Of a DNA stretch of 64,000 nucleotides, positions 1-64,000 are shown in pieces. A program made the position numbers and the translations under genes. Source of the DNA: Haloarcula sp. DT43 (GTDB taxonomy: Archaea; Halobacteriota; Halobacteria; Halobacteriales; Haloarculaceae); contig NZ_JAYMGZ010000004.1 in assembly GCF_037078405.1 (NCBI RefSeq), forward strand, positions 310,001 through 374,000, in the 5' to 3' direction. Below the pieces are notes generated by a model. The model was not told where the DNA came from. It was given only the letters and a program-made list of their open reading frames with translations, and made no database searches. Positions within the stretch are counted from its first letter, which is position 1, and each line of letters begins with the position of its first letter.

Positions 1-264
1 GATGGCCTCCTGGATGAACGTCGGCGAATAGACGATGGGCTCCATCTCGTGGAGGTCGGTCTCGAGGCCGAGCAGTTCGCGGGCGAGCATCGGGTCCTCG
101 TCCCGCGTCTTGCCGACCGCGCTCCGCAGTCGCGTCCCCTTGGGCTTCATGTAGCCGACGTCGTAGCCCGCGTCGTGGGCGCGTGTCGCCAGCGCGAGCG
201 TGATTGCCGTCTTGCCGATACCTTCCTCCGTTGACGTGACGAGTAGCGTGTTCGTGTCGGTCAT
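1..264 (-). CDS. Phosphotransacetylase-like P-loop protein, N-terminal part (cut by window edge)
   Basis: Reading leftwards from an ATG at 264 gives 88 residues that start MTDTNTLLVTSTEEGIGKTA, a BioD-like Walker A (EGIGKT) expected in the N-terminal domain of the phosphotransacetylase/DRTGG family. The ATG overlaps the stop of the acetyl-CoA synthetase gene by 4 nt (ATGA), so the two are translationally coupled. In haloarchaea this protein commonly accompanies ADP-forming acetyl-CoA synthetase and is inferred to act in, or regulate, acetate/acetyl-CoA conversion. The C-terminal domain lies outside the window, so the function is by family and context only. Confidence 0.75.
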   Translation of the reverse strand, partial: MTDTNTLLVTSTEEGIGKTAITLALATRAHDAGYDVGYMKPKGTRLRSAVGKTRDEDPMLARELLGLETDLHEMEPIVYSPTFIQEAI

Positions 265-2366
265 AGTTGCTCCTGGTCGAGGGTTAGCCGCAGGTCGACC
301 GCCTGCACCCCGTCGGGCGTCGCGACGAGGGGGTTGATGTCCAGTTCGACGATAGCGGGGAAGTCAGTGACGAGTTGCGAGAGCCGCTGGATGGTCTCGA
401 CCAGCGTGGCCTCGTCGACTGGGTCGCGGCCCCGCGCGCCGCGCAACAGCGGCGCTGAGTCGATGTCGTCGAGCATCCCCTTCGCCTCGTTCTCGCTGAC
501 GGGGGCGACGCTGACCGTGTTGTCTTCGAGCACCTCGACGAAGATGCCGCCGAGTCCGAACAACAGCAGCGGGCCGAACTGCGGGTCGCGGTTCATCCCG
601 AGAATCGTCTCGACGCCGGCGTCGAGGTCGACCATCTCCTGCACCTGGACGCCGAGAATCGTCGCGTCCTCCTGGTAGTTTCGCGCTCTGACGACGAGGT
701 CCTCGTAGGTGTCGCGGACGTCCTCGACCGGGACGCCGACCTCGACGCCGCCGATGTCTGACTTGTGGAGGATGTCCGGGCTGACGATTTTCATGACCAC
801 GTCGTCGCCGACCTCCTCGGCGACAGCCTCCGCCTCGACGGGCGAGGAGACGACCTCGCCTTGGGGCGTCGGAATCCCGTAGGCGTCGAGCAGTTCCATC
901 GCCTCAACGCCGAGCCGGTTCGACCCCCGCCGGGCACCGGATTCGAGCACCTCGCGGGCGCGCTCGCGGTCCACGTCGAAGGTCGTCGGCTCGTCGTATT
1001 CGGTCGCCTTGATTTCCCGGTAGCGCCTGAGCGCGTCCAGGCCCCCGACGGCCCGCGCCGGGTCGAAGTAGTTCGGGACGCCCGCTTCGCTGAGGACCGA
1101 CGCGCCGGCATCGACCGACTTCCCGCCCATCAGCGTCGCCGCGACGGGCTTCCCGAACCGCTCCTGTTGTTCGACGACGCTCTCGGCGAGCTCCTCGAAG
1201 GACAGCACCGCCGTCGGACAGGCGACGACCACGGCCATCGAGACGCCGTCGTCGGCCAGCACCGTCTCCAGCGCCGTCTCGAACCGCTCCGCCGGGGCGT
1301 CCCCGATGATGTCGACCGGGTTGTAGATGTTCGCCTCGTCGGGCATCTCCTCGCGGAGCCGGGAGAACGTCTCGTCGCCGAACTGCGCGAGGTTCAGGCC
1401 CGAGTCCCCGACGGCGTCGGTCGTCATCACGCCGGGCCCGCCCGCGTTCGTGACGATGGCGATGTCGTCGCCCTCCGGGAGCGGCTGGCCGGCGAGAATC
1501 TGGGCGTAGTCGAACAGCTCCTGGACGGACTCGACGCGGAGCGTCCCGGCCTTGTCCAGGCCCGCTTCGTAGGCCCGCTCGGACCCCGCCATCGCGCCGG
1601 TGTGGGAGGCCGCCGCGCTCGCGCCCGCGTCCGTGCGGCCGGACTTGACGAGGACAATCGGTGTGTCCTGTGTCACTTCACGGGCCGTCTGGACGAACGA
1701 GGAGCCGTCGTTGATGTCTTCGAGATAGCCCAGAATGACGTCGGTGTCGGGGTCGTCGCCCCACTCGGCGACGAAGTCGCTCTCGTCTAGCACCGCCTTG
1801 TTCCCCAGGGAGACGATGTCCTTGAACCCCACGTCGCGCTCGGCGGCCCAGTCTAGCACCGCAGTGATGAACGCGCCCGACTGGCTCATGAAGGAGATGT
1901 CGCCGTCGTTCGCCATCTCGTTGCCGAAGGTGGCGTTGAGTCCGACGGGCGTCGACATCACGCCGAGGCTGTTGGGACCGACCAGGTTCAGGTCGTACTC
2001 GCTGGCCGCCTCGCGGAGCCGTCGCTCGCGTTCGGCCCCGTCACTGCCGGTCTCGCCGAACCCGGCGGTGATGACCACCACGTTCTCGATGCCCGCCGCC
2101 CCCGCGTTCTCGATGACGTCGACCGCGACCGTCGGCGGCACCACGACGACGGCCACGTCGACCGACGCGGGGTCGTCGAGGTCGGCGAGGCTGTCGTAAC
2201 ACTGCAATCCCAGGACCGTCTCTTTGTTCGGGTTCACGGCCACGACCTCCCCTGTGAAAGAATCGAGCAGGTTCGTGGTGACCGCGTGACCGACGGACCC
2301 CTCCGAATCGGTCGCCCCGACCACTGCGACACGTTCCGGCGCAAATAACGTCGATAATCGTCCCAT
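261..2366 (-). CDS. acd: Acetate-CoA ligase (ADP-forming), fused alpha-beta subunits
   Basis: The 701-aa protein has the domain order of single-chain archaeal ADP-forming acetyl-CoA synthetase: CoA-binding Rossmann fold (from residue 10, VAVVGATD), succinyl-CoA-ligase-like flavodoxin domains, then an ATP-grasp domain from about residue 490 to the end. The phosphorylated catalytic histidine sits in SHTGAM (H255). These enzymes convert acetyl-CoA, ADP and Pi to acetate, ATP and CoA in the cytoplasm, the usual haloarchaeal acetate-forming route. The stop codon overlaps the start of the downstream phosphotransacetylase-like gene. The start at 2366 leaves a short divergent promoter region shared with the gene at 2500. 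Confidence 0.93.
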   Translation of the reverse strand: MGRLSTLFAPERVAVVGATDSEGSVGHAVTTNLLDSFTGEVVAVNPNKETVLGLQCYDSLADLDDPASVDVAVVVVPPTVAVDVIENAGAAGIENVVVITAGFGETGSDGAERERRLREAASEYDLNLVGPNSLGVMSTPVGLNATFGNEMANDGDISFMSQSGAFITAVLDWAAERDVGFKDIVSLGNKAVLDESDFVAEWGDDPDTDVILGYLEDINDGSSFVQTAREVTQDTPIVLVKSGRTDAGASAAASHTGAMAGSERAYEAGLDKAGTLRVESVQELFDYAQILAGQPLPEGDDIAIVTNAGGPGVMTTDAVGDSGLNLAQFGDETFSRLREEMPDEANIYNPVDIIGDAPAERFETALETVLADDGVSMAVVVACPTAVLSFEELAESVVEQQERFGKPVAATLMGGKSVDAGASVLSEAGVPNYFDPARAVGGLDALRRYREIKATEYDEPTTFDVDRERAREVLESGARRGSNRLGVEAMELLDAYGIPTPQGEVVSSPVEAEAVAEEVGDDVVMKIVSPDILHKSDIGGVEVGVPVEDVRDTYEDLVVRARNYQEDATILGVQVQEMVDLDAGVETILGMNRDPQFGPLLLFGLGGIFVEVLEDNTVSVAPVSENEAKGMLDDIDSAPLLRGARGRDPVDEATLVETIQRLSQLVTDFPAIVELDINPLVATPDGVQAVDLRLTLDQEQL

Positions 2367-2499
2367 GCCTCTACTCGGAGGTTACACCGGGGTCGGAATA
2401 TAGCTGTGGGGAACTCCCAGCGTCCGGGAATCTAGACGATTCATTACCGCGGATTCGGTGTGGCGGTGTTTTTGGTCGGGACTGTCGTAGGCTTCGCCG

Positions 2500-2889
2500 A
2501 TGACCGAGACTGAACTCCTGTCGCCGTTCGACGACGCGGTTATCCGCGGCGTCGCGGGGACAAACGGCGTCGACGAGGAACTGCTGCGGTCCGCGCTCGC
2601 GGACCACCAGCGAACGATGCGTGAGAACCCGGGAGTCGAGGACCTCGTCTACGAGTGGCGAAAGCGGTTCGACGAGGCGGTGTTGCACCGCACGCCCGAG
2701 ACGTTCTTCGTGGCCGTCAGGGAGACCGTCTGGGAGGAGTACGGCGCACATCTCGGTCTCGACGACTACCTGCTCGCCGCGGTCGTCGCGGTCCACCAGG
2801 AGCAGGTCCTCCGCGAACCGGCCGTCGACAGCGACGCCATCGACGCCGACGCCGTCGCGCTCGTCGCTTCCCGTCCCGGGTCGCAGTAG
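2500..2889 (+). CDS. Conserved haloarchaeal hypothetical protein
   Basis: The 129-aa acidic protein (MTETELLSPFDDAV...) has no signal peptide, membrane segment or metal motif that I can see. It looks all-helical and soluble, with a central aromatic stretch around FFVAVRETVWEEYG. It is divergent from the acetyl-CoA synthetase gene and stands alone. I do not recognise the family and assign no function. Strong codon bias and the acidic composition support it as a real gene. Confidence 0.65.
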   Translation: MTETELLSPFDDAVIRGVAGTNGVDEELLRSALADHQRTMRENPGVEDLVYEWRKRFDEAVLHRTPETFFVAVRETVWEEYGAHLGLDDYLLAAVVAVHQEQVLREPAVDSDAIDADAVALVASRPGSQ

Positions 2890-3009
2890 CACCGCCCTTT
2901 TATATCAAGTGTCGATAGTCCGGTCACGGCAGGGGTTGTCATTAGCGGACAAGATTTCCGTTCAGCGAAGTGCGCATTCCATCCGGGAACATAATTTTTT
3001 GGCACCCGA

Positions 3010-3035
3010 AAAGATATTTTCATAAAACAATCTTT
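3010..3035. promoter_or_regulatory. Imperfect palindrome overlapping the dpsA promoter
   Basis: Arms AAAGAT and ATCTTT flank inner arms TTT and AAA; 10 of 13 base pairs are symmetric. The right arm runs into a TATA-like TTTAAG at 3033-3038, about 29 nt before the dpsA ATG. This is the position expected for a repressor site on a near-leaderless archaeal promoter. Its sequence differs from the TTAGG/CCTAA boxes elsewhere in the window, so a different regulator (metal or oxidative stress) is inferred. Confidence 0.5.
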
Positions 3036-3066
3036 AAGTGGCTTCCCATTGTACGATAGGACGACT

Positions 3067-3600
3067 ATGGCAACCCAAGAGCACGTCCGACGCGAGTTCG
3101 GCGAGGTCGAAGAGAACGAGCTCCGCCTCGACAAGGAGAAGTCCGAGCAGGTAATCAACGCCCTGAACCAGGACCTGGCGGACACGTACACGCTGTACCA
3201 TCAGGTCAAGAAGCACCACTGGAACGTCGAGGGCGCGGAGTTCCGCGACCTCCACCTGTTTCTGGGCGACGCCGCCGGCCACGCCGAAGCGGCGGCAGAC
3301 GAACTCGCCGAGCGCGCACAGGCTCTGGGCGGCACACCCATCGCCGGCGGGAAGGCACAGGAAGAGCACGCCTCGGTGGAGCCCGAGGGACAGGACGTGT
3401 ACGACATCCGAACGTCGCTCGAAAACGACCTCGAGATGTACGGCGACGTCATCGAGTCGCTCCGGGACCACATCGAGCTCGCGGAGAACCTCGGCGACCA
3501 CGCCACGGCCCAGATACTCCGTGAAATCATCGTCCAGACCGAGGAAGACGCTCACCACATCGAGCACTACCTCGAAGACGACACGCTCGTCCAGGACTGA
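3067..3600 (+). CDS. dpsA: Dps-family ferritin-like iron-storage/DNA-protection protein
   Basis: The 177-aa protein is close to the length of halobacterial DpsA. It has the Dps signature with ferroxidase-type residues around YHQVKKHHWNVEGAEF (residues 44-59) and downstream helices rich in Asp/Glu/His, ending EEDAHHIEHYL. The family forms dodecameric cages that oxidise Fe2+ with peroxide and store ferric iron in the cytoplasm. I chose the ATG at 3067 (MATQEH) rather than the upstream in-frame codon at 3049 because a TATA-like TTTAAG lies 29 nt before it. A palindrome covers the promoter. It stands alone, just upstream of the iron-box region. Confidence 0.93.
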   Translation: MATQEHVRREFGEVEENELRLDKEKSEQVINALNQDLADTYTLYHQVKKHHWNVEGAEFRDLHLFLGDAAGHAEAAADELAERAQALGGTPIAGGKAQEEHASVEPEGQDVYDIRTSLENDLEMYGDVIESLRDHIELAENLGDHATAQILREIIVQTEEDAHHIEHYLEDDTLVQD

Positions 3601-3705
3601 GCCCGACCGGCGGTTTTCTCCCTATTTTCGCCTCCGGTAGCGACCGCTACCGGGTCCGAGCTTCGAGAACTGCAGGAAAGAGAGGGCGGATAGCGGGCGA
3701 GCGGG

Positions 3706-3855
3706 CTACCGTCGGAGGTCGACGGTCACGTCGGTCGAAATCCAGCCGTCACGGTTGCCGTCTTCGGTGAACACGGTCCTGTCGGCACCGCTGTCCAGTG
3801 CTGCTACGTCCGGGCGGTCCTCGGAGGCCTCGACGTCGTCCGTCTGTGTTGGCAT
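3706..3855 (-). CDS. 49-aa microprotein behind two iron boxes (DUF7331-like)
   Basis: The ATG at 3855 opens a 49-codon frame that begins MPTQTDDVEASEDRPDVA and ends GWISTDVTVDLRR. The C-terminal half (VFTEDG...WISTDVTVDL) resembles a small haloarchaeal family I know as DUF7331; this is pattern memory, not a search. A TTAGG-N4-CCTAA operator ends 9 nt upstream of the ATG and a second, slightly degenerate copy lies 26 nt further on. A TTTTAG element between them sits 24-30 nt before the ATG, giving a leaderless, iron-repressible promoter. The gene is short and its function is unknown. No cysteine or histidine cluster argues for direct metal binding. Confidence 0.68.
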   Translation of the reverse strand: MPTQTDDVEASEDRPDVAALDSGADRTVFTEDGNRDGWISTDVTVDLRR

Positions 3856-3863
3856 TACTCGAC

Positions 3864-3877
3864 TTAGGCACCCCTAA
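3864..3877. promoter_or_regulatory. DtxR/Idr-type iron box (TTAGG cacc CCTAA)
   Basis: A perfect hyphenated palindrome, TTAGG-N4-CCTAA, 9 nt upstream of the 49-aa microprotein start (minus strand). It matches the core of the bacterial DtxR consensus (TTAGGTTAGCCTAACCTAA). A repressor here would cover the region between TATA element and start. Confidence 0.75.
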
Positions 3878-3889
3878 AGCTAAAAGGGT

Positions 3890-3903
3890 TTTGGTTGGCC
3901 TAA
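3890..3903. promoter_or_regulatory. Second, degenerate iron box (TTTGG ttgg CCTAA)
   Basis: One mismatch from the TTAGG-N4-CCTAA pattern, 26 nt from the first box and on the far side of the TTTTAG TATA-like element. The paired arrangement is repeated at 10.3 kb, which suggests cooperative binding of two dimers. It could also influence the divergent gene at 3983, though the distance of 80 nt makes that less likely. Confidence 0.55.
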
Positions 3904-3982
3904 TCGTCTGTCGCCGCCGGCACCCCGAGGTGAGGACCGGACACGGCGCGGCCTTTAGTACCCGAGGCGACAAGAGGCGTGT

Positions 3983-4567
3983 ATGAGCGCAGACGACGAC
4001 CTCACCGCCCTGGTCACGGACCTCGTCACGACGCTACAGGAGCTAGAGACGGAGGTCGAGCCAACGACGGACAGCGGTCTGCCGCGCCCGCCGACGCCGG
4101 GTGAGCTCTTGCGGTTCACCAGCGACGTGACCATCCCCGCGGTCATCCTCGTCCTGAAGACCAACATCGAGGCGCTGAAGCTCCTCCGGCGCGCCCTCCG
4201 GATGGCCGAGGGGCGACCGACCTCGACCGGGGCCGCCTCGAACGAGGTCCGACAGCGCGCGAGCGACTTGAGCCGGGCCACCCTCTCTCGCCTCGACGGC
4301 GCGCTGACGGACCTCCAGCGTGCCGTCGAGGGGACGCCCGAAGACGAGGAGGCCCGCGAACTCATTCAGGAAGCCCAGCAGTTACGCAGCCAGATACAGG
4401 AGCGACTGGCCGACGAGACCGGGGAGGGAGCCGACGCCGACCCCGACGGAGCGACCGACGTGCCGGTGGACGTAGACGCCGAGCTACAGTCGATAAAGGA
4501 CGATATCGACGGCCGCGACGGTGACGACGCGGCCACCGAAAACGGGGACGGAGACGATTCGGCCTGA
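3983..4567 (+). CDS. Conserved haloarchaeal protein (DUF7547-like), function unknown
   Basis: The 194-aa protein starts MSADDDLTALVTDLV. Its N-terminal half (residues about 35-75, RPPTPGELLRFTSDV) contains a hydrophobic stretch (TIPAVILVLKTNIEAL) that may be a buried helix or a weak membrane segment. A helical Gln/Arg-rich region follows, then a very acidic Asp/Gly/Ala tail from about residue 150. The RPPTP-ELLRFT signature matches a haloarchaeal family I recall as DUF7547. It is monocistronic and no function can be assigned. Confidence 0.68.
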   Translation: MSADDDLTALVTDLVTTLQELETEVEPTTDSGLPRPPTPGELLRFTSDVTIPAVILVLKTNIEALKLLRRALRMAEGRPTSTGAASNEVRQRASDLSRATLSRLDGALTDLQRAVEGTPEDEEARELIQEAQQLRSQIQERLADETGEGADADPDGATDVPVDVDAELQSIKDDIDGRDGDDAATENGDGDDSA

Positions 4568-4646
4568 CGGACGTAACCGGCCACTGCGTAGTATAACACA
4601 AAAAACATTATGATTTATTATTGCATACGACTAGGGTCAGACACCG

Positions 4647-5102
4647 ATGTCCAGCTCTACCGCACCGGGCGGTCGGCGGGCGACCCTGTTCGTCCGGACT
4701 GACCTCCCAGCACTGTCACGGAAACGCTGTATCGCTATCGAAGGCGAGCTCCGGGAGCTGGCGTGTCGCGGCGTTCTCGACGACGTCGAGACGGTCGAGT
4801 GGGAGAAACGCGTCCCGCTGCAGGGCTCCGGCGACGGGCCCGAGCGGACCCTGTACAACGAGTTCGCGGAGTGGGCCAACGAGGCCGGGGTCTGTCTCGC
4901 GCCCTTCTTCGACACCCGCGAGAAGCGGCAGGAACTCGTCATGCCGGCCGTCTGCCTCGCGGTCTACGAGGACGGCGACCTCGCACAGGTCGCCCCCTTC
5001 GCCGACGCGGGCCGGACCGAATCCGTCGAGGAGTGTCTCGCGAAACTCGCCGAGACGGGCTCTCTCCCGGACGCTGCCTCGACGACCGTCTCGACCGTGT
5101 GA
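4647..5102 (+). CDS. HTH_63-family haloarchaeal protein
   Basis: The 151-aa protein has the layout of the haloarchaeal HTH_63 family: N-terminal LFVRTDLPALSRKRCIAIEG, a central EWEKRVPL segment, a Y-EFAEWANEAGVCLAPFF block, and the C-terminal ELVMPAVCLAVYEDGDLAQV block. The annotation as a helix-turn-helix protein comes from the family; no DNA-binding role is proven. An AT-rich region at 4600-4622 just upstream is the likely promoter and gives a short leader. It stands alone between unrelated genes. Confidence 0.75.
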   Translation: MSSSTAPGGRRATLFVRTDLPALSRKRCIAIEGELRELACRGVLDDVETVEWEKRVPLQGSGDGPERTLYNEFAEWANEAGVCLAPFFDTREKRQELVMPAVCLAVYEDGDLAQVAPFADAGRTESVEECLAKLAETGSLPDAASTTVSTV

Positions 5103-5186
5103 CACGCCCCGCCGCGAGGCTGGACCCGTCAGCACTCTTGCCGCGACACAAACCCTGAAGTTCTGTTCGTAAGATAACACGTCTAT

Positions 5187-6758
5187 ATGACATATCAGGT
5201 GACACGTCGTGACGTACTCGGGACGGGCGCGGCCGTTCTGGGCAGCCTCGCAGTCGGCTCGACGACCGCAAGCGCCGCGCTACAGACCGACGGGACCACC
5301 GTCACGTTCCTGCACGACACCCACGTCCACGGGCGGTTCGCCAACGCCGGCGCGGCGGACCTCAGCGTCTCCCGGTACTTCGGGCTGATGAACGACATCG
5401 ACGAGGACACGGACGCCACGCTCCGGGTGGGCAACGGCGACGACCTCGCGTCGTCGGTCCTGTCCGCGGTGTTCGACGGGCGACACGTCGTCTCGACGTT
5501 CAACGCCGGCGGCCTGGACTTTGACACCTACGGCAACCACGACTTCGACATGGGGCCCGAGGTCCTCCGCGAGCGAGTGGGGGACAGCCTCTTCACCTGG
5601 GTCAGCGCGAACGTCCGCGAGGACGGGGCCGTCTTCGCCGCCGACCAGGGCGCACAGCAGTACGTCCTCACGGACGTCGGGGACGTGACGCTTGGTATCA
5701 CCGGCCTGATTACGCCGGAAGCCCCCGAAATCACCTCAATCGGGGAGAACACGGACGTCCTTGACCCCGCCTCGGCACTGCAGGAGGTGACAGAGCAGAT
5801 GCAGTCCGACGGTGCCGACGCGACCATCGTGCTCTCCCACCTCGCGGGCGAAACCGCACGGAGCGTCGCCGAGGAGGTCGACGGCGTCGACGCCATCATC
5901 GGGGACCACGCCGCGACGGTGCTGGAAGAGCCAGCCGTGGTAAACGACACCGTCCTCTCCTTTGTCGGCGACGAGTACGAGTACCTCGGTGAGTTGGCGC
6001 TCGGTATCGGCGACGACGGCGTCACGGACCACGAGTTCGCGCTGCACGACGTCGGGGCGTCCTCGGCCGGGACGGACCCCTTCGTCAGTCTCGTTCAGGA
6101 CCACTACGAGACGCAACTGGAGCGGCAACTGGACGTGGTCATCGGGGAAACTACCCAGCCGCTTGACACCCGGCAGTCGGTCGTCCGGGCGCGGGAGTCG
6201 AACGTGGGGAACTTCGTCGCCGACACCATCCGCGCCGACGTCTCCGCCGACACCGCGCTGATGAACGGCGGCGGCATCCGGACGGACACGCTGTATTTCG
6301 AGGACGCGAGTGAGGACGACCCCGCGGACATCTCGCGGCGCGTGGTCGTCGACATCCTCCCGTTCCCGAACAACGTGGTCGAACTGGAAATCACGGGCGA
6401 GACGCTGCTCGCGGCGCTGGAGAACGGCGTCAGCCGCATCGAGGAAGGAGCCGGACGGTTCCCGCAGGTCAGTGGTATCACCTACACCTACGACCCCGCC
6501 GCGGAGTCGGGCGACCGAATCGTCGAGGCCACGGCAGGCGGCGAGCCAATCGACCCGACGGCGACGTACACGCTGGCGACGAACGACTTCGTCTCCGGCG
6601 GCGGCGACGGGTACAGCATGCTCGGTGACGCCACCGTCCTCGTCTCCTCGAACGAGGGGGCGCTCCTCTCGGACCTCGTCATCAACACTATCGAAGAAGC
6701 GGGGACGATTTCGCCGGAAACCGAAGGGCGCATCACCAGACAGGGCGAGGGCAGCTAA
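5187..6758 (+). CDS. Exported metallophosphoesterase/5'-nucleotidase (UshA-like)
   Basis: The 523-aa precursor begins with a Tat signal (TRRDVLG at residues 6-12, a hydrophobic run to about 30). The metallophosphoesterase domain shows the metal ligands HDTHVH (43-48), GNGDD (82-86) and GNHDFD (116-121). The C-terminal 5'-nucleotidase substrate domain (about residues 315-510) carries NGGGIR. The family hydrolyses nucleotides outside the cytoplasmic membrane, here inferred to scavenge phosphate or nucleosides at the cell surface. There is no membrane anchor or lipobox. The gene is convergent with the DUF35 gene and their stop codons abut. Confidence 0.9.
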   Translation: MTYQVTRRDVLGTGAAVLGSLAVGSTTASAALQTDGTTVTFLHDTHVHGRFANAGAADLSVSRYFGLMNDIDEDTDATLRVGNGDDLASSVLSAVFDGRHVVSTFNAGGLDFDTYGNHDFDMGPEVLRERVGDSLFTWVSANVREDGAVFAADQGAQQYVLTDVGDVTLGITGLITPEAPEITSIGENTDVLDPASALQEVTEQMQSDGADATIVLSHLAGETARSVAEEVDGVDAIIGDHAATVLEEPAVVNDTVLSFVGDEYEYLGELALGIGDDGVTDHEFALHDVGASSAGTDPFVSLVQDHYETQLERQLDVVIGETTQPLDTRQSVVRARESNVGNFVADTIRADVSADTALMNGGGIRTDTLYFEDASEDDPADISRRVVVDILPFPNNVVELEITGETLLAALENGVSRIEEGAGRFPQVSGITYTYDPAAESGDRIVEATAGGEPIDPTATYTLATNDFVSGGGDGYSMLGDATVLVSSNEGALLSDLVINTIEEAGTISPETEGRITRQGEGS

Positions 6759-7139
6759 TCAGACGGGGTCCCAGCGGTAGCCGTCCCAGTCCTGGCTCTC
6801 GGGCACCTTGATGCCCACATCGGGGTCCCGCAGTTCCTCGACGTAGACCGGTTCGACCGTGTCACCCGTCTCGACTTCGTCCGTGGTCACTTGCCCGAGC
6901 GCGCGGACGAACGCGTCGCTCGCATCGTCGACGTCCGTGATGTCGAACTCGACGATGGCGAGCGTGTTGGGCTCGCGGACGCCCGGCGGCGTCGCCGTCG
7001 AGTGGGTCCAGGTGACGACCTCGGCGGTCCGGTCCGAGAGGTCGAACGTCTCTTCCTGCGGTTCGCCACACTCCGGACACAGCGGATGGGTGGGGTACGA
7101 GACGTGGCCGTTCGAGCACATGCCTGCTTCCAGCGTCAT
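6759..7139 (-). CDS. DUF35 OB-fold Zn-ribbon acyl-CoA-associated protein
   Basis: The 126-aa protein has an N-terminal rubredoxin-like zinc ribbon (CSNGHVSYPTHPLCPECG: a Cys, then CPEC) and a C-terminal OB fold, the standard DUF35 architecture. In archaeal thiolase/HMG-CoA-synthase complexes DUF35 proteins bridge the enzymes and bind CoA, so it is inferred to be the partner of the adjacent thiolase. Its ATG overlaps the thiolase stop by 4 nt. The first zinc-ribbon pair is C-x4-H-like rather than C-x2-C, so the metal site may be incomplete. Confidence 0.88.
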   Translation of the reverse strand: MTLEAGMCSNGHVSYPTHPLCPECGEPQEETFDLSDRTAEVVTWTHSTATPPGVREPNTLAIVEFDITDVDDASDAFVRALGQVTTDEVETGDTVEPVYVEELRDPDVGIKVPESQDWDGYRWDPV

Positions 7140-8287
7140 TCTGCGGCCTCCATGATGGTGGTGATGACACAGTTGCCGAAGCCGCCGACGTTACACGCCA
7201 GCGCGGTGTCGGCCGCGACCTGCCGCGGCCCGGCCTCGCCGACGAGCTGTTCGTAGATTTCCACACCCTGGGCGACGCCGCTGGCCCCCAGCGGGTGACC
7301 CTTCGATTTGAGGCCGCCGGAGGTGTTGATTGGCAGGTCGCCGTCCTTGGCGGTCGCGCCGTCCATCGCCAGTTCCCAGGCCGTGCCCTGGTCGGCGACG
7401 CCGATACCCTCCAGTTGGAGGAACTCCAGAATCGTGAACATGTCGTGGAGTTCGGCCACGTCGAGGTCATCGGGACCGAGGCCGGCCATCTCGTAAGCCT
7501 GCTCGCTCGACTCGACGACCCCGCCCATGACCGTCGGGTCGTCGCGCTCGTGGACGACGTGGGTGTCGGTCGCTCCGCCGATACCGGAGACGACGGCGTA
7601 CTCGTCGGCTATCTCCGCGGCCCGCTCCTCCGTCGTGAACATGAGCGCGGCGCTGCCGTCCGTAATCGGACAGAAGTCGTACAGCCGCAGCGGGTCCGCG
7701 ATGATGGGCGACTCCAGGGCCGTCTCCATCGTAATCTCCTTCTGGAACTGCGCGTTCGGGTTGTCCACGCCGTTCCGGTGGTTCTTGACCGCGACCCGGG
7801 CGAGCGACTCCCGCGGGGCGTCGAACCGCTCCAGGTAGTGCCGGGCGGTCATCCCGGCGAAGGAGGGCAGCGTGACGCCGTGTTTGTACTCGTCGGGGTG
7901 GGTAATCGAGGCGATGATGTCGGTCGCCTGACCCGTGGTCTTGTGAGTCATCTTCTCCGCGCCGACCAGCAGCGTCATCTCGCTGACTCCGCTGGCGACC
8001 GACTGCCAGGCCTCGTAGATGCCGGCCCCGCCGGAAGAGGAGGTCTGGTCGACCCGTTCGCTGTAGGCCGGGAGCACCCCCAGGTCGTGCGCCAGCAGGT
8101 TCATGATGCCCGTCTGGCCCTCGAACTCGCCGCTGGACATGTTCGAGACGTACAGGTGCTCTACGTCGTCGGGTGTGACGCCGGCGTCCGTGAGACACTC
8201 CCGGCCGGCCTCCGAGAGCAACTCGCGTATCCAGGCGTCGCGCTGCCCGAATTTCGTCATTGACGCGCCGATTACTGCGACTCCCAT
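7136..8287 (-). CDS. Thiolase-family protein lacking the N-terminal catalytic cysteine
   Basis: The 383-aa protein has the thiolase/SCP2-thiolase fold: the LLVGAEKMTH strand, AELHDMFTILEF and SGGLKSKGHPLGASG motifs, and a C-terminal ACNVGGFGN. At the position of the nucleophilic cysteine (VEAACAS in the paralogue at 37.8 kb) it reads VDQTSSSGG, with serine 83 aligned to that cysteine. A cysteine remains at the second catalytic site (CNVGG), where the paralogue has HNAGG. It is translationally coupled to its DUF35 partner. Ordinary thiolysis or Claisen condensation through a Cys-acyl intermediate looks unlikely; a scaffold role or different acyl chemistry is possible. Confidence 0.88.
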   Translation of the reverse strand: MGVAVIGASMTKFGQRDAWIRELLSEAGRECLTDAGVTPDDVEHLYVSNMSSGEFEGQTGIMNLLAHDLGVLPAYSERVDQTSSSGGAGIYEAWQSVASGVSEMTLLVGAEKMTHKTTGQATDIIASITHPDEYKHGVTLPSFAGMTARHYLERFDAPRESLARVAVKNHRNGVDNPNAQFQKEITMETALESPIIADPLRLYDFCPITDGSAALMFTTEERAAEIADEYAVVSGIGGATDTHVVHERDDPTVMGGVVESSEQAYEMAGLGPDDLDVAELHDMFTILEFLQLEGIGVADQGTAWELAMDGATAKDGDLPINTSGGLKSKGHPLGASGVAQGVEIYEQLVGEAGPRQVAADTALACNVGGFGNCVITTIMEAAE

Positions 8288-8351
8288 ACCTGTGCCGTCA
8301 CAGGGGTGGCGTGTATGTATTACGGTCCGACCTATAGAACGAGCGGAATGT

Positions 8352-9179
8352 TCAGGGAGTCGTCGTGACGACCGACAACCCCGATGCCGGCTGGTCCCCG
8401 GCTAGCGAGACGAGCAACCGCCAGCCGTCCGCGGTCCGTTCGGCGTGGGCCATCTGCGGCGTGACGCTCGTCCGGCGCAGCAGTTCGACGACGAGGGGCA
8501 ACACCGGACAGCGAAGGTCCGACAGCGTCGGGCGATAGTTTCGTAGCGTGATATGTTTCCGACACCGGCCCGGGCCACCGGCCGCGGGCTCCATCTCCGC
8601 CTCGTTGACCAGCCCCGCCGCTTCGAGGGCCGCGAGGGCGCCCCGAACCGGGTCCGGCCCGCTCGGCTTCCGCGGTAGCTGGCCGGCGGCTTCCCGGAGC
8701 GTGTCCGCCTGGGCGTCCGGTTCGAGGTGGGCCGCGAGCGCCTCGGCCATGCTCTCCAGCATCGCCAGACAGAGCCGTTCGCGGTTCTCGGTCTCCTCGG
8801 CCGCTTCGAGGTAGCTGTCGATGACCGCCTCCTCGACGGACCGGTGCCGGCCCGACAGCACCTCGAACAGTGCCCCGGCCACCGTGTGACAGTACTCCGG
8901 GAGCGACGGCGGGGCGGCGTCGACGGGGTCGGTCCCCCAGGGCGCTTCACAGACGATGAGCCCGTGGACGGTGACGCGGGGGTCGTACCGCCGGAGGGCG
9001 CTCCGGTAGGCGGTCGCCACGCTGGCGGCTTCGGCGGCCGTCTCGCGGTCGGGGAACTGCATGCCCGACACCGGGAACGGCGCTGCGCCCGTCCGGGCGC
9101 TCACGACCCGATACGGGCCGACGGCGACAGCGAGGTCCGAGAGCCTGTCACGGATGTCCGCGAGCGTTCGTCCGACCAT
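8352..9179 (-). CDS. Unknown haloarchaeal protein cotranscribed with an iron-binding lipoprotein
   Basis: The 275-aa soluble protein (MVGRTLADIRDRLSD...) has a mixed N-terminal half containing VHGLIVCEAPWG, a helical middle, and a C-terminal part with scattered Cys (GRCRKH, LRCPVLP) followed by a short terminal domain. I do not recognise it with confidence; it recalls haloarchaeal DUF7551-type proteins. It starts only 5 nt after the stop of the siderophore-type binding protein, so it should be read from the same iron-box promoter at 10.3 kb. No membrane segment or signal peptide is visible. Confidence 0.68.
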   Translation of the reverse strand: MVGRTLADIRDRLSDLAVAVGPYRVVSARTGAAPFPVSGMQFPDRETAAEAASVATAYRSALRRYDPRVTVHGLIVCEAPWGTDPVDAAPPSLPEYCHTVAGALFEVLSGRHRSVEEAVIDSYLEAAEETENRERLCLAMLESMAEALAAHLEPDAQADTLREAAGQLPRKPSGPDPVRGALAALEAAGLVNEAEMEPAAGGPGRCRKHITLRNYRPTLSDLRCPVLPLVVELLRRTSVTPQMAHAERTADGWRLLVSLAGDQPASGLSVVTTTP

Positions 9180-9184
9180 CGTCT

Positions 9185-10294
9185 CTACAGGTCCCCGGCA
9201 ACGATGTCGGCGACGCGCTGGCGGTCGAACAGTTCCCGGTCCACGTCGTACACCTGCGATGCGGCCCGTTCAGTCAGGACCAGGTTCGTTATCGGCCCCT
9301 GATACAGCGAGCCGCCGCGGTACACGTTTCCGTTCCGGACCGCCGTCAGTTCGCTCCCGGTCGGGTCCGCTTCGAGCGAGCGGACGACCGTCTCCTCGAA
9401 CTCGGCCCGCGTCTTGTTCTCCTGGCCCCGCAGGAGGAGGTACTCGGGGTCGATGTCCAGTAGGGTCTCGAAGTCGACCTGGCTCCGGTCGGAGTGGAAG
9501 TCCCTGACGTCCGTCTCCGCGAAGGCGTCGCGCACGCCCAGGTCTCGCCACTGCTTGAAACTCGTCCCGTCCTCGATGAGGTACGGCGAGAAACTGGTGG
9601 GCTCGTCGCTGCCGGCCCAGGCGATGGCCACTTCCGGCCGCTGTGAGTCCGACTCCGGGACGACGTCCCCCAGCGTCGCCTGGAACTCCCCGTGGAGGGA
9701 CTGGAACGCGTCGAACCGGTCGGTCCGCTGGAACGCCTGTGCCAGTTTCCCGAAGGCCTCGTACAGCGTGTAGTAGGTGTAATCGTGCCACTCGTAGCCG
9801 GTCGAGAAGATGCTGTTCCCGAAGAAAGGTGCGACCCGGGTCTCGATTTCCTCGACGTCGGACCGGTCCCAGGACCCGCGGCTCCGGAGGAAGTTCGGGT
9901 CCATGACGTGGATGTCGGCGTCCATCTCGTAGAACTGCTCCTTGCCGACGCCGCTGTCGCCCCACAACTGCCGAATCGAGCTCCCGTCGACGCTGACGCC
10001 CGGAATCCCGTCGTAGTACTGGGTGTGATACCGGGACGGTAACCAGACGCCCTCGGGCGGTTCGAGACCGAGCGCGATACCCATGTCCGCACAGCTCCCG
10101 TTGTTGGCGACCCAGACATCGGGCACGGACTCGAAAGTGGCCTCCCCGACCGGCTCCATCGAGACGGCGTACCCCGATTCCGTCGACGTCTCGGTCACGA
10201 CGTCCGTCGACTCGGTGCTGGACTGGCCCGAACAGCCGGCGACGGCCCCCGCCAGCCCGACGCCGGTCGCAACGATGTACTCTCGTCGGCCCAT
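9185..10294 (-). CDS. Iron(III)/siderophore ABC transporter substrate-binding lipoprotein
   Basis: The 369-aa precursor has RR at residues 3-4 and a lipobox AVAGC (C21), so it is a Tat-exported lipoprotein. The body resembles class-III periplasmic binding proteins of the FepB/BtuF type, with two lobes joined by a long helix (about 175-200) and a C-terminal AVRNGNVYRG segment typical of the family. No BtuC-type permease or matching ATPase is nearby, so its importer must be elsewhere. The promoter carries two TTAGG/CCTAA boxes and a CTTAAA TATA element 25-30 nt before the ATG. Iron ligand is inferred from the regulation. Confidence 0.86.
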   Translation of the reverse strand: MGRREYIVATGVGLAGAVAGCSGQSSTESTDVVTETSTESGYAVSMEPVGEATFESVPDVWVANNGSCADMGIALGLEPPEGVWLPSRYHTQYYDGIPGVSVDGSSIRQLWGDSGVGKEQFYEMDADIHVMDPNFLRSRGSWDRSDVEEIETRVAPFFGNSIFSTGYEWHDYTYYTLYEAFGKLAQAFQRTDRFDAFQSLHGEFQATLGDVVPESDSQRPEVAIAWAGSDEPTSFSPYLIEDGTSFKQWRDLGVRDAFAETDVRDFHSDRSQVDFETLLDIDPEYLLLRGQENKTRAEFEETVVRSLEADPTGSELTAVRNGNVYRGGSLYQGPITNLVLTERAASQVYDVDRELFDRQRVADIVAGDL

Positions 10295-10300
10295 ATATTT

Positions 10301-10314
10301 TTAGGTTCGCCTAA
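10301..10314. promoter_or_regulatory. Iron box (TTAGG ttcg CCTAA) at the siderophore-binding-protein promoter
   Basis: A perfect TTAGG-N4-CCTAA palindrome, 6 nt upstream of the ATG at 10294 (minus strand), between the TATA element (10319-10324) and the start codon. The leaderless promoter would be blocked by an iron-loaded DtxR/Idr-type repressor. Confidence 0.8.
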
Positions 10315-10318
10315 TACA

Positions 10319-10324
10319 TTTAAG
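10319..10324 (-). promoter_or_regulatory. TATA-like element CTTAAA for the siderophore-binding-protein operon
   Basis: On the minus strand CTTAAA lies 25-30 nt before the ATG at 10294, the standard archaeal TATA distance for a leaderless transcript. It is flanked by iron boxes on both sides. Confidence 0.5.
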
Positions 10325-10335
10325 CGTTCCCATAT

Positions 10336-10349
10336 TTAGGTGCGCCAAA
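10336..10349. promoter_or_regulatory. Second iron box (TTAGG tgcg CCAAA) upstream of the TATA element
   Basis: One mismatch from TTAGG-N4-CCTAA. It lies 35 nt from the first box and on the upstream side of the TATA element, the same bracketing seen at 3.9 kb. Confidence 0.6.
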
Positions 10350-10436
10350 AACGCCGAAACCGCCGGCCCGTGACGCGGCCTCCGTCACTGGGAATCCACA
10401 CAAGATATATCCGTGTGTGCTAACCACACACAGAAT

Positions 10437-10622
10437 ATGCAGGAGGCTTGGCTCCAACTGCAATGTCCGGGCTGTTCAGTTAGCTGGGAAGAACGCGTGT
10501 CCGACCTCCCGGCCCCGGAGACGCAGTTCGCCTGCGACGACTGTGGGACCGAACGGTCACTGTCGGAGTTCATGCGGACCGCCCGTGACCTCGAAGTACT
10601 GCAGGAGTTTACCGAAGCCTAG
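10437..10622 (+). CDS. Small zinc-ribbon protein (DUF7836-like)
   Basis: The 61-aa protein contains CPGC (about residues 10-13) and CDDC (about 33-36), a four-cysteine zinc ribbon, followed by a helical end ([17 protein letters not shown]). I chose the ATG at 10437 over an upstream in-frame GTG at 10413 because a GATATAT element at 10404-10410 sits 27-33 nt before it, consistent with a leaderless transcript. The pattern fits a small haloarchaeal zinc-binding family (DUF7836-like). Its stop codon overlaps the stop of the convergent pccX gene. The function is unknown. Confidence 0.74.
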
Positions 10623-10894
10623 TACCGCGCTCGCGCCGCCGCCTTCCACTCCTCGCCGCGCTCGACCTCGTTCGGGCGGCGGCGCTTGCCGAAACTCGCC
10701 AGCCGGCCGGCCAGCGTCCACTCGTCGACGTACTCGACCGCGTCGCGCTGCTGAGTCGCCACGGCGGCCCGCTGGCGCTCGGTCAGGTGAGTGCCGACCG
10801 CGGCGGTGATAGCGGCCGCCTCGGCCTGGGAAGCGTCGGCTGGAATCGACAGCGAAGGGCCCTCGCTGTGCTGTGTGGGCTCGTGTGCCCCCAT
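10619..10894 (-). CDS. pccX: Propionyl-CoA carboxylase small (epsilon-like) subunit PccX
   Basis: The 91-aa protein starts [12 protein letters not shown] one nucleotide after the carboxyltransferase stop. It contains an alanine-rich helix ([16 protein letters not shown]) and a conserved-looking basic/aromatic tail ([17 protein letters not shown]). Acyl-CoA carboxylase epsilon subunits share this helix plus W-x-x-x-GR layout. A PccX of this kind is known to be required for propionyl-CoA carboxylase in Haloferax mediterranei. It is inferred to hold the alpha and beta subunits together. Its stop overlaps the opposite gene's stop by 4 nt. Confidence 0.8.
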
Positions 10895-10895
10895 G

Positions 10896-12473
10896 TTACA
10901 GCGGGATGTTGCCGTGGTCTTTCGGCGGGGTGTCCTCGCGCTTGCGCTCCAGGAGTTCCAGGTCCTGGATGAGGCGCTTGCGCGTGTCCTTCGGTTCGAT
11001 GACGTCGTCGAGGTAGCCACGTTTCGCCGGCCCGTACGGGTTGGCGAACTCGTCGCGGAACTCGTCCATCAGTTCCTGGCGCTTCGCGTCCGGGTCGTCG
11101 GCCTCCGCTATCTCGGTCCGGTAGAGGATGTTGACCGCCCCGCGGGGACCGAGCACCGCCATCTCAGACCCGGGCCAGGCGTAGTTCACGTCGCTGCCCA
11201 GGAACTTCGAGGACATGACGATGTACGCGCCGCCGTAGGCCTTCCGGACGACGACCGACAGCAGCGGCACCGTCGCCTCGGCGTAGGCGTAGATTAACTT
11301 CGCGCCCCGCCGGATGATGCCGTTGTGCTCCTGGTCGGTGCCGGGCATGAACCCGGGCACGTCGACGAGCGTGAGGATGGGGATGTTGAACGAATCGCAA
11401 AAGCGCACGAACCGGGCGGCCTTCTCCGCCGCGTCGATGTCGAGCGTCCCCGCGCTCACGCGTGGCTGGTTGGCGACGACGCCGACCGACCGGCCGTCCA
11501 GCCGCGAGAAGCCGATGACGACGTTGCGCGCCCAGTTGCCGTGGACCTCGAAGAAGGACTCCTCGTCGACGATGCTGTCGACGACCTTCGTCATGTCGTA
11601 GGGCTTGCGCGGGGCGGACGGGACGATGTCGGTCACGCCGGGAATCTCCCGGTCGGGGTCGTCCCACGGCTTGACCCGCGGCGGGTCCTCCATGTTGTTC
11701 GCCGGGAGGTACGACAGGAGACGGCGGATGTTCTCCAGGGCCTCCTCCTCGGAGGGGTACGAGAAGTGGGCCACGCCGGACTTCGTGGAGTGTGAGCCCG
11801 CACCGCCCAGTTCCTCCTTGGACACCTGCTCGCCGGTGACCGTCTCGATGACGTCCGGCCCGGTGATGAACATGTGGCTGGTGTCCTGGACCATGAACGT
11901 GAAGTCGGTCAGGGCCGGACTGTAGGTGGCCCCTCCGGCACACGGCCCCATAATCGCGGAAATCTGTGGAATGAGGCCGCTGGCCTTGGTGTTGCGCTCG
12001 AAAATCTTGGCAAAGCCCACCAGGGAGTCGACTCCCTCCTGGATGCGTGCGCCGCCGGAGTCGTTCAGGCCGATGACGGGCACGCCGTTCTCGATGGCCC
12101 GGTCCATCACCTTGCAGATTTTGTCGGCGACCACCTCGCCCACGGAGCCCCCGAGCACGGTGAAGTCGTGGGCGAACAGGAACACCTTCCGCCCGTCGAC
12201 CTCGCCGTAGCCGGTGACTACCGCGTCGCCGGCGAAGCGCTTCTCCTCCATCCCGAAGTTCGTCGACCGGTGCTCGACGAACGGGTCGACCTCGTTGAAC
12301 GTCCCGTCGTCGACGAGGAAGTCGATGCGCTCGCGGGCGGTCATCTTGCCCTTCTCGTGTTGGGACTCGATGCGGGCCTCGCCGCCGCCGAGTTCGGCCT
12401 CGGCTCGTTTCTCTCGCAACTCCTCGACTGCGTCCTCGGGCGTCTCGTCGGCTGGTTCTTCCTGTTGACTCAT
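10896..12473 (-). CDS. pccB: Acyl-CoA (propionyl-CoA) carboxylase carboxyltransferase beta subunit
   Basis: The 525-aa protein is a full-length biotin-dependent carboxyltransferase. It has the N-terminal [16 protein letters not shown] segment, the acyl-CoA oxyanion motif [25 protein letters not shown], and the C-terminal carboxybiotin site with [13 protein letters not shown]. The ATG at 12473 (MSQQEEP) is chosen because it lies one nucleotide after the phaB stop; the upstream in-frame extension would overlap phaB. The enzyme adds CO2 from carboxybiotin to propionyl-CoA, feeding methylmalonyl-CoA mutase, whose B12 subunit and chaperone lie at 40-42 kb. The biotin carboxylase alpha subunit is not in the window. 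Confidence 0.92.
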
Positions 12474-12474
12474 G

Positions 12475-13218
12475 TTACCACTCCATCCCGCCGTTGACAC
12501 CAAGTACCTGCCCTGTCATGTAACTCGACTCCTCGCTCGCCACGAACCTGACGATGCCGGCGATGTCCTCGACGCGCGCGAACCGGTCGAGAGGGATTTC
12601 CCGCAGAATCTTCTCCTGGACGCGCTCGGGCACCTCCTCCAGCATGTCGGTCTTGACGAACCCGGGCGCGACGCAGTTCGCGGTCGACCCCGTGTGTGCC
12701 AGTTCCAGCGCGAGCGTCCGCGTGAACCCGAACAGCCCCGACTTCGTCGTCGCGTAGTTGGCCTGCCCGATGTTGCCCTGCTGGCCGACGACGCTGGAGA
12801 TGTTTATCAGCCGGCCGTGGTCCGCCTCGCAGATGTCGTCGTAGAACGCCTTCGTCCCGTTGAACACGCCGCCAAGGTTCACGTCGATGACCGTCTCCCA
12901 GTCCTCCCGGGTCATGTTCTCGAACTTCTTGTCGATGGTGATGCCGGCGTTGTTGACGAGCACGTCGGCGGGGCCGAACTCGTCGACCACCTTCTCACGC
13001 ATCGCCCGGACCTCGTCGAGTTTCGCCACGTCGGCCTGTGCCGCGATGGCGGTGCCGCCGCTCTCGCGGATGTCCTCGACGACGGCGCGGGCTTCCGCCT
13101 CCGAGGAGCGGTAGTTGACGACGACGTTGGCCCCGTGAGCACCGAGGTCTCTGGCGATTCCGCGGCCGATACCGCGCGAGGACCCGGTGACGACACAGGT
13201 CTGATTGTCCAGGTTCAT
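12475..13218 (-). CDS. phaB: Acetoacetyl-CoA reductase (PhaB/FabG-type SDR)
   Basis: The 247-aa short-chain dehydrogenase has the TGSSRGIGRGIA cofactor motif (residues 12-23), NNAG, the catalytic Ser (INISSVVG) with YATTK, and the C-terminal MTGQVLGVNGGM. It reduces acetoacetyl-CoA to 3-hydroxybutyryl-CoA with NADPH for polyhydroxyalkanoate synthesis; in Haloarcula hispanica a FabG1 of this type does this. It is first in an operon with pccB (1-nt gap) and pccX. The context links four-carbon monomer supply with propionyl-CoA removal, so it may influence PHBV composition. A role in fatty-acid-type reduction cannot be excluded. Confidence 0.86.
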   Translation of the reverse strand: MNLDNQTCVVTGSSRGIGRGIARDLGAHGANVVVNYRSSEAEARAVVEDIRESGGTAIAAQADVAKLDEVRAMREKVVDEFGPADVLVNNAGITIDKKFENMTREDWETVIDVNLGGVFNGTKAFYDDICEADHGRLINISSVVGQQGNIGQANYATTKSGLFGFTRTLALELAHTGSTANCVAPGFVKTDMLEEVPERVQEKILREIPLDRFARVEDIAGIVRFVASEESSYMTGQVLGVNGGMEW

Positions 13219-13404
13219 CTGTGGTTCCGGGTAGCCCTGTCGCTTCCTACGCTCATAACCTACTCTGGCAAAGCACAGCCAAATAACAGTTCTCCTAATA
13301 CTGCATTAAACGCGGGATCTAAAATATAATGACGCTCCGATTCCGAGCGGTATGACAATCAGAAAACGAATTCACGTGGGAAACAACGAGAGAACGGCAA
13401 ATAT

Positions 13405-13420
13405 TTTAGGATGGCCTAAA
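13405..13420. promoter_or_regulatory. Iron box (TTTAGG atgg CCTAAA) upstream of the RGP-like gene
   Basis: A perfect 6+6 palindrome with a 4-nt spacer, 16 nt upstream of the ATG at 13437. It overlaps the AT-rich AAATATTTTA that looks like the TATA element, so bound repressor would exclude TBP. Confidence 0.82.
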
Positions 13421-13426
13421 GAGGTG
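13421..13426 (+). promoter_or_regulatory. Shine-Dalgarno-like GAGGTG for the RGP-like gene
   Basis: GAGGTG immediately follows the iron box and ends 10 nt before the ATG at 13437. It supports this start and indicates a short leader, unlike the apparently leaderless neighbours. Confidence 0.5.
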
Positions 13427-13436
13427 GGGACAACAC

Positions 13437-14600
13437 ATGACAGCCGACATCTGCGTGATGGTCCCGACGATTCGAAACCACGAGTGTATGCGGTCGTACT
13501 TCCAGAACGCCCGCGACCACGGGTTCGACCTGGACCGGCTGTTCGTGGTGCTCATCACCGAGGACTTCTGTGACACCGACGCGATGGAGGCGATGCTGGA
13601 GGAGGAGGGCGTCGACGGGACCGTCTACGACGGGACCGCCCGCGAGGCGTGGTTCGAGACCCACGGCGCGGGCGAGTACGCACACCTCATCCCCGAGGCG
13701 AGCCACGCCCAGACCTCGTTTGGCCTGCTCTACATGTGGGCCAACGACTACGAGTACGGGGTGTTCATCGACGACGATACGCTGCCTCACGAGGACGCGG
13801 ACTTCTTCGGCACGCACATGGAGAACCTCGCCTACGAGGGCGAAATCGAGGCGGTCAGCTCCGACGAGCAGTGGGTCAACGTCCTCTACCAGAACGAGGA
13901 CGGCCACGGGCTGTACCCGCGCGGCTATCCCTACGCCGCGATGGACGAGACGGTCGAGACCGAGACGACCGGGGTCGACGACGTGGTCGCTTCACAGGGC
14001 CTCTGGACCAACGTGCCGGACCTCGACGCCGTCCGCATCCTCATGGACGGGGACCTCCAGGGGCAGGCCCAGACCCGCACCGCCGCCGAGGACTTCGGCG
14101 AGGACTTCGTCGCGGCCGAGGGCCAGTACCTCACCGTCTGCTCGATGAACCTCGCGTTCCGCCGGGAGGTCGTCCCCGCGTTCTACCAGCTCCCGATGGA
14201 CGACAACGAGTGGGACGTGGGCCGCTTCGACGACATCTGGTCCGGCGTCTTCCTCAAGCGGGCCTGTGACGTGCTGGGCAAGCAGATATACAACGGCGAC
14301 CCGCTGTGTGAACACAACAAAGCGCCCCGCTCGACGTTCTCGGACCTCACCAACGAGGTCCACGGGCTCGAACTCAACGAACACGTCTGGGAAATCGTCG
14401 ACGAGGCCGGCGCGGACGCCGACTCCTACGCCGAAGTGTTCGAGGACATCGCCGTGGCGATGGCCGAAGGGGACTTCAGCGACTGGGAAAACGGTGCCTT
14501 CCTTAACTACTGTGGGGAGTTCATGCTCGACTGGCTGGACTGCCTCGACGAACTGGAAGACGCCGCGACCCAGCGGGCATCCGCAACCGCGGACGACTAG
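13437..14600 (+). CDS. Reversibly glycosylated polypeptide / UDP-arabinopyranose mutase family protein
   Basis: The 387-aa protein matches the plant RGP/UAM family in order: IDDD metal site (111-114), PRGYPY with the autoglycosylated arginine position conserved (R162), ASQGLWTNVPDLDA (185-198; plant LSHGLWLNIPDYDA), SMNLAFRREVVPA (236-248) and RFDDIWSG (263-270; plant RYDDMWAG). The plant enzymes interconvert UDP-arabinopyranose and -furanose and become self-glycosylated. The archaeal substrate is unknown. It has no signal or membrane segment. Its own iron box and GAGGTG ribosome site precede it, and an iron-box operon follows 37 nt downstream. A conventional GT2-like glycosyltransferase activity is the main alternative. 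Confidence 0.87.
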   Translation: MTADICVMVPTIRNHECMRSYFQNARDHGFDLDRLFVVLITEDFCDTDAMEAMLEEEGVDGTVYDGTAREAWFETHGAGEYAHLIPEASHAQTSFGLLYMWANDYEYGVFIDDDTLPHEDADFFGTHMENLAYEGEIEAVSSDEQWVNVLYQNEDGHGLYPRGYPYAAMDETVETETTGVDDVVASQGLWTNVPDLDAVRILMDGDLQGQAQTRTAAEDFGEDFVAAEGQYLTVCSMNLAFRREVVPAFYQLPMDDNEWDVGRFDDIWSGVFLKRACDVLGKQIYNGDPLCEHNKAPRSTFSDLTNEVHGLELNEHVWEIVDEAGADADSYAEVFEDIAVAMAEGDFSDWENGAFLNYCGEFMLDWLDCLDELEDAATQRASATADD

Positions 14601-14614
14601 AAAGGCCTAAGTTG

Positions 14615-14630
14615 TTTAGGCAACCCTAAA
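14615..14630. promoter_or_regulatory. Iron box (TTTAGG caac CCTAAA) at the Fe3+ ABC transporter operon
   Basis: A perfect 6+6 palindrome with a 4-nt spacer, 7 nt before the ATG at 14638. A further half-site (GGCCTAAG) lies at 14604-14611. It gives the transporter operon its own iron-repressible promoter in the 37-nt gap after the RGP-like gene. Confidence 0.82.
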
Positions 14631-14637
14631 TCAAACA

Positions 14638-15828
14638 ATGAGCGATTCTACCGACACGGCTGGACGCAACGTAACGCAGTCACGGCGGCGCTTCCTCGCT
14701 CTCGGCGGCACAACTGCCGCGACAGCGCTCGCGGGCTGCTCCGGTATTCTCAGCGGCGGCGACGGCGGTGACGGTGGGACCGGCGCGGGTGCCGGCCAGA
14801 TTTCTCTGTCCGACTTCCGCGGCTCCGGCCCGCTGGTAGCACAGCGTGACGCCCCCGGCGGCACCTCAATCGAGGACCTGCCGGACCTCAGCGGCGAACT
14901 GACGCTGTATCTCGGCGGCGGTGAGGGTGGCCTCTACCTCGACCTCATCAATCTGTTCGAACAGCTGTACCCGGACTTCACGGCGAACCACCGGCTCGAA
15001 GCCTCCAGCGACCTCGCAAACACCATCATCGAGGAAAACGAGGCCGGCGCGAGCCCCGCCGACGTGTTCATGTCCATCGACGCCGGTTCCCTCGGTGCGG
15101 TGGCAAACGCCGGCGCGACCGCGAGCCTCCCCGAGGAGGCGCTGTCGACAGTCCCCGAGGCCTACCAGGACAGCGAGGGGCGCTGGGTCGGCATCGCCGG
15201 GCGCGCCCGCGCGATTCCGTACAACACGAACCAGATATCCGAGTCCGACATCCCGTCGACGGTCCGGGAGTTCCCCGAGGCGGCCGCCCTCGAGGACAGC
15301 ATGGGCTGGGCCCCGAGCTACGGCGCGTTCCAGTCGTTCGTCACTGCGATGCGGCTCATCCGCGGCGACGACGAGACGCGGGCCTGGCTCCAGGCGATGC
15401 AGGACCACGGCATCACGACCTACGACGACGAGTTCCGCGTCTCCAACGCCTGCGCCGACGGGGAACTGACCGCCGGCTTCGCCAACCACTACTACACGCT
15501 CCGGGTCCAGTCCGCCCGCGAGAGCGCGCCCATCGGCCTCGCGTTCACCGAGGGCGACGCCGGGGCGCTGGTCAACGTCTCGGGGCTGGAAATCATCGAC
15601 GGGACCGACAGCGCCGACCTCGCGTCGAACTTCGTCCGGCACGTCCTCTCGGCGGAGGCCCAGGAGTTCTTCGCCACCCGGACGTTCGCCTACCCGATGA
15701 TTCCGGGCGTCGCACCGGTCGGTGACCTGCCCCGCATCGACGACCTGAACCCGCCGGACATCAACCTGACCGAACTGGCCGACGTGGCCGGCACCGTCGA
15801 CTTACTTCGGGACGCCGGCGTCCTCTAA
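14638..15828 (+). CDS. Fe3+ ABC transporter substrate-binding lipoprotein (FbpA/FutA type)
   Basis: The 396-aa precursor has a Tat motif RRRFL (16-20) and lipobox ALAGC (C34), followed by a Gly/Asp linker. The mature part is a class-II iron-binding protein. Tandem tyrosines in NHYYTLR (Y285, Y286) match the Fe3+-coordinating tyrosines of FbpA. It is the first gene of a five-gene operon. It should present ferric iron to the permease that starts 2 nt after its stop. The iron box abutting the start supports the assignment. Confidence 0.9.
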   Translation: MSDSTDTAGRNVTQSRRRFLALGGTTAATALAGCSGILSGGDGGDGGTGAGAGQISLSDFRGSGPLVAQRDAPGGTSIEDLPDLSGELTLYLGGGEGGLYLDLINLFEQLYPDFTANHRLEASSDLANTIIEENEAGASPADVFMSIDAGSLGAVANAGATASLPEEALSTVPEAYQDSEGRWVGIAGRARAIPYNTNQISESDIPSTVREFPEAAALEDSMGWAPSYGAFQSFVTAMRLIRGDDETRAWLQAMQDHGITTYDDEFRVSNACADGELTAGFANHYYTLRVQSARESAPIGLAFTEGDAGALVNVSGLEIIDGTDSADLASNFVRHVLSAEAQEFFATRTFAYPMIPGVAPVGDLPRIDDLNPPDINLTELADVAGTVDLLRDAGVL

Positions 15829-15829
15829 C

Positions 15830-17452
15830 ATGGGCACGAAAGACCGGTACGAGCGGCTCCGGGAGCAGGCGACGACCTCGGAACGAGACTCGTCTCCGAA
15901 CACGCTGCTCGCAGTGGTCTCACTGGCGATTTCGCTGCTGTTGCTGTCGCCGCTGGTGTGGGTGTTCATCCGGGCGGGCGAAATCGAGTTCGCGCGCGCG
16001 CTGGAACTGCTGACCAGCGACACGACCGTTTCGGTGACGCTGAACACGCTGGCGCTCGTGACCGGCGTCACCGTCGCCTCGATTGTCATCGGCGTCCCGC
16101 TGGCGATTCTCACCGTCCAGACAGACCTGCCGTTCAGGCGGTTCTGGACGATTACGTCCGCGCTGCCGCTGGTCGTCCCGAGCTACATCGGGGCCTTCGC
16201 GTTCGTCTCGGCGTTCGGGCCCCGCGGGGTCCTCGCGGACCTGCTCTCGCCGCTCGGTGTCGAGCAAATCCCGACGATTTACGGCCTCCACGGCGCGATA
16301 CTCGTGTTGACGCTGTTTACGTACCCCTACGTGTTCCTGACCACGCGCGCGTCGCTGCTGTCGTTCGACGGGACCGTCGTCGAGGCCGCCCGGACGCTGA
16401 ACCACACCCGCTGGGAGGCGTTCCGCCGCGTCACGCTGCCACAGATTGCGCCGGGCATCGCCGCCGGCGCGTTGCTGGTGGCGCTGTACGCCCTCTCGGA
16501 CTTCGGGACACCGGCGATTATGCAGTACGACGTGTTCACGCGGATGATATACAACGAGTTCGGCGCTCGCCGGCTGGACTACGCCTCCGTGCTCTCGATG
16601 CTGTTGCTCGTGATGGCGCTTGGCATCCTCGCCGTCGAGTCCCGTCTCAGCGCCGGGCGGGACGGGGCCTACGTCAGCAGCGGCTCCCGCCGGCCCGGGC
16701 GCATCCGACTGGGCTACTGGAAGGGGCCGGCGCTGCTGTTTTGCGGCGCTATCGCGTCGCTGTGTCTGGTGCTTCCCGTCGGCATCCTGCTCCAGTGGCT
16801 CCTCCGTTCCGGCACGGGTTACAGCGGCGGCGGCTTCAGCTTCGAGGCGGCTTACGCCTGGAACTCGGTCGGCCTCGCGGCCGCCGCGGCCGCCATCTGC
16901 GTCGTGGCGGCGCTCCCGATAGCGTACCTCTCCGCCCGGGGCAGTTCCGGCCTCTCGTCGCTCCCCGAGCGGGCGACGTACGTCGGCTACGCCGTCCCCG
17001 GGGTCGTCCTCGGCCTGGCGCTCGTGTACCTGGGGCTCCGGTACGTCCCGTTCCTGTACCAGAGCGTCATCCTGCTGGTGTTCGCCTACGTGGTCCGGTT
17101 CCTGCCCCAGGCCGTCGGGACGACCGAGTCGTCGATTCTCCAGGTCGACCCGCAGTACATCGAGGCGGCGCGGTCGCTTGGCTATCACCCCCTCTCGGCG
17201 TTCCGGAAGGTCGTCCTGCCGCTGGTCGCACCGGGCATCGCCGCCGGGGCCGCGCTGGTGTTCTTGACCACCATGAAGGAATTGCCGGCAACGCTGATGT
17301 TACGCCCGACGGGCTTCGAAACCTTCGTCACGTACATCTGGCTCGTCCAGGGTGCCGGCTACTACGGACAGGCGGCGGTCCCAGCTCTCGTGCTCGTCGG
17401 CCTCTCCGGACTCTCGATGCTGGTCATTCTTCGACGGGAGGACACAAGCTAA
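15830..17452 (+). CDS. Fe3+ ABC transporter permease (FbpB-type, duplicated)
   Basis: The 540-aa integral membrane protein has about 12 transmembrane helices in two BPD_transp_1 repeats, as in FbpB/SfuB/FutB. Each half has an EAA loop for ATPase contact: EAARTLNHTRWEAFRRVTLP (about 184-203) and EAARSLGYHPLSAFRKVVLP (about 444-463). One nucleotide separates it from the binding-protein gene, and its TAA overlaps the ATG of the ATPase (TAATG). The N-terminal 20-30 residues are cytoplasmic and polar. Confidence 0.92.
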   Translation: MGTKDRYERLREQATTSERDSSPNTLLAVVSLAISLLLLSPLVWVFIRAGEIEFARALELLTSDTTVSVTLNTLALVTGVTVASIVIGVPLAILTVQTDLPFRRFWTITSALPLVVPSYIGAFAFVSAFGPRGVLADLLSPLGVEQIPTIYGLHGAILVLTLFTYPYVFLTTRASLLSFDGTVVEAARTLNHTRWEAFRRVTLPQIAPGIAAGALLVALYALSDFGTPAIMQYDVFTRMIYNEFGARRLDYASVLSMLLLVMALGILAVESRLSAGRDGAYVSSGSRRPGRIRLGYWKGPALLFCGAIASLCLVLPVGILLQWLLRSGTGYSGGGFSFEAAYAWNSVGLAAAAAAICVVAALPIAYLSARGSSGLSSLPERATYVGYAVPGVVLGLALVYLGLRYVPFLYQSVILLVFAYVVRFLPQAVGTTESSILQVDPQYIEAARSLGYHPLSAFRKVVLPLVAPGIAAGAALVFLTTMKELPATLMLRPTGFETFVTYIWLVQGAGYYGQAAVPALVLVGLSGLSMLVILRREDTS

Positions 17453-18582
17453 TGTCTCGACAAACACGCACACAGCAAACGTCTGACTTCGACGACGTGG
17501 ACGCGGCGGTAGCGAACCCGGACCGAACGGTCCTGGAACTGGACGACGTCTCCAAGGACTACGGACACGAGGTCGCCGTCGAGAACCTCTCGCTCGACGT
17601 GAAAGACGGGGAGCTGCTGACGCTGCTCGGGCCCTCGGGGTGTGGGAAGACGACGACGCTGCGGATGATTGCCGGGCTGGAGCGCCCCTCCGACGGCCAG
17701 ATAGCCATCGCCGACGAGGTCATCGCCGACGGGTCCTCGTTCCGGAAACCCGAGGAGCGCAACGTCGGCATCGTCTTCCAGGACTACGCCCTGTTTCCCC
17801 ACCTCACCGTCGCCGAGAACATCGCCTTCGGGCTGACCGAGATGGACGACGAGGCCGTCGCCGAGCGGGTCGACGAACTGCTCGAACTGGTCGACCTTGC
17901 GTCCCACCACGACAAGATGCCGAGCCAGCTGTCGGGCGGCCAGCAACAGCGCGTCGCGCTGGCCCGCTCGCTGGCCCCGGAGCCGGACGTCCTCCTGCTC
18001 GACGAGCCGTTCTCGAACCTGGACGTGCGCCTGCGCGTCGAGATGCGCGAGGAGGTCCGCAAGATTCTGAAGCGGGCCGGCGTCACCGCCATCTCCGTGA
18101 CCCACGACCAGGAGGAGGCCCTCTCGATTAGCGACCGCGTCGCCATCATGAACGACGGGACCGTCGCCCAGGTCGGCGACCCCGCCGAGGTGTTCGAGAA
18201 CCCCGAGAGCCGCTTCGTGGCGAGCTTCCTCGGGCAGGCGAGCTTCCTCTCGGCCCGGGTGACCAACGACGTCATCGAGACCGGACTGGGGTCGTTCGAC
18301 GTGGACCTGCTGAACGGCCCGGTCGAAGCGTACAACGGCGCGATGGTCGACGTGCTGGTCCGCCCCGACGACCTGCAGGCGCTGCCGACGAACGAGTCCA
18401 AGGCCGACGGCTACGTCGTCCACCGCCAGTACAACGGCCCCTCGTTCGTCTACCGGGTCGAACTCCACAGCGGCGACGTCGTCCACTGCATGCACAACCA
18501 CGTCGAGACGTTCGAGCCGGGCCAGCCGGTCGAAATCGACCTGGTCGCGGACCACGACCTGGCCTGGTATCCGACGGAATGA
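17452..18582 (+). CDS. Fe3+ ABC transporter ATP-binding protein (FbpC-type)
   Basis: The 376-aa ATPase has Walker A GPSGCGKT (60-67), signature LSGGQQQR (160-167), Walker B VLLLDEP (about 180-186) and a C-terminal TOBE-like regulatory domain from about residue 260. The ATG at 17452 overlaps the permease stop; a longer reading frame upstream in the same phase runs through the permease gene and is not coding. It powers the adjacent Fe3+ importer. Its stop overlaps the start of the GT-C glycosyltransferase by 4 nt, tying iron uptake and glycosyl transfer into one operon. Confidence 0.92.
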   Translation: MSRQTRTQQTSDFDDVDAAVANPDRTVLELDDVSKDYGHEVAVENLSLDVKDGELLTLLGPSGCGKTTTLRMIAGLERPSDGQIAIADEVIADGSSFRKPEERNVGIVFQDYALFPHLTVAENIAFGLTEMDDEAVAERVDELLELVDLASHHDKMPSQLSGGQQQRVALARSLAPEPDVLLLDEPFSNLDVRLRVEMREEVRKILKRAGVTAISVTHDQEEALSISDRVAIMNDGTVAQVGDPAEVFENPESRFVASFLGQASFLSARVTNDVIETGLGSFDVDLLNGPVEAYNGAMVDVLVRPDDLQALPTNESKADGYVVHRQYNGPSFVYRVELHSGDVVHCMHNHVETFEPGQPVEIDLVADHDLAWYPTE

Positions 18583-20585
18583 GCCGACTGCGCCGGCCGG
18601 GGGTCCAGGCGGGGCTGGTGGCACTGCTGGGCGGGGTCGTCGTCTTCGCCCTCGCTCACGTCGTCTTTCCACACCACACGACCAACCACGACGAGGGCGT
18701 CTACCTCCAGCAGGCGGCGATGTTGCTGGAAGGCCAGCTGTTCATGTACCCGCCGGTCGAGGAGTCGTTCCGGCCGTGGTTCTTCGTGGCCGACGGCGGC
18801 CGTCTGTATCCGAAGTACGCCCCGGTCCCGGCGGCGATGTTCGCCCTCGGGAAACTGCTCGGCGGCTACCGCGTCGCCCTGGGACTCACCGGGACCGGCG
18901 TGCTGGCGCTGACGTACCACACCGTCCGCGAGGCCTTCGACGCCCGGACGGGCGTGGTGGCGACCTTCCTCATGCTCGGGTCGCCGCTGTTCCTCGTCGA
19001 GGCCTCGGTGTTTCTCTCGTACGTGCCGGCGACGCTCTGGAACCTCGGGTTCGCCGCAGCGTATCTCCACGCCGACCGGACCGGGAGCCGGACAACGGCG
19101 GCGGGTGCCGGGCTCGCAATCGGCGTCGCCTTCTTCGCGCGGCCGTACACGGCGGTGCTGTTCGCGGCACCGTTCATCCTCCACGCGCTGTGGTCGCTCC
19201 GCACGCGCGACCCAGCGCGGTTCAAGCGCCTGTCGCTGACCGCCGCCGGCGGGCTCGCCGGCGTCGCCGCGACGCTCGCGTACAACCGCCTCGTCACCGG
19301 GTCGGCCCTGCTGTTCCCCTACGAGGTGTTCGCCCCGCAGGACGGACCGGGCTTTGGCCACCGGGAGATTCTGGGCTACTCCCGGGAGTTCACGCCGGCG
19401 ATGTCGCTGGACGCCAACGCCGAACTCCTCTGGAAGCTCCTCACCCAGTGGGTCGTCGCCGGCCCGCTGGGGACGCTGGCCGCCGCCGTCGGACTTGGGA
19501 CCGTCGCGCGCCGCGGGATGGACGACCGCCAGGCGGCCCTGGCCGGCGTGCTCCTGACGGTCCCGCTGGGCAACGGCTACTTCTGGGGCACCGTGAACAT
19601 GCTCGGCGACCTGTCGGACCCGACCGACGGGCTGGTCGCCTTCCTGGGGCCGTTCTACCACCTCGACATGCTCGTCCCGCTGAGTGCCTTCGGTGCCATC
19701 GGCGTCATCGCGGTCGCCCGGCGGGCGCGACGGCTGGTCACCGACCGGGTCAGCGCCGACCGGGTCCGTCCGGCCCTGGTCGCGGTGGCGCTGTGTGGCG
19801 CGGCAGTTGGTAGCGGTGCAGTCGTCACGGCGGCGGCCGAGCCGGTCTCGGACAACTACGAGGTGACCCAGCAGCTCGAACAGGCCTACGAGCCCTTCGA
19901 GGAGCGCGACCTCGACGGAGGTCTCGTCTTGCTCCCGACGCCGTACGGCGACTGGCTCAACCACCCGTTCCAGTCGGTCCGCAACGACCCCGGCTTCGAC
20001 GGCGACACCGTCTACGCGATGCAACACCGCCAGTTCGAGGTCGTCGACGCCTACCCCGACCGGACGTACTACCGCTACGTGTTCCGGGGGGAGTGGGTCC
20101 CGTACCTGGGCTTGCCCGTCGAGCCGCGGCTCCAGCCGGTGTCGGTCGCCGAGGGCCAGACGGTTCGGACGGACGTGTCGGCGTCGGTCCCCGATCAGGC
20201 CGCGCTGGTCTCGATACGGCTCACCAGCGCGGGCGAGAACGACTACGCGACCGTCACCGGGTCCGACCGGCTGGACCTGCGGCTCTCGACGGACCGGAAC
20301 CGGACGCGGCTCACCGGCGACGGCGTCGACGACCGGGTGAGCGTGCCGACCCCGGACGACGGGATGGTGACGCTGATTATGTTCGTCGACTACGGCACCG
20401 GCGCAGGGTTCGAGTACCGCGCGGCGCTCCCGGTCGACCAGACGAGCGGGGGCGTCCGGACGCTGACGCCGCGGCTCGAAGTCTGCCGGGACCAGCGCCG
20501 CTGCGGCGGCGAGGCGGCGTACGTCCCGGGCACGCACCGCGACGGAATCGGACTGAACGCAACCACGACAACCGAACGCGCCTGA
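18579..20585 (+). CDS. GT-C membrane glycosyltransferase (ArnT/GT39-like) in the iron operon
   Basis: The 668-aa protein has an N-terminal membrane helix (about 10-30), then TTNHDEGVY with adjacent acidic D38-E39 in the first extracytoplasmic loop, the usual GT-C catalytic position, then about 10 more helices to residue 430. A soluble C-terminal domain (about 440-668) probably faces outside. GT-C enzymes move a sugar from a polyprenyl-phosphate donor onto a protein, lipid or glycan at the outer face. It overlaps the ABC ATPase by 4 nt, so it is expressed under iron control. The acceptor is unknown. Strong GT-C fold call, no substrate call. Confidence 0.82.
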   Translation: MSRLRRPGVQAGLVALLGGVVVFALAHVVFPHHTTNHDEGVYLQQAAMLLEGQLFMYPPVEESFRPWFFVADGGRLYPKYAPVPAAMFALGKLLGGYRVALGLTGTGVLALTYHTVREAFDARTGVVATFLMLGSPLFLVEASVFLSYVPATLWNLGFAAAYLHADRTGSRTTAAGAGLAIGVAFFARPYTAVLFAAPFILHALWSLRTRDPARFKRLSLTAAGGLAGVAATLAYNRLVTGSALLFPYEVFAPQDGPGFGHREILGYSREFTPAMSLDANAELLWKLLTQWVVAGPLGTLAAAVGLGTVARRGMDDRQAALAGVLLTVPLGNGYFWGTVNMLGDLSDPTDGLVAFLGPFYHLDMLVPLSAFGAIGVIAVARRARRLVTDRVSADRVRPALVAVALCGAAVGSGAVVTAAAEPVSDNYEVTQQLEQAYEPFEERDLDGGLVLLPTPYGDWLNHPFQSVRNDPGFDGDTVYAMQHRQFEVVDAYPDRTYYRYVFRGEWVPYLGLPVEPRLQPVSVAEGQTVRTDVSASVPDQAALVSIRLTSAGENDYATVTGSDRLDLRLSTDRNRTRLTGDGVDDRVSVPTPDDGMVTLIMFVDYGTGAGFEYRAALPVDQTSGGVRTLTPRLEVCRDQRRCGGEAAYVPGTHRDGIGLNATTTTERA

Positions 20586-20587
20586 CC

Positions 20588-21157
20588 ATGCCGGACTACG
20601 AACTCACTAGACGCGACGCACTGAAAGCGCTCGGCGCGGCGGGCGTCACCGTCGGCGGCGCGGCCGCGCTCACCTGGGACCGGTCCGGGGACGACACCGC
20701 CGAGCGAAGCGAGGACGGCACCGAATCGACGTTCGGCGACCACGAGCGCGAGACGTACCTGGCCGTCGCCGACATCGTCTACCCGAGCGAGGTGGCCGGC
20801 GTCGAGGAGTTCGTCGACAGCTACCTCGCCGGGCGCACCGAGGCCGACCCCGAGCGGGCCGCCGACATGGCGGCCGTCGTCGCCGACCTGGACACGTACA
20901 CCCGGGAGTGGGAAGATACCGCTTTCGTCGCGCTCGACGCGCCGACGCAGGAAGAGACGCTGCGGGGGATGGGCGTCCACGCCAGTGACCCGGACCCACA
21001 CGGCGACCCGAGACACCGCGTGCGCTACTACCTCGTGAACGACCTCCTGTTCGCGCTGTACAGTTCACCCACCGGCGGCGAACTCGTCGGCATCGAGAAC
21101 CCGCAGGGCTACCCCGGCGGAACGGGTAGCTACCGGCAGCCGCCGGGCGGGCGGTAG
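20588..21157 (+). CDS. Tat-exported gluconate 2-dehydrogenase subunit 3-like protein
   Basis: The 189-aa protein begins with a Tat signal (LTRRDALKALGAAGVTVGGAAAL, RR at 8-9). The mature part (ERETYLAVADIVYPSEV through YYLVNDLLFALYSSPTGG) matches the gluconate 2-dehydrogenase subunit 3 family (PF13618). These subunits normally help export or assemble a GMC-type flavoprotein dehydrogenase that oxidises sugars. No GMC partner lies beside it. It is the last gene of the iron operon, 2 nt after the GT-C gene, and is convergent with the GT2 gene 3 nt away. Confidence 0.83.
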   Translation: MPDYELTRRDALKALGAAGVTVGGAAALTWDRSGDDTAERSEDGTESTFGDHERETYLAVADIVYPSEVAGVEEFVDSYLAGRTEADPERAADMAAVVADLDTYTREWEDTAFVALDAPTQEETLRGMGVHASDPDPHGDPRHRVRYYLVNDLLFALYSSPTGGELVGIENPQGYPGGTGSYRQPPGGR

Positions 21158-21160
21158 GCG

Positions 21161-21874
21161 CTACCGGAACCGCTCTTCGAGCGCGACCCGGACGATGGAT
21201 TTGGCGATGGCCGCTCCGCCCGAGAACGGGTCGAGCTTCGTCTCGCCTTTCCGCTCGTCGTACTCGATGGGACGCTCGCGGACGTCGTAACCGCGCATCA
21301 GCGGCCGCATGAGCAGTTCGGCCGAGAGGCCGGTGTTTTCGGTCCAGACGATCTTGTGGAGCAGCTCACGGCGATACGCGCGCATCCCCGTGGTCGTGTC
21401 GTGGACGCGCTCGCCCATGAGCGCGCTCGCAAGCAGCGCGAACAGTTCGTTGCCCAGTTTGTTCAACCCCGGCATCTGGTCGGCCCCGTAGTAGAGGCGG
21501 TCACCGCTGACGACGTCGGCCCCGTCGTTGATTTCTTCGAGGAAGTCGGGGAGCCGCTCCATCGGATAGGTGTCGTCACAGTCCGTCGTGACGACGACCG
21601 GCCGGTCCGGCGTCAGCACGGCCTCCCGGACCGCTACGCCGTACCCCTGTGGCTCCTGTTCGACGACCGTGGCACCGTGGTCGCGTGCGATATCCGGCGT
21701 CCGGTCGCTGGACCCGTCGACGCAGACGACCTCGGCACGGCCGTCGGTCACCGCGTCGATGTCGTCCAGCACGGTCCCGATAGCGTCCTCCTCGTTGTAC
21801 GTCCCCATGACGACTGCGAGGTCGTCGAAGGTGTAGCCGCTCGCTTCGTCAGCCCGTGAGCCCTGAATAGCCAT
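21161..21874 (-). CDS. GT2 glycosyltransferase (polyprenyl-phosphate sugar synthase-like), iron-boxed
   Basis: The 237-aa GT-A enzyme has the N-terminal MGTYNEEDAIG motif, VDGSSDRTPDIA, and a metal-binding TTDCDD (D98-D100). It lacks C-terminal membrane helices, like soluble dolichyl-phosphate glucose/mannose synthases. Such enzymes load a sugar on polyprenyl phosphate, exactly the donor a GT-C enzyme uses, so it is inferred to work with the GT-C protein encoded head-on to it. An iron box lies 34 nt upstream and overlaps the TATA-like CTAAACA. The final residues (KSIVRVALEERF) may contact the membrane. Confidence 0.86.
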   Translation of the reverse strand: MAIQGSRADEASGYTFDDLAVVMGTYNEEDAIGTVLDDIDAVTDGRAEVVCVDGSSDRTPDIARDHGATVVEQEPQGYGVAVREAVLTPDRPVVVTTDCDDTYPMERLPDFLEEINDGADVVSGDRLYYGADQMPGLNKLGNELFALLASALMGERVHDTTTGMRAYRRELLHKIVWTENTGLSAELLMRPLMRGYDVRERPIEYDERKGETKLDPFSGGAAIAKSIVRVALEERFR

Positions 21875-21907
21875 TGCTCATCGGTCAGTACCCACGGTTC
21901 TTCAATG

Positions 21908-21923
21908 TTTAGGTTTGCCAAAA
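21908..21923. promoter_or_regulatory. Iron box (TTTAGG tttg CCAAAA) upstream of the GT2 gene
   Basis: One mismatch from TTTAGG-N4-CCTAAA. It is 34-49 nt upstream of the GT2 ATG (21874, minus strand) and covers the likely TATA region. It is the last box in the window and closes the iron region on the right. Confidence 0.68.
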
Positions 21924-22700
21924 TCAGAGGTCGGCGAGATACGTCTCCAGCGGGACCGCGTCGTCCCAGAGCCGCGCGAACAGGTCCCGCGCCCACGAGA
22001 TAGCGCCGTCCGTCTCGGAGACGACCTTCGCGGACGGCCAGGACCCGTCCAGTTCCGGCAGCGTCAGTATCATCCAGTCGTCGGCGACGGCGAGCGCGTA
22101 CGGGACCGGCGTGACGCGGACGGCGGTCGCTTCGTACCGGTTCGTATCGACCGAGCCGGCCTCCGAGTCGAGCAGTTCGTCGATGACGGTACAGCTCACC
22201 ACCAGCCTCGAATCGGCGTTGTCGGGCATCGCTGCCTCGTACTCGGGGTGGTAGACGGGCGAGACGACGTCACAGTGGGAGGCGCTCTCGACGCGGGACA
22301 CGACTTCGCGGACCGGTCGGTTGATGTCCGTCTGCGTGCCCCGAACGACCGTGTACCCCTCGAGTTCGGCGAGGCGGCACCGGAACGACCGTGGGAGCAC
22401 CGCCGTGTCGTGGTGCTCCCAGTACTGGGGGTCGCTGGCGAGGTGGTCCTCCAGGCGTCGCTGGCGGTGAATCGTATCGGCGACGAGTCGTCCGGTGCCG
22501 GTGAGCCGCCAGCCGTCGTCCGTCGAGGTGACCAGGCCACGCCCCTCGAGGTTCGATAGCGCGTCGTAGATGGCGGACTCGCTCGCGTCGACCGCCGACA
22601 GCAGTTCGCTCGTTGACTCGGCGCCAGGACACAGCGAACCGACGATGTCGGTCCGGACGGACGAGGTTCGGACGTACTGGATGGCCGATTCTACGCCCAT
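21924..22700 (-). CDS. Winged-helix regulator with FilR1-like C-terminal domain
   Basis: The 258-aa protein has an N-terminal winged helix (about residues 20-75: TSELLSAVDASESAIYDALSNL, then GLVTSTDDGWRLTGTG). A C-terminal sensor-like domain (about 110-258) resembles the FilR1/DUF1724 middle domain of archaeal regulators. I chose the ATG at 22700 rather than the upstream GTG at 22718. A TTCCAT/ATGGAA palindrome lies 45 nt upstream and may be an autoregulatory site. It lies next to the iron region but has no box of its own, so any link to iron is speculative. Confidence 0.78.
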   Translation of the reverse strand: MGVESAIQYVRTSSVRTDIVGSLCPGAESTSELLSAVDASESAIYDALSNLEGRGLVTSTDDGWRLTGTGRLVADTIHRQRRLEDHLASDPQYWEHHDTAVLPRSFRCRLAELEGYTVVRGTQTDINRPVREVVSRVESASHCDVVSPVYHPEYEAAMPDNADSRLVVSCTVIDELLDSEAGSVDTNRYEATAVRVTPVPYALAVADDWMILTLPELDGSWPSAKVVSETDGAISWARDLFARLWDDAVPLETYLADL

Positions 22701-23077
22701 GGTGTCCCCATGCACCACATCTCATAGCTGACGCACATATCAGTTTCCATCTGTAATGGAATCCTCCTCCGGACCCGAGCTATTCTCCCGAGCGCGGGAT
22801 ATTATTCCAGCCAATGTGTCCATCTTTTTTATCGCTGCCGTCGGATAGACAGTTGCTGTCCACGTATGACCGCGTCCCCGCTGAACACAACGGAACGCGT
22901 CAGTCATGTAGAACTGCTGCGTTCGGATCTGGCGATGTCGTGCCTCTGACATAATTCGCCGGCCCGACGGGTCGTGCACTCACCGTGGGTTGCCCGCCCG
23001 CGGTGGGCATCGTCTTCGCTGTCGGTTCGCCCGGACGCGACTCACCACTCAACCGACGTGAGACGCGGCGGCTCCGG
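22701..23077. other. 377-nt intergenic region with no convincing gene
   Basis: It holds the promoter of the 22700 regulator, one clear palindrome (22745-22761), and the 3' flank of the TrmB-type gene. A 79-codon frame on the minus strand (22740-22979) lacks the acidic composition and codon bias of the neighbours and is not called. I see no RNA gene in it. Confidence 0.6.
22745..22761. promoter_or_regulatory. Palindrome TTCCAT-N5-ATGGAA upstream of the FilR1-like regulator
   Basis: Perfect 6-bp arms with a 5-nt spacer, 45-61 nt upstream of the ATG at 22700 (minus strand). This is just upstream of where TATA/BRE would lie, so it is a candidate activator or autoregulatory site. Confidence 0.45.
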
Positions 23078-24130
23078 TCAGTTCTCCGGCGGCGCGTCCG
23101 TCCCGATACGTATCTCGTAGGCTTCGATGTCCTCGAACGCGGCCACCTGTCCGCCGACTTCGACCGCCCCCTCGGCGGTCTGGACGACCAGCGTCGCCAC
23201 CTCGCGGTTGGAACTGAACGACGCCTGGTCGACCTTCCCCTCGACAACCCGGTGGTCCCCCGTCTCCACGTCCCGGCCTTCGATGGTCGCGTAGAACTCA
23301 CCGTCCAGCGACATCAGGTCCGAGACACACCGCCGAATCGTCCCGTAGCGGCGCGGGAACGGGAGCCCCTCGCCGTCGCTGGCAATCGTCTCGGCGGTCG
23401 TCCACAGCACCGTGTTGAGGAACCCGGACACCAGGAACCCGAGCTCCGAGCGGTTGAAGATGACGCCGTAGCGGTCCGTGTCACCGCGGACGCTCTCCCG
23501 GGTCGCGTACATCGAGTAGTTCCCGTCGGCGACGGCGACGACCGGCGTCGTGATACCGCGCCGGGCCTTCACCGTGGTCGCGATGGACTCGTAGTCGAAC
23601 CGCTCCGGGTCGGGGGCGTCCACGCCCGGCGAGATGAGTATCTCGATGGCGATGCCTGACTGCTTCCGGGCCGCGAGCCTGTCCTCGAACCGCTCCAGCA
23701 GGGCCGGTGTCAACGACAGCGTGAGTTCGTACTCGGCCGCCTCGATGATGTCTTCGAGGTAGCGAAGTATCGTCGGTCGGGACTTGACGAGCGAGACGGC
23801 CTCGGGCTCCCGGGCGGGGGCCGTGTAGCGCGAGGACAGGTCCTCGACGAGGTCGTCGAGCGAGTCCTGAATCCCCTCGAAGGCCTCCCGCGGGTCGATG
23901 GCGAGGACCTTCATCGGGCGGGACTCCTTGAGCTCGACCAGCCCGACGTCGCTGAGGCTCCGGACCGTATCGTACACCCGGGGCTGTGGAATGTCCGTGT
24001 TCTCCGATATCTCCGACGCTGTCATCTCACCGTGTTGAAGCACGGCCAGGTAGGCGGAAATCTCGTACTCGCCGAGATTGAACCGCGCGATTACCTGCTC
24101 GAGCGATGCTTCCAAGTCGTCACTAGACAT
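23078..24130 (-). CDS. TrmB-family sugar-responsive transcriptional regulator (distal)
   Basis: The 350-aa protein has an N-terminal TrmB winged helix (residues about 15-80: GEYEISAYLAVLQHGEMTASEI, IPQPRVYDTVRSLSDVGLV). A phospholipase-D-like middle domain follows (about 110-250), then a C-terminal beta-rich effector domain. TrmB proteins bind sugars and control sugar ABC transporters and glycolytic genes in archaea. It is the last gene of the minus-strand sugar region, 156 nt downstream of the second binding protein. It is a paralogue of the regulator at 33.4-34.4 kb. Confidence 0.88.
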   Translation of the reverse strand: MSSDDLEASLEQVIARFNLGEYEISAYLAVLQHGEMTASEISENTDIPQPRVYDTVRSLSDVGLVELKESRPMKVLAIDPREAFEGIQDSLDDLVEDLSSRYTAPAREPEAVSLVKSRPTILRYLEDIIEAAEYELTLSLTPALLERFEDRLAARKQSGIAIEILISPGVDAPDPERFDYESIATTVKARRGITTPVVAVADGNYSMYATRESVRGDTDRYGVIFNRSELGFLVSGFLNTVLWTTAETIASDGEGLPFPRRYGTIRRCVSDLMSLDGEFYATIEGRDVETGDHRVVEGKVDQASFSSNREVATLVVQTAEGAVEVGGQVAAFEDIEAYEIRIGTDAPPEN

Positions 24131-24286
24131 ATTGGGGGGTTTGCGAGTCGAGTACTAAGAACTTCGGCACTCTAGTCATGAAACGATTTCAGGACCTTTG
24201 ACACTGTCTTCATGTGACTATACGTCCTTGTTTCGCGTTCCGTCGGCCGGGGCGACCGCCGCGAAAGACGGCTCGTGGCCGTCGCG

Positions 24287-25645
24287 TTACTGGTAGGCGC
24301 TGGCCATCTGCGAGACGACGCTCGACGGCTCGCTGCCGGAGTTCAGCGACGAGATGGCGGACTCGAGCGACGACAGGATAGACGGCGGGGCTGCCAGGCC
24401 GTGTGCGACGGACGGCGGCTGGGCCTCGCTGTTCTGGAAGTCCGCTATCTGGTCCTGCGAGAACGCGTTGAACGGCTCCGTGTCCACGTCGGTCCGTGGC
24501 GGAATCGACCCTTTCCGGGGGTTGAAAATCTCCTGTGCCTCCGCCGTGCCGACGAACTGGCACCACAGCGTGGTCGCTTCCGGCGACGGGTTGTTGACGG
24601 GGTACGGGAACGAGTCCATGTTCAGCGCGTAGTAGCCCTCGGTCCCCGGGAACGGGACGTGGTCCCACTCCTCGCCGTACGTGAGGTCGTTCGTGATGTA
24701 CGTCCCGGCCGCCCAGTCACCCTGGTGGAGGAACGCCGCTTCGCCGTTGATGACCTGGTTGTTCGCCTCGGTCCAGGAAATCGAACCGGCGTCGCTCGGG
24801 ATGTAGTCGAGGTAGGACTGCGTGGTCTCGACCGCCGACTCCAGCGCGTCGCTGTTGGCCTCGACCTCGCCGTCCTGGAAGATGGCGGTGTAGGTATCGG
24901 CGTCGGTCTCGCCGAGCAAGACCGTCGCGAACATCTGGAAGCTGGACCACGGCGACCCGGTCTGGTGTGCCATCCCGGTGTAGCCGGCCTCCTCGACCGT
25001 CTGCAGCGCCCCGACCACGTCGGAGGGGGTTTCGAGGGACGTCGGGTCGACACCGGCGTCCTCGACGACTTCGACGTTGTAGAAGAGGTTGTTGATACGG
25101 TGGATGTTGAGCGGGACCGTCACGTAGTTCCCGGCGGGCTGGGCCGCGTCCTTGACACCCTGGAGGTAGGCGTCCTCCATGTCGTTCTCGGACCACACGG
25201 AGTCGCCGATGTCCGCCAGTAGCTCCGCGTCGGTGAACGGAAGCAGGTTGTTGCCGGGCCAGGCCTGCCACGTGCTCGGGTGGTTGCCGTTCTGGACCCG
25301 CGTCCGGATGTTCGCCTGCAGGTTCTCGCCCGCGCCGCCGGCGATGAGGTTCTCGTCGAAGGGGACGTCCGGGTTTTGCTCCCGGAACGCGTCCATGACG
25401 GCCTGAATCGCTTCCAGCCCGTCGCCCTCACCCCACCAGTGGGCGACTTCCAGTGTGTTGTACTGGGAGCCGCTGTCAGTACTGCCGTCGCTGCCGTCGC
25501 TGCCGTCGCCGCTCCCGCCATCGCCGCCGTCGGAGCTGCCGCCGTCACTCCCACCGCAGCCAGCGAGCGAGGCCGCACCTGCTGCGCCGGCAATCCGAAG
25601 AGCGTTACGCCGCGTCAACCGTCTGTCCGAAGTGTCCTCAGTCAT
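24287..25645 (-). CDS. Sugar ABC transporter substrate-binding lipoprotein (second copy)
   Basis: The 452-aa precursor has a Tat motif TRRNAL (RR at 12-13), a lipobox SLAGC (C30) and a long Gly/Ser/Asp linker (about 32-58). A family-1 sugar-binding domain follows: WWGEGDGLEAIQAVMDAFREQ, GNNLLPFTDAELLADI, FLHQGDWAAGTYITN. It resembles glucose-type binding proteins. It is separated from glucose dehydrogenase by a 273-nt AT-rich gap with its own TATA-like TATTAAG around 25690, so it is a separate transcript. With no permease beside it, it probably shares the importer at 28-33 kb. Confidence 0.88.
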   Translation of the reverse strand: MTEDTSDRRLTRRNALRIAGAAGAASLAGCGGSDGGSSDGGDGGSGDGSDGSDGSTDSGSQYNTLEVAHWWGEGDGLEAIQAVMDAFREQNPDVPFDENLIAGGAGENLQANIRTRVQNGNHPSTWQAWPGNNLLPFTDAELLADIGDSVWSENDMEDAYLQGVKDAAQPAGNYVTVPLNIHRINNLFYNVEVVEDAGVDPTSLETPSDVVGALQTVEEAGYTGMAHQTGSPWSSFQMFATVLLGETDADTYTAIFQDGEVEANSDALESAVETTQSYLDYIPSDAGSISWTEANNQVINGEAAFLHQGDWAAGTYITNDLTYGEEWDHVPFPGTEGYYALNMDSFPYPVNNPSPEATTLWCQFVGTAEAQEIFNPRKGSIPPRTDVDTEPFNAFSQDQIADFQNSEAQPPSVAHGLAAPPSILSSLESAISSLNSGSEPSSVVSQMASAYQ

Positions 25646-25918
25646 GGTTGCACCAATACCTCACAATTCCTTATCGAAGATTCCTACTTAATACTTCTGT
25701 ATAACGAAAAGCGGCGTTTGACATTCGTCCCGACCCGGAAATATCGACTCTAACTGCCGAAATACCGGGTTTCTGAGTTTGAATAAATTAATCTAATTCG
25801 AGTAAATACCTTGTGAATTCATATCTGTTTTCTTATATTCCGGCCGTAAAGCGCTCCCTATATCGCCCTTATTCGGACTATATTGCCGTCGAAAACCTCG
25901 GGCGCGGTGTGGCCCTGC
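25646..25918. other. 273-nt AT-rich intergenic region
   Basis: It contains the probable promoter of the second sugar-binding protein (minus-strand TATTAAG near 25690) and, further upstream, A+T-rich sequence (25775-25860) after the glucose dehydrogenase stop, which may act as a terminator region. No coding frame with haloarchaeal composition is present. Confidence 0.5.
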
Positions 25919-26983
25919 CTACAGCGAGTCGAACTCGACGACTGCCTTTATCTGGTCGTCCCCGTCTTCGAAGGCCGCCTCGACGTGTGCCGGGTCCGTC
26001 ACCGTCGTGACCAGGTCGTCGAGCAGCCACTCCGGGAGTTCCTGTAACGTCTCGACGGCGTCCTCGAAGTGCGAGACGTGGGAGTTGACCGTGCCGATGA
26101 GACACTTGTTGTGGAGGACGATGTCGTTGTGCAGCGACCCGCCGTCGACCTCGAACTCCCAGGGTTCGGGGATGCCGAGCAACACGCCGACGCCGTTCTG
26201 GTCGAGCGCCTTGACCGTCTGGACGGCGTGGGGGGCGAACCCGGTCGCCTCGTAGACGTAGTCCATCGCCTCGTAGTCGGCCGGGAGTTCGTCCACCGGC
26301 GTCTCGCGGGAGTCGACGTACGTGCTGCCTATCTCGTCGATGATGTCGACCGTCGGGTCGGGCCGGTCCCGCCGACCGACGCAGTAGGTCCGGTCGTACT
26401 CCTGGTCGAGCATCCACAGCGTCAGCAGGCCGAGCGATCCGTTGCCGAGCACGCAGGCCGACTCCGGCCGCCAGTCGAAGGGTGCCCGCGTGGCGTAGGC
26501 GTGCTCGTTTGCTTTCTCGGTAATCGAGAGCGGTTCGACGAGGAAGCCGTACTCGGCGACCGACTCCGGGACGGGGACGAGGAAGTCCGCCGGCGAGGTG
26601 AAGTACTCCGCCATGAAGCCGTGTTCGCCGACGATGCCCCGCTCGACGTAGTCGCCGTCGGGAGCCATGTCCGGTTCGCCCCGCCGGAAGTACTCGTTGG
26701 TCTCCCCGTCCGGCTTCCGTCGGACGGTCGGCGCGACGACCTGCCCCGCCTCGAGCCCCGTGCCATTGGGCTCTTCGACGACGCCGACCGCCTCGTGTCC
26801 GAGAACCATGTGGTCTGCCCCGTCGGGGAACCCGCCGTGGGACCCGTTCAGGACCTCGTGGTCTGTGCCGTCAACACCGACGCGGAGCGTCCGGACGAGT
26901 GCCTCGCCCGGGTCGGGCGACGGTCGCTCCCGCTCCAGGAGCTGTGGCCCGTCGTCGCCCCGCGTCACACCAATCACTTTCAT
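25919..26983 (-). CDS. gdh: Glucose 1-dehydrogenase (zinc-dependent MDR)
   Basis: The 354-aa enzyme closely resembles Haloferax mediterranei glucose dehydrogenase over its length. D38 (GVDGTD), H63 (VLGHEA) and E150 (LVEPLSITEK) coincide with the reported zinc ligands. GNGSLGLL and GRRDRPDP form the NADP site. The ATG at 26983 is chosen because the frame further upstream runs into the preceding gene and loses homology. It oxidises glucose to gluconolactone, the first step of the semi-phosphorylative Entner-Doudoroff pathway. It lies 41 nt after the MocA-type gene and ends the sugar transport operon. Confidence 0.94.
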   Translation of the reverse strand: MKVIGVTRGDDGPQLLERERPSPDPGEALVRTLRVGVDGTDHEVLNGSHGGFPDGADHMVLGHEAVGVVEEPNGTGLEAGQVVAPTVRRKPDGETNEYFRRGEPDMAPDGDYVERGIVGEHGFMAEYFTSPADFLVPVPESVAEYGFLVEPLSITEKANEHAYATRAPFDWRPESACVLGNGSLGLLTLWMLDQEYDRTYCVGRRDRPDPTVDIIDEIGSTYVDSRETPVDELPADYEAMDYVYEATGFAPHAVQTVKALDQNGVGVLLGIPEPWEFEVDGGSLHNDIVLHNKCLIGTVNSHVSHFEDAVETLQELPEWLLDDLVTTVTDPAHVEAAFEDGDDQIKAVVEFDSL

Positions 26984-27024
26984 GCGCAGGCAGAGAGTGA
27001 GAACACTGGGGATTAAGTCTTTCT

Positions 27025-28101
27025 TCAGGGCTCCGTCTCGCCGACGCGAACGGCCGCGCCGGTCTCGCTGGAGCGGTAAATCGCGTCCATGACACGCTGG
27101 ACCCGGAGCGCCTGCGCGACGGTGTTCTCCGACGGTGGCGTCCCGTCCCTGACAGCGGAGACGAACCGCGCCTGCTCCCGGCGTTGCGGGTCCGACCGCC
27201 GCGTCTCGACGTCGGTCGTCCGGTGGTGCATCGCCCCGGTGTCGGCCGTCTCGAACAGCGTCAGCGACTGGTCCGCGAGGTCGAGCCGTGCCCCGGCCTC
27301 GGTCCCACGGACGTAGTACTCCTGGCTGTCCGGCCGGTTCGTCGCCCACGCGACCTCCAGTGAGACCGTCGTGCCGTCCTCACAGCGGACGAAGGCGCTC
27401 GTCGAATCGTCGACGTCGAAATCGTCTGCCCCCCGGTCCTCGCCCCACATCTCGACGTAGGCGTAGTCCTCGTCGACGCCGAACTGGGACCGCGTCTCGC
27501 CCGTCACTTCGACGACCTCGGGGTGGTCGGCGACGTGCAGCGCCAGGTCGATGGCGTGGGCCCCGATGTCGATGAGCGAGCCGCCGCCGGCCACGTCCCT
27601 GCGCGTGAACCACGACCCCCGGCCGGGGACGCCCCGCCGCCTGACGTAGTTGGCCTCGACGTGTGACACCTCGCCAATCTCGCCCGCGTCGCGGTAGCCC
27701 ACCAGCGTCCGGACCGGGTCGGCAAAGCGGTTGTGGAAGCCGACCATACAGAAGCCGTCTGCCGCTTCAGCGGCCGCAGCGATGCGCTCTGCGCTTTCGA
27801 GGGTGTGGGCCAGCGGCTTCTCGACGAGCACGTCCAGGCCGGCTTCCAGCGCCGCCACGACGTACTGCTCGTGGTACCGGTTCGGCGTCGTCACCAGGAC
27901 AGCGTCGACGGCCCCGAACATCGCCGCGGCGTCCTCGTACACTGCCGCGTCGTACGTGTCGGCGAACCGCTCGCGCGCGTCGGGGTCGACGTCGACGCCC
28001 GCCGTTATCGACACCGGCTGGTCGAGCTGCCGGAGGTTGGTACAGTGGATGGTCGCGATGTTCCCCAGTCCGATGACGCCGATTCGAACCGTCTCAGTCA
28101 T
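27025..28101 (-). CDS. Gfo/Idh/MocA-family sugar oxidoreductase
   Basis: The 358-aa protein has an N-terminal Rossmann fold (GVIGLGNIATIH, residues 8-19), the EKPLAHT motif with the conserved lysine, and the C-terminal alpha/beta substrate domain with GGGSLIDIGAHAIDLAL. The family oxidises or reduces sugars and cyclitols with NAD(P). The substrate cannot be deduced; the genes on either side point to a hexose or its derivative. It lies 29 nt after the small membrane protein gene and 41 nt before gdh in the same orientation. Confidence 0.88.
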   Translation of the reverse strand: MTETVRIGVIGLGNIATIHCTNLRQLDQPVSITAGVDVDPDARERFADTYDAAVYEDAAAMFGAVDAVLVTTPNRYHEQYVVAALEAGLDVLVEKPLAHTLESAERIAAAAEAADGFCMVGFHNRFADPVRTLVGYRDAGEIGEVSHVEANYVRRRGVPGRGSWFTRRDVAGGGSLIDIGAHAIDLALHVADHPEVVEVTGETRSQFGVDEDYAYVEMWGEDRGADDFDVDDSTSAFVRCEDGTTVSLEVAWATNRPDSQEYYVRGTEAGARLDLADQSLTLFETADTGAMHHRTTDVETRRSDPQRREQARFVSAVRDGTPPSENTVAQALRVQRVMDAIYRSSETGAAVRVGETEP

Positions 28102-28130
28102 GTGTCTGTAGGGTTACACTCCGAGCCCGG

Positions 28131-28334
28131 TTAATACAACTGCCGCTCGCGCTCTTCCCGCTCCTCCTCCTGTTCCTGTTTCGCCTTCTCGCGGCGTCGG
28201 CCGCGCCGGTACTGGATGATGCCCGGGAGTATCTTGTTTTTCAGGTCGAGGACGAACGACACGATGCCGTACGACCAGAAGAAAAACAGGACGAGCATCC
28301 CGGTCCAGTACAGCGTGGCGAGGTGGCTGCTCAT
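28131..28334 (-). CDS. 67-aa single-span membrane protein inside the sugar ABC operon
   Basis: It has a short N-terminus, one hydrophobic span (about residues 8-29, WTGMLVLFFFWSYGIVSFVL), then a basic segment and a very charged tail rich in Glu, Arg, Lys and Gln that is predicted to be helical. The start codon is one nucleotide from the ATPase stop and 29 nt separate it from the MocA-type gene, so it is cotranscribed. The position suggests an accessory subunit or assembly factor of the importer. I do not know a characterised homologue. Confidence 0.74.
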   Translation of the reverse strand: MSSHLATLYWTGMLVLFFFWSYGIVSFVLDLKNKILPGIIQYRRGRRREKAKQEQEEEREERERQLY

Positions 28335-28335
28335 T

Positions 28336-29538
28336 TCAGTCGTCGGACTCCACTTCGCCGCCGCTTCCGGAGGCGGTCTCCTCTGTCTCGTATGGCATGA
28401 GGTCGTGGACGATGGCCTCGCCCGTGGCGGAGTCGAACAGGTGGACGTTCCGCCGGTCGATGACGACCCCGACCTGCTCGTCCTCCGCGAGGTCGGAGTC
28501 CGGGTCGATGCTCATCAGCAACTGGTCGTTCGTCGCCATCTCCTGGTCCATGGACGTCTCGCCGTCGCCCAGCAGCAAGTACGCGAATATCTCGTCGCCC
28601 ATCGGTTCGAGGATGTCCGCCCTGGCCTGTATCATCCCCGACGGGTCGGGGACTTCCTCCCGGAGGTCGCCCGGGTAGATGTCCTCCGGACGGATGCCGA
28701 GGGTCACGTCGTCGCCGACGCTGACGCCCTCGACCGAGGCGGGGTTGAACGCGAGCGAGAAGTTCGGCGTCTCCAGGGCGTCCTCGGTGACCGTCCCCTC
28801 GATGAAGTTCATCGACGGCGAGCCGATGAAGCCGGCCACGAAGAGGTTGTCCGGCTCGTTGTAGCAGGTCAGGGGCGGGTCTATCTGCTGGAGCTGGCCC
28901 GAATCCAGGACGGCGATGCGGTCCGACAGGGTCATCGCCTCCTCCTGGTCGTGGGTCACGTAGATGATGGTCGTGTCCAGTTCCTTGTGCAGGCGCTGGA
29001 GTTCCGTCCGCATGTGGACCTTGAGCTTCGCGTCCAGGTTCGCCAGCGGCTCGTCCATCAGGAACACGTCCGGCTCGCGCACGATGGCGCGGGCGATGGC
29101 GACGCGCTGGCGCTGACCGCCCGACATCTCTTCGGGCATCCGGCCGAGCATCCCCTCTAGCTGGACGATGTCGGCGGCCCGCTCAACCCGGCGGTCGATT
29201 TCGTCCTGCGGGTAGTCCCGCAGGCGCAGCCCGAAGGAGATGTTGTCGTACACGTCCATGTGGGGAAACAGCGCGATGTTCTGGAACACCATCGCGATGC
29301 CGCGGTCCTTCGGCGGGAGGTTCGTCACCTCGCGGTCGCCGATGTAGATTTCGCCTTCGGTCGGAATCGTCAGCCCGGCGATGGTCTCCATCGTCGTCGA
29401 CTTCCCACAGCCCGACGGCCCCACGAAGCAGATGAACTCCCCGTGGTCGATGTCGAGGTTCATGTCGTCGACCGCGGTGACCACGTCACCCTGGTCGTCG
29501 TAGCGTTTCGTCACGTGTTCGAGTCGTACTCGTGCCAT
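28336..29538 (-). CDS. Sugar ABC transporter ATP-binding protein (MalK/UgpC-like)
   Basis: The 400-aa ATPase has Walker A GPSGCGKST (about 39-47), signature EEMSGGQRQR, Walker B VFLMDEP, and a C-terminal TOBE/regulatory domain with LGIRPEDIYPGD, typical of MalK-type carbohydrate importers. It is longer than usual because of an acidic tail. It lies 4 nt after the MalG-type gene and 1 nt before the small membrane protein. Haloferax xylose/arabinose and glucose importers use ATPases of this type. Confidence 0.93.
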   Translation of the reverse strand: MARVRLEHVTKRYDDQGDVVTAVDDMNLDIDHGEFICFVGPSGCGKSTTMETIAGLTIPTEGEIYIGDREVTNLPPKDRGIAMVFQNIALFPHMDVYDNISFGLRLRDYPQDEIDRRVERAADIVQLEGMLGRMPEEMSGGQRQRVAIARAIVREPDVFLMDEPLANLDAKLKVHMRTELQRLHKELDTTIIYVTHDQEEAMTLSDRIAVLDSGQLQQIDPPLTCYNEPDNLFVAGFIGSPSMNFIEGTVTEDALETPNFSLAFNPASVEGVSVGDDVTLGIRPEDIYPGDLREEVPDPSGMIQARADILEPMGDEIFAYLLLGDGETSMDQEMATNDQLLMSIDPDSDLAEDEQVGVVIDRRNVHLFDSATGEAIVHDLMPYETEETASGSGGEVESDD

Positions 29539-29542
29539 TGTG

Positions 29543-30538
29543 TTACTCCTTGAGTGCGCCTGAGGTCAGTCCGCTGACGATGCGTTCCTGTGCGACGACC
29601 ACGAGGATGACGACGGGGAGGACCCCGACGATGCTCGCGGCCGCCATGAGGTTGTACTGGGTCGTGTACTGGGTCTGATAGCTGAGGATGCCGCCGACGA
29701 TGGGCGACCAGTTCGTCGCCTCCGGCGAGGTCGCCATAATCGAGCTGAAGAAGTACTCGTTGTAGACGGCGATGAACGTCAGCACGGCCGCGGTCGCCAC
29801 GCCCGGCGCGGACAGCGGCATGATGACCCTGAACAGCGCGCCCAGTCGCGTCGTCCCTTCGACCCGCGCGGCGTCCTCCAGGCCGTCCGGAATCTGGCCG
29901 TAGAACGTCGTCAGGATGAAGATGGACAGCGGCATGAACAGGGCGCTGAACGGCAGCACCATCGACCCCGGCGTGTTCAGCATCCGGGGCGGTGTAAACA
30001 GCGGGATGTCGGTGAACGGCACCGTAATCGGGGCGTTACCGGCGAACGCCTGGAACAGCGGGATGACGAACGCGGCCGGCGGGAAGTAGCTGATAGCGAG
30101 GATGCCGAGCATCAGCAGCGCGCGGCCGGGGAACCGCAGGCGACCGAACACGTAGCCAGCCAGGCTCGCCACGAACAGCACGATGACGGTCGTCGTGACC
30201 GCCAGCGCGAAGCTGTTCAGCATGTACAGGTGGAACGGCACCTGCTCGAAGACGGTGACGAAGGCACCTGGATTGAACCCCTTGGGCACCGGCAGCGGGA
30301 ACGTCCCGCTGACGCCGAAGAGGTTCACCGTCGGGAGGAAGCTCCCGGCGAGTAAGTTCCCCTCAGGGGTCACTGCCAGGACGACGAGCCAGTAGAAGGG
30401 GAACAGCGTCGTCACCAGGAAAAACACCATCGCCGCGTAGAACAGCGCCCGGTACACCTTGTCCGGGTTCTGGATTGCGCTCTGTGTCCACCGCTGTAGC
30501 GGTCCGTCGCTCTCCTGTGAGTCGGTTGTCGTAGCCAT
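29543..30538 (-). CDS. Sugar ABC transporter permease, MalG type
   Basis: The 331-aa integral membrane protein has six predicted helices, a cytoplasmic N-terminal tail (about 35 residues) and the EAA loop DGLEDAARVEGTTRLGALF followed by RVIMPLSAPG. Such subunits pair with a MalF-type partner, here the gene 1 nt upstream, to form the import channel for mono- or oligosaccharides. Confidence 0.92.
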   Translation of the reverse strand: MATTTDSQESDGPLQRWTQSAIQNPDKVYRALFYAAMVFFLVTTLFPFYWLVVLAVTPEGNLLAGSFLPTVNLFGVSGTFPLPVPKGFNPGAFVTVFEQVPFHLYMLNSFALAVTTTVIVLFVASLAGYVFGRLRFPGRALLMLGILAISYFPPAAFVIPLFQAFAGNAPITVPFTDIPLFTPPRMLNTPGSMVLPFSALFMPLSIFILTTFYGQIPDGLEDAARVEGTTRLGALFRVIMPLSAPGVATAAVLTFIAVYNEYFFSSIMATSPEATNWSPIVGGILSYQTQYTTQYNLMAAASIVGVLPVVILVVVAQERIVSGLTSGALKE

Positions 30539-30539
30539 G

Positions 30540-31520
30540 TCAGATAGCGTCCTCCCCTTGCCAGACGATGAGCCCCATCACGACGATGCCGATTATCGCG
30601 GCCGTCACGAACGCGATGGCCGCCGAGGTCCCCTCGCGGGTCGTGAACGTGGCGACGACCATACACGAAAGGGACGGCACGACGGTACAACTCGACACCG
30701 TGTCGATGATGCCGTACACCCGCATCGCCTGCACCGACCGGAACAGCACGGCGACGCCGATGGTCGGCAGGATGAGCGGGAACGTGATGAGCTTGAACTG
30801 CTGCCACTTCGTCGCGCCGGCGACCTTCGCCACGTCGTACAGGCCCCGGTCGATGCTCTGGAGCCCCGCCAGGATGAGCAGCGCCATGAACGCCGAGGTC
30901 TTCCAGATGTCGGCGACGATGACGATGAACGTCGCACTCGGCGTGTCGTTGAGGGTGTTCGTCGGTGCCAACAGCCCGAGGTCGGCGAGCGGCGGCGTCA
31001 GGAACCCGATGTTCGAGTTGAACATCAGGAAGAAGACCATCCCCTGAATGACGATTGGGACGGCCCACGGGATGATGATTGCCGCGCGAATCCACCGGCG
31101 ACCGTAGAAGTCCTGGTCGAGGATGAGCGCCTGCCCCAGGCCGATGAGCGTCTCGAAGAACACGCTCACGACCGCGAACACTATCGTGATGACCAGGGCG
31201 CTGTTCAGCAGTCCGCTGAGCCCGAAGCCCTCGGGGAGGAACGTCGTCCCGCCCGGCAGGTACCGGTTCTTCTCCCCGGTGAACAGCTCGACGTAGTTCC
31301 CGATACCGACGAAATTGGTGCTCGAGAAGTCCGGCGAGAGCGCGAACAGCGACAGCTCGAAAGTCCGCAACAGCGGATACAGCGCGACGACCCCCAGGAG
31401 CACGAACACGGGCACTAACAGCAGGTACGCGTACTGCGTGTCGCTGAGGTTCTCCATCCACCGCATCACGCCCACGAGGACCCCGGAGCGCCTTGACTCA
31501 CGGCCGGTTTCTGTGCTCAT
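30540..31520 (-). CDS. Sugar ABC transporter permease, MalF type
   Basis: The 326-aa permease has six predicted transmembrane helices. Its EAA-type loop reads GLYDVAKVAGATKWQQFKLI followed by TFPLILP. It lies 76 nt downstream of the binding protein gene and 1 nt upstream of MalG. A two-cysteine segment (SSCTVVPSLSCMVV, about residues 280-293) in the extracytoplasmic part near the C-terminus is unusual for this family and may form a disulfide. Confidence 0.91.
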   Translation of the reverse strand: MSTETGRESRRSGVLVGVMRWMENLSDTQYAYLLLVPVFVLLGVVALYPLLRTFELSLFALSPDFSSTNFVGIGNYVELFTGEKNRYLPGGTTFLPEGFGLSGLLNSALVITIVFAVVSVFFETLIGLGQALILDQDFYGRRWIRAAIIIPWAVPIVIQGMVFFLMFNSNIGFLTPPLADLGLLAPTNTLNDTPSATFIVIVADIWKTSAFMALLILAGLQSIDRGLYDVAKVAGATKWQQFKLITFPLILPTIGVAVLFRSVQAMRVYGIIDTVSSCTVVPSLSCMVVATFTTREGTSAAIAFVTAAIIGIVVMGLIVWQGEDAI

Positions 31521-31596
31521 TCGGTTACCTCCGTCCGTCGTTTGAATGTGTCATGATAAATAATCACAGGGGGCTTTTTGTAAAGCTATCCCGTCG

Positions 31597-33138
31597 TCAG
31601 GTCTGCTCGGTCTCTTCGAGTGCGGATTCGAGCGTCGCCATCGCGTCGGCCGAGGACGCCTCCTGCCCGACCGCGCGGTTGGCCTGCTGTGCGATGTTGC
31701 TGGACTGGTCGCTCCAGACGGCCGTCACCGGCCGAGGCATCGTGTTGTTCCCGGCGACCTGCAGCGTGTCCATGTACCGGCCCACGACGGGCACGTTCCG
31801 GGCCTCGTCGGAGTCGAACAGTTCGGGTCGCGGCGGCAGCCACCCCTGCACGGACAGCAGCGTGAGCTGGAAGTCCGGCTGCATCGCGGCGCGAATGACC
31901 TGCGTCACGGCGTCTAGCTGCTCGCTGTTGGGGTTGACCGTCATGTGCCAGCCACCGAGGGCGGCGGTCGTGCCGCCGGTCCCGGGCTGTGCGGCCTCGC
32001 TCTCGGGGACGGCGTAGGGAATCGGCATCGCGCCGAGGTCCTCACCGAGGACCGGGTCGTCGGTCTCCTCCGGGTTCCGGCCCGTGAGCGCCAGCGAGTA
32101 CGGCCAGTTCCGGTGGAAGACGGCGCTGCCGTTGGCGAACGGTGCGCGCGCGTCCTCCTCTATCCAGCCGAGTATCTGGGTCGGCGTGAAGCCGCCGCCG
32201 TAGCCCTCGAACTGCCCGCCGAAGTCCTCGTCGTGGACGAACTTCCGCATCATGTTCAGGGCGTTGATGACCTCTTCGTTGTTGACCGTAATCGGGCGGT
32301 CGCCGATGGGTCCGAAGAGGTTGTCGCGGCCGCCGAAGTACGCGCCGCCCCACGAGGACATGACCTCGTTGAACGTACAGCAGGAGGTCCCCTCGTAGAT
32401 GTCCCACTGGGTCGTGAACCCGAAGTCGACGTCGGCGTTGTCGTAGGTGTCGGCGGCGATGTTCGACCACTCCTCCCAGGTCATCGGTTCGGTCGCCCAG
32501 TTGTTGCTCTCGGGGCTGTAGCCGGCCTCTTCGACGAGGTCCTTGCGGTACTGCATCGTCGGGAAGTCCGGGAACACCGGGACGCCGTAGAGGTTCCCGT
32601 TACTCGGGTTCCGCGCCGTGTCGGTGAACGCCGAGAAGTAGTTGTCCGACACGTCCGAGAGGAGGTCCTCGGGCAGGGTCTCCGTGAGGTTCTGCAGCTG
32701 GCCCCGCTGGATGAAGATGTTCGTCCAGCCGTTGTCCATCAGGAACATGTCCGGGTTCGTCTCGCCGGCCGAGAGCAGCCGGTTGTAGTTGGACCGGGCC
32801 GCGCCGGTGTCCTGGTCACGCGGGACGAACTGTATCTCGATTGAGTCCGGGAGGCCGTTGTCATGCAGGGCCTGCCTGATAGCGTCGCCGTTGTTCTGGA
32901 CCGCCACCGGGTCGAAGCCCCACTGCACGGTCGTCGTCTCCTCGCCGCTGCCGCCGCCGGTGGACCCGCCGTCGCCACCGTCACCGCCGCCGCCGTCGCC
33001 ACCGTCGCCGCCACCGCCGACGAAGTCAGCACAGCCCGCCAGTCCGCCGACGACACCTGCTGCTCCGGCGGCACGGACGAACCGTCGCCGGGAAACGCCT
33101 GTCGAGCTCCGCTCGCCGCTTGTGCCATTGTCCGACAT
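31597..33138 (-). CDS. Sugar ABC transporter substrate-binding lipoprotein (primary)
   Basis: The 513-aa precursor has Tat motif SRRRFVR (16-22), lipobox GLAGC (C36) and a Gly/Asp linker (about 40-70). A family-1 binding domain follows. It is the first gene of the importer operon. A 22-bp imperfect palindrome sits upstream of the probable TATA element. Compared with the second binding protein it is about 60 residues longer and only distantly similar, so the two may recognise different sugars with one channel. Confidence 0.9.
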   Translation of the reverse strand: MSDNGTSGERSSTGVSRRRFVRAAGAAGVVGGLAGCADFVGGGGDGGDGGGGDGGDGGSTGGGSGEETTTVQWGFDPVAVQNNGDAIRQALHDNGLPDSIEIQFVPRDQDTGAARSNYNRLLSAGETNPDMFLMDNGWTNIFIQRGQLQNLTETLPEDLLSDVSDNYFSAFTDTARNPSNGNLYGVPVFPDFPTMQYRKDLVEEAGYSPESNNWATEPMTWEEWSNIAADTYDNADVDFGFTTQWDIYEGTSCCTFNEVMSSWGGAYFGGRDNLFGPIGDRPITVNNEEVINALNMMRKFVHDEDFGGQFEGYGGGFTPTQILGWIEEDARAPFANGSAVFHRNWPYSLALTGRNPEETDDPVLGEDLGAMPIPYAVPESEAAQPGTGGTTAALGGWHMTVNPNSEQLDAVTQVIRAAMQPDFQLTLLSVQGWLPPRPELFDSDEARNVPVVGRYMDTLQVAGNNTMPRPVTAVWSDQSSNIAQQANRAVGQEASSADAMATLESALEETEQT

Positions 33139-33182
33139 GTCTATTCTGAGCTATCCCGCACACACCATAAAGGTTATCCATA

Positions 33183-33204
33183 ATTAACCACAGGTGTTGT
33201 TAAT
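33183..33204. promoter_or_regulatory. 22-bp imperfect palindrome upstream of the sugar importer operon
   Basis: ATTAAC and GTTAAT outer arms with near-symmetric inner bases; 9 of 11 pairs match. It lies 45-66 nt upstream of the binding protein ATG (33138, minus strand), just upstream of the probable TATA element (TTTATGG near 33165). This is the classic position of an archaeal activator such as GfcR or a TrmB-type protein. Confidence 0.55.
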
Positions 33205-33371
33205 CAACCCTCTCACGGAGTGGATACTGGTATATTGTTGACTAATCGAATCTGTATAAAATGTTTAGTATATATACGGTCGGTTAACTCAAACGACCGT
33301 TTGCTACACGGAGACGCTCAAACGCAGAAACTGAGGTATCGTTTATTCGGCCCGCTGACCGAGCGTTCCGG

Positions 33372-34448
33372 TCACTCGTAGGTCACGTCCGTAATCGTAA
33401 TCTCGGTCGCCTCGACTTCCTCGATTACGGCTCCCCAGCCGCCGACTTCGTACGTCCCGTCGTCGGTGACCAGCGTGGCACTGATTCGGCCAGCCAGCTG
33501 TGCCAGCGGGACCGGGTCGGTCCGACCGATGCTACTCCCGGTGTAGTCGACGGCGGTGATGCGCCCGGTCAGTTCGACCGACTCCTTCGTCTCCGTGTCG
33601 TACCCCCTGACGACGGCCTCGATCGACGCACCCTCGTTCAACAGGGGTTCGATGTCGCGGACGGCGTGACGGAGGTCGACGTAGGTCGTCGGCGTCTCGG
33701 GGGTCCGTTCGGTGTACAGCGTGTCCCAGATTTCCCACAGGCAGGTCAGGAAGAACCAGTGGAAGACGTAGGTGTGAGTACGGTCCTTGACGAGCACGCC
33801 GTACTCGTTGACCGAGTCGTGATGGGGCGCAAAGCACGTCCAGGTCCGGTCGACGAGGACGAAAAACGGGGCCGGAATCTCGCGGTTCCGGGCCTCCGTA
33901 CAGGTCCCCTCGATGTCGGATAGCGGCGGGACCTCCTCGCCGGGGCCCGTGCAGATGCTGAGCTTGATGTTCACGCCGCGGTCGTGGGCGGCGACGAGTT
34001 CCTCCCGGACCGCGTAGAACTGCTCGGGGTTCACGCCGACCTGAATCTGGTTTTCCGCCGTCCCGATGAGCTCCCTGGCCCGGCTGACGACCGTCTCGAA
34101 GCGCTTGACGATGCTGACTTCGTGGTCGGATATCTCGGGCTGGTTCCAGCGTTCCTCGATGGTCTCGGCCGCGTCGAGGTACTTGCTCGACCGGGACCGC
34201 AGGTCCTCGAGCACCACGTCGGGGTTGCGCGCGCGGGCGGTCAGGCTGTCCTGCTGGAACGTCTCGATGTACCCCTTCGACTCCAGGTCCCGGAGCACGT
34301 CGTATATGCGCGGGTCCGGAACGTCACAGGAGTCGGCGATGTCCGTCGCCGACGCCGTCCCCAGCCCCAGCAACGCCACGTAGGCCTCCGCCTGGTACGG
34401 GGAGAGCCCGGCGTCTTCGAGGATATCGGTTAGTTCGCTGTCGTCCAT
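33372..34448 (-). CDS. TrmB-family sugar-responsive transcriptional regulator (proximal)
   Basis: The 358-aa protein has a TrmB-type winged helix (about residues 12-75: LSPYQAEAYVALLGLGTASATD, VPDPRIYDVLRDLESKGYIE), a PLD-like middle domain (about 110-260) and a C-terminal effector domain. It is the first gene upstream of the sugar importer, with a 233-nt regulatory gap between them. A GTACG/CGTAC palindrome 20 nt before its ATG suggests autoregulation. It is the best candidate regulator of the importer operon. Confidence 0.88.
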   Translation of the reverse strand: MDDSELTDILEDAGLSPYQAEAYVALLGLGTASATDIADSCDVPDPRIYDVLRDLESKGYIETFQQDSLTARARNPDVVLEDLRSRSSKYLDAAETIEERWNQPEISDHEVSIVKRFETVVSRARELIGTAENQIQVGVNPEQFYAVREELVAAHDRGVNIKLSICTGPGEEVPPLSDIEGTCTEARNREIPAPFFVLVDRTWTCFAPHHDSVNEYGVLVKDRTHTYVFHWFFLTCLWEIWDTLYTERTPETPTTYVDLRHAVRDIEPLLNEGASIEAVVRGYDTETKESVELTGRITAVDYTGSSIGRTDPVPLAQLAGRISATLVTDDGTYEVGGWGAVIEEVEATEITITDVTYE

Positions 34449-34467
34449 GTGTGTACAGGGAAACTGA

Positions 34468-34484
34468 GTACGCAGTTAACGTAC
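34468..34484. promoter_or_regulatory. Palindrome GTACG-N7-CGTAC at the proximal TrmB promoter
   Basis: Perfect 5-bp arms, 20-36 nt upstream of the ATG at 34448 (minus strand), so it would overlap the TATA box of a leaderless transcript. Candidate autorepression site. Confidence 0.45.
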
Positions 34485-34502
34485 ATGGTTGTTGGTCCGC
34501 GC

Positions 34503-35492
34503 TCAGTCCTTGCCCTCGACGGGCCAGTGTGGCTGTTTCGGGGCCTCGATGCGGGCCGACTCCTCGTCGGTCAGGTCGACGGCGAGCGCGCCGACGTTCT
34601 CCTCCAGTTGGGCCATCGTCCGCGGGCCGATTATCGGCGCGTCGACGACGTCCTGGTGACAGAGCCACGCCAGGCTGACCTGCGCCGGCGTCACCTCCTT
34701 CGCGTCGGCGATAGCACGCACCTCGTCGAGGACCGCCCAGTTCTCCTCGCTGAACCGGTCGGCCGTGTACTCGTCCGTGCTCGCCCGCCCCTCGTCGGGG
34801 TCGTCACCGCGCTCGTACTTCCCGGCCAGGAAGCCGCCGGCCAGGGGCGACCACGGGATGACGCCGACCCCCTCCATCTCACACACCGGCAAGAGGTTCG
34901 CCTCCTCGTGGCGGTCGACGGCGTTGTACTCCGGCTGCATCGAGACGAACCGCTCGTACCCCTCGATATCGGCCGTGTACAGCGCCTTCTGGAACTTCCA
35001 GTTGGCCATCGTGCTCGCGCCGATGTAGCGGACCAGCCCTTCGTCGACGAGATAGGTCAGCGCGTCCAGCGTCTCCTCGATGGGCGTGTCGTCGTCCCAC
35101 CGGTGTATCTGGTAGAGGTCCAGGTAGTCGACGCCGAGACGGTCCAGCGTCGCGTGACACTGGTCGACGATGTGTTTCTTCGAGAGACCGCTGCCGTTCG
35201 GCCCGTCGTGCATGTCGAAGTACACCTTCGAGGCCAGGACCAGCTCGTCCCGGCGGGCCGAGTCGACGGCGTCGCCCAGTATCCGCTCGCTCTCGCCGTT
35301 CGAGTACGCGTTGGCGGTATCGAAGAAGTTGATACCGAGGTCCAGCGCCCGTTCGAGTATCCGGCGGCTCTCGGCCTCGTCGTTTAGCATCCAGGGCTCC
35401 GCGCTCCCGAAGTTCATCGTTCCCAGACAGAGTTCGGACACGTCCAGCCCCGTCGACCCGAGCGTGGTGTACGTCACCGACGAATCGCTCAT
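34503..35492 (-). CDS. Aldo/keto reductase
   Basis: The 329-aa TIM-barrel enzyme has FFDTANAYSNG (catalytic Asp and Tyr), VLASKVYF (Lys) and YQIHRWD (His), the AKR tetrad, and a C-terminal IIGPRTMAQLEENV cofactor motif. It reduces aldehydes or ketones, or oxidises sugars, with NADP(H). The ATG at 35492 (MSDSSVTY) is preferred over upstream in-frame codons. It is separated from the proximal TrmB gene by 54 nt and may be part of the sugar region, but the substrate is unknown. Confidence 0.9.
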   Translation of the reverse strand: MSDSSVTYTTLGSTGLDVSELCLGTMNFGSAEPWMLNDEAESRRILERALDLGINFFDTANAYSNGESERILGDAVDSARRDELVLASKVYFDMHDGPNGSGLSKKHIVDQCHATLDRLGVDYLDLYQIHRWDDDTPIEETLDALTYLVDEGLVRYIGASTMANWKFQKALYTADIEGYERFVSMQPEYNAVDRHEEANLLPVCEMEGVGVIPWSPLAGGFLAGKYERGDDPDEGRASTDEYTADRFSEENWAVLDEVRAIADAKEVTPAQVSLAWLCHQDVVDAPIIGPRTMAQLEENVGALAVDLTDEESARIEAPKQPHWPVEGKD

Positions 35493-35551
35493 GACACTTC
35501 GTACCACAGCTGTTGTTAAAGAATTTTGGGACTCCCCGACGTTGGTCCGGT

Positions 35552-36424
35552 ATGAATCGCGTATCCACACCGGACGAAACCGACCCGATGGAAGCGCTTG
35601 CCGCCCTCCGCGAGGAGTCCCACACCGGGGCCGACAGATGCTGGCCGTGTACGGTTCTGAATCTCGGACTCGTCGGGGTCGTCGTGCTGTTCCTCCGTGC
35701 GCGCGAGCGACCGCTGTCGAGTCTGCTGGTCGCCCTCGTCGGCGTCGCGGCGATATACCTCCGGGGGTACGTGGTCCCGTACACCCCCGAGTTCGCCCCG
35801 CGGCTGGTGGCGGCCTCGCCCGTCCCCGACGAGTGGTTCCACGGGGAATCGTCCCGTGGCACCGAGGCCGGCGACACCCCCGACGAAGGCGAATCGCTGG
35901 CTGACGGCACGGAGATGGACGGGGAAACCGTTCTCCGGAAGCTGGTGGCGGCCGGCGTCATCGAAGCCGAGGGCGACCAACTGTTCCTCGCGGCGGCAGT
36001 CGACACCGCGTGGTACGAGCGCATGGACGACCTGGCCGCGCAACCGCTCGATAGCCTTGCAGCGACGCTACAGGACTCACTGGACGGGGTCGACCACGCG
36101 GAGCCGTACGCCGACGACGACGGCACTGAGTGGGTCGCCGTCGGAGCCGACTCCAAGCGACTCCTCGCCCGCCCGGTCGTCGTCGCCGAACTCGCGGCGT
36201 ACGAGGTGCTGGGCCAGCGGGTCGACGACGAGCGACTCAGGGTCGCCGGCGCGGAGGCCTTCCGGATGTTCCTCGATAGCTGTCCGGTGTGTGGCTCCGA
36301 CCTGGTCGAGTCGTCGTCCGTGTCCTGCTGTGGCGGCCACCTCGGGCCGCGCCAGAACCCCGACGAGACGCTGGTCTGTCCGACCTGCGAGCAGCGACTC
36401 TACACGTTCGAGAGCGACGGCTGA
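35552..36424 (+). CDS. Haloarchaeal membrane protein with C-terminal zinc ribbon
   Basis: The 290-aa protein has two close hydrophobic segments (about residues 37-53 and 60-75), then a soluble region with an HTH-like or helical character. A cysteine-rich end contains CPVCGSD, CCGGH and CPTCEQ, consistent with a treble-cleft or zinc-ribbon fold. The ATG at 35552 is preferred to an in-frame start at 35513 because it follows the AT-rich AAAGAATTTT at a suitable TATA distance. I do not recognise the family and no function is assigned. Confidence 0.65.
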   Translation: MNRVSTPDETDPMEALAALREESHTGADRCWPCTVLNLGLVGVVVLFLRARERPLSSLLVALVGVAAIYLRGYVVPYTPEFAPRLVAASPVPDEWFHGESSRGTEAGDTPDEGESLADGTEMDGETVLRKLVAAGVIEAEGDQLFLAAAVDTAWYERMDDLAAQPLDSLAATLQDSLDGVDHAEPYADDDGTEWVAVGADSKRLLARPVVVAELAAYEVLGQRVDDERLRVAGAEAFRMFLDSCPVCGSDLVESSSVSCCGGHLGPRQNPDETLVCPTCEQRLYTFESDG

Positions 36425-36702
36425 AGCGGGCGAGTCGGGGGACGCTGCGTGGCACCGACGGAGAAACGGTGACGGGGGGAGTCCCGCCGGACCGCTGGTG
36501 CGTGCGGCCCCGGATACAACCATGCACTGTGGCAGACAGGCGGTTGGCGTCGGCCGGGTCGGGGGCGGCGGCGGACCGCCGACGACCCCCGGATAGCAGG
36601 GGAATGCTCCCAGCCGATAGAACGGTACAACTGCTGTTGTAAATAAATTTTCGGTGGGTGTAGAACACTGCCTATTAAATCCTCGCACACGGAGATACGT
36701 GT

Positions 36703-37344
36703 ATGAAGAACATCGACGACCTCGTCGACAGTGCCTCCGACCTGGCACAGCGTGGCCTCTCGAAGGGCGAGATAGCCGACGAGCTCAACGTCTCCCGGGA
36801 GACGGCGAGTTGGCTTGTCGAACGCAGCGGCACCGGCACGGAACCGGACACGGGCGGCGACGGCGGCGGCCCCCACGACATCCACGTCGACTGGTCCGCC
36901 GTCGGTCGTGACAGCAACCGCCTGTACCACGCCGGGGCCGCGATGGCGGACCTGCTCTCGAAGAAAGGCGACGGCGTGGACCTCACCATCGGCATCGAGA
37001 AGGCTGGCGCGCCGCTCGCGACGACCGTCGCGCGGGAACTGGAGACCGACCTCGGGACGTACGCCCCGACCAAACACCAGTGGGACGACGACGAGAGCGA
37101 GACCACCGACGGCTCCTTCTCCCGGAACTTCGCACAGATTCGGGACCGCGACTGCTACGTCGTCGACGACACCATCACGAGCGGCAAGACGATGGGCGAG
37201 ACCATCGACGCGATTCACGAGCAGGGCGGCAACCCCGTGGCCTGCGTCGTGCTGGCGGACAAGCGCGGCGTCGGCGACATCCGCGGCGTTCCGGTCTACT
37301 CCTTGCTACAGGTCATCCGGGTCGGCAGCGACGGCGATTCGTAA
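36703..37344 (+). CDS. gfcR: GfcR, PRTase-fold regulator of glucose/fructose catabolism
   Basis: The 213-aa protein joins an N-terminal helix-turn-helix (about 15-45, LSKGEIADELNVSRETASWLVER) to an orotate-phosphoribosyltransferase-like domain with a PRPP loop VVDDTITSGKT. This is the architecture of Haloferax volcanii GfcR (formerly labelled PyrE2-like), an activator of semi-phosphorylative Entner-Doudoroff and lower glycolysis genes. It is monocistronic. With gdh and the sugar importer 10 kb away, it is a plausible activator for them. Confidence 0.88.
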   Translation: MKNIDDLVDSASDLAQRGLSKGEIADELNVSRETASWLVERSGTGTEPDTGGDGGGPHDIHVDWSAVGRDSNRLYHAGAAMADLLSKKGDGVDLTIGIEKAGAPLATTVARELETDLGTYAPTKHQWDDDESETTDGSFSRNFAQIRDRDCYVVDDTITSGKTMGETIDAIHEQGGNPVACVVLADKRGVGDIRGVPVYSLLQVIRVGSDGDS

Positions 37345-37403
37345 TCGGGGCCGACGGACGGCGAGAGACTATCCTTTTATCCGTGCCGTGCGTACACTGG
37401 TGT

Positions 37404-37601
37404 ATGACTGTGCTGTCGTTCGACGAACAGGGCGTGGACGTCGTCTACGAGGGAACGGAGTTCCGCCTCGAAAAGGCCCTCATCGAGGACGCCCTCCAGA
37501 AATCGTATCCGAACGTGACCGACCACGAAGTGCTACAGATGGTCGAACCGGAGCCGGCGCTGTCGGGCGAACCCCAGCGCATCGCCGAGATAGTGAACTA
37601 A
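37404..37601 (+). CDS. DUF5800 family small protein
   Basis: The 65-aa protein (MTVLSFDEQGVDVVYEG..., ending GEPQRIAEIVN) matches the small haloarchaeal DUF5800 family over its full length. It is soluble, acidic, and has no cysteines. It lies 59 nt after gfcR in the same direction and may be cotranscribed. The function of the family is unknown. Confidence 0.83.
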   Translation: MTVLSFDEQGVDVVYEGTEFRLEKALIEDALQKSYPNVTDHEVLQMVEPEPALSGEPQRIAEIVN

Positions 37602-37755
37602 GGGGTTTCGTACCTTCGACGGTGTTAGCGCCCTCGTGGGAACTAACTATTTCCGAGACCGCGTATTCCGTTTTCAGGCGTTCTCGGCCGCGAATACCCG
37701 CTAATTAAGCACCCGAGCAGTAGGCATTTAAGCCGTCAGCGCACACTGGGTCATA

Positions 37756-38922
37756 ATGTCAGACCCACGAATCGCCGGGGCCGGCGTGACCCACTTCGGG
37801 GAACACCCCGAGCGGACCGGTCGGGACCTGTTCGCCGAGGCCGGGCTCGAAGCCCTGTCGGCGGCCGGAATCGACCCGGAGGACGCTGAGGCGCTCTACT
37901 ACGGCAACTTCATGGGAGAGCTCGCGGAACACCAGGGCCACCAGGGGCCGCTGATGGCCGAGGCCATCGGACTGGACGTCCCCGCCACTCGCGTCGAAGC
38001 CGCCTGTGCGTCGGCCGGTGCGGCCATCCGCGAGGCCGTCAAGACGATTCGGAACGGCGAGGCGGAGGTCGTGGTCGTCGGCGGCGCGGAGCGGATGACC
38101 AACATCGGGACGGCCGCGGCGACGGACGCGCTCGCCATCGCCGCCGACGACCTCTACGAGGTCCGGGCCGGGATGACCTTCCCCGGGGCGTACGCGCTGA
38201 TGGCTCGGTCGTACTTCGCCCAGTACGGCGGCTCCCGCGAGGACCTCGCCCACATCGCCGTCAAGAACCACGAGCACGCGCTGGTCAACGAGCACGCCCA
38301 GATTCAGAAGGAAATCACCGTCGAGGACGCGCTGGAGGCCCCGACGATTGCGGACCCGCTCGGCCTGTACGACTCCTGTCCGATAACCGACGGGGCCGCG
38401 GCCGCCGTCCTGACGACGGAGGCCTACGCCGCGGAACACGACCTCGACGCCCCGGTCGCTATCACCGGGACCGGACAGGGCGGCGACAACCTCGCGCTGC
38501 AGGACCGACCGCACCTGGCACAGACGCCCGCCGCGGACAAGGCCGCCGAGGAGGCCTACGACGACGCCGGCGTCGGGCCCGACGACGTGGACGTCGCCGA
38601 AGTCCACGACTGTTTCACCATCGCAGAGGTGTTCGCAATCGAGTCGCTCGGGTTCTACGAGCGCGGCGAGGGCATCGCTGCCGCCCGGGACGGCGAGACG
38701 ACCCGCGACGGCGACCTGCCGGTGAACCTCTCTGGCGGGCTGAAAGCGAAGGGCCACCCGGTCGGCGCGACCGGCGTCGCCCAACTGGCCACCGTGGCCT
38801 GGCTCCTCGACGGCTCCCATCCGCGGGCCGACGCGGTGCCCGACGGGACCGTCGGCGTCGCACACAACGCCGGCGGCACGGTGGCGTCCACGACCGTCCA
38901 CGTCATGGAGGTGCAGGAATGA
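37756..38922 (+). CDS. Thiolase-family acyl-CoA acetyltransferase (canonical active site)
   Basis: The 388-aa SCP2-type thiolase has the nucleophile in VEAACASAG (C84), VVGGAERMT, EVHDCFT, SGGLKAKGHPVGATG and a C-terminal HNAGG. It is inferred to carry out acyl-CoA thiolysis or condensation, either for beta-oxidation or as the acetoacetyl-CoA thiolase of mevalonate synthesis. Its stop overlaps the DUF35 start by 4 nt. It is paralogous to the cysteine-less thiolase at 7.1-8.3 kb. Confidence 0.92.
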   Translation: MSDPRIAGAGVTHFGEHPERTGRDLFAEAGLEALSAAGIDPEDAEALYYGNFMGELAEHQGHQGPLMAEAIGLDVPATRVEAACASAGAAIREAVKTIRNGEAEVVVVGGAERMTNIGTAAATDALAIAADDLYEVRAGMTFPGAYALMARSYFAQYGGSREDLAHIAVKNHEHALVNEHAQIQKEITVEDALEAPTIADPLGLYDSCPITDGAAAAVLTTEAYAAEHDLDAPVAITGTGQGGDNLALQDRPHLAQTPAADKAAEEAYDDAGVGPDDVDVAEVHDCFTIAEVFAIESLGFYERGEGIAAARDGETTRDGDLPVNLSGGLKAKGHPVGATGVAQLATVAWLLDGSHPRADAVPDGTVGVAHNAGGTVASTTVHVMEVQE

Positions 38923-39305
38923 CCGAATCCGCACGGGACGGGGAGTACGACGAGTGGCTCGACAGCATCGAGTCCGGCGAGGGCTACTACCTCGAATGTC
39001 CGAACGGCCACGGGTGGCTCCCGCCGCGACAGGTGTGCCCTCGCTGTCACGAGCGGGACCTCTCGCGGGTCGACCTGCCCGACTCCGGCGAGATTGCCAG
39101 CCACACCACGATTACGGTCCCGACGCCGCAGTTCGAGGACGACGCCCCCTACGTTACCGCTATCGTCGACTTCGGCCCGGTCTCGGTCACGGGACTGGTC
39201 CGCGACGTGGACCCGGACGAGGTTGCCATCGACGACGTGGTCGGTCTCGACGTCGGCGAGCGGGTGACGACCGGCGAACGGGCCGTCGTGTTCCGGCCGC
39301 GCTGA
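38919..39305 (+). CDS. DUF35 OB-fold Zn-ribbon protein, thiolase partner
   Basis: The 128-aa protein has a zinc ribbon (CPNGHGW, then CPRCHERD) and an OB fold (TITVPTPQFEDDAPYVTAIV). As in other archaeal thiolase-DUF35 pairs, it is inferred to form a complex with the upstream thiolase, to which it is translationally coupled (ATGA). It ends 3 nt before the convergent hydrolase gene. Confidence 0.89.
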   Translation: MTESARDGEYDEWLDSIESGEGYYLECPNGHGWLPPRQVCPRCHERDLSRVDLPDSGEIASHTTITVPTPQFEDDAPYVTAIVDFGPVSVTGLVRDVDPDEVAIDDVVGLDVGERVTTGERAVVFRPR

Positions 39306-39308
39306 AAC

Positions 39309-40250
39309 TCAGTTCTCGACCGTCACCGACGTCACCCTGTCGTGGACCACGTCGACGAACGCCTCGGGGTGTTCGACGTGGGGCAAGAGCAGCGAGTCGC
39401 CGAACACGACGAGCATCGCGTCGGCCTGTTCGGCCAGGGCACGGCCCTCTGACAGCGGCGTGATGTCCGCGTCCTCGCCCCAGACCAGCGTCACTGGTAC
39501 GTCGAGACTCGCCAGCACCTCGCCGAGGTCCTCCTCGGGGTCGAGAAAGCCCGAGACGAACGACGCCGGTGCGAACCGCGCGCCGGGCTGGTGGCCGCTC
39601 TGCCACTCGTAGTCGACCACGTCGTCGGTGAGGTTGTCCATGTCGTAGTAGCCGTGGTCGGCGTGGAAGTGGCGGATGGAGGGCTTCGAAACGGTGAGGT
39701 TGTAGATGGCCTCGCCGACGACGGGCGCGCGCAGCAGCGAGCGGAGCCAGACGGTGCGGTTCCCCATCGAGGAGTCCGTCGGGCAGACGAGCACGAGTTC
39801 CTCGACCGCGACCTCCCGCGCCGCGCTGGCGGCGTAGGCCCCGGTCAGCGACGACGCGACGACGGTCGCGTCGGTGGTGTTGTCTTCGATGAAATCCCGC
39901 ACGAAGGCCGTGTACAGCGACGCCGAGTACAAAAGCGGCGGCCGGTCGGTGTGTCCGAAGCCCGGCAGGTCCGGCGCGATGACGTGGTAGTCCTCGGCCA
40001 GCGTGTCGAACACCGTGTGGAACTCGTGGCTGCTGGCGGCGGCGTTGATGCCGTGGAACAACACGAGGTCCGGGTCCGACGGGTCGCCGGCCTCCGTGTA
40101 CGCGACGTCGAACCCGCGCCAGCGGTACGTCCCCTGTTCCCCGTCGAGCATCGGTTCGAACGCGCCGGCCCGCGACTGGAGTACGCGGTTGGCCGCGGCT
40201 GTCGCGCCGACCGCACCGACGACCGCACCGAGCGCCTTGCGGAACTTCAT
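39309..40250 (-). CDS. Alpha/beta-fold hydrolase with N-terminal hydrophobic segment
   Basis: The 313-aa protein has a short hydrophobic N-terminal stretch (about 8-21, GAVVGAVGATAAAN). The alpha/beta hydrolase core includes FHGINAAAS (oxyanion region), the DLPGFGHTDRP loop, the nucleophile elbow VVASSLTGAYA, and a late histidine in LLLPHVEHPEAF. The elbow is A-S-S-L-T instead of G-x-S-x-G, as in some RsbQ/haloalkane-type hydrolases. The substrate is unknown. It stands alone between convergent and codirectional neighbours. Confidence 0.86.
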   Translation of the reverse strand: MKFRKALGAVVGAVGATAAANRVLQSRAGAFEPMLDGEQGTYRWRGFDVAYTEAGDPSDPDLVLFHGINAAASSHEFHTVFDTLAEDYHVIAPDLPGFGHTDRPPLLYSASLYTAFVRDFIEDNTTDATVVASSLTGAYAASAAREVAVEELVLVCPTDSSMGNRTVWLRSLLRAPVVGEAIYNLTVSKPSIRHFHADHGYYDMDNLTDDVVDYEWQSGHQPGARFAPASFVSGFLDPEEDLGEVLASLDVPVTLVWGEDADITPLSEGRALAEQADAMLVVFGDSLLLPHVEHPEAFVDVVHDRVTSVTVEN

Positions 40251-40343
40251 GGTAGTGCCTTGGGGCCCGGGGCGTGTTATACATGCTGGAGAACGGCGGG
40301 TAACTCAGCCGGGCCGGCCCGTTCGGCGGCGGCCACGGCCGGG

Positions 40344-41393
40344 TCAGGCGTCGTCGCGGGGCTCGTCGAGACACTCCCGCAGCGGCGCGAGCACGTCGTC
40401 GACGACCGTGTACGGGTCGGTGTGGCGTTCGACGACGGCGTCGACGTACTGCTCGATGCCGCCCCGTCGGTCGAGTTCGTCGGAGAGCAGTTCGTTGGCG
40501 TCTTCTCTGAGCAGGGTCCGAATCTCGGCGGCGAAGCGCTCGCGCGCCTGCCGCTCGCGGCGGCCGGTCCGGTCCAGATAGTCTCCGTGGTCGGCCAGCG
40601 CGCCGAGGAAGTCCTCGACGCCCTCGCCCCGGTTGGCGACCGTCTCCACGATTGGGGGGGTCCACGCCTCCATGTCGCCCTCCGCGGGGTCGTCGGCGGA
40701 CGCGGCGTCGGCGGCCGCGAGTTCGGTCGCGCCGTGGTGGCCGGTGTCGGGCCGCCCGCTCCGGCCCTGCAGCATCTCACGGAGCTGCTGGACCGTCCGG
40801 TCGGCCCCGTCGAGGTCGGCCTTGTTGACGACGAACACGTCGCCGATTTCGAGGATGCCCGCCTTGAGCATCTGCACGTCGTCGCCACTGCCCGGCGGGA
40901 CGAGCACCGCGACCGTGTCGGCGGTGCGGACGATGTCGACCTCGTTTTGCCCCGCCCCGACCGTCTCGACGATTATCTTGTCCTTGCCGAAGGCGTCCAG
41001 CGCGGTCACGGCGTCGGTCGTCGCCGTCGACAGCCCGCCCAGCGAGCCCCGGGCGGACATCGACCGGAAGAACACGTCCATGTCACCGGCGTTCGAGGCC
41101 ATCCGTATCCGGTCGCCGAGCACTGCGCCGCCGGAGAACGGCGACGACGGGTCGATGGCGATGACGCCGACGGTCTGGCCCCGCTCGCGGTAGGTCGCCG
41201 CCACTTTGTCGACCAGCGTGGACTTGCCCGCGCCGGGACTGCCGGTCACGCCGACGACATCGGCCGTCCCGGTGTGCTGGTGGAGCGCGGAGATTATCTC
41301 CCGGTACCCCGGCGACCGGTTCTCTATCTTTGTGATGACCCTGGCGAGGGCGCTGTGCTTGCCCGCGAGCAGGTCCTCGACGAGGTCGCTCAT
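40344..41393 (-). CDS. meaB: MeaB/ArgK-type GTPase, methylmalonyl-CoA mutase chaperone
   Basis: The 349-aa G3E GTPase has Walker A GVTGSPGAGKST (48-59), a VGVIAIDPSSPFSGGA switch region, the IIVETVGAGQNEVD G3 motif and VVNKADLDG (NKxD). MeaB proteins load and protect adenosylcobalamin on methylmalonyl-CoA mutase. Its start overlaps the stop of the B12-binding subunit gene by 4 nt, which confirms the pairing. Confidence 0.93.
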   Translation of the reverse strand: MSDLVEDLLAGKHSALARVITKIENRSPGYREIISALHQHTGTADVVGVTGSPGAGKSTLVDKVAATYRERGQTVGVIAIDPSSPFSGGAVLGDRIRMASNAGDMDVFFRSMSARGSLGGLSTATTDAVTALDAFGKDKIIVETVGAGQNEVDIVRTADTVAVLVPPGSGDDVQMLKAGILEIGDVFVVNKADLDGADRTVQQLREMLQGRSGRPDTGHHGATELAAADAASADDPAEGDMEAWTPPIVETVANRGEGVEDFLGALADHGDYLDRTGRRERQARERFAAEIRTLLREDANELLSDELDRRGGIEQYVDAVVERHTDPYTVVDDVLAPLRECLDEPRDDA

Positions 41394-41812
41394 CGCTCGG
41401 GCGCGTGCTCGTGGATGTAGTCTATCATCTCCTCCATCGACGCGCCCGGCCCGAATATCTCGTCGACGCCCAGCTCGCGGAGTTCGTCCTTGTCGTCGTC
41501 GGGAACGATGCCGCCGACGAGGATGAGCCGGTCGTCGAAGGCGTCGTACTCCTTCAGGCCGTCGAGAATCTTCGGGACGAGCGTGTTGTGCGCCCCCGAG
41601 AGGATGGAGATGCCGACGACGTCGACGTCCTCCTGGACCGCGGCCTGCACGACTTCCTCCGGCGCTCGGTGGAGTCCCGAGTAAATCACTTCGAAGCCGG
41701 CGTCACGGAGCGCCCGGGCGATGACGTGTGCGCCGCGGTCGTGGCCGTCGAGTCCGACTTTCGCCACCAGACACCTGATGGTCCGTTCCGTCTGCTCCTG
41801 CTCGACACTCAT
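41390..41812 (-). CDS. mcmA2: Methylmalonyl-CoA mutase B12-binding (C-terminal) subunit
   Basis: The 140-aa protein is a stand-alone cobalamin-binding Rossmann domain with the base-off motif DGHDRG (D22-x-H24-x-x-G27), SILSGAHN and GGIVPDDD. The ATG at 41812 (MSVEQEQ) is preferred over an upstream frame with a non-acidic extension. It combines with a separate catalytic subunit, absent from the window, to isomerise methylmalonyl-CoA to succinyl-CoA. It is first in a two-gene operon with meaB and completes the route begun by propionyl-CoA carboxylase. Confidence 0.92.
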   Translation of the reverse strand: MSVEQEQTERTIRCLVAKVGLDGHDRGAHVIARALRDAGFEVIYSGLHRAPEEVVQAAVQEDVDVVGISILSGAHNTLVPKILDGLKEYDAFDDRLILVGGIVPDDDKDELRELGVDEIFGPGASMEEMIDYIHEHAPER

Positions 41813-41998
41813 GCCAGTACGTACCGCGCCGTGTGTTTTCATTCTTACCATGTTCATGATGAACCATGTCATTTACAGATACCCGCCACTGCGGCCGGTT
41901 TGCCCCGCTCTCTCCGGTCGCAGTCGGGCCGGCGGTCCGGGGCGGAACGAGTTCACGGAACGACAATTCTAAGTTCGCCGCCAGCGGCGTCTCACACA

Positions 41999-42673
41999 GT
42001 GCGAACAGTCGCCGTCATCCCCGCGTACAACGAGTCCAGCACCATCGGGTCGGTGATTGACGGGACCAGCCAGTACGTCGACGAGGTCGTCGTCATCGAC
42101 GACGGGTCGTCGGACGACACCGCGGCCATCGCCCGCGAGCACGGCGCACACGTCGTCACCCACGTGTTCAACACCGGCGTCGGCGGGGCCGTCAGGACCG
42201 GCTACCAGTACGCCATCCGCCACGACTATGACTTCGTCGTGCAGGTCGACGCCGACGGGCAACACGACCCGGAGAAGATTCCGACGCTGCTTGCCCACGC
42301 GGAGGACGCGGACATGGTCATCGGCAGCCGCTACCTGAACGAGAGCATCGACGACTACCCGCTGGTCCGGCGTCTGGGCATCACCTTCTTTACGACCGTC
42401 GTGCGGAAGCTCGGCGGCATCGACATCACCGACGTGACCAGCGGCTTCCGCGTCTACCGCGTGTCGGCGCTGGCCGACATCCTCCACCGCTCGGACAACC
42501 ACTGGGCGGTCGAGCAGACCCTCGACGCGGCCCAACGGGGTCACCGCATCGAAGAAGTCTCGATAGAGATGCCGATTCGGGACGAGGGCGAGTCGCAGTT
42601 CAGCCTCGACACGCTCGTGCTCTACCCGCTCCGGATGACCGACACGGTGTTTCGCGTCCTCCTCTTTCGCTAA
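41999..42673 (+). CDS. GT2 family glycosyltransferase
   Basis: The 224-aa GT-A enzyme starts at a GTG (VRTVAVIPAYNESSTIG); the frame continues upstream but without coding character. It shows VIDDGSSDDT, QVDADGQHDP (DxD) and SGFRVYR, and lacks membrane helices, typical of polyprenyl-phosphate or undecaprenyl sugar transferases. The next gene, 2 nt on, is DUF2304, the common companion of such GT2 genes. It begins the 42-45 kb glycan operon. Confidence 0.89.
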   Translation: MRTVAVIPAYNESSTIGSVIDGTSQYVDEVVVIDDGSSDDTAAIAREHGAHVVTHVFNTGVGGAVRTGYQYAIRHDYDFVVQVDADGQHDPEKIPTLLAHAEDADMVIGSRYLNESIDDYPLVRRLGITFFTTVVRKLGGIDITDVTSGFRVYRVSALADILHRSDNHWAVEQTLDAAQRGHRIEEVSIEMPIRDEGESQFSLDTLVLYPLRMTDTVFRVLLFR

Positions 42674-42675
42674 CC

Positions 42676-43062
42676 ATGGTCCTCGGATTCGACTACTCAC
42701 TGGTCAATCTCCTGTCGCTAGTCGTCGGGCTGGCCTTCCTCGCCAACGGCTACGTCATCGTCAGGAGCGAACGGGAATCGCTGGAGCTGTTCGTGATGTC
42801 GCTACTGCTGGGCGCGGGGCTCATCGTCGTCGCCGTCGTCCCCAACGTCTTCGAGGTCGTGGCGCGGCTGCTGGGCCTAGAGTGGAAGGCGCGTGCCATC
42901 CTCGTCGTCTCGAACCTGACGCTGTTCGTCGCGGTGACGTACCTGCTCAACCGCATCGGCCACATGTACGACCGGCTGTCGCGGCTGAACGAGGAGCTGA
43001 GCCTCCTCCGGAGCGAGCTGGAGGAACACCAGCTACGGACCGAGGACGAGCAGGATGACTGA
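42676..43062 (+). CDS. DUF2304 membrane protein
   Basis: The 128-aa protein has three predicted membrane helices (about 9-24, 37-60 and 73-90), then a charged coiled-coil tail from about residue 95. DUF2304 proteins nearly always accompany GT2 genes and are inferred to help attach or regulate the transferase at the membrane. It overlaps the next gene by 8 nt. Confidence 0.86.
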   Translation: MVLGFDYSLVNLLSLVVGLAFLANGYVIVRSERESLELFVMSLLLGAGLIVVAVVPNVFEVVARLLGLEWKARAILVVSNLTLFVAVTYLLNRIGHMYDRLSRLNEELSLLRSELEEHQLRTEDEQDD

Positions 43063-43912
43063 CCGGGCGGTGCTGTCGATAGATTTCGAGCTGTTCACCC
43101 AGACACCGGCCTACCGGAGCGCGTCGGGGACGACCGGCCGCGACGGCGTCGGCCTCGACGGCGGCCGGTTCTTCAGGGCGGCGCTCGCGGACCACGGCGC
43201 GACTGCGACCGCGTTCGTGGTGTCGTCGGTCGCCGAGTCCCACCCCGAGGCCGTGCGGGCGCTCGCCGACGCAGGGCTGGAGGTCGCCTCTCACACGCAC
43301 ACCCACCAGTTGCTCTCGGCCCTCGACAGCGACGGGCGACGGGCGGAACTGACCCAGTCGAAGGACGTGCTGGAGCGGGTCACCGGCGAGCGCGTCGCCG
43401 GGTTCCGCGCACCCGCCTTCGACATCACCGAGGACCACTTCGACCTGCTGGCCGAGGCCGGCTACGCGTACGATTCGAGCGTCGTCTCCAGCCGGTCGAT
43501 ACCGGGGTGGTACGGCGGCGAGTACGACGTCCACGAACCGGTGCCGGCGTCGGCGGTGCGCCCGGACGCGCCGGACACTATCACCGAGTTCCCGGCCAGT
43601 GTCATGCCCGGCCTGCAGTTGCCCCTGACCGGGACCTGGCTCCGGTTTTTCGGCCCGCGGTACACGGTACTGGGCATGAAGATGCTGGCCCGCCGGGGCC
43701 TGACGCCGATGCTGTACGTCCACCCGTGGGAACTGGTCGACCTGCCGGCCGTCGAGGGGGTGCCGACGCGGGTGTACGTCAGGACCGGCGACTGGATGCG
43801 GCGGGCCGTCGAGTACATCCTGGAGCGGGACTTCGAGTTCACGACGGCGCGGACGGTCCTGGAGGGTGGAGACACGACCGCGGCGCGGCTACGCGGGGGC
43901 GAGACGCCGTGA
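43055..43912 (+). CDS. Polysaccharide deacetylase-family protein
   Basis: The 285-aa NodB-fold protein begins with LSIDFELFTQ, a variant of the usual TFDDG motif also seen in PuuE/DUF3473-type deacetylases. It then has SHTHTHQLLS (H-x3-H metal site) and GFRAPAFDIT. It lacks a signal peptide, so a cytoplasmic N- or O-deacetylation of a nucleotide- or lipid-linked sugar is inferred. It overlaps both neighbours. Confidence 0.87.
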   Translation: MTDRAVLSIDFELFTQTPAYRSASGTTGRDGVGLDGGRFFRAALADHGATATAFVVSSVAESHPEAVRALADAGLEVASHTHTHQLLSALDSDGRRAELTQSKDVLERVTGERVAGFRAPAFDITEDHFDLLAEAGYAYDSSVVSSRSIPGWYGGEYDVHEPVPASAVRPDAPDTITEFPASVMPGLQLPLTGTWLRFFGPRYTVLGMKMLARRGLTPMLYVHPWELVDLPAVEGVPTRVYVRTGDWMRRAVEYILERDFEFTTARTVLEGGDTTAARLRGGETP

Positions 43913-44931
43913 CGAGCCGGGCGCGCGACGTAGGCATCACGGTCGCCCAGTACGGCCTGGCCGTCGCGGCGCTCGCGTGGCTGCTCACGCAGTTCGACAT
44001 CGGGAGCGCGGTCGACCTGCTCGCCGGCGTCGAGTCCGGGACGGCGCTCGCAGTCGTCGCCGTCAGCGCCCTCGGCATCTGTGGCCGGGCGTACTCCTGG
44101 TACGCGGTCGTCAGGCCGCTCGCACCGGTCCGGTTCCGGACCGCCGCCGGGACGACGCTCATCGTGAACTTCGTCAACCAACTGCTCCCGTCGCGGCTCT
44201 CCGGGCGGCTGGCCGCGCCGTTCGTCCTCCGGAGCCAGACCGGGATGGCCTACAGCGACGCCGCCGCCGCGTCGGCGCTGCACACCGGCATCTTCGCGCT
44301 GTACTACGGCGTCGCGGCGACCGCTGGGCTCGTCCTGGCGGTGCCGTTGCTGCGGGTCGAACTCCTCCTGTTGCTGGCGCTGGCCACGAGCCTGTACTTC
44401 GCGGCCGGCCTCACGATACTGCTCGGGGGCCTCAACCTCTCGTATCTGGACCGGTTCATCGGCTGGCTGTCCGGGGCCGCGGCCCGGGTCCCGCGCGTCG
44501 GCGAGAAGCTGGCGGCCCGTCTCGACGGCCTGCTCGCGTTCACCGACAGCTCGACGGCGACGTTCCGGAGACTGGCGGGCGAGCCGGGAGTGTGGCTCCG
44601 CTACGCGGTCGGCTGGACCGTCGACCTCGTCCTCGCGCCCGGCGTCCGCGTCGGCCTGCTACTGGGGAGTTTCGGCGTGGCGTTCGAACCGCTGGTCGCG
44701 GTGCCACTGTACCTCCTGGTCGCCTACGCCGTGACGCTCCTGCCGCTGACGCCCGGCGGCATCGGCGTCACCGAGGCGACGGCGACGGCGGTGTTCGTCG
44801 CGCTGGGCGTCCCGGCGGAGGTCGTCGTCCCCGTCGTCTTCGTCGACCGGTTCCTGAGCATCTACCTGCCGTCGCTCGCGGGCTGGTATCCGTCCGTTCG
44901 ACTCGACGTGGCGTCACTGACGACGGAATAG
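43909..44931 (+). CDS. AglD/UPF0104-like flippase-family membrane protein
   Basis: The 340-aa protein has about eight predicted helices. It belongs to the lysylphosphatidylglycerol-synthase transmembrane superfamily (UPF0104), which includes the C-terminal half of AglD. Landmarks are NQLLPSRLSGRLAAPF and LTPGGIGVTEA, the latter a hallmark of the family. It starts at a GTG that overlaps the deacetylase stop (GTGA). A role in lipid-linked sugar transport or transfer is inferred from the operon. Confidence 0.87.
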   Translation: MTSRARDVGITVAQYGLAVAALAWLLTQFDIGSAVDLLAGVESGTALAVVAVSALGICGRAYSWYAVVRPLAPVRFRTAAGTTLIVNFVNQLLPSRLSGRLAAPFVLRSQTGMAYSDAAAASALHTGIFALYYGVAATAGLVLAVPLLRVELLLLLALATSLYFAAGLTILLGGLNLSYLDRFIGWLSGAAARVPRVGEKLAARLDGLLAFTDSSTATFRRLAGEPGVWLRYAVGWTVDLVLAPGVRVGLLLGSFGVAFEPLVAVPLYLLVAYAVTLLPLTPGGIGVTEATATAVFVALGVPAEVVVPVVFVDRFLSIYLPSLAGWYPSVRLDVASLTTE

Positions 44932-44941
44932 CCCCGGAGAA

Positions 44942-46729
44942 TCAGAACGGCGGGTGACGGCTCGTGTCGCACTCGCCGTCCCGCTCCAGAATGAGAGTGT
45001 ACTGGTTGGCCGCGAGCTCTTGCTCGTCGGCGAACTGGTCGGTGTGCGGGACGACGCCGAGCCGGAGCAGGTCGGTAAAGGAGCCGGGCGTCGGCCGCTG
45101 GGGCACGAAGTTCGGGGGCCGCTCGCCGAACTCGGCGACGATGCGATAGTTGTACTCCTCGTTCAGGAGGTTCCGGAGGTAGACGGCCTGCGCGTCACCG
45201 TTTCGGTAGTACGTGTCCTCCTTGAGATACAGCAGGTCACGGTACCCGACCTGGATGTATCGCGGGCAGGCCATTGCCGCCTCGGCCTCGGAGTCCTGGC
45301 CGGCGACGTGTCTGGCGGTCAGCGAGTGCGGGATGGCGGTGTCCTGGATGTGGACGCGGTACGTCTCGACCACGTCGCCCTCCTCGCTGTTGTCCTCCAG
45401 CCAAGCCACCGCCTCGTCTCGGGGCATCGACGCGAACTGCGCCGTCCCGACGCCGGCGTAGACTGCCGTCGTCACCAGCAGGACGGCCATCACCGGCTTG
45501 GCCAGCGATGCCGAGCGCTCGCGGAATTGCACCAGCCGCCCGGCGACGAGCAGCGCGACCAGCGGGAACGTCGGCAGGAGGTGATGGACGCGGAAGTCGT
45601 GCCACTGTGAAAACAGCAGGACGTAGGCCGTCAGTCCCGTCAGGACGAGGACCGTGCCGTGGAACGCCGACGTCCGGTCCCGGAGCGTGGCGACGGTCGC
45701 CACGACGCTGGCCGCGGCCGCGGCGAACAGCGGCAGTCCCAGCGCGCTGAAGTAGCCACGCAGGAACCACCACCACATCGGGGCGTCTGGGCCCGTCGGG
45801 TGGCTCATCCGCGAGGTCGAGCCGCCGAACACCCGCTCGACGAACGGCTCGGCCCCCGCGACGAGCGCCGTCGGGAAGCCTAGGACAATCGTAGCGAACC
45901 CGAGCAGTGCGCCGCTCAGCAGGAGCTTCGGCCGGTACAGCGTCTCCGTCAGCGGCGCGTCGGCGGCGTGGGCCCGGAGCAGGAAGGCGACGCCGATGAG
46001 CAGGACGACCGGCGCGGCCGTCAGTTTGAGCGCGATGGCGACGCCGCCGGCGACGCTCGCCGCCAGGAACAGCGTCCCGTCGTCGGTCCGAACGTAGCTG
46101 ACCAGCAGGTACAGCGCCAGGAGGACGAACACCAGCGCCGGCATGTCCTCGCCGGCCTCCTTCGAGATGGTGAGGAAGCCGAAGGTCAGCGACAGCACGA
46201 CGGCCGAGAGCCGGCCGGCGTCGCGCCCCTCGATAGCGACGCCGAGGCGGTACGTGAGATACACGGCACAGAGCGCGGCGACGACGTTGGTCAGCCGGAT
46301 GGAGACGAGGCTCCAGGTCCATATCCACTCGGGCGTGGCGGCCCAGACCTCGTAGTGGCCGAACTCCCAGCCGGGGAAGGCGATGGCCGTGAACGCGCCC
46401 AGGTCGCCGGTCAGCGCCGCGACGAGGACGACGGGGAGGATGGCGAGCACGTAGAGGTACAGCGTCGCGCCGAAGGGGGCCCGCCCCCACTCGACGCCGG
46501 CCTTGAGCCCCTCGAAGGTCGGGTCTTCCAGGACCGACCCGTAGACGACCATGGCGTCGAGCAAGCGACTGTACTCGTCGCGGGTCGAGAAATTCGGGAT
46601 GCGGTGCCAGAACCAGAACCCAACCATAACGGCCGCCAGCAGGAGGATATACCGGAGGTAGGGGTCGTCCCGGAGGTCCGACCGCACCTGTTCGACGGCA
46701 CGTCGGGGCAGTGACCGCCAGCCACTCAT
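44942..46729 (-). CDS. GT-C membrane glycosyltransferase (GT39/ArnT-like)
   Basis: The 595-aa protein has about 12 predicted helices. STRDEYSRLLDA sits in the first extracytoplasmic loop (about 48-59) with adjacent D-E, the GT-C catalytic position. A C-terminal soluble domain begins near residue 430. It is convergent with the flippase gene. It is a second GT-C protein besides that in the iron operon, only distantly similar, and probably glycosylates a surface protein or lipid. Confidence 0.84.
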   Translation of the reverse strand: MSGWRSLPRRAVEQVRSDLRDDPYLRYILLLAAVMVGFWFWHRIPNFSTRDEYSRLLDAMVVYGSVLEDPTFEGLKAGVEWGRAPFGATLYLYVLAILPVVLVAALTGDLGAFTAIAFPGWEFGHYEVWAATPEWIWTWSLVSIRLTNVVAALCAVYLTYRLGVAIEGRDAGRLSAVVLSLTFGFLTISKEAGEDMPALVFVLLALYLLVSYVRTDDGTLFLAASVAGGVAIALKLTAAPVVLLIGVAFLLRAHAADAPLTETLYRPKLLLSGALLGFATIVLGFPTALVAGAEPFVERVFGGSTSRMSHPTGPDAPMWWWFLRGYFSALGLPLFAAAAASVVATVATLRDRTSAFHGTVLVLTGLTAYVLLFSQWHDFRVHHLLPTFPLVALLVAGRLVQFRERSASLAKPVMAVLLVTTAVYAGVGTAQFASMPRDEAVAWLEDNSEEGDVVETYRVHIQDTAIPHSLTARHVAGQDSEAEAAMACPRYIQVGYRDLLYLKEDTYYRNGDAQAVYLRNLLNEEYNYRIVAEFGERPPNFVPQRPTPGSFTDLLRLGVVPHTDQFADEQELAANQYTLILERDGECDTSRHPPF

Positions 46730-46771
46730 CGTGTCACCGCTCCGGGGTGTGCGTTGAAAAGGCTGCCCTTC

Positions 46772-47458
46772 TCAGAAGTAGTCGGCATCGAACTCCCGGC
46801 GGAGGACGTAGTGGTTCGCGTACCCCCGGACGTACTTCCCGAACAGCGAGAGATACCCCTCGTCGGCCTCTCGGCGAGCGGACGTGGTGACACAGGAGTC
46901 GGCGTCGTAGACGATTCGCCCGCGGTCTTTCATCCGCAGGGACAGTTCCGTGTCCTCCATGAACGGGATGTCCTCGTCGAAGCCGCCGGCGGCCTCGAAG
47001 GCGTCGGCCCGGAAACTGCAGTTGAAGCCCGGTTGCTGGACGAAGCCCAGCGGCCAGGACACCCGATACCAGTAGTCCGACAGCAGTTTGAACAGCACGC
47101 GGTGTTTCAGGCTGTCTTCGAGCGGCCGCGCGGGGCCGCCGACCCCCACCACCGCGTCGTCGGTGTAGTGTCTCAGGTGCAGGCGGACCCAGTCGTCGGG
47201 GACGACGGTGTCGGCGTCGGTAAACAGCAACACCGGCGCCGTCGCGGCCGCGGCCCCGCGGTTCCTGGCAGTCCCGGCCCCGCCCTCGTCACACCGAACG
47301 ACGGTGTCGACGAAGGGCGTGTCGCGGGCCACCTGCTCCGTCCCGTCGTCGCCGCCGACCACGACGACCAGTTCCACGGGCTGTGACTCGAAGGGAGCCA
47401 GACAGCGGGCCAGCGACTCCGCCTCGTTGTAGGCCGGGACGATGACTGCGGCATCCAT
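46772..47458 (-). CDS. GT2 glycosyltransferase (RfbN-like)
   Basis: The 228-aa GT-A enzyme has VIVPAYNEAESL, RNRGAAAATAPVLLFTDADT (DxD at about residues 82-84), FNCSFRADAFEAAGGFDE and EDTELSLRMK, the pattern of rhamnosyl-type GT2 enzymes. The ATG at 47458 (MDAAVIVPAY) is preferred over an in-frame start at 47488. It is read before the GT-C gene, 42 nt upstream of it, forming a two-gene glycan unit. Confidence 0.88.
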   Translation of the reverse strand: MDAAVIVPAYNEAESLARCLAPFESQPVELVVVVGGDDGTEQVARDTPFVDTVVRCDEGGAGTARNRGAAAATAPVLLFTDADTVVPDDWVRLHLRHYTDDAVVGVGGPARPLEDSLKHRVLFKLLSDYWYRVSWPLGFVQQPGFNCSFRADAFEAAGGFDEDIPFMEDTELSLRMKDRGRIVYDADSCVTTSARREADEGYLSLFGKYVRGYANHYVLRREFDADYF

Positions 47459-47579
47459 CTGGCACGCCGCTACACCGCACAGACACAAATACCATCCGAT
47501 GGGCCCGGGCGCGGTTCGCGGTTGGACTCGGCGTCCGGCCCGCCATGCGTGCAGTCGCTACAGAAACGGCCGACTGCAG

Positions 47580-49193
47580 TCAGTTCCCCTCTGCCTGCCC
47601 GCTCCCGTCCGTCACGGCCGTCGGGTCCGGGGACCCCACCGCCGCCGAGAGGTCGGCCCCGTTCGACGCGGCAAATTCGAAGGCGTCGAGCAGTTCCGAG
47701 AGGTCCTCGGCCTGGTCCGAGAGGTGGACCACGTCGTCGGTCACGCCCTCGATGGCCGCAGTCTGCTCCTCGGCCGCCGCGGCCGCGGTCTGTGCGCCAG
47801 AACTCGTCCGCTCGGTCATCGTGTCGAACTCCTCGACCATCGCCACCACTTCCTCCGCCGAGGCGGCCTGTTCGTCGGTCGCGTCGTCGACCGACTGGAT
47901 GCCGCTGTTTACCTCCTCGACGTGGTCGAGGATATCTTCGAGGACACCGATGGTCTCGTCGACCGTCTCCAGGCCGTTGTCGACGCGCTCGTCCATCTCG
48001 TGGATGCCGTCGACGGCCTCGTCGGTCGACCCCTGAATCGTCTCGATGCGGTCGGCGATGCGCTGGGTCGCCTCGCCGGTCTCCTGTGCGAGGCCCTTGA
48101 TTTCGTCGGCGACGACGGCGAAGCCTTCGCCGGCCTCGCCGGCGCGGGCGGCCTCGATTGAGGCGTTCAGCGCCAGCATGTTCGTCTGCTCGGCGATGTC
48201 CTCGATGACGCGGACGATTTCGCCGACCTGCTCCATCTCGTCGTCGAGCGACTCCACGTTGTCGATGGTCGACTCGGCCTGGCGCTCGATGGCCTCCATC
48301 TCGGATTTGGCCTCGGTCACGCGCTCGCTCCCGACGGACCCGAGTTCGGACGCCTGCGCGGACATCTCCGCCACCTCGTCGGTCGAGGAGGCTATCTCCT
48401 CGACGGTCGCCGACAGGTCGGTCATCTCGTCGGTGACCTGCCTGACGTTCTCGTGTTGCTGGTCGGTGTTCGAGGCGATTTCCTCGACGTTGTCGCTGAC
48501 CTCCCGGCTCGCGTTCCGGACCTCCTCGGCGCTGGCGCTGAGTTCGTCCGTCGAGTCGTCGACCTGCCCGGCGAACTGAGTGACCGTGGTGAGCGTCTCC
48601 GAGAGCGTCTCCATCATGTCGTTGAACGCCGCCGCGATTTCGGTCATCGCCTCGGTCCGGCTCTCGGGGTCCATCCGCTGGGTGAAGTCCCCGTCCGCGG
48701 CCGCGTGCATCGTCGTGCTGAACGACTGGGCCTTCTCCCGGAGGTGCTCGTTCAGGTCTTCGGACGCCCGCTTCGCCTGCTCGGCGTCCTGCCGGGCCGC
48801 CTCCGCCTGCTGTTTGGCCTCCTCGGCCTCCTTCCGTTGTTTCTCGGCGACCTCGCGCTGTTCGACCGCCTCCGCGCGCTGGTTCGCCGCCTCCTGTGTG
48901 GCCGTCTTGAGGTCATCGATGGTGGCGATGGTCCCGGTTGAGGAGATGGCGACGACGCCGACGAGGACGGCCAGCAGCGAGGTGCCCAGCGCGTCCATTA
49001 TCGCGCCGGCGACGCCGACCCACTCCAGGAAGACGACGCCGGTCCAGAGGAGTCCGAGCGCCGCGGCGAACGAGAAACTCGCCCAGAACCCCGAGTCGAG
49101 GTCGGTCTCGCGGTAGGTCTTGACGCCCAGCGCCACCGTCGCGGCGTAGGCGGCGACCGCGACGGAGTCCGCGAGGATGATAGGCGCGCTCAT
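47580..49193 (-). CDS. Methyl-accepting chemotaxis transducer (Htr-type)
   Basis: The 537-aa protein has two or three membrane helices in residues 1-90 with only tiny external loops, then a HAMP-like/coiled-coil region (about 95-170). The MCP signalling hairpin contains [20 protein letters not shown] and [13 protein letters not shown], the CheA/CheW-binding tip. Glutamate/glutamine-rich repeats should be methylation sites. It lacks a periplasmic ligand domain, so it must receive its signal from the membrane or from a partner. The start overlaps the stop of the small membrane protein gene by 4 nt. Confidence 0.91.
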
Positions 49194-49540
49194 GGCTCTG
49201 GCCTCCCGCCGTCGGCGGCGACTTCCGGCCCGTCCGTGTCAGCCGCCTCGGAGCTGCCCTCGTCGTCGCCGAGGACCTGCTTCCGGCGCACGTACGCCGC
49301 AAACAGGAACGCGAGGCCCGACCCCATCAGCCCGAGGTAGTGCTCAGCGTAGTTGAGCACCGTGCCGAGAAACAGGTTCTCGACGTTGGTCACGACTGTC
49401 GCAAGGACCAACAGCACGTACCCGACCACGAACAGTCGGGAACTCCGTCGGTATCGCAACAGCACCGGGACGAGCCCGATAAGCGCGATAATCGGTAATA
49501 CAGCCTTGTTTGGGTCTAAGGCGGCCAGGCCGGATTGCAT
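49190..49540 (-). CDS. Small three-helix membrane protein coupled to the chemotaxis transducer
   Basis: The 116-aa protein has three predicted helices (about 15-30, 38-56 and 66-85), then an acidic Ala/Asp/Glu tail. The ATG at 49540 is chosen over a TTG at 49558; an AT-rich element (49559-49573) lies at TATA distance, suggesting a leaderless mRNA. The stop overlaps the transducer start (ATGA), so the two are made together. The arrangement recalls sensor-Htr pairs such as sensory rhodopsin/Htr, but it has no retinal-binding lysine motif that I can see. Confidence 0.76.
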
Positions 49541-49643
49541 ACCCGCGAAAGGAGGCAATATATGATGATATACGTTACTGCCCCATTACAACTATTGAAA
49601 ACGGGCTAGCTGTTTCTGGACTGAGGAGAACGCGTTTAATTGA

Positions 49644-50993
49644 TTACAGCCGGCGTGTGAGCGCAATTCCGGCGATAACGGCGACGAGCGCGATAGCCGC
49701 GAGCGTCAGGAACAGCGCGGTCACGTTCGCAAAGGCGAGAATCCCCCCGGCGAGGCCGCCGCCGAGCGCGCCCACGCCGAACACGCCCAGGTAGGTGAAG
49801 CCATACGAGAGCCCGCGGGCTCCGGCGGGCGTGTGCTCCGCGACGGCGGCCTGATACATCGGCTGGACGACGAACAGCGCGACGCCGAGCAGCGCGCCCA
49901 GGACTATCAGCGGCCCGAGACCCGCGCCCGATGCCGGCACGAACAGCACCGCGAGGGCGGCGAGTACCAGGAACGAGCCGGCGATGCCGTACTCGACGGG
50001 TATCCGGTCGCTGAGTTTGCCGCCAGCGTACTGACCGAGGACGCCGATGAGCAACAGGCCGGCGTAGAAGTAGTCCTGTGGCTTGAGCGTCTGGCCCGCT
50101 CCGGCCTCGATTCCCAGCGCGGCGAGGACGCCCGACGGCAACAGCGTCTCGACGGGGACCGGCTCGAACCCGGGCAGGTCCCGGAGCAGTTCCGGGAGGA
50201 AGGTGAGGACGCCGCGATAGTACAGCCCCGAGCACATGACGACGACGAACACGAGCAGGAAGCTCCCGGTCAGCAGGTGCTTGCTCTCGGTGAGGAACTC
50301 CCCGACGGAGTCGATGCCGCTGCTGGCCTTCGAGCCGCCGTCGGTCGCGGCCGTCACCGCCGCCGTCTCGTCGAAACTCGCCCGCGAGGCGTAGACGGCG
50401 GCGAGCAGCGCGGGCACGCCCAGCACGAGCGCGACGGTCTGCCAGTCGGCGACGAGCAGGAGGACCGCGGCCACCAGCGGTCCCAGGCCGATGCCGAGGT
50501 TGCCGGCGACGCCGTGGTAGGCCAGGCCGGTGCCGCGCTGCTCGACGCCCTTGCTGATGAGCGAGAGCCCGGCCGGGTGGTACACGCTGGCCGAGAGGCC
50601 CCAGAGGACCAGCGCCAGCGCGATGACGAGCATGCTCGGAGCCAGCCCCAGCAGGATGTAGGACCCGCCCATGCCGAGCAGACAGCCCGTGATGAGCCGA
50701 CGGGAGCCGATGCGGTCGACGACGATGCCACCCGGGAGCGCGCCGGCCCCGAACAGGCCGTACCCGACGGTCACGATGACGCCGACGGTCGCCGTCGTCA
50801 CGTCGAACTGGGCGATACCGAGGTTGATGACGTCGAACTCGGTGAGCCAGATGACGACGAATATCGGGACCGCCATCTCGTAGGTGTGGACCAGGCCGTG
50901 TGCCAGCATGACCAGCGCGGTTATCGCTCGGTCGTTCGCGTTCACACTGGTGTCCGCGTCGGCCGTCGGCAAGTGCGTGGCGGTTTCGCGCAT
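49644..50993 (-). CDS. MFS transporter
   Basis: The 449-aa protein has 12 predicted helices, with the loop-2/3 motif GAGALPGGIVVDRIGSRRLI (G-x3-D-x2-G-x-R). A long cytoplasmic loop lies in the middle (about residues 210-240). A start at the ATG 50993 (MRETATHL) is favoured over a GTG at 51005. The substrate is not deducible. The promoter region is shared with the divergent RHH gene. Confidence 0.89.
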   Translation of the reverse strand: MRETATHLPTADADTSVNANDRAITALVMLAHGLVHTYEMAVPIFVVIWLTEFDVINLGIAQFDVTTATVGVIVTVGYGLFGAGALPGGIVVDRIGSRRLITGCLLGMGGSYILLGLAPSMLVIALALVLWGLSASVYHPAGLSLISKGVEQRGTGLAYHGVAGNLGIGLGPLVAAVLLLVADWQTVALVLGVPALLAAVYASRASFDETAAVTAATDGGSKASSGIDSVGEFLTESKHLLTGSFLLVFVVVMCSGLYYRGVLTFLPELLRDLPGFEPVPVETLLPSGVLAALGIEAGAGQTLKPQDYFYAGLLLIGVLGQYAGGKLSDRIPVEYGIAGSFLVLAALAVLFVPASGAGLGPLIVLGALLGVALFVVQPMYQAAVAEHTPAGARGLSYGFTYLGVFGVGALGGGLAGGILAFANVTALFLTLAAIALVAVIAGIALTRRL

Positions 50994-51056
50994 CCGGGCG
51001 GCCACCCCCCGAACTCAGGGGTGGGTTTTTATGTCCGAACAGTTTAGGCCGCAAGT

Positions 51057-51284
51057 GTGAGCAAGATAAAGGTGTCACTCCCAGACCAGGTCGACTCGGA
51101 CATCCAGCGACTCGTCGAACAGGGCGAGTTCCTCAACCGCGACCAGGCCGTGGAAGACCTCCTGAAGCGAGGGATTTCGGCCTACAACACCACGACGGAG
51201 GAGACCGAGACGCTCGACGAAGAAATCTTCGACCAGACGGCCTCCGAACAGCAGGACCCCGCGATGCAGGACGACTTCCTCTAG
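51057..51284 (+). CDS. CopG/ribbon-helix-helix protein (DUF7120-like)
   Basis: The 75-aa protein starts at a GTG. It has the RHH fold: beta-strand KIKVSLPDQVD, two helices with VEQGEFLNRDQAVEDLLKRG, then an acidic tail. It resembles the haloarchaeal DUF7120 CopG-like family. The RHH proteins bind DNA as dimers and may control a nearby gene such as the divergent MFS transporter. The stop overlaps the convergent gene's stop by 4 nt. Confidence 0.8.
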   Translation: MSKIKVSLPDQVDSDIQRLVEQGEFLNRDQAVEDLLKRGISAYNTTTEETETLDEEIFDQTASEQQDPAMQDDFL

Positions 51285-51601
51285 TCGCGGTTCCGCGAGA
51301 GTCTGCCGTCGTCGTCGGATGCCCGCTGTCCGGAGCCGTCGCCGTTCTGCCGGCGCTGTCTCGTCCGTGCGCCGGGTTTCGGTCCCCTGTCGAACGACTC
51401 GTAGGGCGTTTCGGCGATGCTCTCCGGGATGATGTACCACGCGAGGGCACCGCCGACGACAGTGCCGCCGAGGAGGATGCCGGCCACCGTTGCTATGTCG
51501 GCACCGCCGTGCAGGGTCACCAGCCCCATCGAGACGCCGACGAGGAGCGCGAAGCCGACCTGCAGGTACCTGAGAAAGCGCCGCCGGTCGGCGTCCGTCA
51601 T
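51281..51601 (-). CDS. Small two-helix membrane protein
   Basis: The 106-aa protein has two predicted helices (about 12-28 and 35-57), a hydrophilic Arg/Asp/Gly-rich tail containing RGPKPGARTRQRRQ, and no signal. The ATG at 51601 (MTDADRRRF) is chosen over an in-frame start at 51616. I do not recognise a characterised family. It lies 55 nt downstream of the 51657 gene and may be cotranscribed. Confidence 0.7.
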   Translation of the reverse strand: MTDADRRRFLRYLQVGFALLVGVSMGLVTLHGGADIATVAGILLGGTVVGGALAWYIIPESIAETPYESFDRGPKPGARTRQRRQNGDGSGQRASDDDGRLSRNRD

Positions 51602-51656
51602 CGAGGGCCCGACCATCAGCGACCCCCGGGACGGGCGGCGCGTGTCCGTTCGGCCA

Positions 51657-52202
51657 TCAGTAGAAGCCCCGCTCTACGTCTTCCTCGATGACGTCCTCGA
51701 ACTCCGCGTCGAGGAGTTCCTCCGCTTCTTCGAACGTCTCGGTGAGGTCGCCCATCCGGTCGGGCCGGTCGTGGTGGTCGAACTCCATCGGGCCGTACGC
51801 CGGGGAGTCCATCGCGTCCATCACGTCCTCCAGCAGTGCCCGTGGCGACGTAGGGGCGTCCGCGTGCGTTTCGAGCACTGTTTCGAGGTTCTTGGCTTTC
51901 TCCTTGGCGTCGTCCTCGTCTTCGGGCCCCTGCTGGACGCCGAAGATGCCCGAGCCGTCGGTCGGGAACAGCGGGTCGATGTCGTCGTCGATTCGGCGGG
52001 CCACCTGCGACCCGACGCCCTGTACCTCGAAAGGGTTCTTCGCGTAGGTCTTGAGCTGGTAGACGCCGGCGTCGGGGTGACCGAAGTAGATGTCCTCGCC
52101 GATTCCGTTCGCGCGGTCGCCCCCGACGGCGCGCCAGTCCCCCGGATTGGCATTGCTCTCCATCACGTCTTCGAGGATGTCCTGCCAGTCGCGAACGCGC
52201 AT
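51657..52202 (-). CDS. Conserved haloarchaeal protein of unknown function
   Basis: The 181-aa soluble acidic protein (MRVRDWQDILEDVMES) contains GDRANGIGEDIYFGHPDAGVY, a VYQLKTYAKNPFEVQGVG block and an acidic C-terminus rich in Glu/Asp. The ATG at 52202 is chosen over an in-frame start at 52241. Conserved in haloarchaea to my recollection, but without known function. It precedes the small membrane protein gene in the same orientation. Confidence 0.7.
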   Translation of the reverse strand: MRVRDWQDILEDVMESNANPGDWRAVGGDRANGIGEDIYFGHPDAGVYQLKTYAKNPFEVQGVGSQVARRIDDDIDPLFPTDGSGIFGVQQGPEDEDDAKEKAKNLETVLETHADAPTSPRALLEDVMDAMDSPAYGPMEFDHHDRPDRMGDLTETFEEAEELLDAEFEDVIEEDVERGFY

Positions 52203-52312
52203 TGTCAGTCTCACGTTCGGCCCGGGCCAGAATGAACCCATCGGTCCGGAGTGTCACGCCGGCACCGCGGGGCGGGCGAACGCCTTTACTCCACGGAACA
52301 GCCAGACGTGGT

Positions 52313-52708
52313 ATGGAGAGCGAACGCAACGTCCTCGGCGGGGAGCTGGCTCCCTGTTCGATGGACCCGGTGACGGGGTTCATGCGCGACGGCTACTGCT
52401 ACCCGCTCCAGCGCGACCCCGGCCGACACGAAATCTGTGCCGTGATGACTGCGGCGTTCCTGGAGTACAGCAAGGCCCAGGGCAACGACCTCGTGACGCC
52501 GCGGCCGGACCTGAACTTCCCGGGCCTCGACCCCGGCGACCACTGGTGTGTCTGTGTCCCGCGCTGGGTAGAGGCCCACGAGGCCGGCAAAGCGCCGCCG
52601 GTGAACCTCGCGGCGACGAGCGAGGACGTGCTCGAAGACGTGCCGCTGGAGACGCTGGAGGAGTACGCCGCCGACACGGAGTCCGATGCCGACAGCCAGC
52701 GCGAGTGA
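52313..52708 (+). CDS. DUF2237 family protein
   Basis: The 131-aa protein matches the bacterial/archaeal DUF2237 family (COG3651) along its core: NVLGGELAPCS, MTGFMRDG-like GFMRDGYC, HEICAVMTAAFLEYS, GLDPGDHWCVCVPRW and an NLAATSE segment. Family proteins are small cytosolic enzymes of unknown reaction. It lies upstream of the Dna2-like gene (69-nt gap) and may share its transcript. Confidence 0.88.
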   Translation: MESERNVLGGELAPCSMDPVTGFMRDGYCYPLQRDPGRHEICAVMTAAFLEYSKAQGNDLVTPRPDLNFPGLDPGDHWCVCVPRWVEAHEAGKAPPVNLAATSEDVLEDVPLETLEEYAADTESDADSQRE

Positions 52709-52777
52709 GCCACGGCGCGAACGACTTTTGAGTGGTCGCCCCGTCGCTTGGGTCGTGCAACAGGGGAGGGCCACTCC

Positions 52778-55495
52778 GTGAGCGTCGACCGCGTCCGGGG
52801 CGTCGTCGTCGAGGTCGAGGAGCCGAAAACGGTGAACACGCAGTACGGCGAGAGCGACCTCTGTGAACTGACGGTTCGGCCGGAGCGCGGGGCCGGCGAG
52901 CCGACGACGGTGACGCTGTGGGGCAAGTGGACTGAGACCGCCGAGGTCATCGAACCGGGCATGGAGGTCACCGTCTACAACCCCGACGAGCGGGAGTACC
53001 GGGGGGAACAGCAGTACTCCGTCGGCGGCGACGCCGCCCTCGTCGTGGAGCCGGACTTCCTCGTCGACGTGACCGACATCCGGTCGTGGGTGCAGTGCCC
53101 CCGGATGTACTACCTCAACAAGCTCGACGGCGCGGACCACGCCTATCCGCTGGTGAAGGGGACCGTCGTCCACGAGGTGTTCGGCGACCTCCTGCGGGGC
53201 CGGGACATGGACGAGGCCATCGCGGAGCAGGTCGAGGCGGCCGGACTGTCCATCGGCCTGCTGGGCCGCGAGGCCGACGAGGTGGCCGGCGACGTACGCG
53301 ACCACGCCGCGGCAATCCAGGGGTGGCTCCAGCAGGGGACGCTAACCGAAACCGACAAGTGGCGCTCAGAGATGACGCTCATCTCCGAGCGGTTCGGCAT
53401 GAAGGGGCGTGCCGACGCCGTCCGCCGGGGGATGCCGGTCGAACTCAAGACGGGCAAGAACACGAAGCGCGAGCCGCGCTTCCAGGACAAGATTCAGGCG
53501 ACGGCCTACGCCCTGATGCTCGGCGAACGAGCGGCCGGGGACGGCGGGAGCGCCGTCGATGCCGCGCCGGACACGGGGACGCTCCTGTACACGAAAAACG
53601 CCGCCGTGGACCGCAACGAAGAGAGCGGCGACCTCTCGCCGGCCAAGGAGTTCTCCATCGGCAGCGGCCTGCTGAACTACGTCGTCCGCGCCCGCAACGA
53701 AATCGCGGCGATGGAGTACGACAGGGACGTGCCGACGGGCTACGAGGCAAACGCCAAGTGCGAGTACTGCTTCGAGCAGGACACCTGCATGGCCGTCTCC
53801 GGCCGCCTCGACCAGGAGTCCAAGGCCGGCCAGGTCGGGCGAGCGGTGCCCGACGAGGAACTGGCGTACTTCGAGCGGTTCTACGAGGCCGTCGAGGCCG
53901 AGCGCCGCGCCGTCCACCGCGAGTACGCGAAGCTCTGGGAACAGACGCCCGAAGAGCGGGCCGACGACGACCGCGCGCTCGTCGGCCTCGAACCGGCCGG
54001 CCGCCGCGAACTCGACGGCGGTCGCTGGGAACTCCGCGCAAAGGCCACGGGGGCCGTCTCGAAGATACGCGAGGGGAACCTCGTGCTCGCAAGCGACGGC
54101 GACCCGGTGACGGGCAACGCCGAACTGGCGCGCGTCGAGCGCCTCGGCGACGAGGTGGTCGTCACCGTCGACGAGCCACTGGAACTGCGACGACTCGACG
54201 TGTACCCCTCCGAGCTGACGACCGACCGGCTCCAGAACGCGCTCCACGACGCCGTGCTCCTCCAGTCGCCCGAGCAGAAGGATGTGCTGTTCGAGCGGCG
54301 CGACCCGGAGTTCGCCGCGGTCGAGGAGACGTTCATCGACAACAACGACGCCCAGAACGAGGCCGTCCAGTTGGCGGTCGGCGCGGAGGACTTCGCGCTC
54401 GTCCACGGCCCGCCGGGGACGGGCAAGACCTACACGCTGGCCCGGATGGTCCGGGCGCTGGTCGAGGGCGACGGGCGGGACTCGGACGGGGAGAGCGGCC
54501 AGCGCGTCCTCCTCTCGGCCTTTACCAACCGCGCCGTCGACAACCTCATCGAGGCGCTCGAAGACCAGGGCTTCACCGACATCGTCCGCGTGGGGACCGA
54601 GAGCGGCGTCCGCGAGGACATGCAGGAGTATCGGCTGGAGACCAGCGGCGACCCCGGTGAGTGCGCCGCTCGACTCCAGACCGCGCAGGTGGTGGCGGCG
54701 ACGACGGCCACCTGCGGCGGGACGACGCTCCAGACCCAGGAGTTCGACGTGGCCGTCGTCGACGAGGCCGGACAGCTCACCGAGCCGGGGACGCTCGCCG
54801 CGACGACGCTGGCCGACCGCTTCGTGCTGGTCGGCGACCACCAGCAACTGCCGCCGGTGGTCCAGTCAGAGGACGAGACGCTGTCGACCTCGCTGTTCGA
54901 GCGGCTCATCGACGCTCATCCCGAGGCCGGCGTCATGCTGGACCGCCAGTACCGCATGGCCCAGCACATCCAGGCCTTTGCCTCCCGCGAGTTCTACGAC
55001 GGGCAGTTGCGGCCCGCGACGGGTGCGGTGGCCGCCCAGCGCATCGACCACCTCGACGGCGTCTCGCTGGACGCGCTGCCGGCACACCTCCGCGACCGCG
55101 TCTCATTCGTCGACCCCGACGGGAGCCAGCGGGGGAACACGAACCCCGCAGAGGCCGACGCGGTCGCCGAGGTGGTGGCGGCCTACCGCGAGGCCGGCGT
55201 GCCCGCCGACGACATCGGCGTCATCGCGCCGTACCGGGCCCAGGTCGCCGAACTCTCCAAGCGCCTGCCCGACGTGACCGTCGACACGGTGGACCGGTTC
55301 CAGGGGTCGAGCGAGGAGGTAATCGTCATCTCCTTCGTCGCCACGGGCGCGCTCGACGGCCCCATCTTCGAGGACTACCGGCGCATCAACGTCGCGCTGA
55401 CGCGGGCGAAGAAGGCGCTCGTCCTCGTCGGCGACGCCGACGCGCTGGCGACCGACGAGGTGTACGGCCGGATGGTCGAGTGGGCGCGCGGGTAG
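52778..55495 (+). CDS. Cas4-like nuclease fused to Dna2/SF1B helicase
   Basis: The 905-aa protein has an OB-like N-terminus and a PD-(D/E)XK nuclease domain (about 95-360) with ELKTGK. An Fe-S cluster is indicated by a first cysteine in VQCPRMYY (C106) and CEYCFEQDTC (about 328-337). The SF1B helicase has Walker A GPPGTGKT (about 544-551), VVDEAGQL, QYRM and a late VALTRAKK motif. This is the Dna2 architecture, used in replication and double-strand-break resection. The GTG at 52778 is chosen because GGAGG lies 8 nt upstream. Confidence 0.9.
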   Translation: MSVDRVRGVVVEVEEPKTVNTQYGESDLCELTVRPERGAGEPTTVTLWGKWTETAEVIEPGMEVTVYNPDEREYRGEQQYSVGGDAALVVEPDFLVDVTDIRSWVQCPRMYYLNKLDGADHAYPLVKGTVVHEVFGDLLRGRDMDEAIAEQVEAAGLSIGLLGREADEVAGDVRDHAAAIQGWLQQGTLTETDKWRSEMTLISERFGMKGRADAVRRGMPVELKTGKNTKREPRFQDKIQATAYALMLGERAAGDGGSAVDAAPDTGTLLYTKNAAVDRNEESGDLSPAKEFSIGSGLLNYVVRARNEIAAMEYDRDVPTGYEANAKCEYCFEQDTCMAVSGRLDQESKAGQVGRAVPDEELAYFERFYEAVEAERRAVHREYAKLWEQTPEERADDDRALVGLEPAGRRELDGGRWELRAKATGAVSKIREGNLVLASDGDPVTGNAELARVERLGDEVVVTVDEPLELRRLDVYPSELTTDRLQNALHDAVLLQSPEQKDVLFERRDPEFAAVEETFIDNNDAQNEAVQLAVGAEDFALVHGPPGTGKTYTLARMVRALVEGDGRDSDGESGQRVLLSAFTNRAVDNLIEALEDQGFTDIVRVGTESGVREDMQEYRLETSGDPGECAARLQTAQVVAATTATCGGTTLQTQEFDVAVVDEAGQLTEPGTLAATTLADRFVLVGDHQQLPPVVQSEDETLSTSLFERLIDAHPEAGVMLDRQYRMAQHIQAFASREFYDGQLRPATGAVAAQRIDHLDGVSLDALPAHLRDRVSFVDPDGSQRGNTNPAEADAVAEVVAAYREAGVPADDIGVIAPYRAQVAELSKRLPDVTVDTVDRFQGSSEEVIVISFVATGALDGPIFEDYRRINVALTRAKKALVLVGDADALATDEVYGRMVEWARG

Positions 55496-57205
55496 TCAGG
55501 CCTCGCTGGACTGCTCGGCGGCGTCGCCGCCCCGCTCGCTCCGTCTGGCGTGTTCTCTCCCGGCGCGACGGGCGGCGATATCCGCCCGGAGCCGTTCCCG
55601 CAGCGTGTCCCTGAGCTGTCCCGCGGTGCCCTCGTCGACGTCGTACACCCGGGCGACGCCACCCAGTAGGCTCGACGAACTCGCCGTGTCGGCCCCGACC
55701 GTCGCCAGGTCGCGGCGGCGCTGGAACGGCGACCGCGTGACGAACACCGTCTGGAGCCGGTAGTACGGGACGACGCGGGTCGTCCGCCGCCAGAACCCGC
55801 TCCGGGTCGCAAGCACCGAGTCGTCCAGGTCGAACCCGCGGTGTCGCCAGCGAAGGTGTGCCGCCGGTGCGACCGGGAGAAAGAGGAGAGCGGCGAGCCA
55901 CCAGTAGCCCGTTCCCAGCACCAGCGAATCGACGGCGTAGGCGACCGCGGTGAGGCCGGCCGCAGCCAGCGAGAAGCGCGCGAGGTAGCGCCGTCGGGCG
56001 CGTTTCGGCGGCCGGTCGAAGTCTAGGTCGGCGAACGGTTCGATGTCGCGGGCCAGTTCGTACACCTCCTCGCGGGGGGCGAGGGGGACGGCGACGCCCT
56101 GCGTCGACTGCTGATTGCCGCCGCTGTACCCGGCCGTCTCGACGGCCAGCGTCGCGTAGCCGAACCGCCGCATCAGGACGTTCTCGCGGATGGTGACCGT
56201 CTGGACCTTCTCCAGCGGGATGTTGCCGCTGTACCGGCGCAGGAGGCCGCGCTCGTACCGGAGGTCGCCGTCGGCCCGCGTGAGCCGGAAGCCGTGGTAC
56301 TCGACGACGGTCAGCGCCACGCTGACGACCAGCGCGAGCAGGAGGAACTGGACGACAGAGAGCGCGGCGAAGACGACCAGCCGCGGGGTCGGGGGCGTCC
56401 CGACCAGCCAGCGGACCACCGGCCCGCCGAGCGACGCCCCGACCAGCGTCGCGTTGAGCCGCAACACGGCGCGGACGACATCCATCCCCAGCGGCAGCGA
56501 CGCCAGCGTCAGGATCGGCGCAGCGGGGCGCACGGAGACGAGCGCGTAAGTCAGGAGCTCCCGCCGGTCGAACGCGAACAGGAGCGACCCGTCCGGCCGG
56601 CCGTCGCTGTCCGCGTCCGGTGCTGGCGAACTCCGGTCGGCAGCCGTCCGTGAATCGCCAGTCTCCGCCGGCGAGGGACCGGTCGCCCCCGGGAGGTCGG
56701 CGTGGGCGGACCGGCCGCTCGTCACGCTCTCGGACGGCGAAGCGCCGGCCCCCTCCTCCGCGGTTGCGTCGCGGTCGTGGGTCCGCACGTAGTTTCGCAG
56801 CCGTTCGACCTCGCGCTCGTCGACCGCGTCCAGCGTCGCCTCCGTCGCGCTGCCGCCGGCCGTCTCGAAGCGGACGACCGCGAGCCCGAGCAGGCGGTTG
56901 AGGACGTTCTGCTCGACGTCCAGGTTCTGGACCCGGCCCAGCGGAATCTGGCGCGACTGTCTGGCGAAGACGCCCGACTCGACGGTCAGCGTGTCGCCGT
57001 CGAGTTCGTACCGAAAGCGGAGGTACCGCGCCAGCGCGTAGCCGCCGAACGCGACCGCGCCGAGGACCGCCAGGACCGGCACCCCGAACCACGGGAGGTC
57101 GAGCATCCCGGTCCCGAGCGACCCGCCGAAGAAGCCGAAGAAGCCGCCCTGCAGGACGGCCCGGCCGATTCGGACGACGGCGCTCCGCGGGTGGAGCCGG
57201 TTCAT
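55496..57205 (-). CDS. Large PH-domain (bPH2/YdbT-like) membrane protein
   Basis: The 569-aa protein has several membrane helices in pairs and three soluble bacterial PH (bPH2) segments, each with repeating QIPLGRVQNLDVEQN-type strands: about 70-130, 310-375 and 450-520. A linker from about 150 to 200 is rich in Ser/Pro/Asp. YdbT-type proteins are found in Bacillus and many archaea next to a smaller YdbS partner. Function is unknown, but resistance to antimicrobial peptides is reported for Bacillus relatives. It overlaps the smaller gene by 4 nt. Confidence 0.87.
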   Translation of the reverse strand: MNRLHPRSAVVRIGRAVLQGGFFGFFGGSLGTGMLDLPWFGVPVLAVLGAVAFGGYALARYLRFRYELDGDTLTVESGVFARQSRQIPLGRVQNLDVEQNVLNRLLGLAVVRFETAGGSATEATLDAVDEREVERLRNYVRTHDRDATAEEGAGASPSESVTSGRSAHADLPGATGPSPAETGDSRTAADRSSPAPDADSDGRPDGSLLFAFDRRELLTYALVSVRPAAPILTLASLPLGMDVVRAVLRLNATLVGASLGGPVVRWLVGTPPTPRLVVFAALSVVQFLLLALVVSVALTVVEYHGFRLTRADGDLRYERGLLRRYSGNIPLEKVQTVTIRENVLMRRFGYATLAVETAGYSGGNQQSTQGVAVPLAPREEVYELARDIEPFADLDFDRPPKRARRRYLARFSLAAAGLTAVAYAVDSLVLGTGYWWLAALLFLPVAPAAHLRWRHRGFDLDDSVLATRSGFWRRTTRVVPYYRLQTVFVTRSPFQRRRDLATVGADTASSSSLLGGVARVYDVDEGTAGQLRDTLRERLRADIAARRAGREHARRSERGGDAAEQSSEA

Positions 57206-57663
57206 ACCGCGTCCGTGGCCTCGCTCTCGTTTGCGAGGTCACGTAGCTGCTCGCGCAGTTCGGTGGCCCGTTCGGGCCGCAGGCCGGGAATCGTGATGTC
57301 CGCGCCGCGGGTCCCGGCGGTGTAGACGACGACGCTGGCCAGCCCGACGGCCCGCTCTATCGGGCCGCGGGTGGTGTCGACGTGCTGGACGCGGACGTAC
57401 GGGACCGACGTGTCGGTCCGGGTCACGACGCCGCGGAGGAGAAAGAGCGCGTCGTCCTGCAGGTCGAAGCGCCAGATGCGGTGGGCGGCGACGGCGTGGG
57501 CGACGCCCAGTACCACGAGCACGACCCAGCCGCCGACGACCACCATCGCCGGTAGCGAGACCGCGAACCGGTCGACCAGGTAGGCGACGACGCCGAGCAC
57601 CGACGCTTGGATGACTGTCGACAGAACCCACAGCAGTCTCACCCGCGGGTGGAGCGACTCCAT
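57202..57663 (-). CDS. Small PH-domain (YdbS-like) membrane protein
   Basis: The 153-aa protein has two membrane helices (about 10-27 and 35-56) and one bPH2 domain with SVPYVRVQHVDTTRGPIERA. It is the usual partner of the large YdbT-like protein. The two genes form an operon with an ATGA overlap. Confidence 0.88.
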   Translation of the reverse strand: MESLHPRVRLLWVLSTVIQASVLGVVAYLVDRFAVSLPAMVVVGGWVVLVVLGVAHAVAAHRIWRFDLQDDALFLLRGVVTRTDTSVPYVRVQHVDTTRGPIERAVGLASVVVYTAGTRGADITIPGLRPERATELREQLRDLANESEATDAV

Positions 57664-57748
57664 GCCTCATCCGAGGGACCGGCCGCGGATTAACGGTTTG
57701 GCTCCGGGCCGGAGTCGGCGGTCGTCGCCCGGCGACGACGTCGGCCGG

Positions 57749-58381
57749 CTACACGCGCTCGTTGACCTGTTCGGCGACGCGTTCGCCGGGCCGCCGGAGG
57801 TGCCCGCTCTCGACCTCGTAGACGTACCCGGTCACGGTCACGTCGTCGGGAATCAGCTCGTGGTTTTCGAGGTACTCGACCTGTGCGGCACAGGCCGCGT
57901 CGATGTCGTCTGTCATCCGGACCCACTCTGCGATTGACGCGTCGCCGATGGACAGCTCCGGCAGCGCCGGGTCGAGGTCGACGTCGTCGAGGTCGCCGTC
58001 GACCGCGGCCTCGAACCCCGCGACCACGTCCTCGTCGGACGCGCTCATCATCCCGCAGTCGGTGTGGTTGACGACGATGATTTCCGTCGTGTCGAAGTAC
58101 TGTGTCGTCAGCGCGGCCGAGCGAATCACGTCGTCCGTGACCTTGCCGCCGGCGTTGCGGTATATCTGCGCGTCGCCCAGCGAGAGGCCGAGCGCCTCCT
58201 CGACGGGGATGCGCTCGTCCATGCAGGCGACGACGAGCAACTGCTTGTCGGTCGGAATCCCCTTCCGACGCCGGCGCGCCCAGTCGTCGCGCGCGTCGAC
58301 GTCCGCGTCGACCGATTCGTGGACGTGACCGGCTTCCGGTTCCTCGCCGCTGTCGTCACTCCCGTGCGTGTGATGTGGCAT
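57749..58381 (-). CDS. Beta-class carbonic anhydrase-like protein
   Basis: The 210-aa protein carries the zinc ligands C53-x-D55-x-R57 (VVACMDERIP) and H106-x-x-C109 (VVNHTDCGM), with the usual D-R dyad. A His/Glu/Asp-rich N-terminal tail (HHTHGSDD..., first 30 residues) is additional to the core. The reaction is CO2 hydration, which supplies bicarbonate to carboxylases, e.g. the PCC system. It stands alone. Confidence 0.9.
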   Translation of the reverse strand: MPHHTHGSDDSGEEPEAGHVHESVDADVDARDDWARRRRKGIPTDKQLLVVACMDERIPVEEALGLSLGDAQIYRNAGGKVTDDVIRSAALTTQYFDTTEIIVVNHTDCGMMSASDEDVVAGFEAAVDGDLDDVDLDPALPELSIGDASIAEWVRMTDDIDAACAAQVEYLENHELIPDDVTVTGYVYEVESGHLRRPGERVAEQVNERV

Positions 58382-58470
58382 TGCAGAACACGATTTTGCG
58401 CCGCGCAGCCTTTACTGTTCGCTCGGAGGCAGTGTAGACAGGGCGCGGGCAGGTCGGACGGGGGCTCGCT

Positions 58471-61221
58471 TCAATCGTCAGTGGCGACGGCGCTGTCCTC
58501 GGCGTCTCCGCCCTCGATTTCGTCCAGCACCCGCTGGTGGAACTCCTGCAGGACGGCCGACTCGTCCTCGGCGAGGACCACGTCGCTGGCCATCAGCGTC
58601 GCCAGGCCGAAGGCGCGTGGCGACGGCGAGTCGACGCGGGTCCGGACCACGTCCACGTCGCCGTCCCGTATCGCCCGCAGGACGGACTCGATGCCGTCGA
58701 CGTTCAGTTTGTCCTCCAGAATCTCGCGGTAGGTCTCCTCGACGACGGCGAACTCGCCCAGGTCCTCGGCGAACCCGAGCAGCATCTCCGAGGAGACCTG
58801 CTGTTCGCTGGCCGACTTCTCGTAGCCCTTGTAGCGTTTGAGTATCATCAGCGACCGCGTGGCGTTGATGCGGAAGTACCGCTGGAGAAGGTCGGTCCCG
58901 TCGAGGCTGGCCCGCAGGTCTTCGCGTGCCGTCTCCGGGTCCAGGTCGCAGACGATACGCGAGATGTCGACCTTGCGGTTCAGCGGCATCGAGAGGGTGA
59001 AGCCGTTGTCGGCGACGGCGACCTGCACGTTCGCGCTGGCCGCCTGCGCGATGTGGTACGCCAGGAGCCGCGAGAAGCCGTCGTTGAACCGCCGGCCGTA
59101 GTTCGAATGGACGTGGTAGTGTCGCTCGTACTCGTCGTGGTCCAGCGTCTCTTCGACGACCAGCCGGTCGGACGTGGCGACGCTGTCGGCCCCGGCGTAG
59201 GCCACCTGTTCGCGGAACATCCGCGCGATGGCCCGCACGCTGTTCTCGTCGACGGGGAAGGTCCGGAGCCAGTTCCGGACCTCGGACATCCCGCCGTCCT
59301 CCAGCCGGTCGAGCAGTTGCCCCTGGAAGTCCAGTATCTCGCGGCCGAGGTCGTAGGAGAGCGGGAGCCGCTCGGAGAACCACGACGGGACCGTCGGCCG
59401 CGCGGCGGTCCGGTCGACGTACACCTTCGACCCGCGGCGGTAGCGGTACTCGAAGTTGTCCCCGCCCAGCACGAACACGTCGCCTTTCTCCAGCGTGTCG
59501 AGGTACGACTCGTCGAGTTGGCCGACCCAGCTGTCGTCGCTCCGGGTGACCACGTCGCAGGTAAAGGAGTCCGGAATCGTCCCGATGTTGGTCATGTAGA
59601 TGACCCGCGCGAGCCGGCCGCGCTTGCCGATGAGGTGCTCGCCGACCGCGTAGTCCTCGTAGTGGTGCTCCCCGTCGGGCGGGTCGTTCGTGTCACGCCA
59701 GATTTTGGCGTAGACGTTCTTGTCCTCCATCCCCGGGTAGTCGGCGGTCATGTACCGCATCAGCTGTTCCCAGTCCTCGTCGCCGTAGTCTCGGTAGGGG
59801 TAGGCCCGCCGGAGGACGCTCTTGAACGTCTCCTCGGGGCGAACGTCGTTGATAGCCATGCCGTAGACGTGCTGTGTCGCCACGTCCTGTGCGTTCTCGG
59901 GGATGAACACCCGGTCGACGAACCCCCGCTCGGCCTTTTCGAGCATCACCGCACACTCGACGAGTTCGTCGCGGTCCAGCGCGATGACACGGCCCGCGAC
60001 GGTCTCGCCGAGCTGGTGGCCCGCGCGGCCGATGCGCTGGAGGAGCGCGGCGACGGATTTCGGCGAGCCCACCTGCACGACGAGGTCGATGTGGGGCATG
60101 TCGATGCCCAGTTCCAGGCTCGTCGAGGTCGTCACCACGTCCAGCGACCCGGCCTTCAGCGACTCCTCGACCTCGCGGCGCTTCTCCTTCGAGAGCGACC
60201 CGTGGTGACAGCCCGAGTTCGACACGTCGTAGGCATCGAACGTTTCCCGGAGGTTGTGCAGGACGCGCTCGGCCCCCGACCGGGTGTTCGTGAACACGAG
60301 CGTGTTGGTGTGGGACTGGATGTGGTCGTGGAGCTGTCTGTAGAACCGCTCGGTGACGATGTCCCGCGGCGTGTTGATGAGGTCGTCGGCCGGACAGGAC
60401 AGCTCCATGTCGAAGTCCCGGGCGAACCGCGTGTCGACGATTTCGTAGTCCCGGGGGTCGCCGCCGGGTTCCTCACGGCCGACCAGGAACTCCGCGACGG
60501 TGTCCAGCGGCTCGACGGTGGCCGAGCAGCCGATTCGCGTGGGCGAGCCCTCGACCAGTTCCTCTAACCGCTCCAGGGACACCGAGAGGTGGGTCCCGCG
60601 CTTGTTCTCCGCGAGGCTGTGAATCTCGTCGACGATGACGTACTCGATGGTCTCAAGTTTCTGCTTGAACTTCGGGGAGTTCAGCAGGATGGCCAGCGTC
60701 TCCGGCGTCGTGTTGAGGATGTGGGGCGTCGTCTCCAGCATCGCCTGGCGCTCGCTGTCGCTGGTGTCGCCGTGGCGGATGGCGTGGCGTATCTCCACGT
60801 CCTCGCCGCGCTGGTCGAGTTTGGCCGTGATGCCGTCGAGCGGCTGTTCGAGGTTCCGGTGGATGTCGTTGGCCAGCGACTTCAGCGGCGAGACGTACAG
60901 GCAGTAGACGGAGTTTTCCAGGTCGTCGTCGCGGGCCTTCCCGAACAGTTCGTTGATGATGCCGGTGAAGGAGGCCAGCGTCTTGCCGCTGCCCGTCGGC
61001 GCGCAGATGAGGGCGTTCTCGCCGCCGTGAATCAGCGGGATGGCCTCCTTCTGGGGCGGCGTGAAGAAGCCGCCGTTGCCGGGGACGAACTCGCCGAACT
61101 GCTCGACCCACCACTCCTGGACGACGGGTGCGAGGCGCTCCAGCACCTCCGTGTCGTCGATGTCGACCGCCGCCGGGTCGAAACTCGGGTCCGTCGCTGC
61201 GAGACGCTCGCGTCCTCCCAT
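58471..61221 (-). CDS. Lhr-like ATP-dependent DNA helicase
   Basis: The 916-aa SF2 helicase has Walker A APTGSGKT (74-81), DEIH (about residue 195), a second RecA domain with VLVFTNTRSGAE-type and QRIGRAGHQLG motifs, and a winged-helix plus C-terminal Lhr extension (GDVFVLGGDNFEYRYR). The length is as expected for archaeal Lhr-core/Lhr2 proteins, which remodel or unwind DNA and DNA-RNA hybrids in repair. It is divergent from the aldolase gene with a 96-nt promoter region. Confidence 0.92.
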   Translation of the reverse strand: MGGRERLAATDPSFDPAAVDIDDTEVLERLAPVVQEWWVEQFGEFVPGNGGFFTPPQKEAIPLIHGGENALICAPTGSGKTLASFTGIINELFGKARDDDLENSVYCLYVSPLKSLANDIHRNLEQPLDGITAKLDQRGEDVEIRHAIRHGDTSDSERQAMLETTPHILNTTPETLAILLNSPKFKQKLETIEYVIVDEIHSLAENKRGTHLSVSLERLEELVEGSPTRIGCSATVEPLDTVAEFLVGREEPGGDPRDYEIVDTRFARDFDMELSCPADDLINTPRDIVTERFYRQLHDHIQSHTNTLVFTNTRSGAERVLHNLRETFDAYDVSNSGCHHGSLSKEKRREVEESLKAGSLDVVTTSTSLELGIDMPHIDLVVQVGSPKSVAALLQRIGRAGHQLGETVAGRVIALDRDELVECAVMLEKAERGFVDRVFIPENAQDVATQHVYGMAINDVRPEETFKSVLRRAYPYRDYGDEDWEQLMRYMTADYPGMEDKNVYAKIWRDTNDPPDGEHHYEDYAVGEHLIGKRGRLARVIYMTNIGTIPDSFTCDVVTRSDDSWVGQLDESYLDTLEKGDVFVLGGDNFEYRYRRGSKVYVDRTAARPTVPSWFSERLPLSYDLGREILDFQGQLLDRLEDGGMSEVRNWLRTFPVDENSVRAIARMFREQVAYAGADSVATSDRLVVEETLDHDEYERHYHVHSNYGRRFNDGFSRLLAYHIAQAASANVQVAVADNGFTLSMPLNRKVDISRIVCDLDPETAREDLRASLDGTDLLQRYFRINATRSLMILKRYKGYEKSASEQQVSSEMLLGFAEDLGEFAVVEETYREILEDKLNVDGIESVLRAIRDGDVDVVRTRVDSPSPRAFGLATLMASDVVLAEDESAVLQEFHQRVLDEIEGGDAEDSAVATDD

Positions 61222-61317
61222 TGTCGGCTCTTACCGGGTAGTAGGACCGGCGCGGCAAGTGGGTTCCGCCCGCCCGTTTGGGGAACGCCTAAGCGACCGC
61301 CGCGTCTGGCCTCTGGC

Positions 61318-62193
61318 ATGGCCGAGTCATTCGACGTGCTGACGCCGCTGGTGACACCGTTCGACGCGACCGGCGACCTCGACGTCGCCGGCCTGGAATC
61401 GCTGGTCGACCACGTCACGGCGGCCGGCGTCGACGGCGTCGTCCCCTGCGGGACGACCGGCGAGTTCGAGACCCTCTCGCCCGAGGAGTACCGGACCGTC
61501 GTCCGGACCGCGACGGAGACCGCGCCCGACGACTGTCGCGTCATGGTCGGGACGGCGGCGACGGACGTTTCGACCGTCCACGACCGGATGGCCTTCGCCG
61601 CCGAACAGGGCGCGGACAGCGCGCTCGTCGTACCGCCGTACTACGGCGGCCAGGCCAGCGCAGCGGGCAACGAGGCGTTCTTCGACGCGGTGCTCGCCGA
61701 CGCGCCCCTGCCGGTGTATCTCTACAACATCCCCGGGGCCGTCGGGCAGACGCTGTCCGTCGAGACGGTCGCCGCGCTCGCCGAGTCGGACGCCGTCGCG
61801 GGGTTCAAGGACTCCTCGGGGGACCTCCCCTACGTCACGTCGGTCCTCGACCGGACGCCCGAGGACTTCACCGTCTACCAAGGCCACGACGGCCTGTTCG
61901 TCCCGTCGCTCGTGCTGGGCGGGGACGGCGGCGTCAGCGCGCTCTCGCACCTGCTGTTCGACGATTTGGAGCGGGCGGGGACCGCCCTCGAAAGCGGCGA
62001 CGTGCCAGGGGCCAGAGCGGTCCAGCGGGACGTCCTCTCGCCGCTGTCGGAGGCGTGTGCCGAGTACGGCTTCGCCCCCACCGTGAAGGCGCTGCTCGCC
62101 GACCGCGGCGTCATCGACCACGCGACGGTGCGACCGCCCCGGGACTCGCTCTCGCCGGACACGGTGGCGTCCGTGACCGGCATGCTGGAGTGA
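61318..62193 (+). CDS. DHDPS/KDPG-aldolase family class I aldolase
   Basis: The 291-aa protein has the family motifs GTTGE (45-49), YLYNIPG (Y136) and the Schiff-base lysine in GFKDSSG (K164). The position of DapA Arg138 (YNVPSRTG in E. coli) reads YNIPGAVG, with alanine, so aspartate-semialdehyde condensation is less likely. The alternative is 2-keto-3-deoxy-(6-phospho)gluconate cleavage, as in the Haloferax volcanii KDPG aldolase, which fits the gdh and GfcR genes in the window. The ATG at 61318 is chosen because the longer upstream frame is antisense to the Lhr gene. Confidence 0.87.
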   Translation: MAESFDVLTPLVTPFDATGDLDVAGLESLVDHVTAAGVDGVVPCGTTGEFETLSPEEYRTVVRTATETAPDDCRVMVGTAATDVSTVHDRMAFAAEQGADSALVVPPYYGGQASAAGNEAFFDAVLADAPLPVYLYNIPGAVGQTLSVETVAALAESDAVAGFKDSSGDLPYVTSVLDRTPEDFTVYQGHDGLFVPSLVLGGDGGVSALSHLLFDDLERAGTALESGDVPGARAVQRDVLSPLSEACAEYGFAPTVKALLADRGVIDHATVRPPRDSLSPDTVASVTGMLE

Positions 62194-62262
62194 GCGCCAG
62201 GCTCAAACGAGGCTGTGAGGTTCCACGAGATTCATTACGCTGGGCGGCAGTGAACCGAACAT

Positions 62263-63048
62263 ATGTCGTTGCTGCCCTCCCGCGGTCCCGACACGAGCAC
62301 CTCACAGGACGGGGAGCTCCAGGTCGTCGGGGTCGACGAAGACGTGTCGGCCGTACTCGACGCTCTCTCCTCGGAGACGGCCAGAGAGATACTCAACACG
62401 GTCTACGAGGAGCCGGGGACGCCCTCCGAACTCGCCGACCGGCTGGATATGTCGATACAGAAGGTCTCGTATCACCTGGAGAAACTGGAAGACGAGGAGC
62501 TCATCACCGTCGCCGGCGTCCAGTACTCGGAGAAGGGCCAGGAGATGAAGGTGTACGAGCCACCGGACGACCCGCTGGTGCTGTTCGTCGGGACCCGGGA
62601 GCGAAAGCAGTCGCTGCGCTCGCTCGTCCGCCGCGTCCTGCCCATCGTCGGCATCCTCACCGCCGCCAGCGTCATGTTACAGCTCCTGCTGGGACAGTTC
62701 CCGGTCCAGTTTTCGGGGGCCGGCGACGCGGGAACCGCCGGGGACGGTGGCCAGGGCGGCGGGGACGTCGAGAGCCTCGATACAGCCACACCGGAGGCAC
62801 CCACGGCGACCCCGACCGCTGCGGACGACGGCGGCTTCCAGATAGCCGAGGCGACGGAGACGCCGGAGGCCACGCCGGCCCCGGCGGCCGACACCCCGGC
62901 CGAGGTGGTGACCGAAGAGGCCCGCCGATTGACGACCGAAGCCGCGGGCGGCGGCCTCCCCCTGGAACCGGGCGTGGTCTTCTTCCTCGGCGGGCTGTTC
63001 GTATTGATCCTGTACGTCTCCCTCTGGGCGTACCGGAACTACCGCTGA
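62263..63048 (+). CDS. Membrane-anchored winged-helix protein with external Thr/Pro/Ala linker
   Basis: The 261-aa protein begins with an ArsR-type winged helix (about residues 28-90: ETAREILNTVYEEPGTPSELA, DMSIQKVSYHLEKLEDEEL). Then come a first membrane helix (about 125-145), a Thr/Ala/Pro/Asp-rich linker (about 150-230) and a second helix (about 238-257). The topology puts the DNA-binding domain inside and the linker outside, so it could transmit a surface or envelope signal to transcription. It follows the aldolase gene by 69 nt. Confidence 0.8.
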   Translation: MSLLPSRGPDTSTSQDGELQVVGVDEDVSAVLDALSSETAREILNTVYEEPGTPSELADRLDMSIQKVSYHLEKLEDEELITVAGVQYSEKGQEMKVYEPPDDPLVLFVGTRERKQSLRSLVRRVLPIVGILTAASVMLQLLLGQFPVQFSGAGDAGTAGDGGQGGGDVESLDTATPEAPTATPTAADDGGFQIAEATETPEATPAPAADTPAEVVTEEARRLTTEAAGGGLPLEPGVVFFLGGLFVLILYVSLWAYRNYR

Positions 63049-63057
63049 CTGTCGCCG

Positions 63058-63672
63058 CTACTTCGACGCGGCCCGCTCGGCGACCAGCACGCCCGCCTGG
63101 TCGGTGACCATCTCGACGGCCGTCAGCGCGTAGCCGGCGTCGGTGACGGCGTCGGCGAGGACGCCGACCGTCGCCGGGTCGTCGACCTCGGGACTGTAGA
63201 ACGGGGCGTCGGGGTCGTCGTCGCCGAACAGCATCACGTCCCCGAGGACGATTCGCCGCGGCCCGAGGTCGGCGATGGTGTCGATGGCGTCGCGCTTCTC
63301 GTCGTCGCCCAGGTGGTGCATCGCGAAGTTCGAGGTGACGATGTCGACCGGGCCGTCGACGTTCGGGGCGCGAAAGCGGCCGTCGGCGAAGGCCACGTTC
63401 TCGACGCCTCGCTCGTCGGCCTTCTCGCGGGCCTTCGCCAGCATCCCGTCGCTGATGTCGCGGCCGATGACTGCCCGTGCGTCGGGGGCGAGCGCGAGTG
63501 CGATGGCTCCCGTGCCGGTTCCGAGGTCCAGGACCACGTCGTCGCTCCCGGGGGCCGCGTGGTCGACGACGAAGTCGACGCAGGCGCGATAGGCCGCCGA
63601 GTCCTGGTCCTCGTCGTAGGCGTCGGCGTGTTCGGAGAACCGTTCGGCGTGTTCGTCGAGTGACTTCTTCAT
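63058..63672 (-). CDS. Class I SAM-dependent methyltransferase
   Basis: The 204-aa protein shows motif I VLDLGTGTGAIAL, motif II GRDISDGMLAKA and a post-I/IV region TSNFAMHHLGDDEK, typical of small class I methyltransferases. The substrate is not recognisable. The ATG at 63672 (MKKSLDEHAERF) is chosen over an in-frame start at 63696. It is convergent with the membrane-anchored regulator. Confidence 0.88.
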   Translation of the reverse strand: MKKSLDEHAERFSEHADAYDEDQDSAAYRACVDFVVDHAAPGSDDVVLDLGTGTGAIALALAPDARAVIGRDISDGMLAKAREKADERGVENVAFADGRFRAPNVDGPVDIVTSNFAMHHLGDDEKRDAIDTIADLGPRRIVLGDVMLFGDDDPDAPFYSPEVDDPATVGVLADAVTDAGYALTAVEMVTDQAGVLVAERAASK

Positions 63673-63919
63673 AGTCGCCACTCGTCGCGCTCGCACAAGT
63701 GTCTCCCGCTCGGTATCGGTCGGTTAAAACGGTTTTTGAGCCACGGGTGAATTTTTGCTATCCCCGTCCAAAGGTCGAACTGCGCCGTCGACGGGTGACT
63801 TCCCCCGGCCGCCCTGCCCCCGTCCCCGCCGACGGCCACCGCCCTCACTCCGCTGACGCTCCCTGACAGCGTATCCCCCTACGCCAACGCCTTTGTCCGT
63901 TCGCTCGCTGACTCCAGTA

Positions 63920-64000
63920 TGCGCCTCACGTTTCTCGGCACCGGCAGCGCCATGCCGACCGGCTTGCGGATGCAGTCCGGCTACCTGCTGGAACGGGACG
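63920..64000 (+). CDS. Metallo-beta-lactamase-fold hydrolase, N-terminal fragment (cut by window edge)
   Basis: The first 27 codons (MRLTFLGTGSAMPTG...) match the N-terminal strand of RNase Z/MBL-fold hydrolases (LTFLGTGSA). The metal-binding HxHxDH motif lies outside the window, so the family is only inferred. Confidence 0.7.

Follow-up and report, generated by a model that had tools for sequence, protein, structure and literature searches.

A small three-helix membrane protein strictly paired with a three-helix chemotaxis transducer in haloarchaea: a probable membrane receptor split over two genes

The window, a stretch of 64,000 nucleotides from Haloarcula sp. DT43, was found to contain the gene of a small membrane protein directly before, and overlapping with, the gene of a chemotaxis transducer. 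The small gene and the second gene are a genuine two-protein membrane module and represent a new family pair, for which no description or name was found in the open-access literature searched by title and abstract. Because a small gene encoding three helices lies directly before a transducer that has three membrane helices itself, one receptor is probably split over the two genes. A joint split membrane receptor is the best explanation of the sequence comparisons and of one structure model, and we put its probability at roughly two in three.

The gene pair and its predicted topology

The features of the pair are as follows; L007 is the locus whose structure model is described below.

49190–49540, minus strand: gene of the small three-helix membrane protein (P0001, 116 aa; ORF call, ATG at 49540, stop ending at 49190)
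49457–49513, minus strand: small protein helix 1, residues 10–28 (hydropathy; borders transferred from the L007 model)
49382–49447, minus strand: small protein helix 2, residues 32–53, ending in the invariant TNxE (hydropathy, L007 model, conservation)
49379–49390, minus strand: invariant T51 N52 x E54 of the small protein (41/41 loci)
49262–49366, minus strand: small protein helix 3, residues 59–93, starting near the invariant EH (hydropathy, L007 model, conservation)
49340–49345, minus strand: invariant E66 H67 of the small protein (41/41 loci)
49190–49193, minus strand: ATGA overlap (4 nt) of small-gene stop and transducer start (read from the sequence)
47580–49193, minus strand: chemotaxis transducer gene (P0002, 537 aa) with an N-terminal three-helix membrane domain (ORF call and MCPsignal)
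49107–49193, minus strand: transducer helix 1, residues 1–29, with invariant D9 (hydropathy, L007 model, conservation)
49020–49094, minus strand: transducer helix 2, residues 34–58, with invariant W37, W50 and E57 (hydropathy, L007 model, conservation)
48894–49004, minus strand: transducer helix 3, residues 64–100, continuing into a cytoplasmic coiled coil (hydropathy, L007 model)
48600–48719, minus strand: HAMP-like segment, residues 159–198 (PF00672, 20.7 bits, below the Pfam cut-off of 25)
47817–48365, minus strand: MCP signalling domain, residues 277–459 (PF00015, MCPsignal, E 3e-43)

An earlier note on this DNA had described a transducer almost devoid of an extracytoplasmic part, with a start overlapping the stop of a small three-helix gene, and both observations were borne out. 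The aligned N-termini showed three hydrophobic segments instead of the usual two, and the outside loop between transducer helices 2 and 3 was only about 5–15 residues long, which leaves next to nothing outside the membrane. Both ORFs lie on the minus strand, and the ATGA at their junction likely couples the translation of the transducer to that of the small gene. In both proteins, mean counts of Lys and Arg place the helix 1–2 loop and the C-terminus inside and the N-terminus and the helix 2–3 loop outside, with a mean of 2.3 such residues inside versus 0 outside for the small protein.

The pair is flanked by an MFS transporter gene upstream and a family 2 glycosyltransferase gene downstream (Pfam), neighbours that a comparison of neighbourhoods showed to be common to close relatives only. 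Small-gene relatives at 83% identity were found in Haloarcula mannanilytica and Har. salina. Near the MFS transporter gene, a gene for a small, ribbon-helix-helix-like DUF7120 protein (51057–51284, plus strand) was also restricted to neighbourhoods of close relatives.

P0001 showed no match over the curated cut-offs of Pfam or NCBIfam. Neither did it match any rhodopsin in Pfam, and with 116 aa and three hydrophobic helices it agrees with the non-retinal partner that had been proposed earlier. No match was found in plasmids, and the comparison with PHROGs gave no result. Among viral contigs, 23 pattern matches were obtained, none of which was judged a relative, and a fused profile run against PDB sequences gave KCNQ1 as its best match (E 0.029), which was judged chance. 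hhalign detected no homology of the small protein with the transducer N-terminus; the two are alike in having three helices and a Glu that ends helix 2.

Pairing across haloarchaea and exchangeable outputs

A search with P0001 among 292 haloarchaeal genomes from 77 genera of the class identified 40 genomes with a total of 42 strong matches, all at E 7e-15 or better. A profile built from 23 small proteins recovered the same 42 matches in the same number of genomes, representing 18 genera, and a separate profile of the first approximately 100 residues of 23 second genes gave 42 matches in these same 40 genomes. In all 42 cases, more than chance would give, the gene immediately following the small gene on its strand was a homologous second gene. 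At E 0.001, neither profile detected a small gene or a partner standing by itself in the 292 genomes, in searches that score part of the first-look candidates and may miss very diverged solo copies. Small genes occurring frequently on their own, which the earlier note had named as an argument against its proposal, thus amounted to 0 among the 42 matches. Eight further, weak P0001 matches (E 0.0018–0.0095, in frames of 186–816 aa) were not recovered by the profile search and were attributed to chance.

The spacing between the two genes was −8 to +3 nt in all of the first 30 loci, and about −20 to +6 nt between the ORFs of the other 12 where both starts were clear. The second gene was a transducer in 40 of the 42 loci, as judged by blastp alignment over the signalling region; in one haloarchaeal genome (G285, locus L060) it was a histidine kinase gene with HATPase_c and PAS domains, and in another (G284, L052) it was broken. 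When 37 neighbourhoods were compared, clustering showed the small gene and its partner in 35 loci each; no other family was present in most loci, and no third gene was conserved across genera. When the gene sets picked from these neighbourhoods were searched with the profiles, 35 contained the small gene and 36 the partner. Since the pair members are still found in this way, the shortfalls of the clustering are due to the gene picker.

A tree of 40 transducers mixed the families, and one genus (g1) was found to have two versions of the pair, both present in a single genome (G102). This tree suggests that the pair moves horizontally as a unit. For covariation between transducer residue 58 and the Gly motif of the small protein, no significance was reachable with three changes per trait.

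Wider profiles run on 344 genomes of the phylum revealed diverged pairs in another, small archaeal class. Four small genes were found in 3 of the 11 genomes of this class, and the gene after each of them is a matching three-helix gene that lacks an output domain. These second genes encode 96–97 aa in genome G351 and in one G340 copy and about 95 aa in the other G340 copy, and G340 contains a further diverged second gene (L158). The second gene of G317 (L079, G317:C2:27995-28279) has one in-frame TGA, which may reflect a broken copy, a sequencing error or recoding. In addition, a diverged small gene in G302 (E 3.5e-5) overlaps the gene of a 325-aa histidine kinase, which has a hydrophobic N-terminus and a partner-like ILEW motif and showed no match to the partner profile; this locus was counted as a pair by position and motif only, the sequence match being that of the small gene alone.

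The pair is thus kept with an MCP domain, with a histidine kinase or with no output, and the conserved unit is a two-protein module with exchangeable outputs. The output-less pairs of the distant class and the kinase pair of G302 place this module outside chemotaxis too, and we infer that the minimal, output-less form is the older one. As to the earlier proposal of a two-component membrane sensor, it is the best reading of the sequences, and pairing was strict in 42 of 42 loci, but the small protein appears tied to a three-helix membrane domain and not to transducers as such, as the G285 kinase and the output-less pairs indicate.

Weak matches of the wider profiles in G032, G297, G344, G403, G463, G488, G519, G569 and G571 were classed as chance or unresolved, the loci inspected being those of G571 (L151), G344 (L168), G519 (L169) and G297 (L170). 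A match in G528 sits in a 409-aa frame and was judged to be chance. In the non-haloarchaeal class, three-helix gene pairs in G317 (L093, 7284–8463) and G340 (L092) were observed beside a Roadblock/LC7 gene, between genes resembling those of aspartate tRNA synthetase and SMC (both named by eye); in G317, a second pair with a diverged gene of the small type flanks the Roadblock gene on its opposite side.

With the broken G284 locus left out, Y41, T51, N52, E54, E66, H67, G70 and G75 of the small protein and D9, W37, W50, E57 and G60 of the partner were invariant in all 41 remaining haloarchaeal loci. E54, E66-H67, D9 and E57 are predicted by the topology to lie near the outer ends of helices. 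In the diverged minimal pairs, E66 of the small protein was kept in 4/4 and E54 and H67 in 2/4 each; on the partner side, W37 was kept in 3/3 and E57 in 2/3, and D9 was replaced by Glu in 2/3. The conserved polar residues near the outer helix ends point to a putative outward site common to both proteins.

Structure models and comparison with known systems

Some loci have both genes in one reading frame, and ignoring the stop of the small gene yields a single chain that AlphaFold can model. For the L007 chain (54 rows, 11 of them paired), a model with a pLDDT of 87.9 and a pTM of 0.82 was obtained, in which both halves lie in a single six-helix bundle with a loose linker. A second query, L023, with a linker of about 10 residues and four closely related paired rows, gave a pLDDT of 84.9, a pTM of 0.51 and no such bundle. 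Query, linker and paired rows were all changed together, and the L023 run therefore neither confirms nor refutes the L007 bundle.

A Foldseek search with the L007 model gave no match at E ≤ 0.001, the best rows being GPCRs (E 0.016). In VIA-align, 8oyy_B, a designed soluble GPCR-like protein, was matched over its whole length (Z 14.8, rmsd 3.6, 186 aligned residues) and the 49 entries ranked below it, GPCRs with few exceptions, had Z-scores of 12.4–13.9, values to be read against the about Z 13 that helical bundles reach without kinship. Since each half begins outside and the targets are matched from their first helix through to their last, the model would correspond to helices 1–3 and 5–7 with helix 4 missing. 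That the fold is indeed GPCR-like without helix 4 is doubtful on the strength of this model. Rather unlikely, too, is the wider proposal that a split GPCR-like receptor, with helices 1–3 in the small protein, helices 5–7 in the transducer N-terminus and no helix 4, is an old archaeal module that became connected to chemotaxis arrays, to histidine kinases and, via DUF7521 pairs, perhaps to gene regulators, with an outward pocket of acidic and His residues between the chains.

Sensory rhodopsin and Htr consist of a complete seven-helix receptor beside a transducer with two membrane helices. The present pair resembles them in having a membrane-embedded partner and a transducer that would take its input through its membrane helices, and to that extent the sensory rhodopsin-Htr logic suggested earlier applies. 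It does not extend to a seven-helix receptor: the three-helix partner matches no rhodopsin, and the transducer, with three helices instead of two, supplies half of the helices itself and may be exchanged for a kinase or a protein without output. The sensory rhodopsin-Htr complexes are reported to be 2:2 (PMC3274258).

In Halobacterium salinarum, Htr7 (OE3473F) and Htr17 (OE3436R) are given three transmembrane helices and no signal in Table 2 of PMC3579733, and no partner is named in the part of that paper dealing with them. By locus tag, Htr7 is a neighbour of CosT (OE3474R). In G018 and G127, the pair was found to converge on a transducer of 810–812 aa (HAMP and MCP domains shown for G018), which in G018 adjoins an OpuAC lipoprotein, corresponding to the CosT-CosB order. 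From gene order and helix number alone, Htr7 of H. salinarum would belong to the pair family. A Haloferax volcanii protein called Htr7 in PMC10869688 (HVO_1999) is reported there to be more abundant in rods than in disks. BasB-BasT and CosB-CosT are likewise two-gene arrangements of receptor and transducer, but BasB and CosB are putative periplasmic-type substrate-binding proteins (PMC3579733), whereas the partner described here is a three-helix membrane protein.

A further arrangement was found in the window's own genome (L157, 1447–2409; contig C1, about 64.9 kb), where two three-helix genes that overlap each other come after an HTH_20 gene; the downstream one encodes a DUF7521 protein (PF24365, E 1.3e-14), and the upstream one gives a sub-threshold DUF7521 match. 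The same arrangement was noted in L156, and the two loci possibly represent a paired three-helix module wired to transcription. In DUF7521 pairs the regulator is a separate gene, whereas here the output is fused to the membrane domain. Neither P0001 nor the 23 small proteins and 23 transducer N-termini matched DUF7521 in Pfam. With hhalign, the transducer N-terminal profile showed a weak link to DUF7521, with probabilities of 64–69% against two members, and 0.4–0.6% after five look-alikes, whose DUF7521 status was unchecked, had been added.

A joint receptor and its alternatives

As a joint receptor, the small protein and the three-helix N-terminal domain of the transducer would form an obligate membrane hetero-oligomer with both N-termini outside, possibly of 2:2 stoichiometry by analogy with SRII-HtrII. 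In this six-helix sensor, the conserved acidic, Asn and His residues near the outer face would bind or titrate a small signal; our guess would be a cation or proton, or else a small cationic solute. The helix movement caused in this way would travel along transducer helix 3 into the long coiled coil and, via the HAMP-like segment, reach the MCP signalling domain, with CheA and archaellum reversal as the next steps. Against a joint receptor stand the L023 model, which places the halves poorly, and the partial conservation of the outer residues in the minimal pairs. Besides, the same gene order would result if the small protein were a helper or an anchor, that is, an assembly factor or stabiliser of the three-helix domain of a transducer that senses alone. 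Strict pairing and translational overlap would look identical in that case, but the polar residues near the outer helix ends are among the most conserved of the small protein, pairing persists although the outputs differ widely, and in the L007 model both halves belong to one bundle, so that we regard such an accessory role as unlikely.

An alternative that overlaps with the joint receptor and differs in the signal is that membrane energization, in the form of membrane potential or proton motive force, is sensed by the pair instead of an external solute. This would fit the lack of an extracytoplasmic domain and the charges located inside helices or at their ends, and MpcT provides a precedent as a membrane-potential transducer (PMC3579733, Table 2), similar, as far as its description goes, in being a membrane transducer with a signal that needs no outside ligand. 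However, MpcT is listed there with two transmembrane helices and without a named partner, unlike the three helices and the partner gene found here, and the predicted topology puts the invariant residues near the outer face rather than in mid-membrane; sensing of the energy state therefore stays a tentative, minority reading. Derivation of the pair, as a split remnant, from a single-chain seven-helix sensor domain, either 7TMR-DISM or HisKA_7TM, is improbable. Of the 23 small proteins, 18 weakly matched 7TMR-DISM_7TM (best E 9e-5) and one distant small protein matched HisKA_7TM at 0.046, but P0001 itself reached 15.5 bits against a 7TMR-DISM_7TM cut-off of 29, and hhalign gave profile probabilities below 1% against 30 haloarchaeal HisKA_7TM domains (within-family control, 100%). 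We give hardly any credence to adjacency as a by-product of shared operon inheritance with no functional coupling: the pair seems from the tree to move between families as a unit, which would itself keep neighbours together, but the complete absence of solo copies from the 292 genomes, the spread of the pairs over 18 genera, the lack of any other kept neighbour and the persistence of pairing with different outputs all oppose it.

In H. salinarum, only eight of 18 transducers are given an assigned function in PMC3579733. A conserved two-gene module with exchangeable outputs offers the pair, rather than a single gene, and a set of named residues as a target. If the split receptor fold is true, these proteins would represent a multi-helix receptor built from two three-helix halves, one of which is fused to the output.
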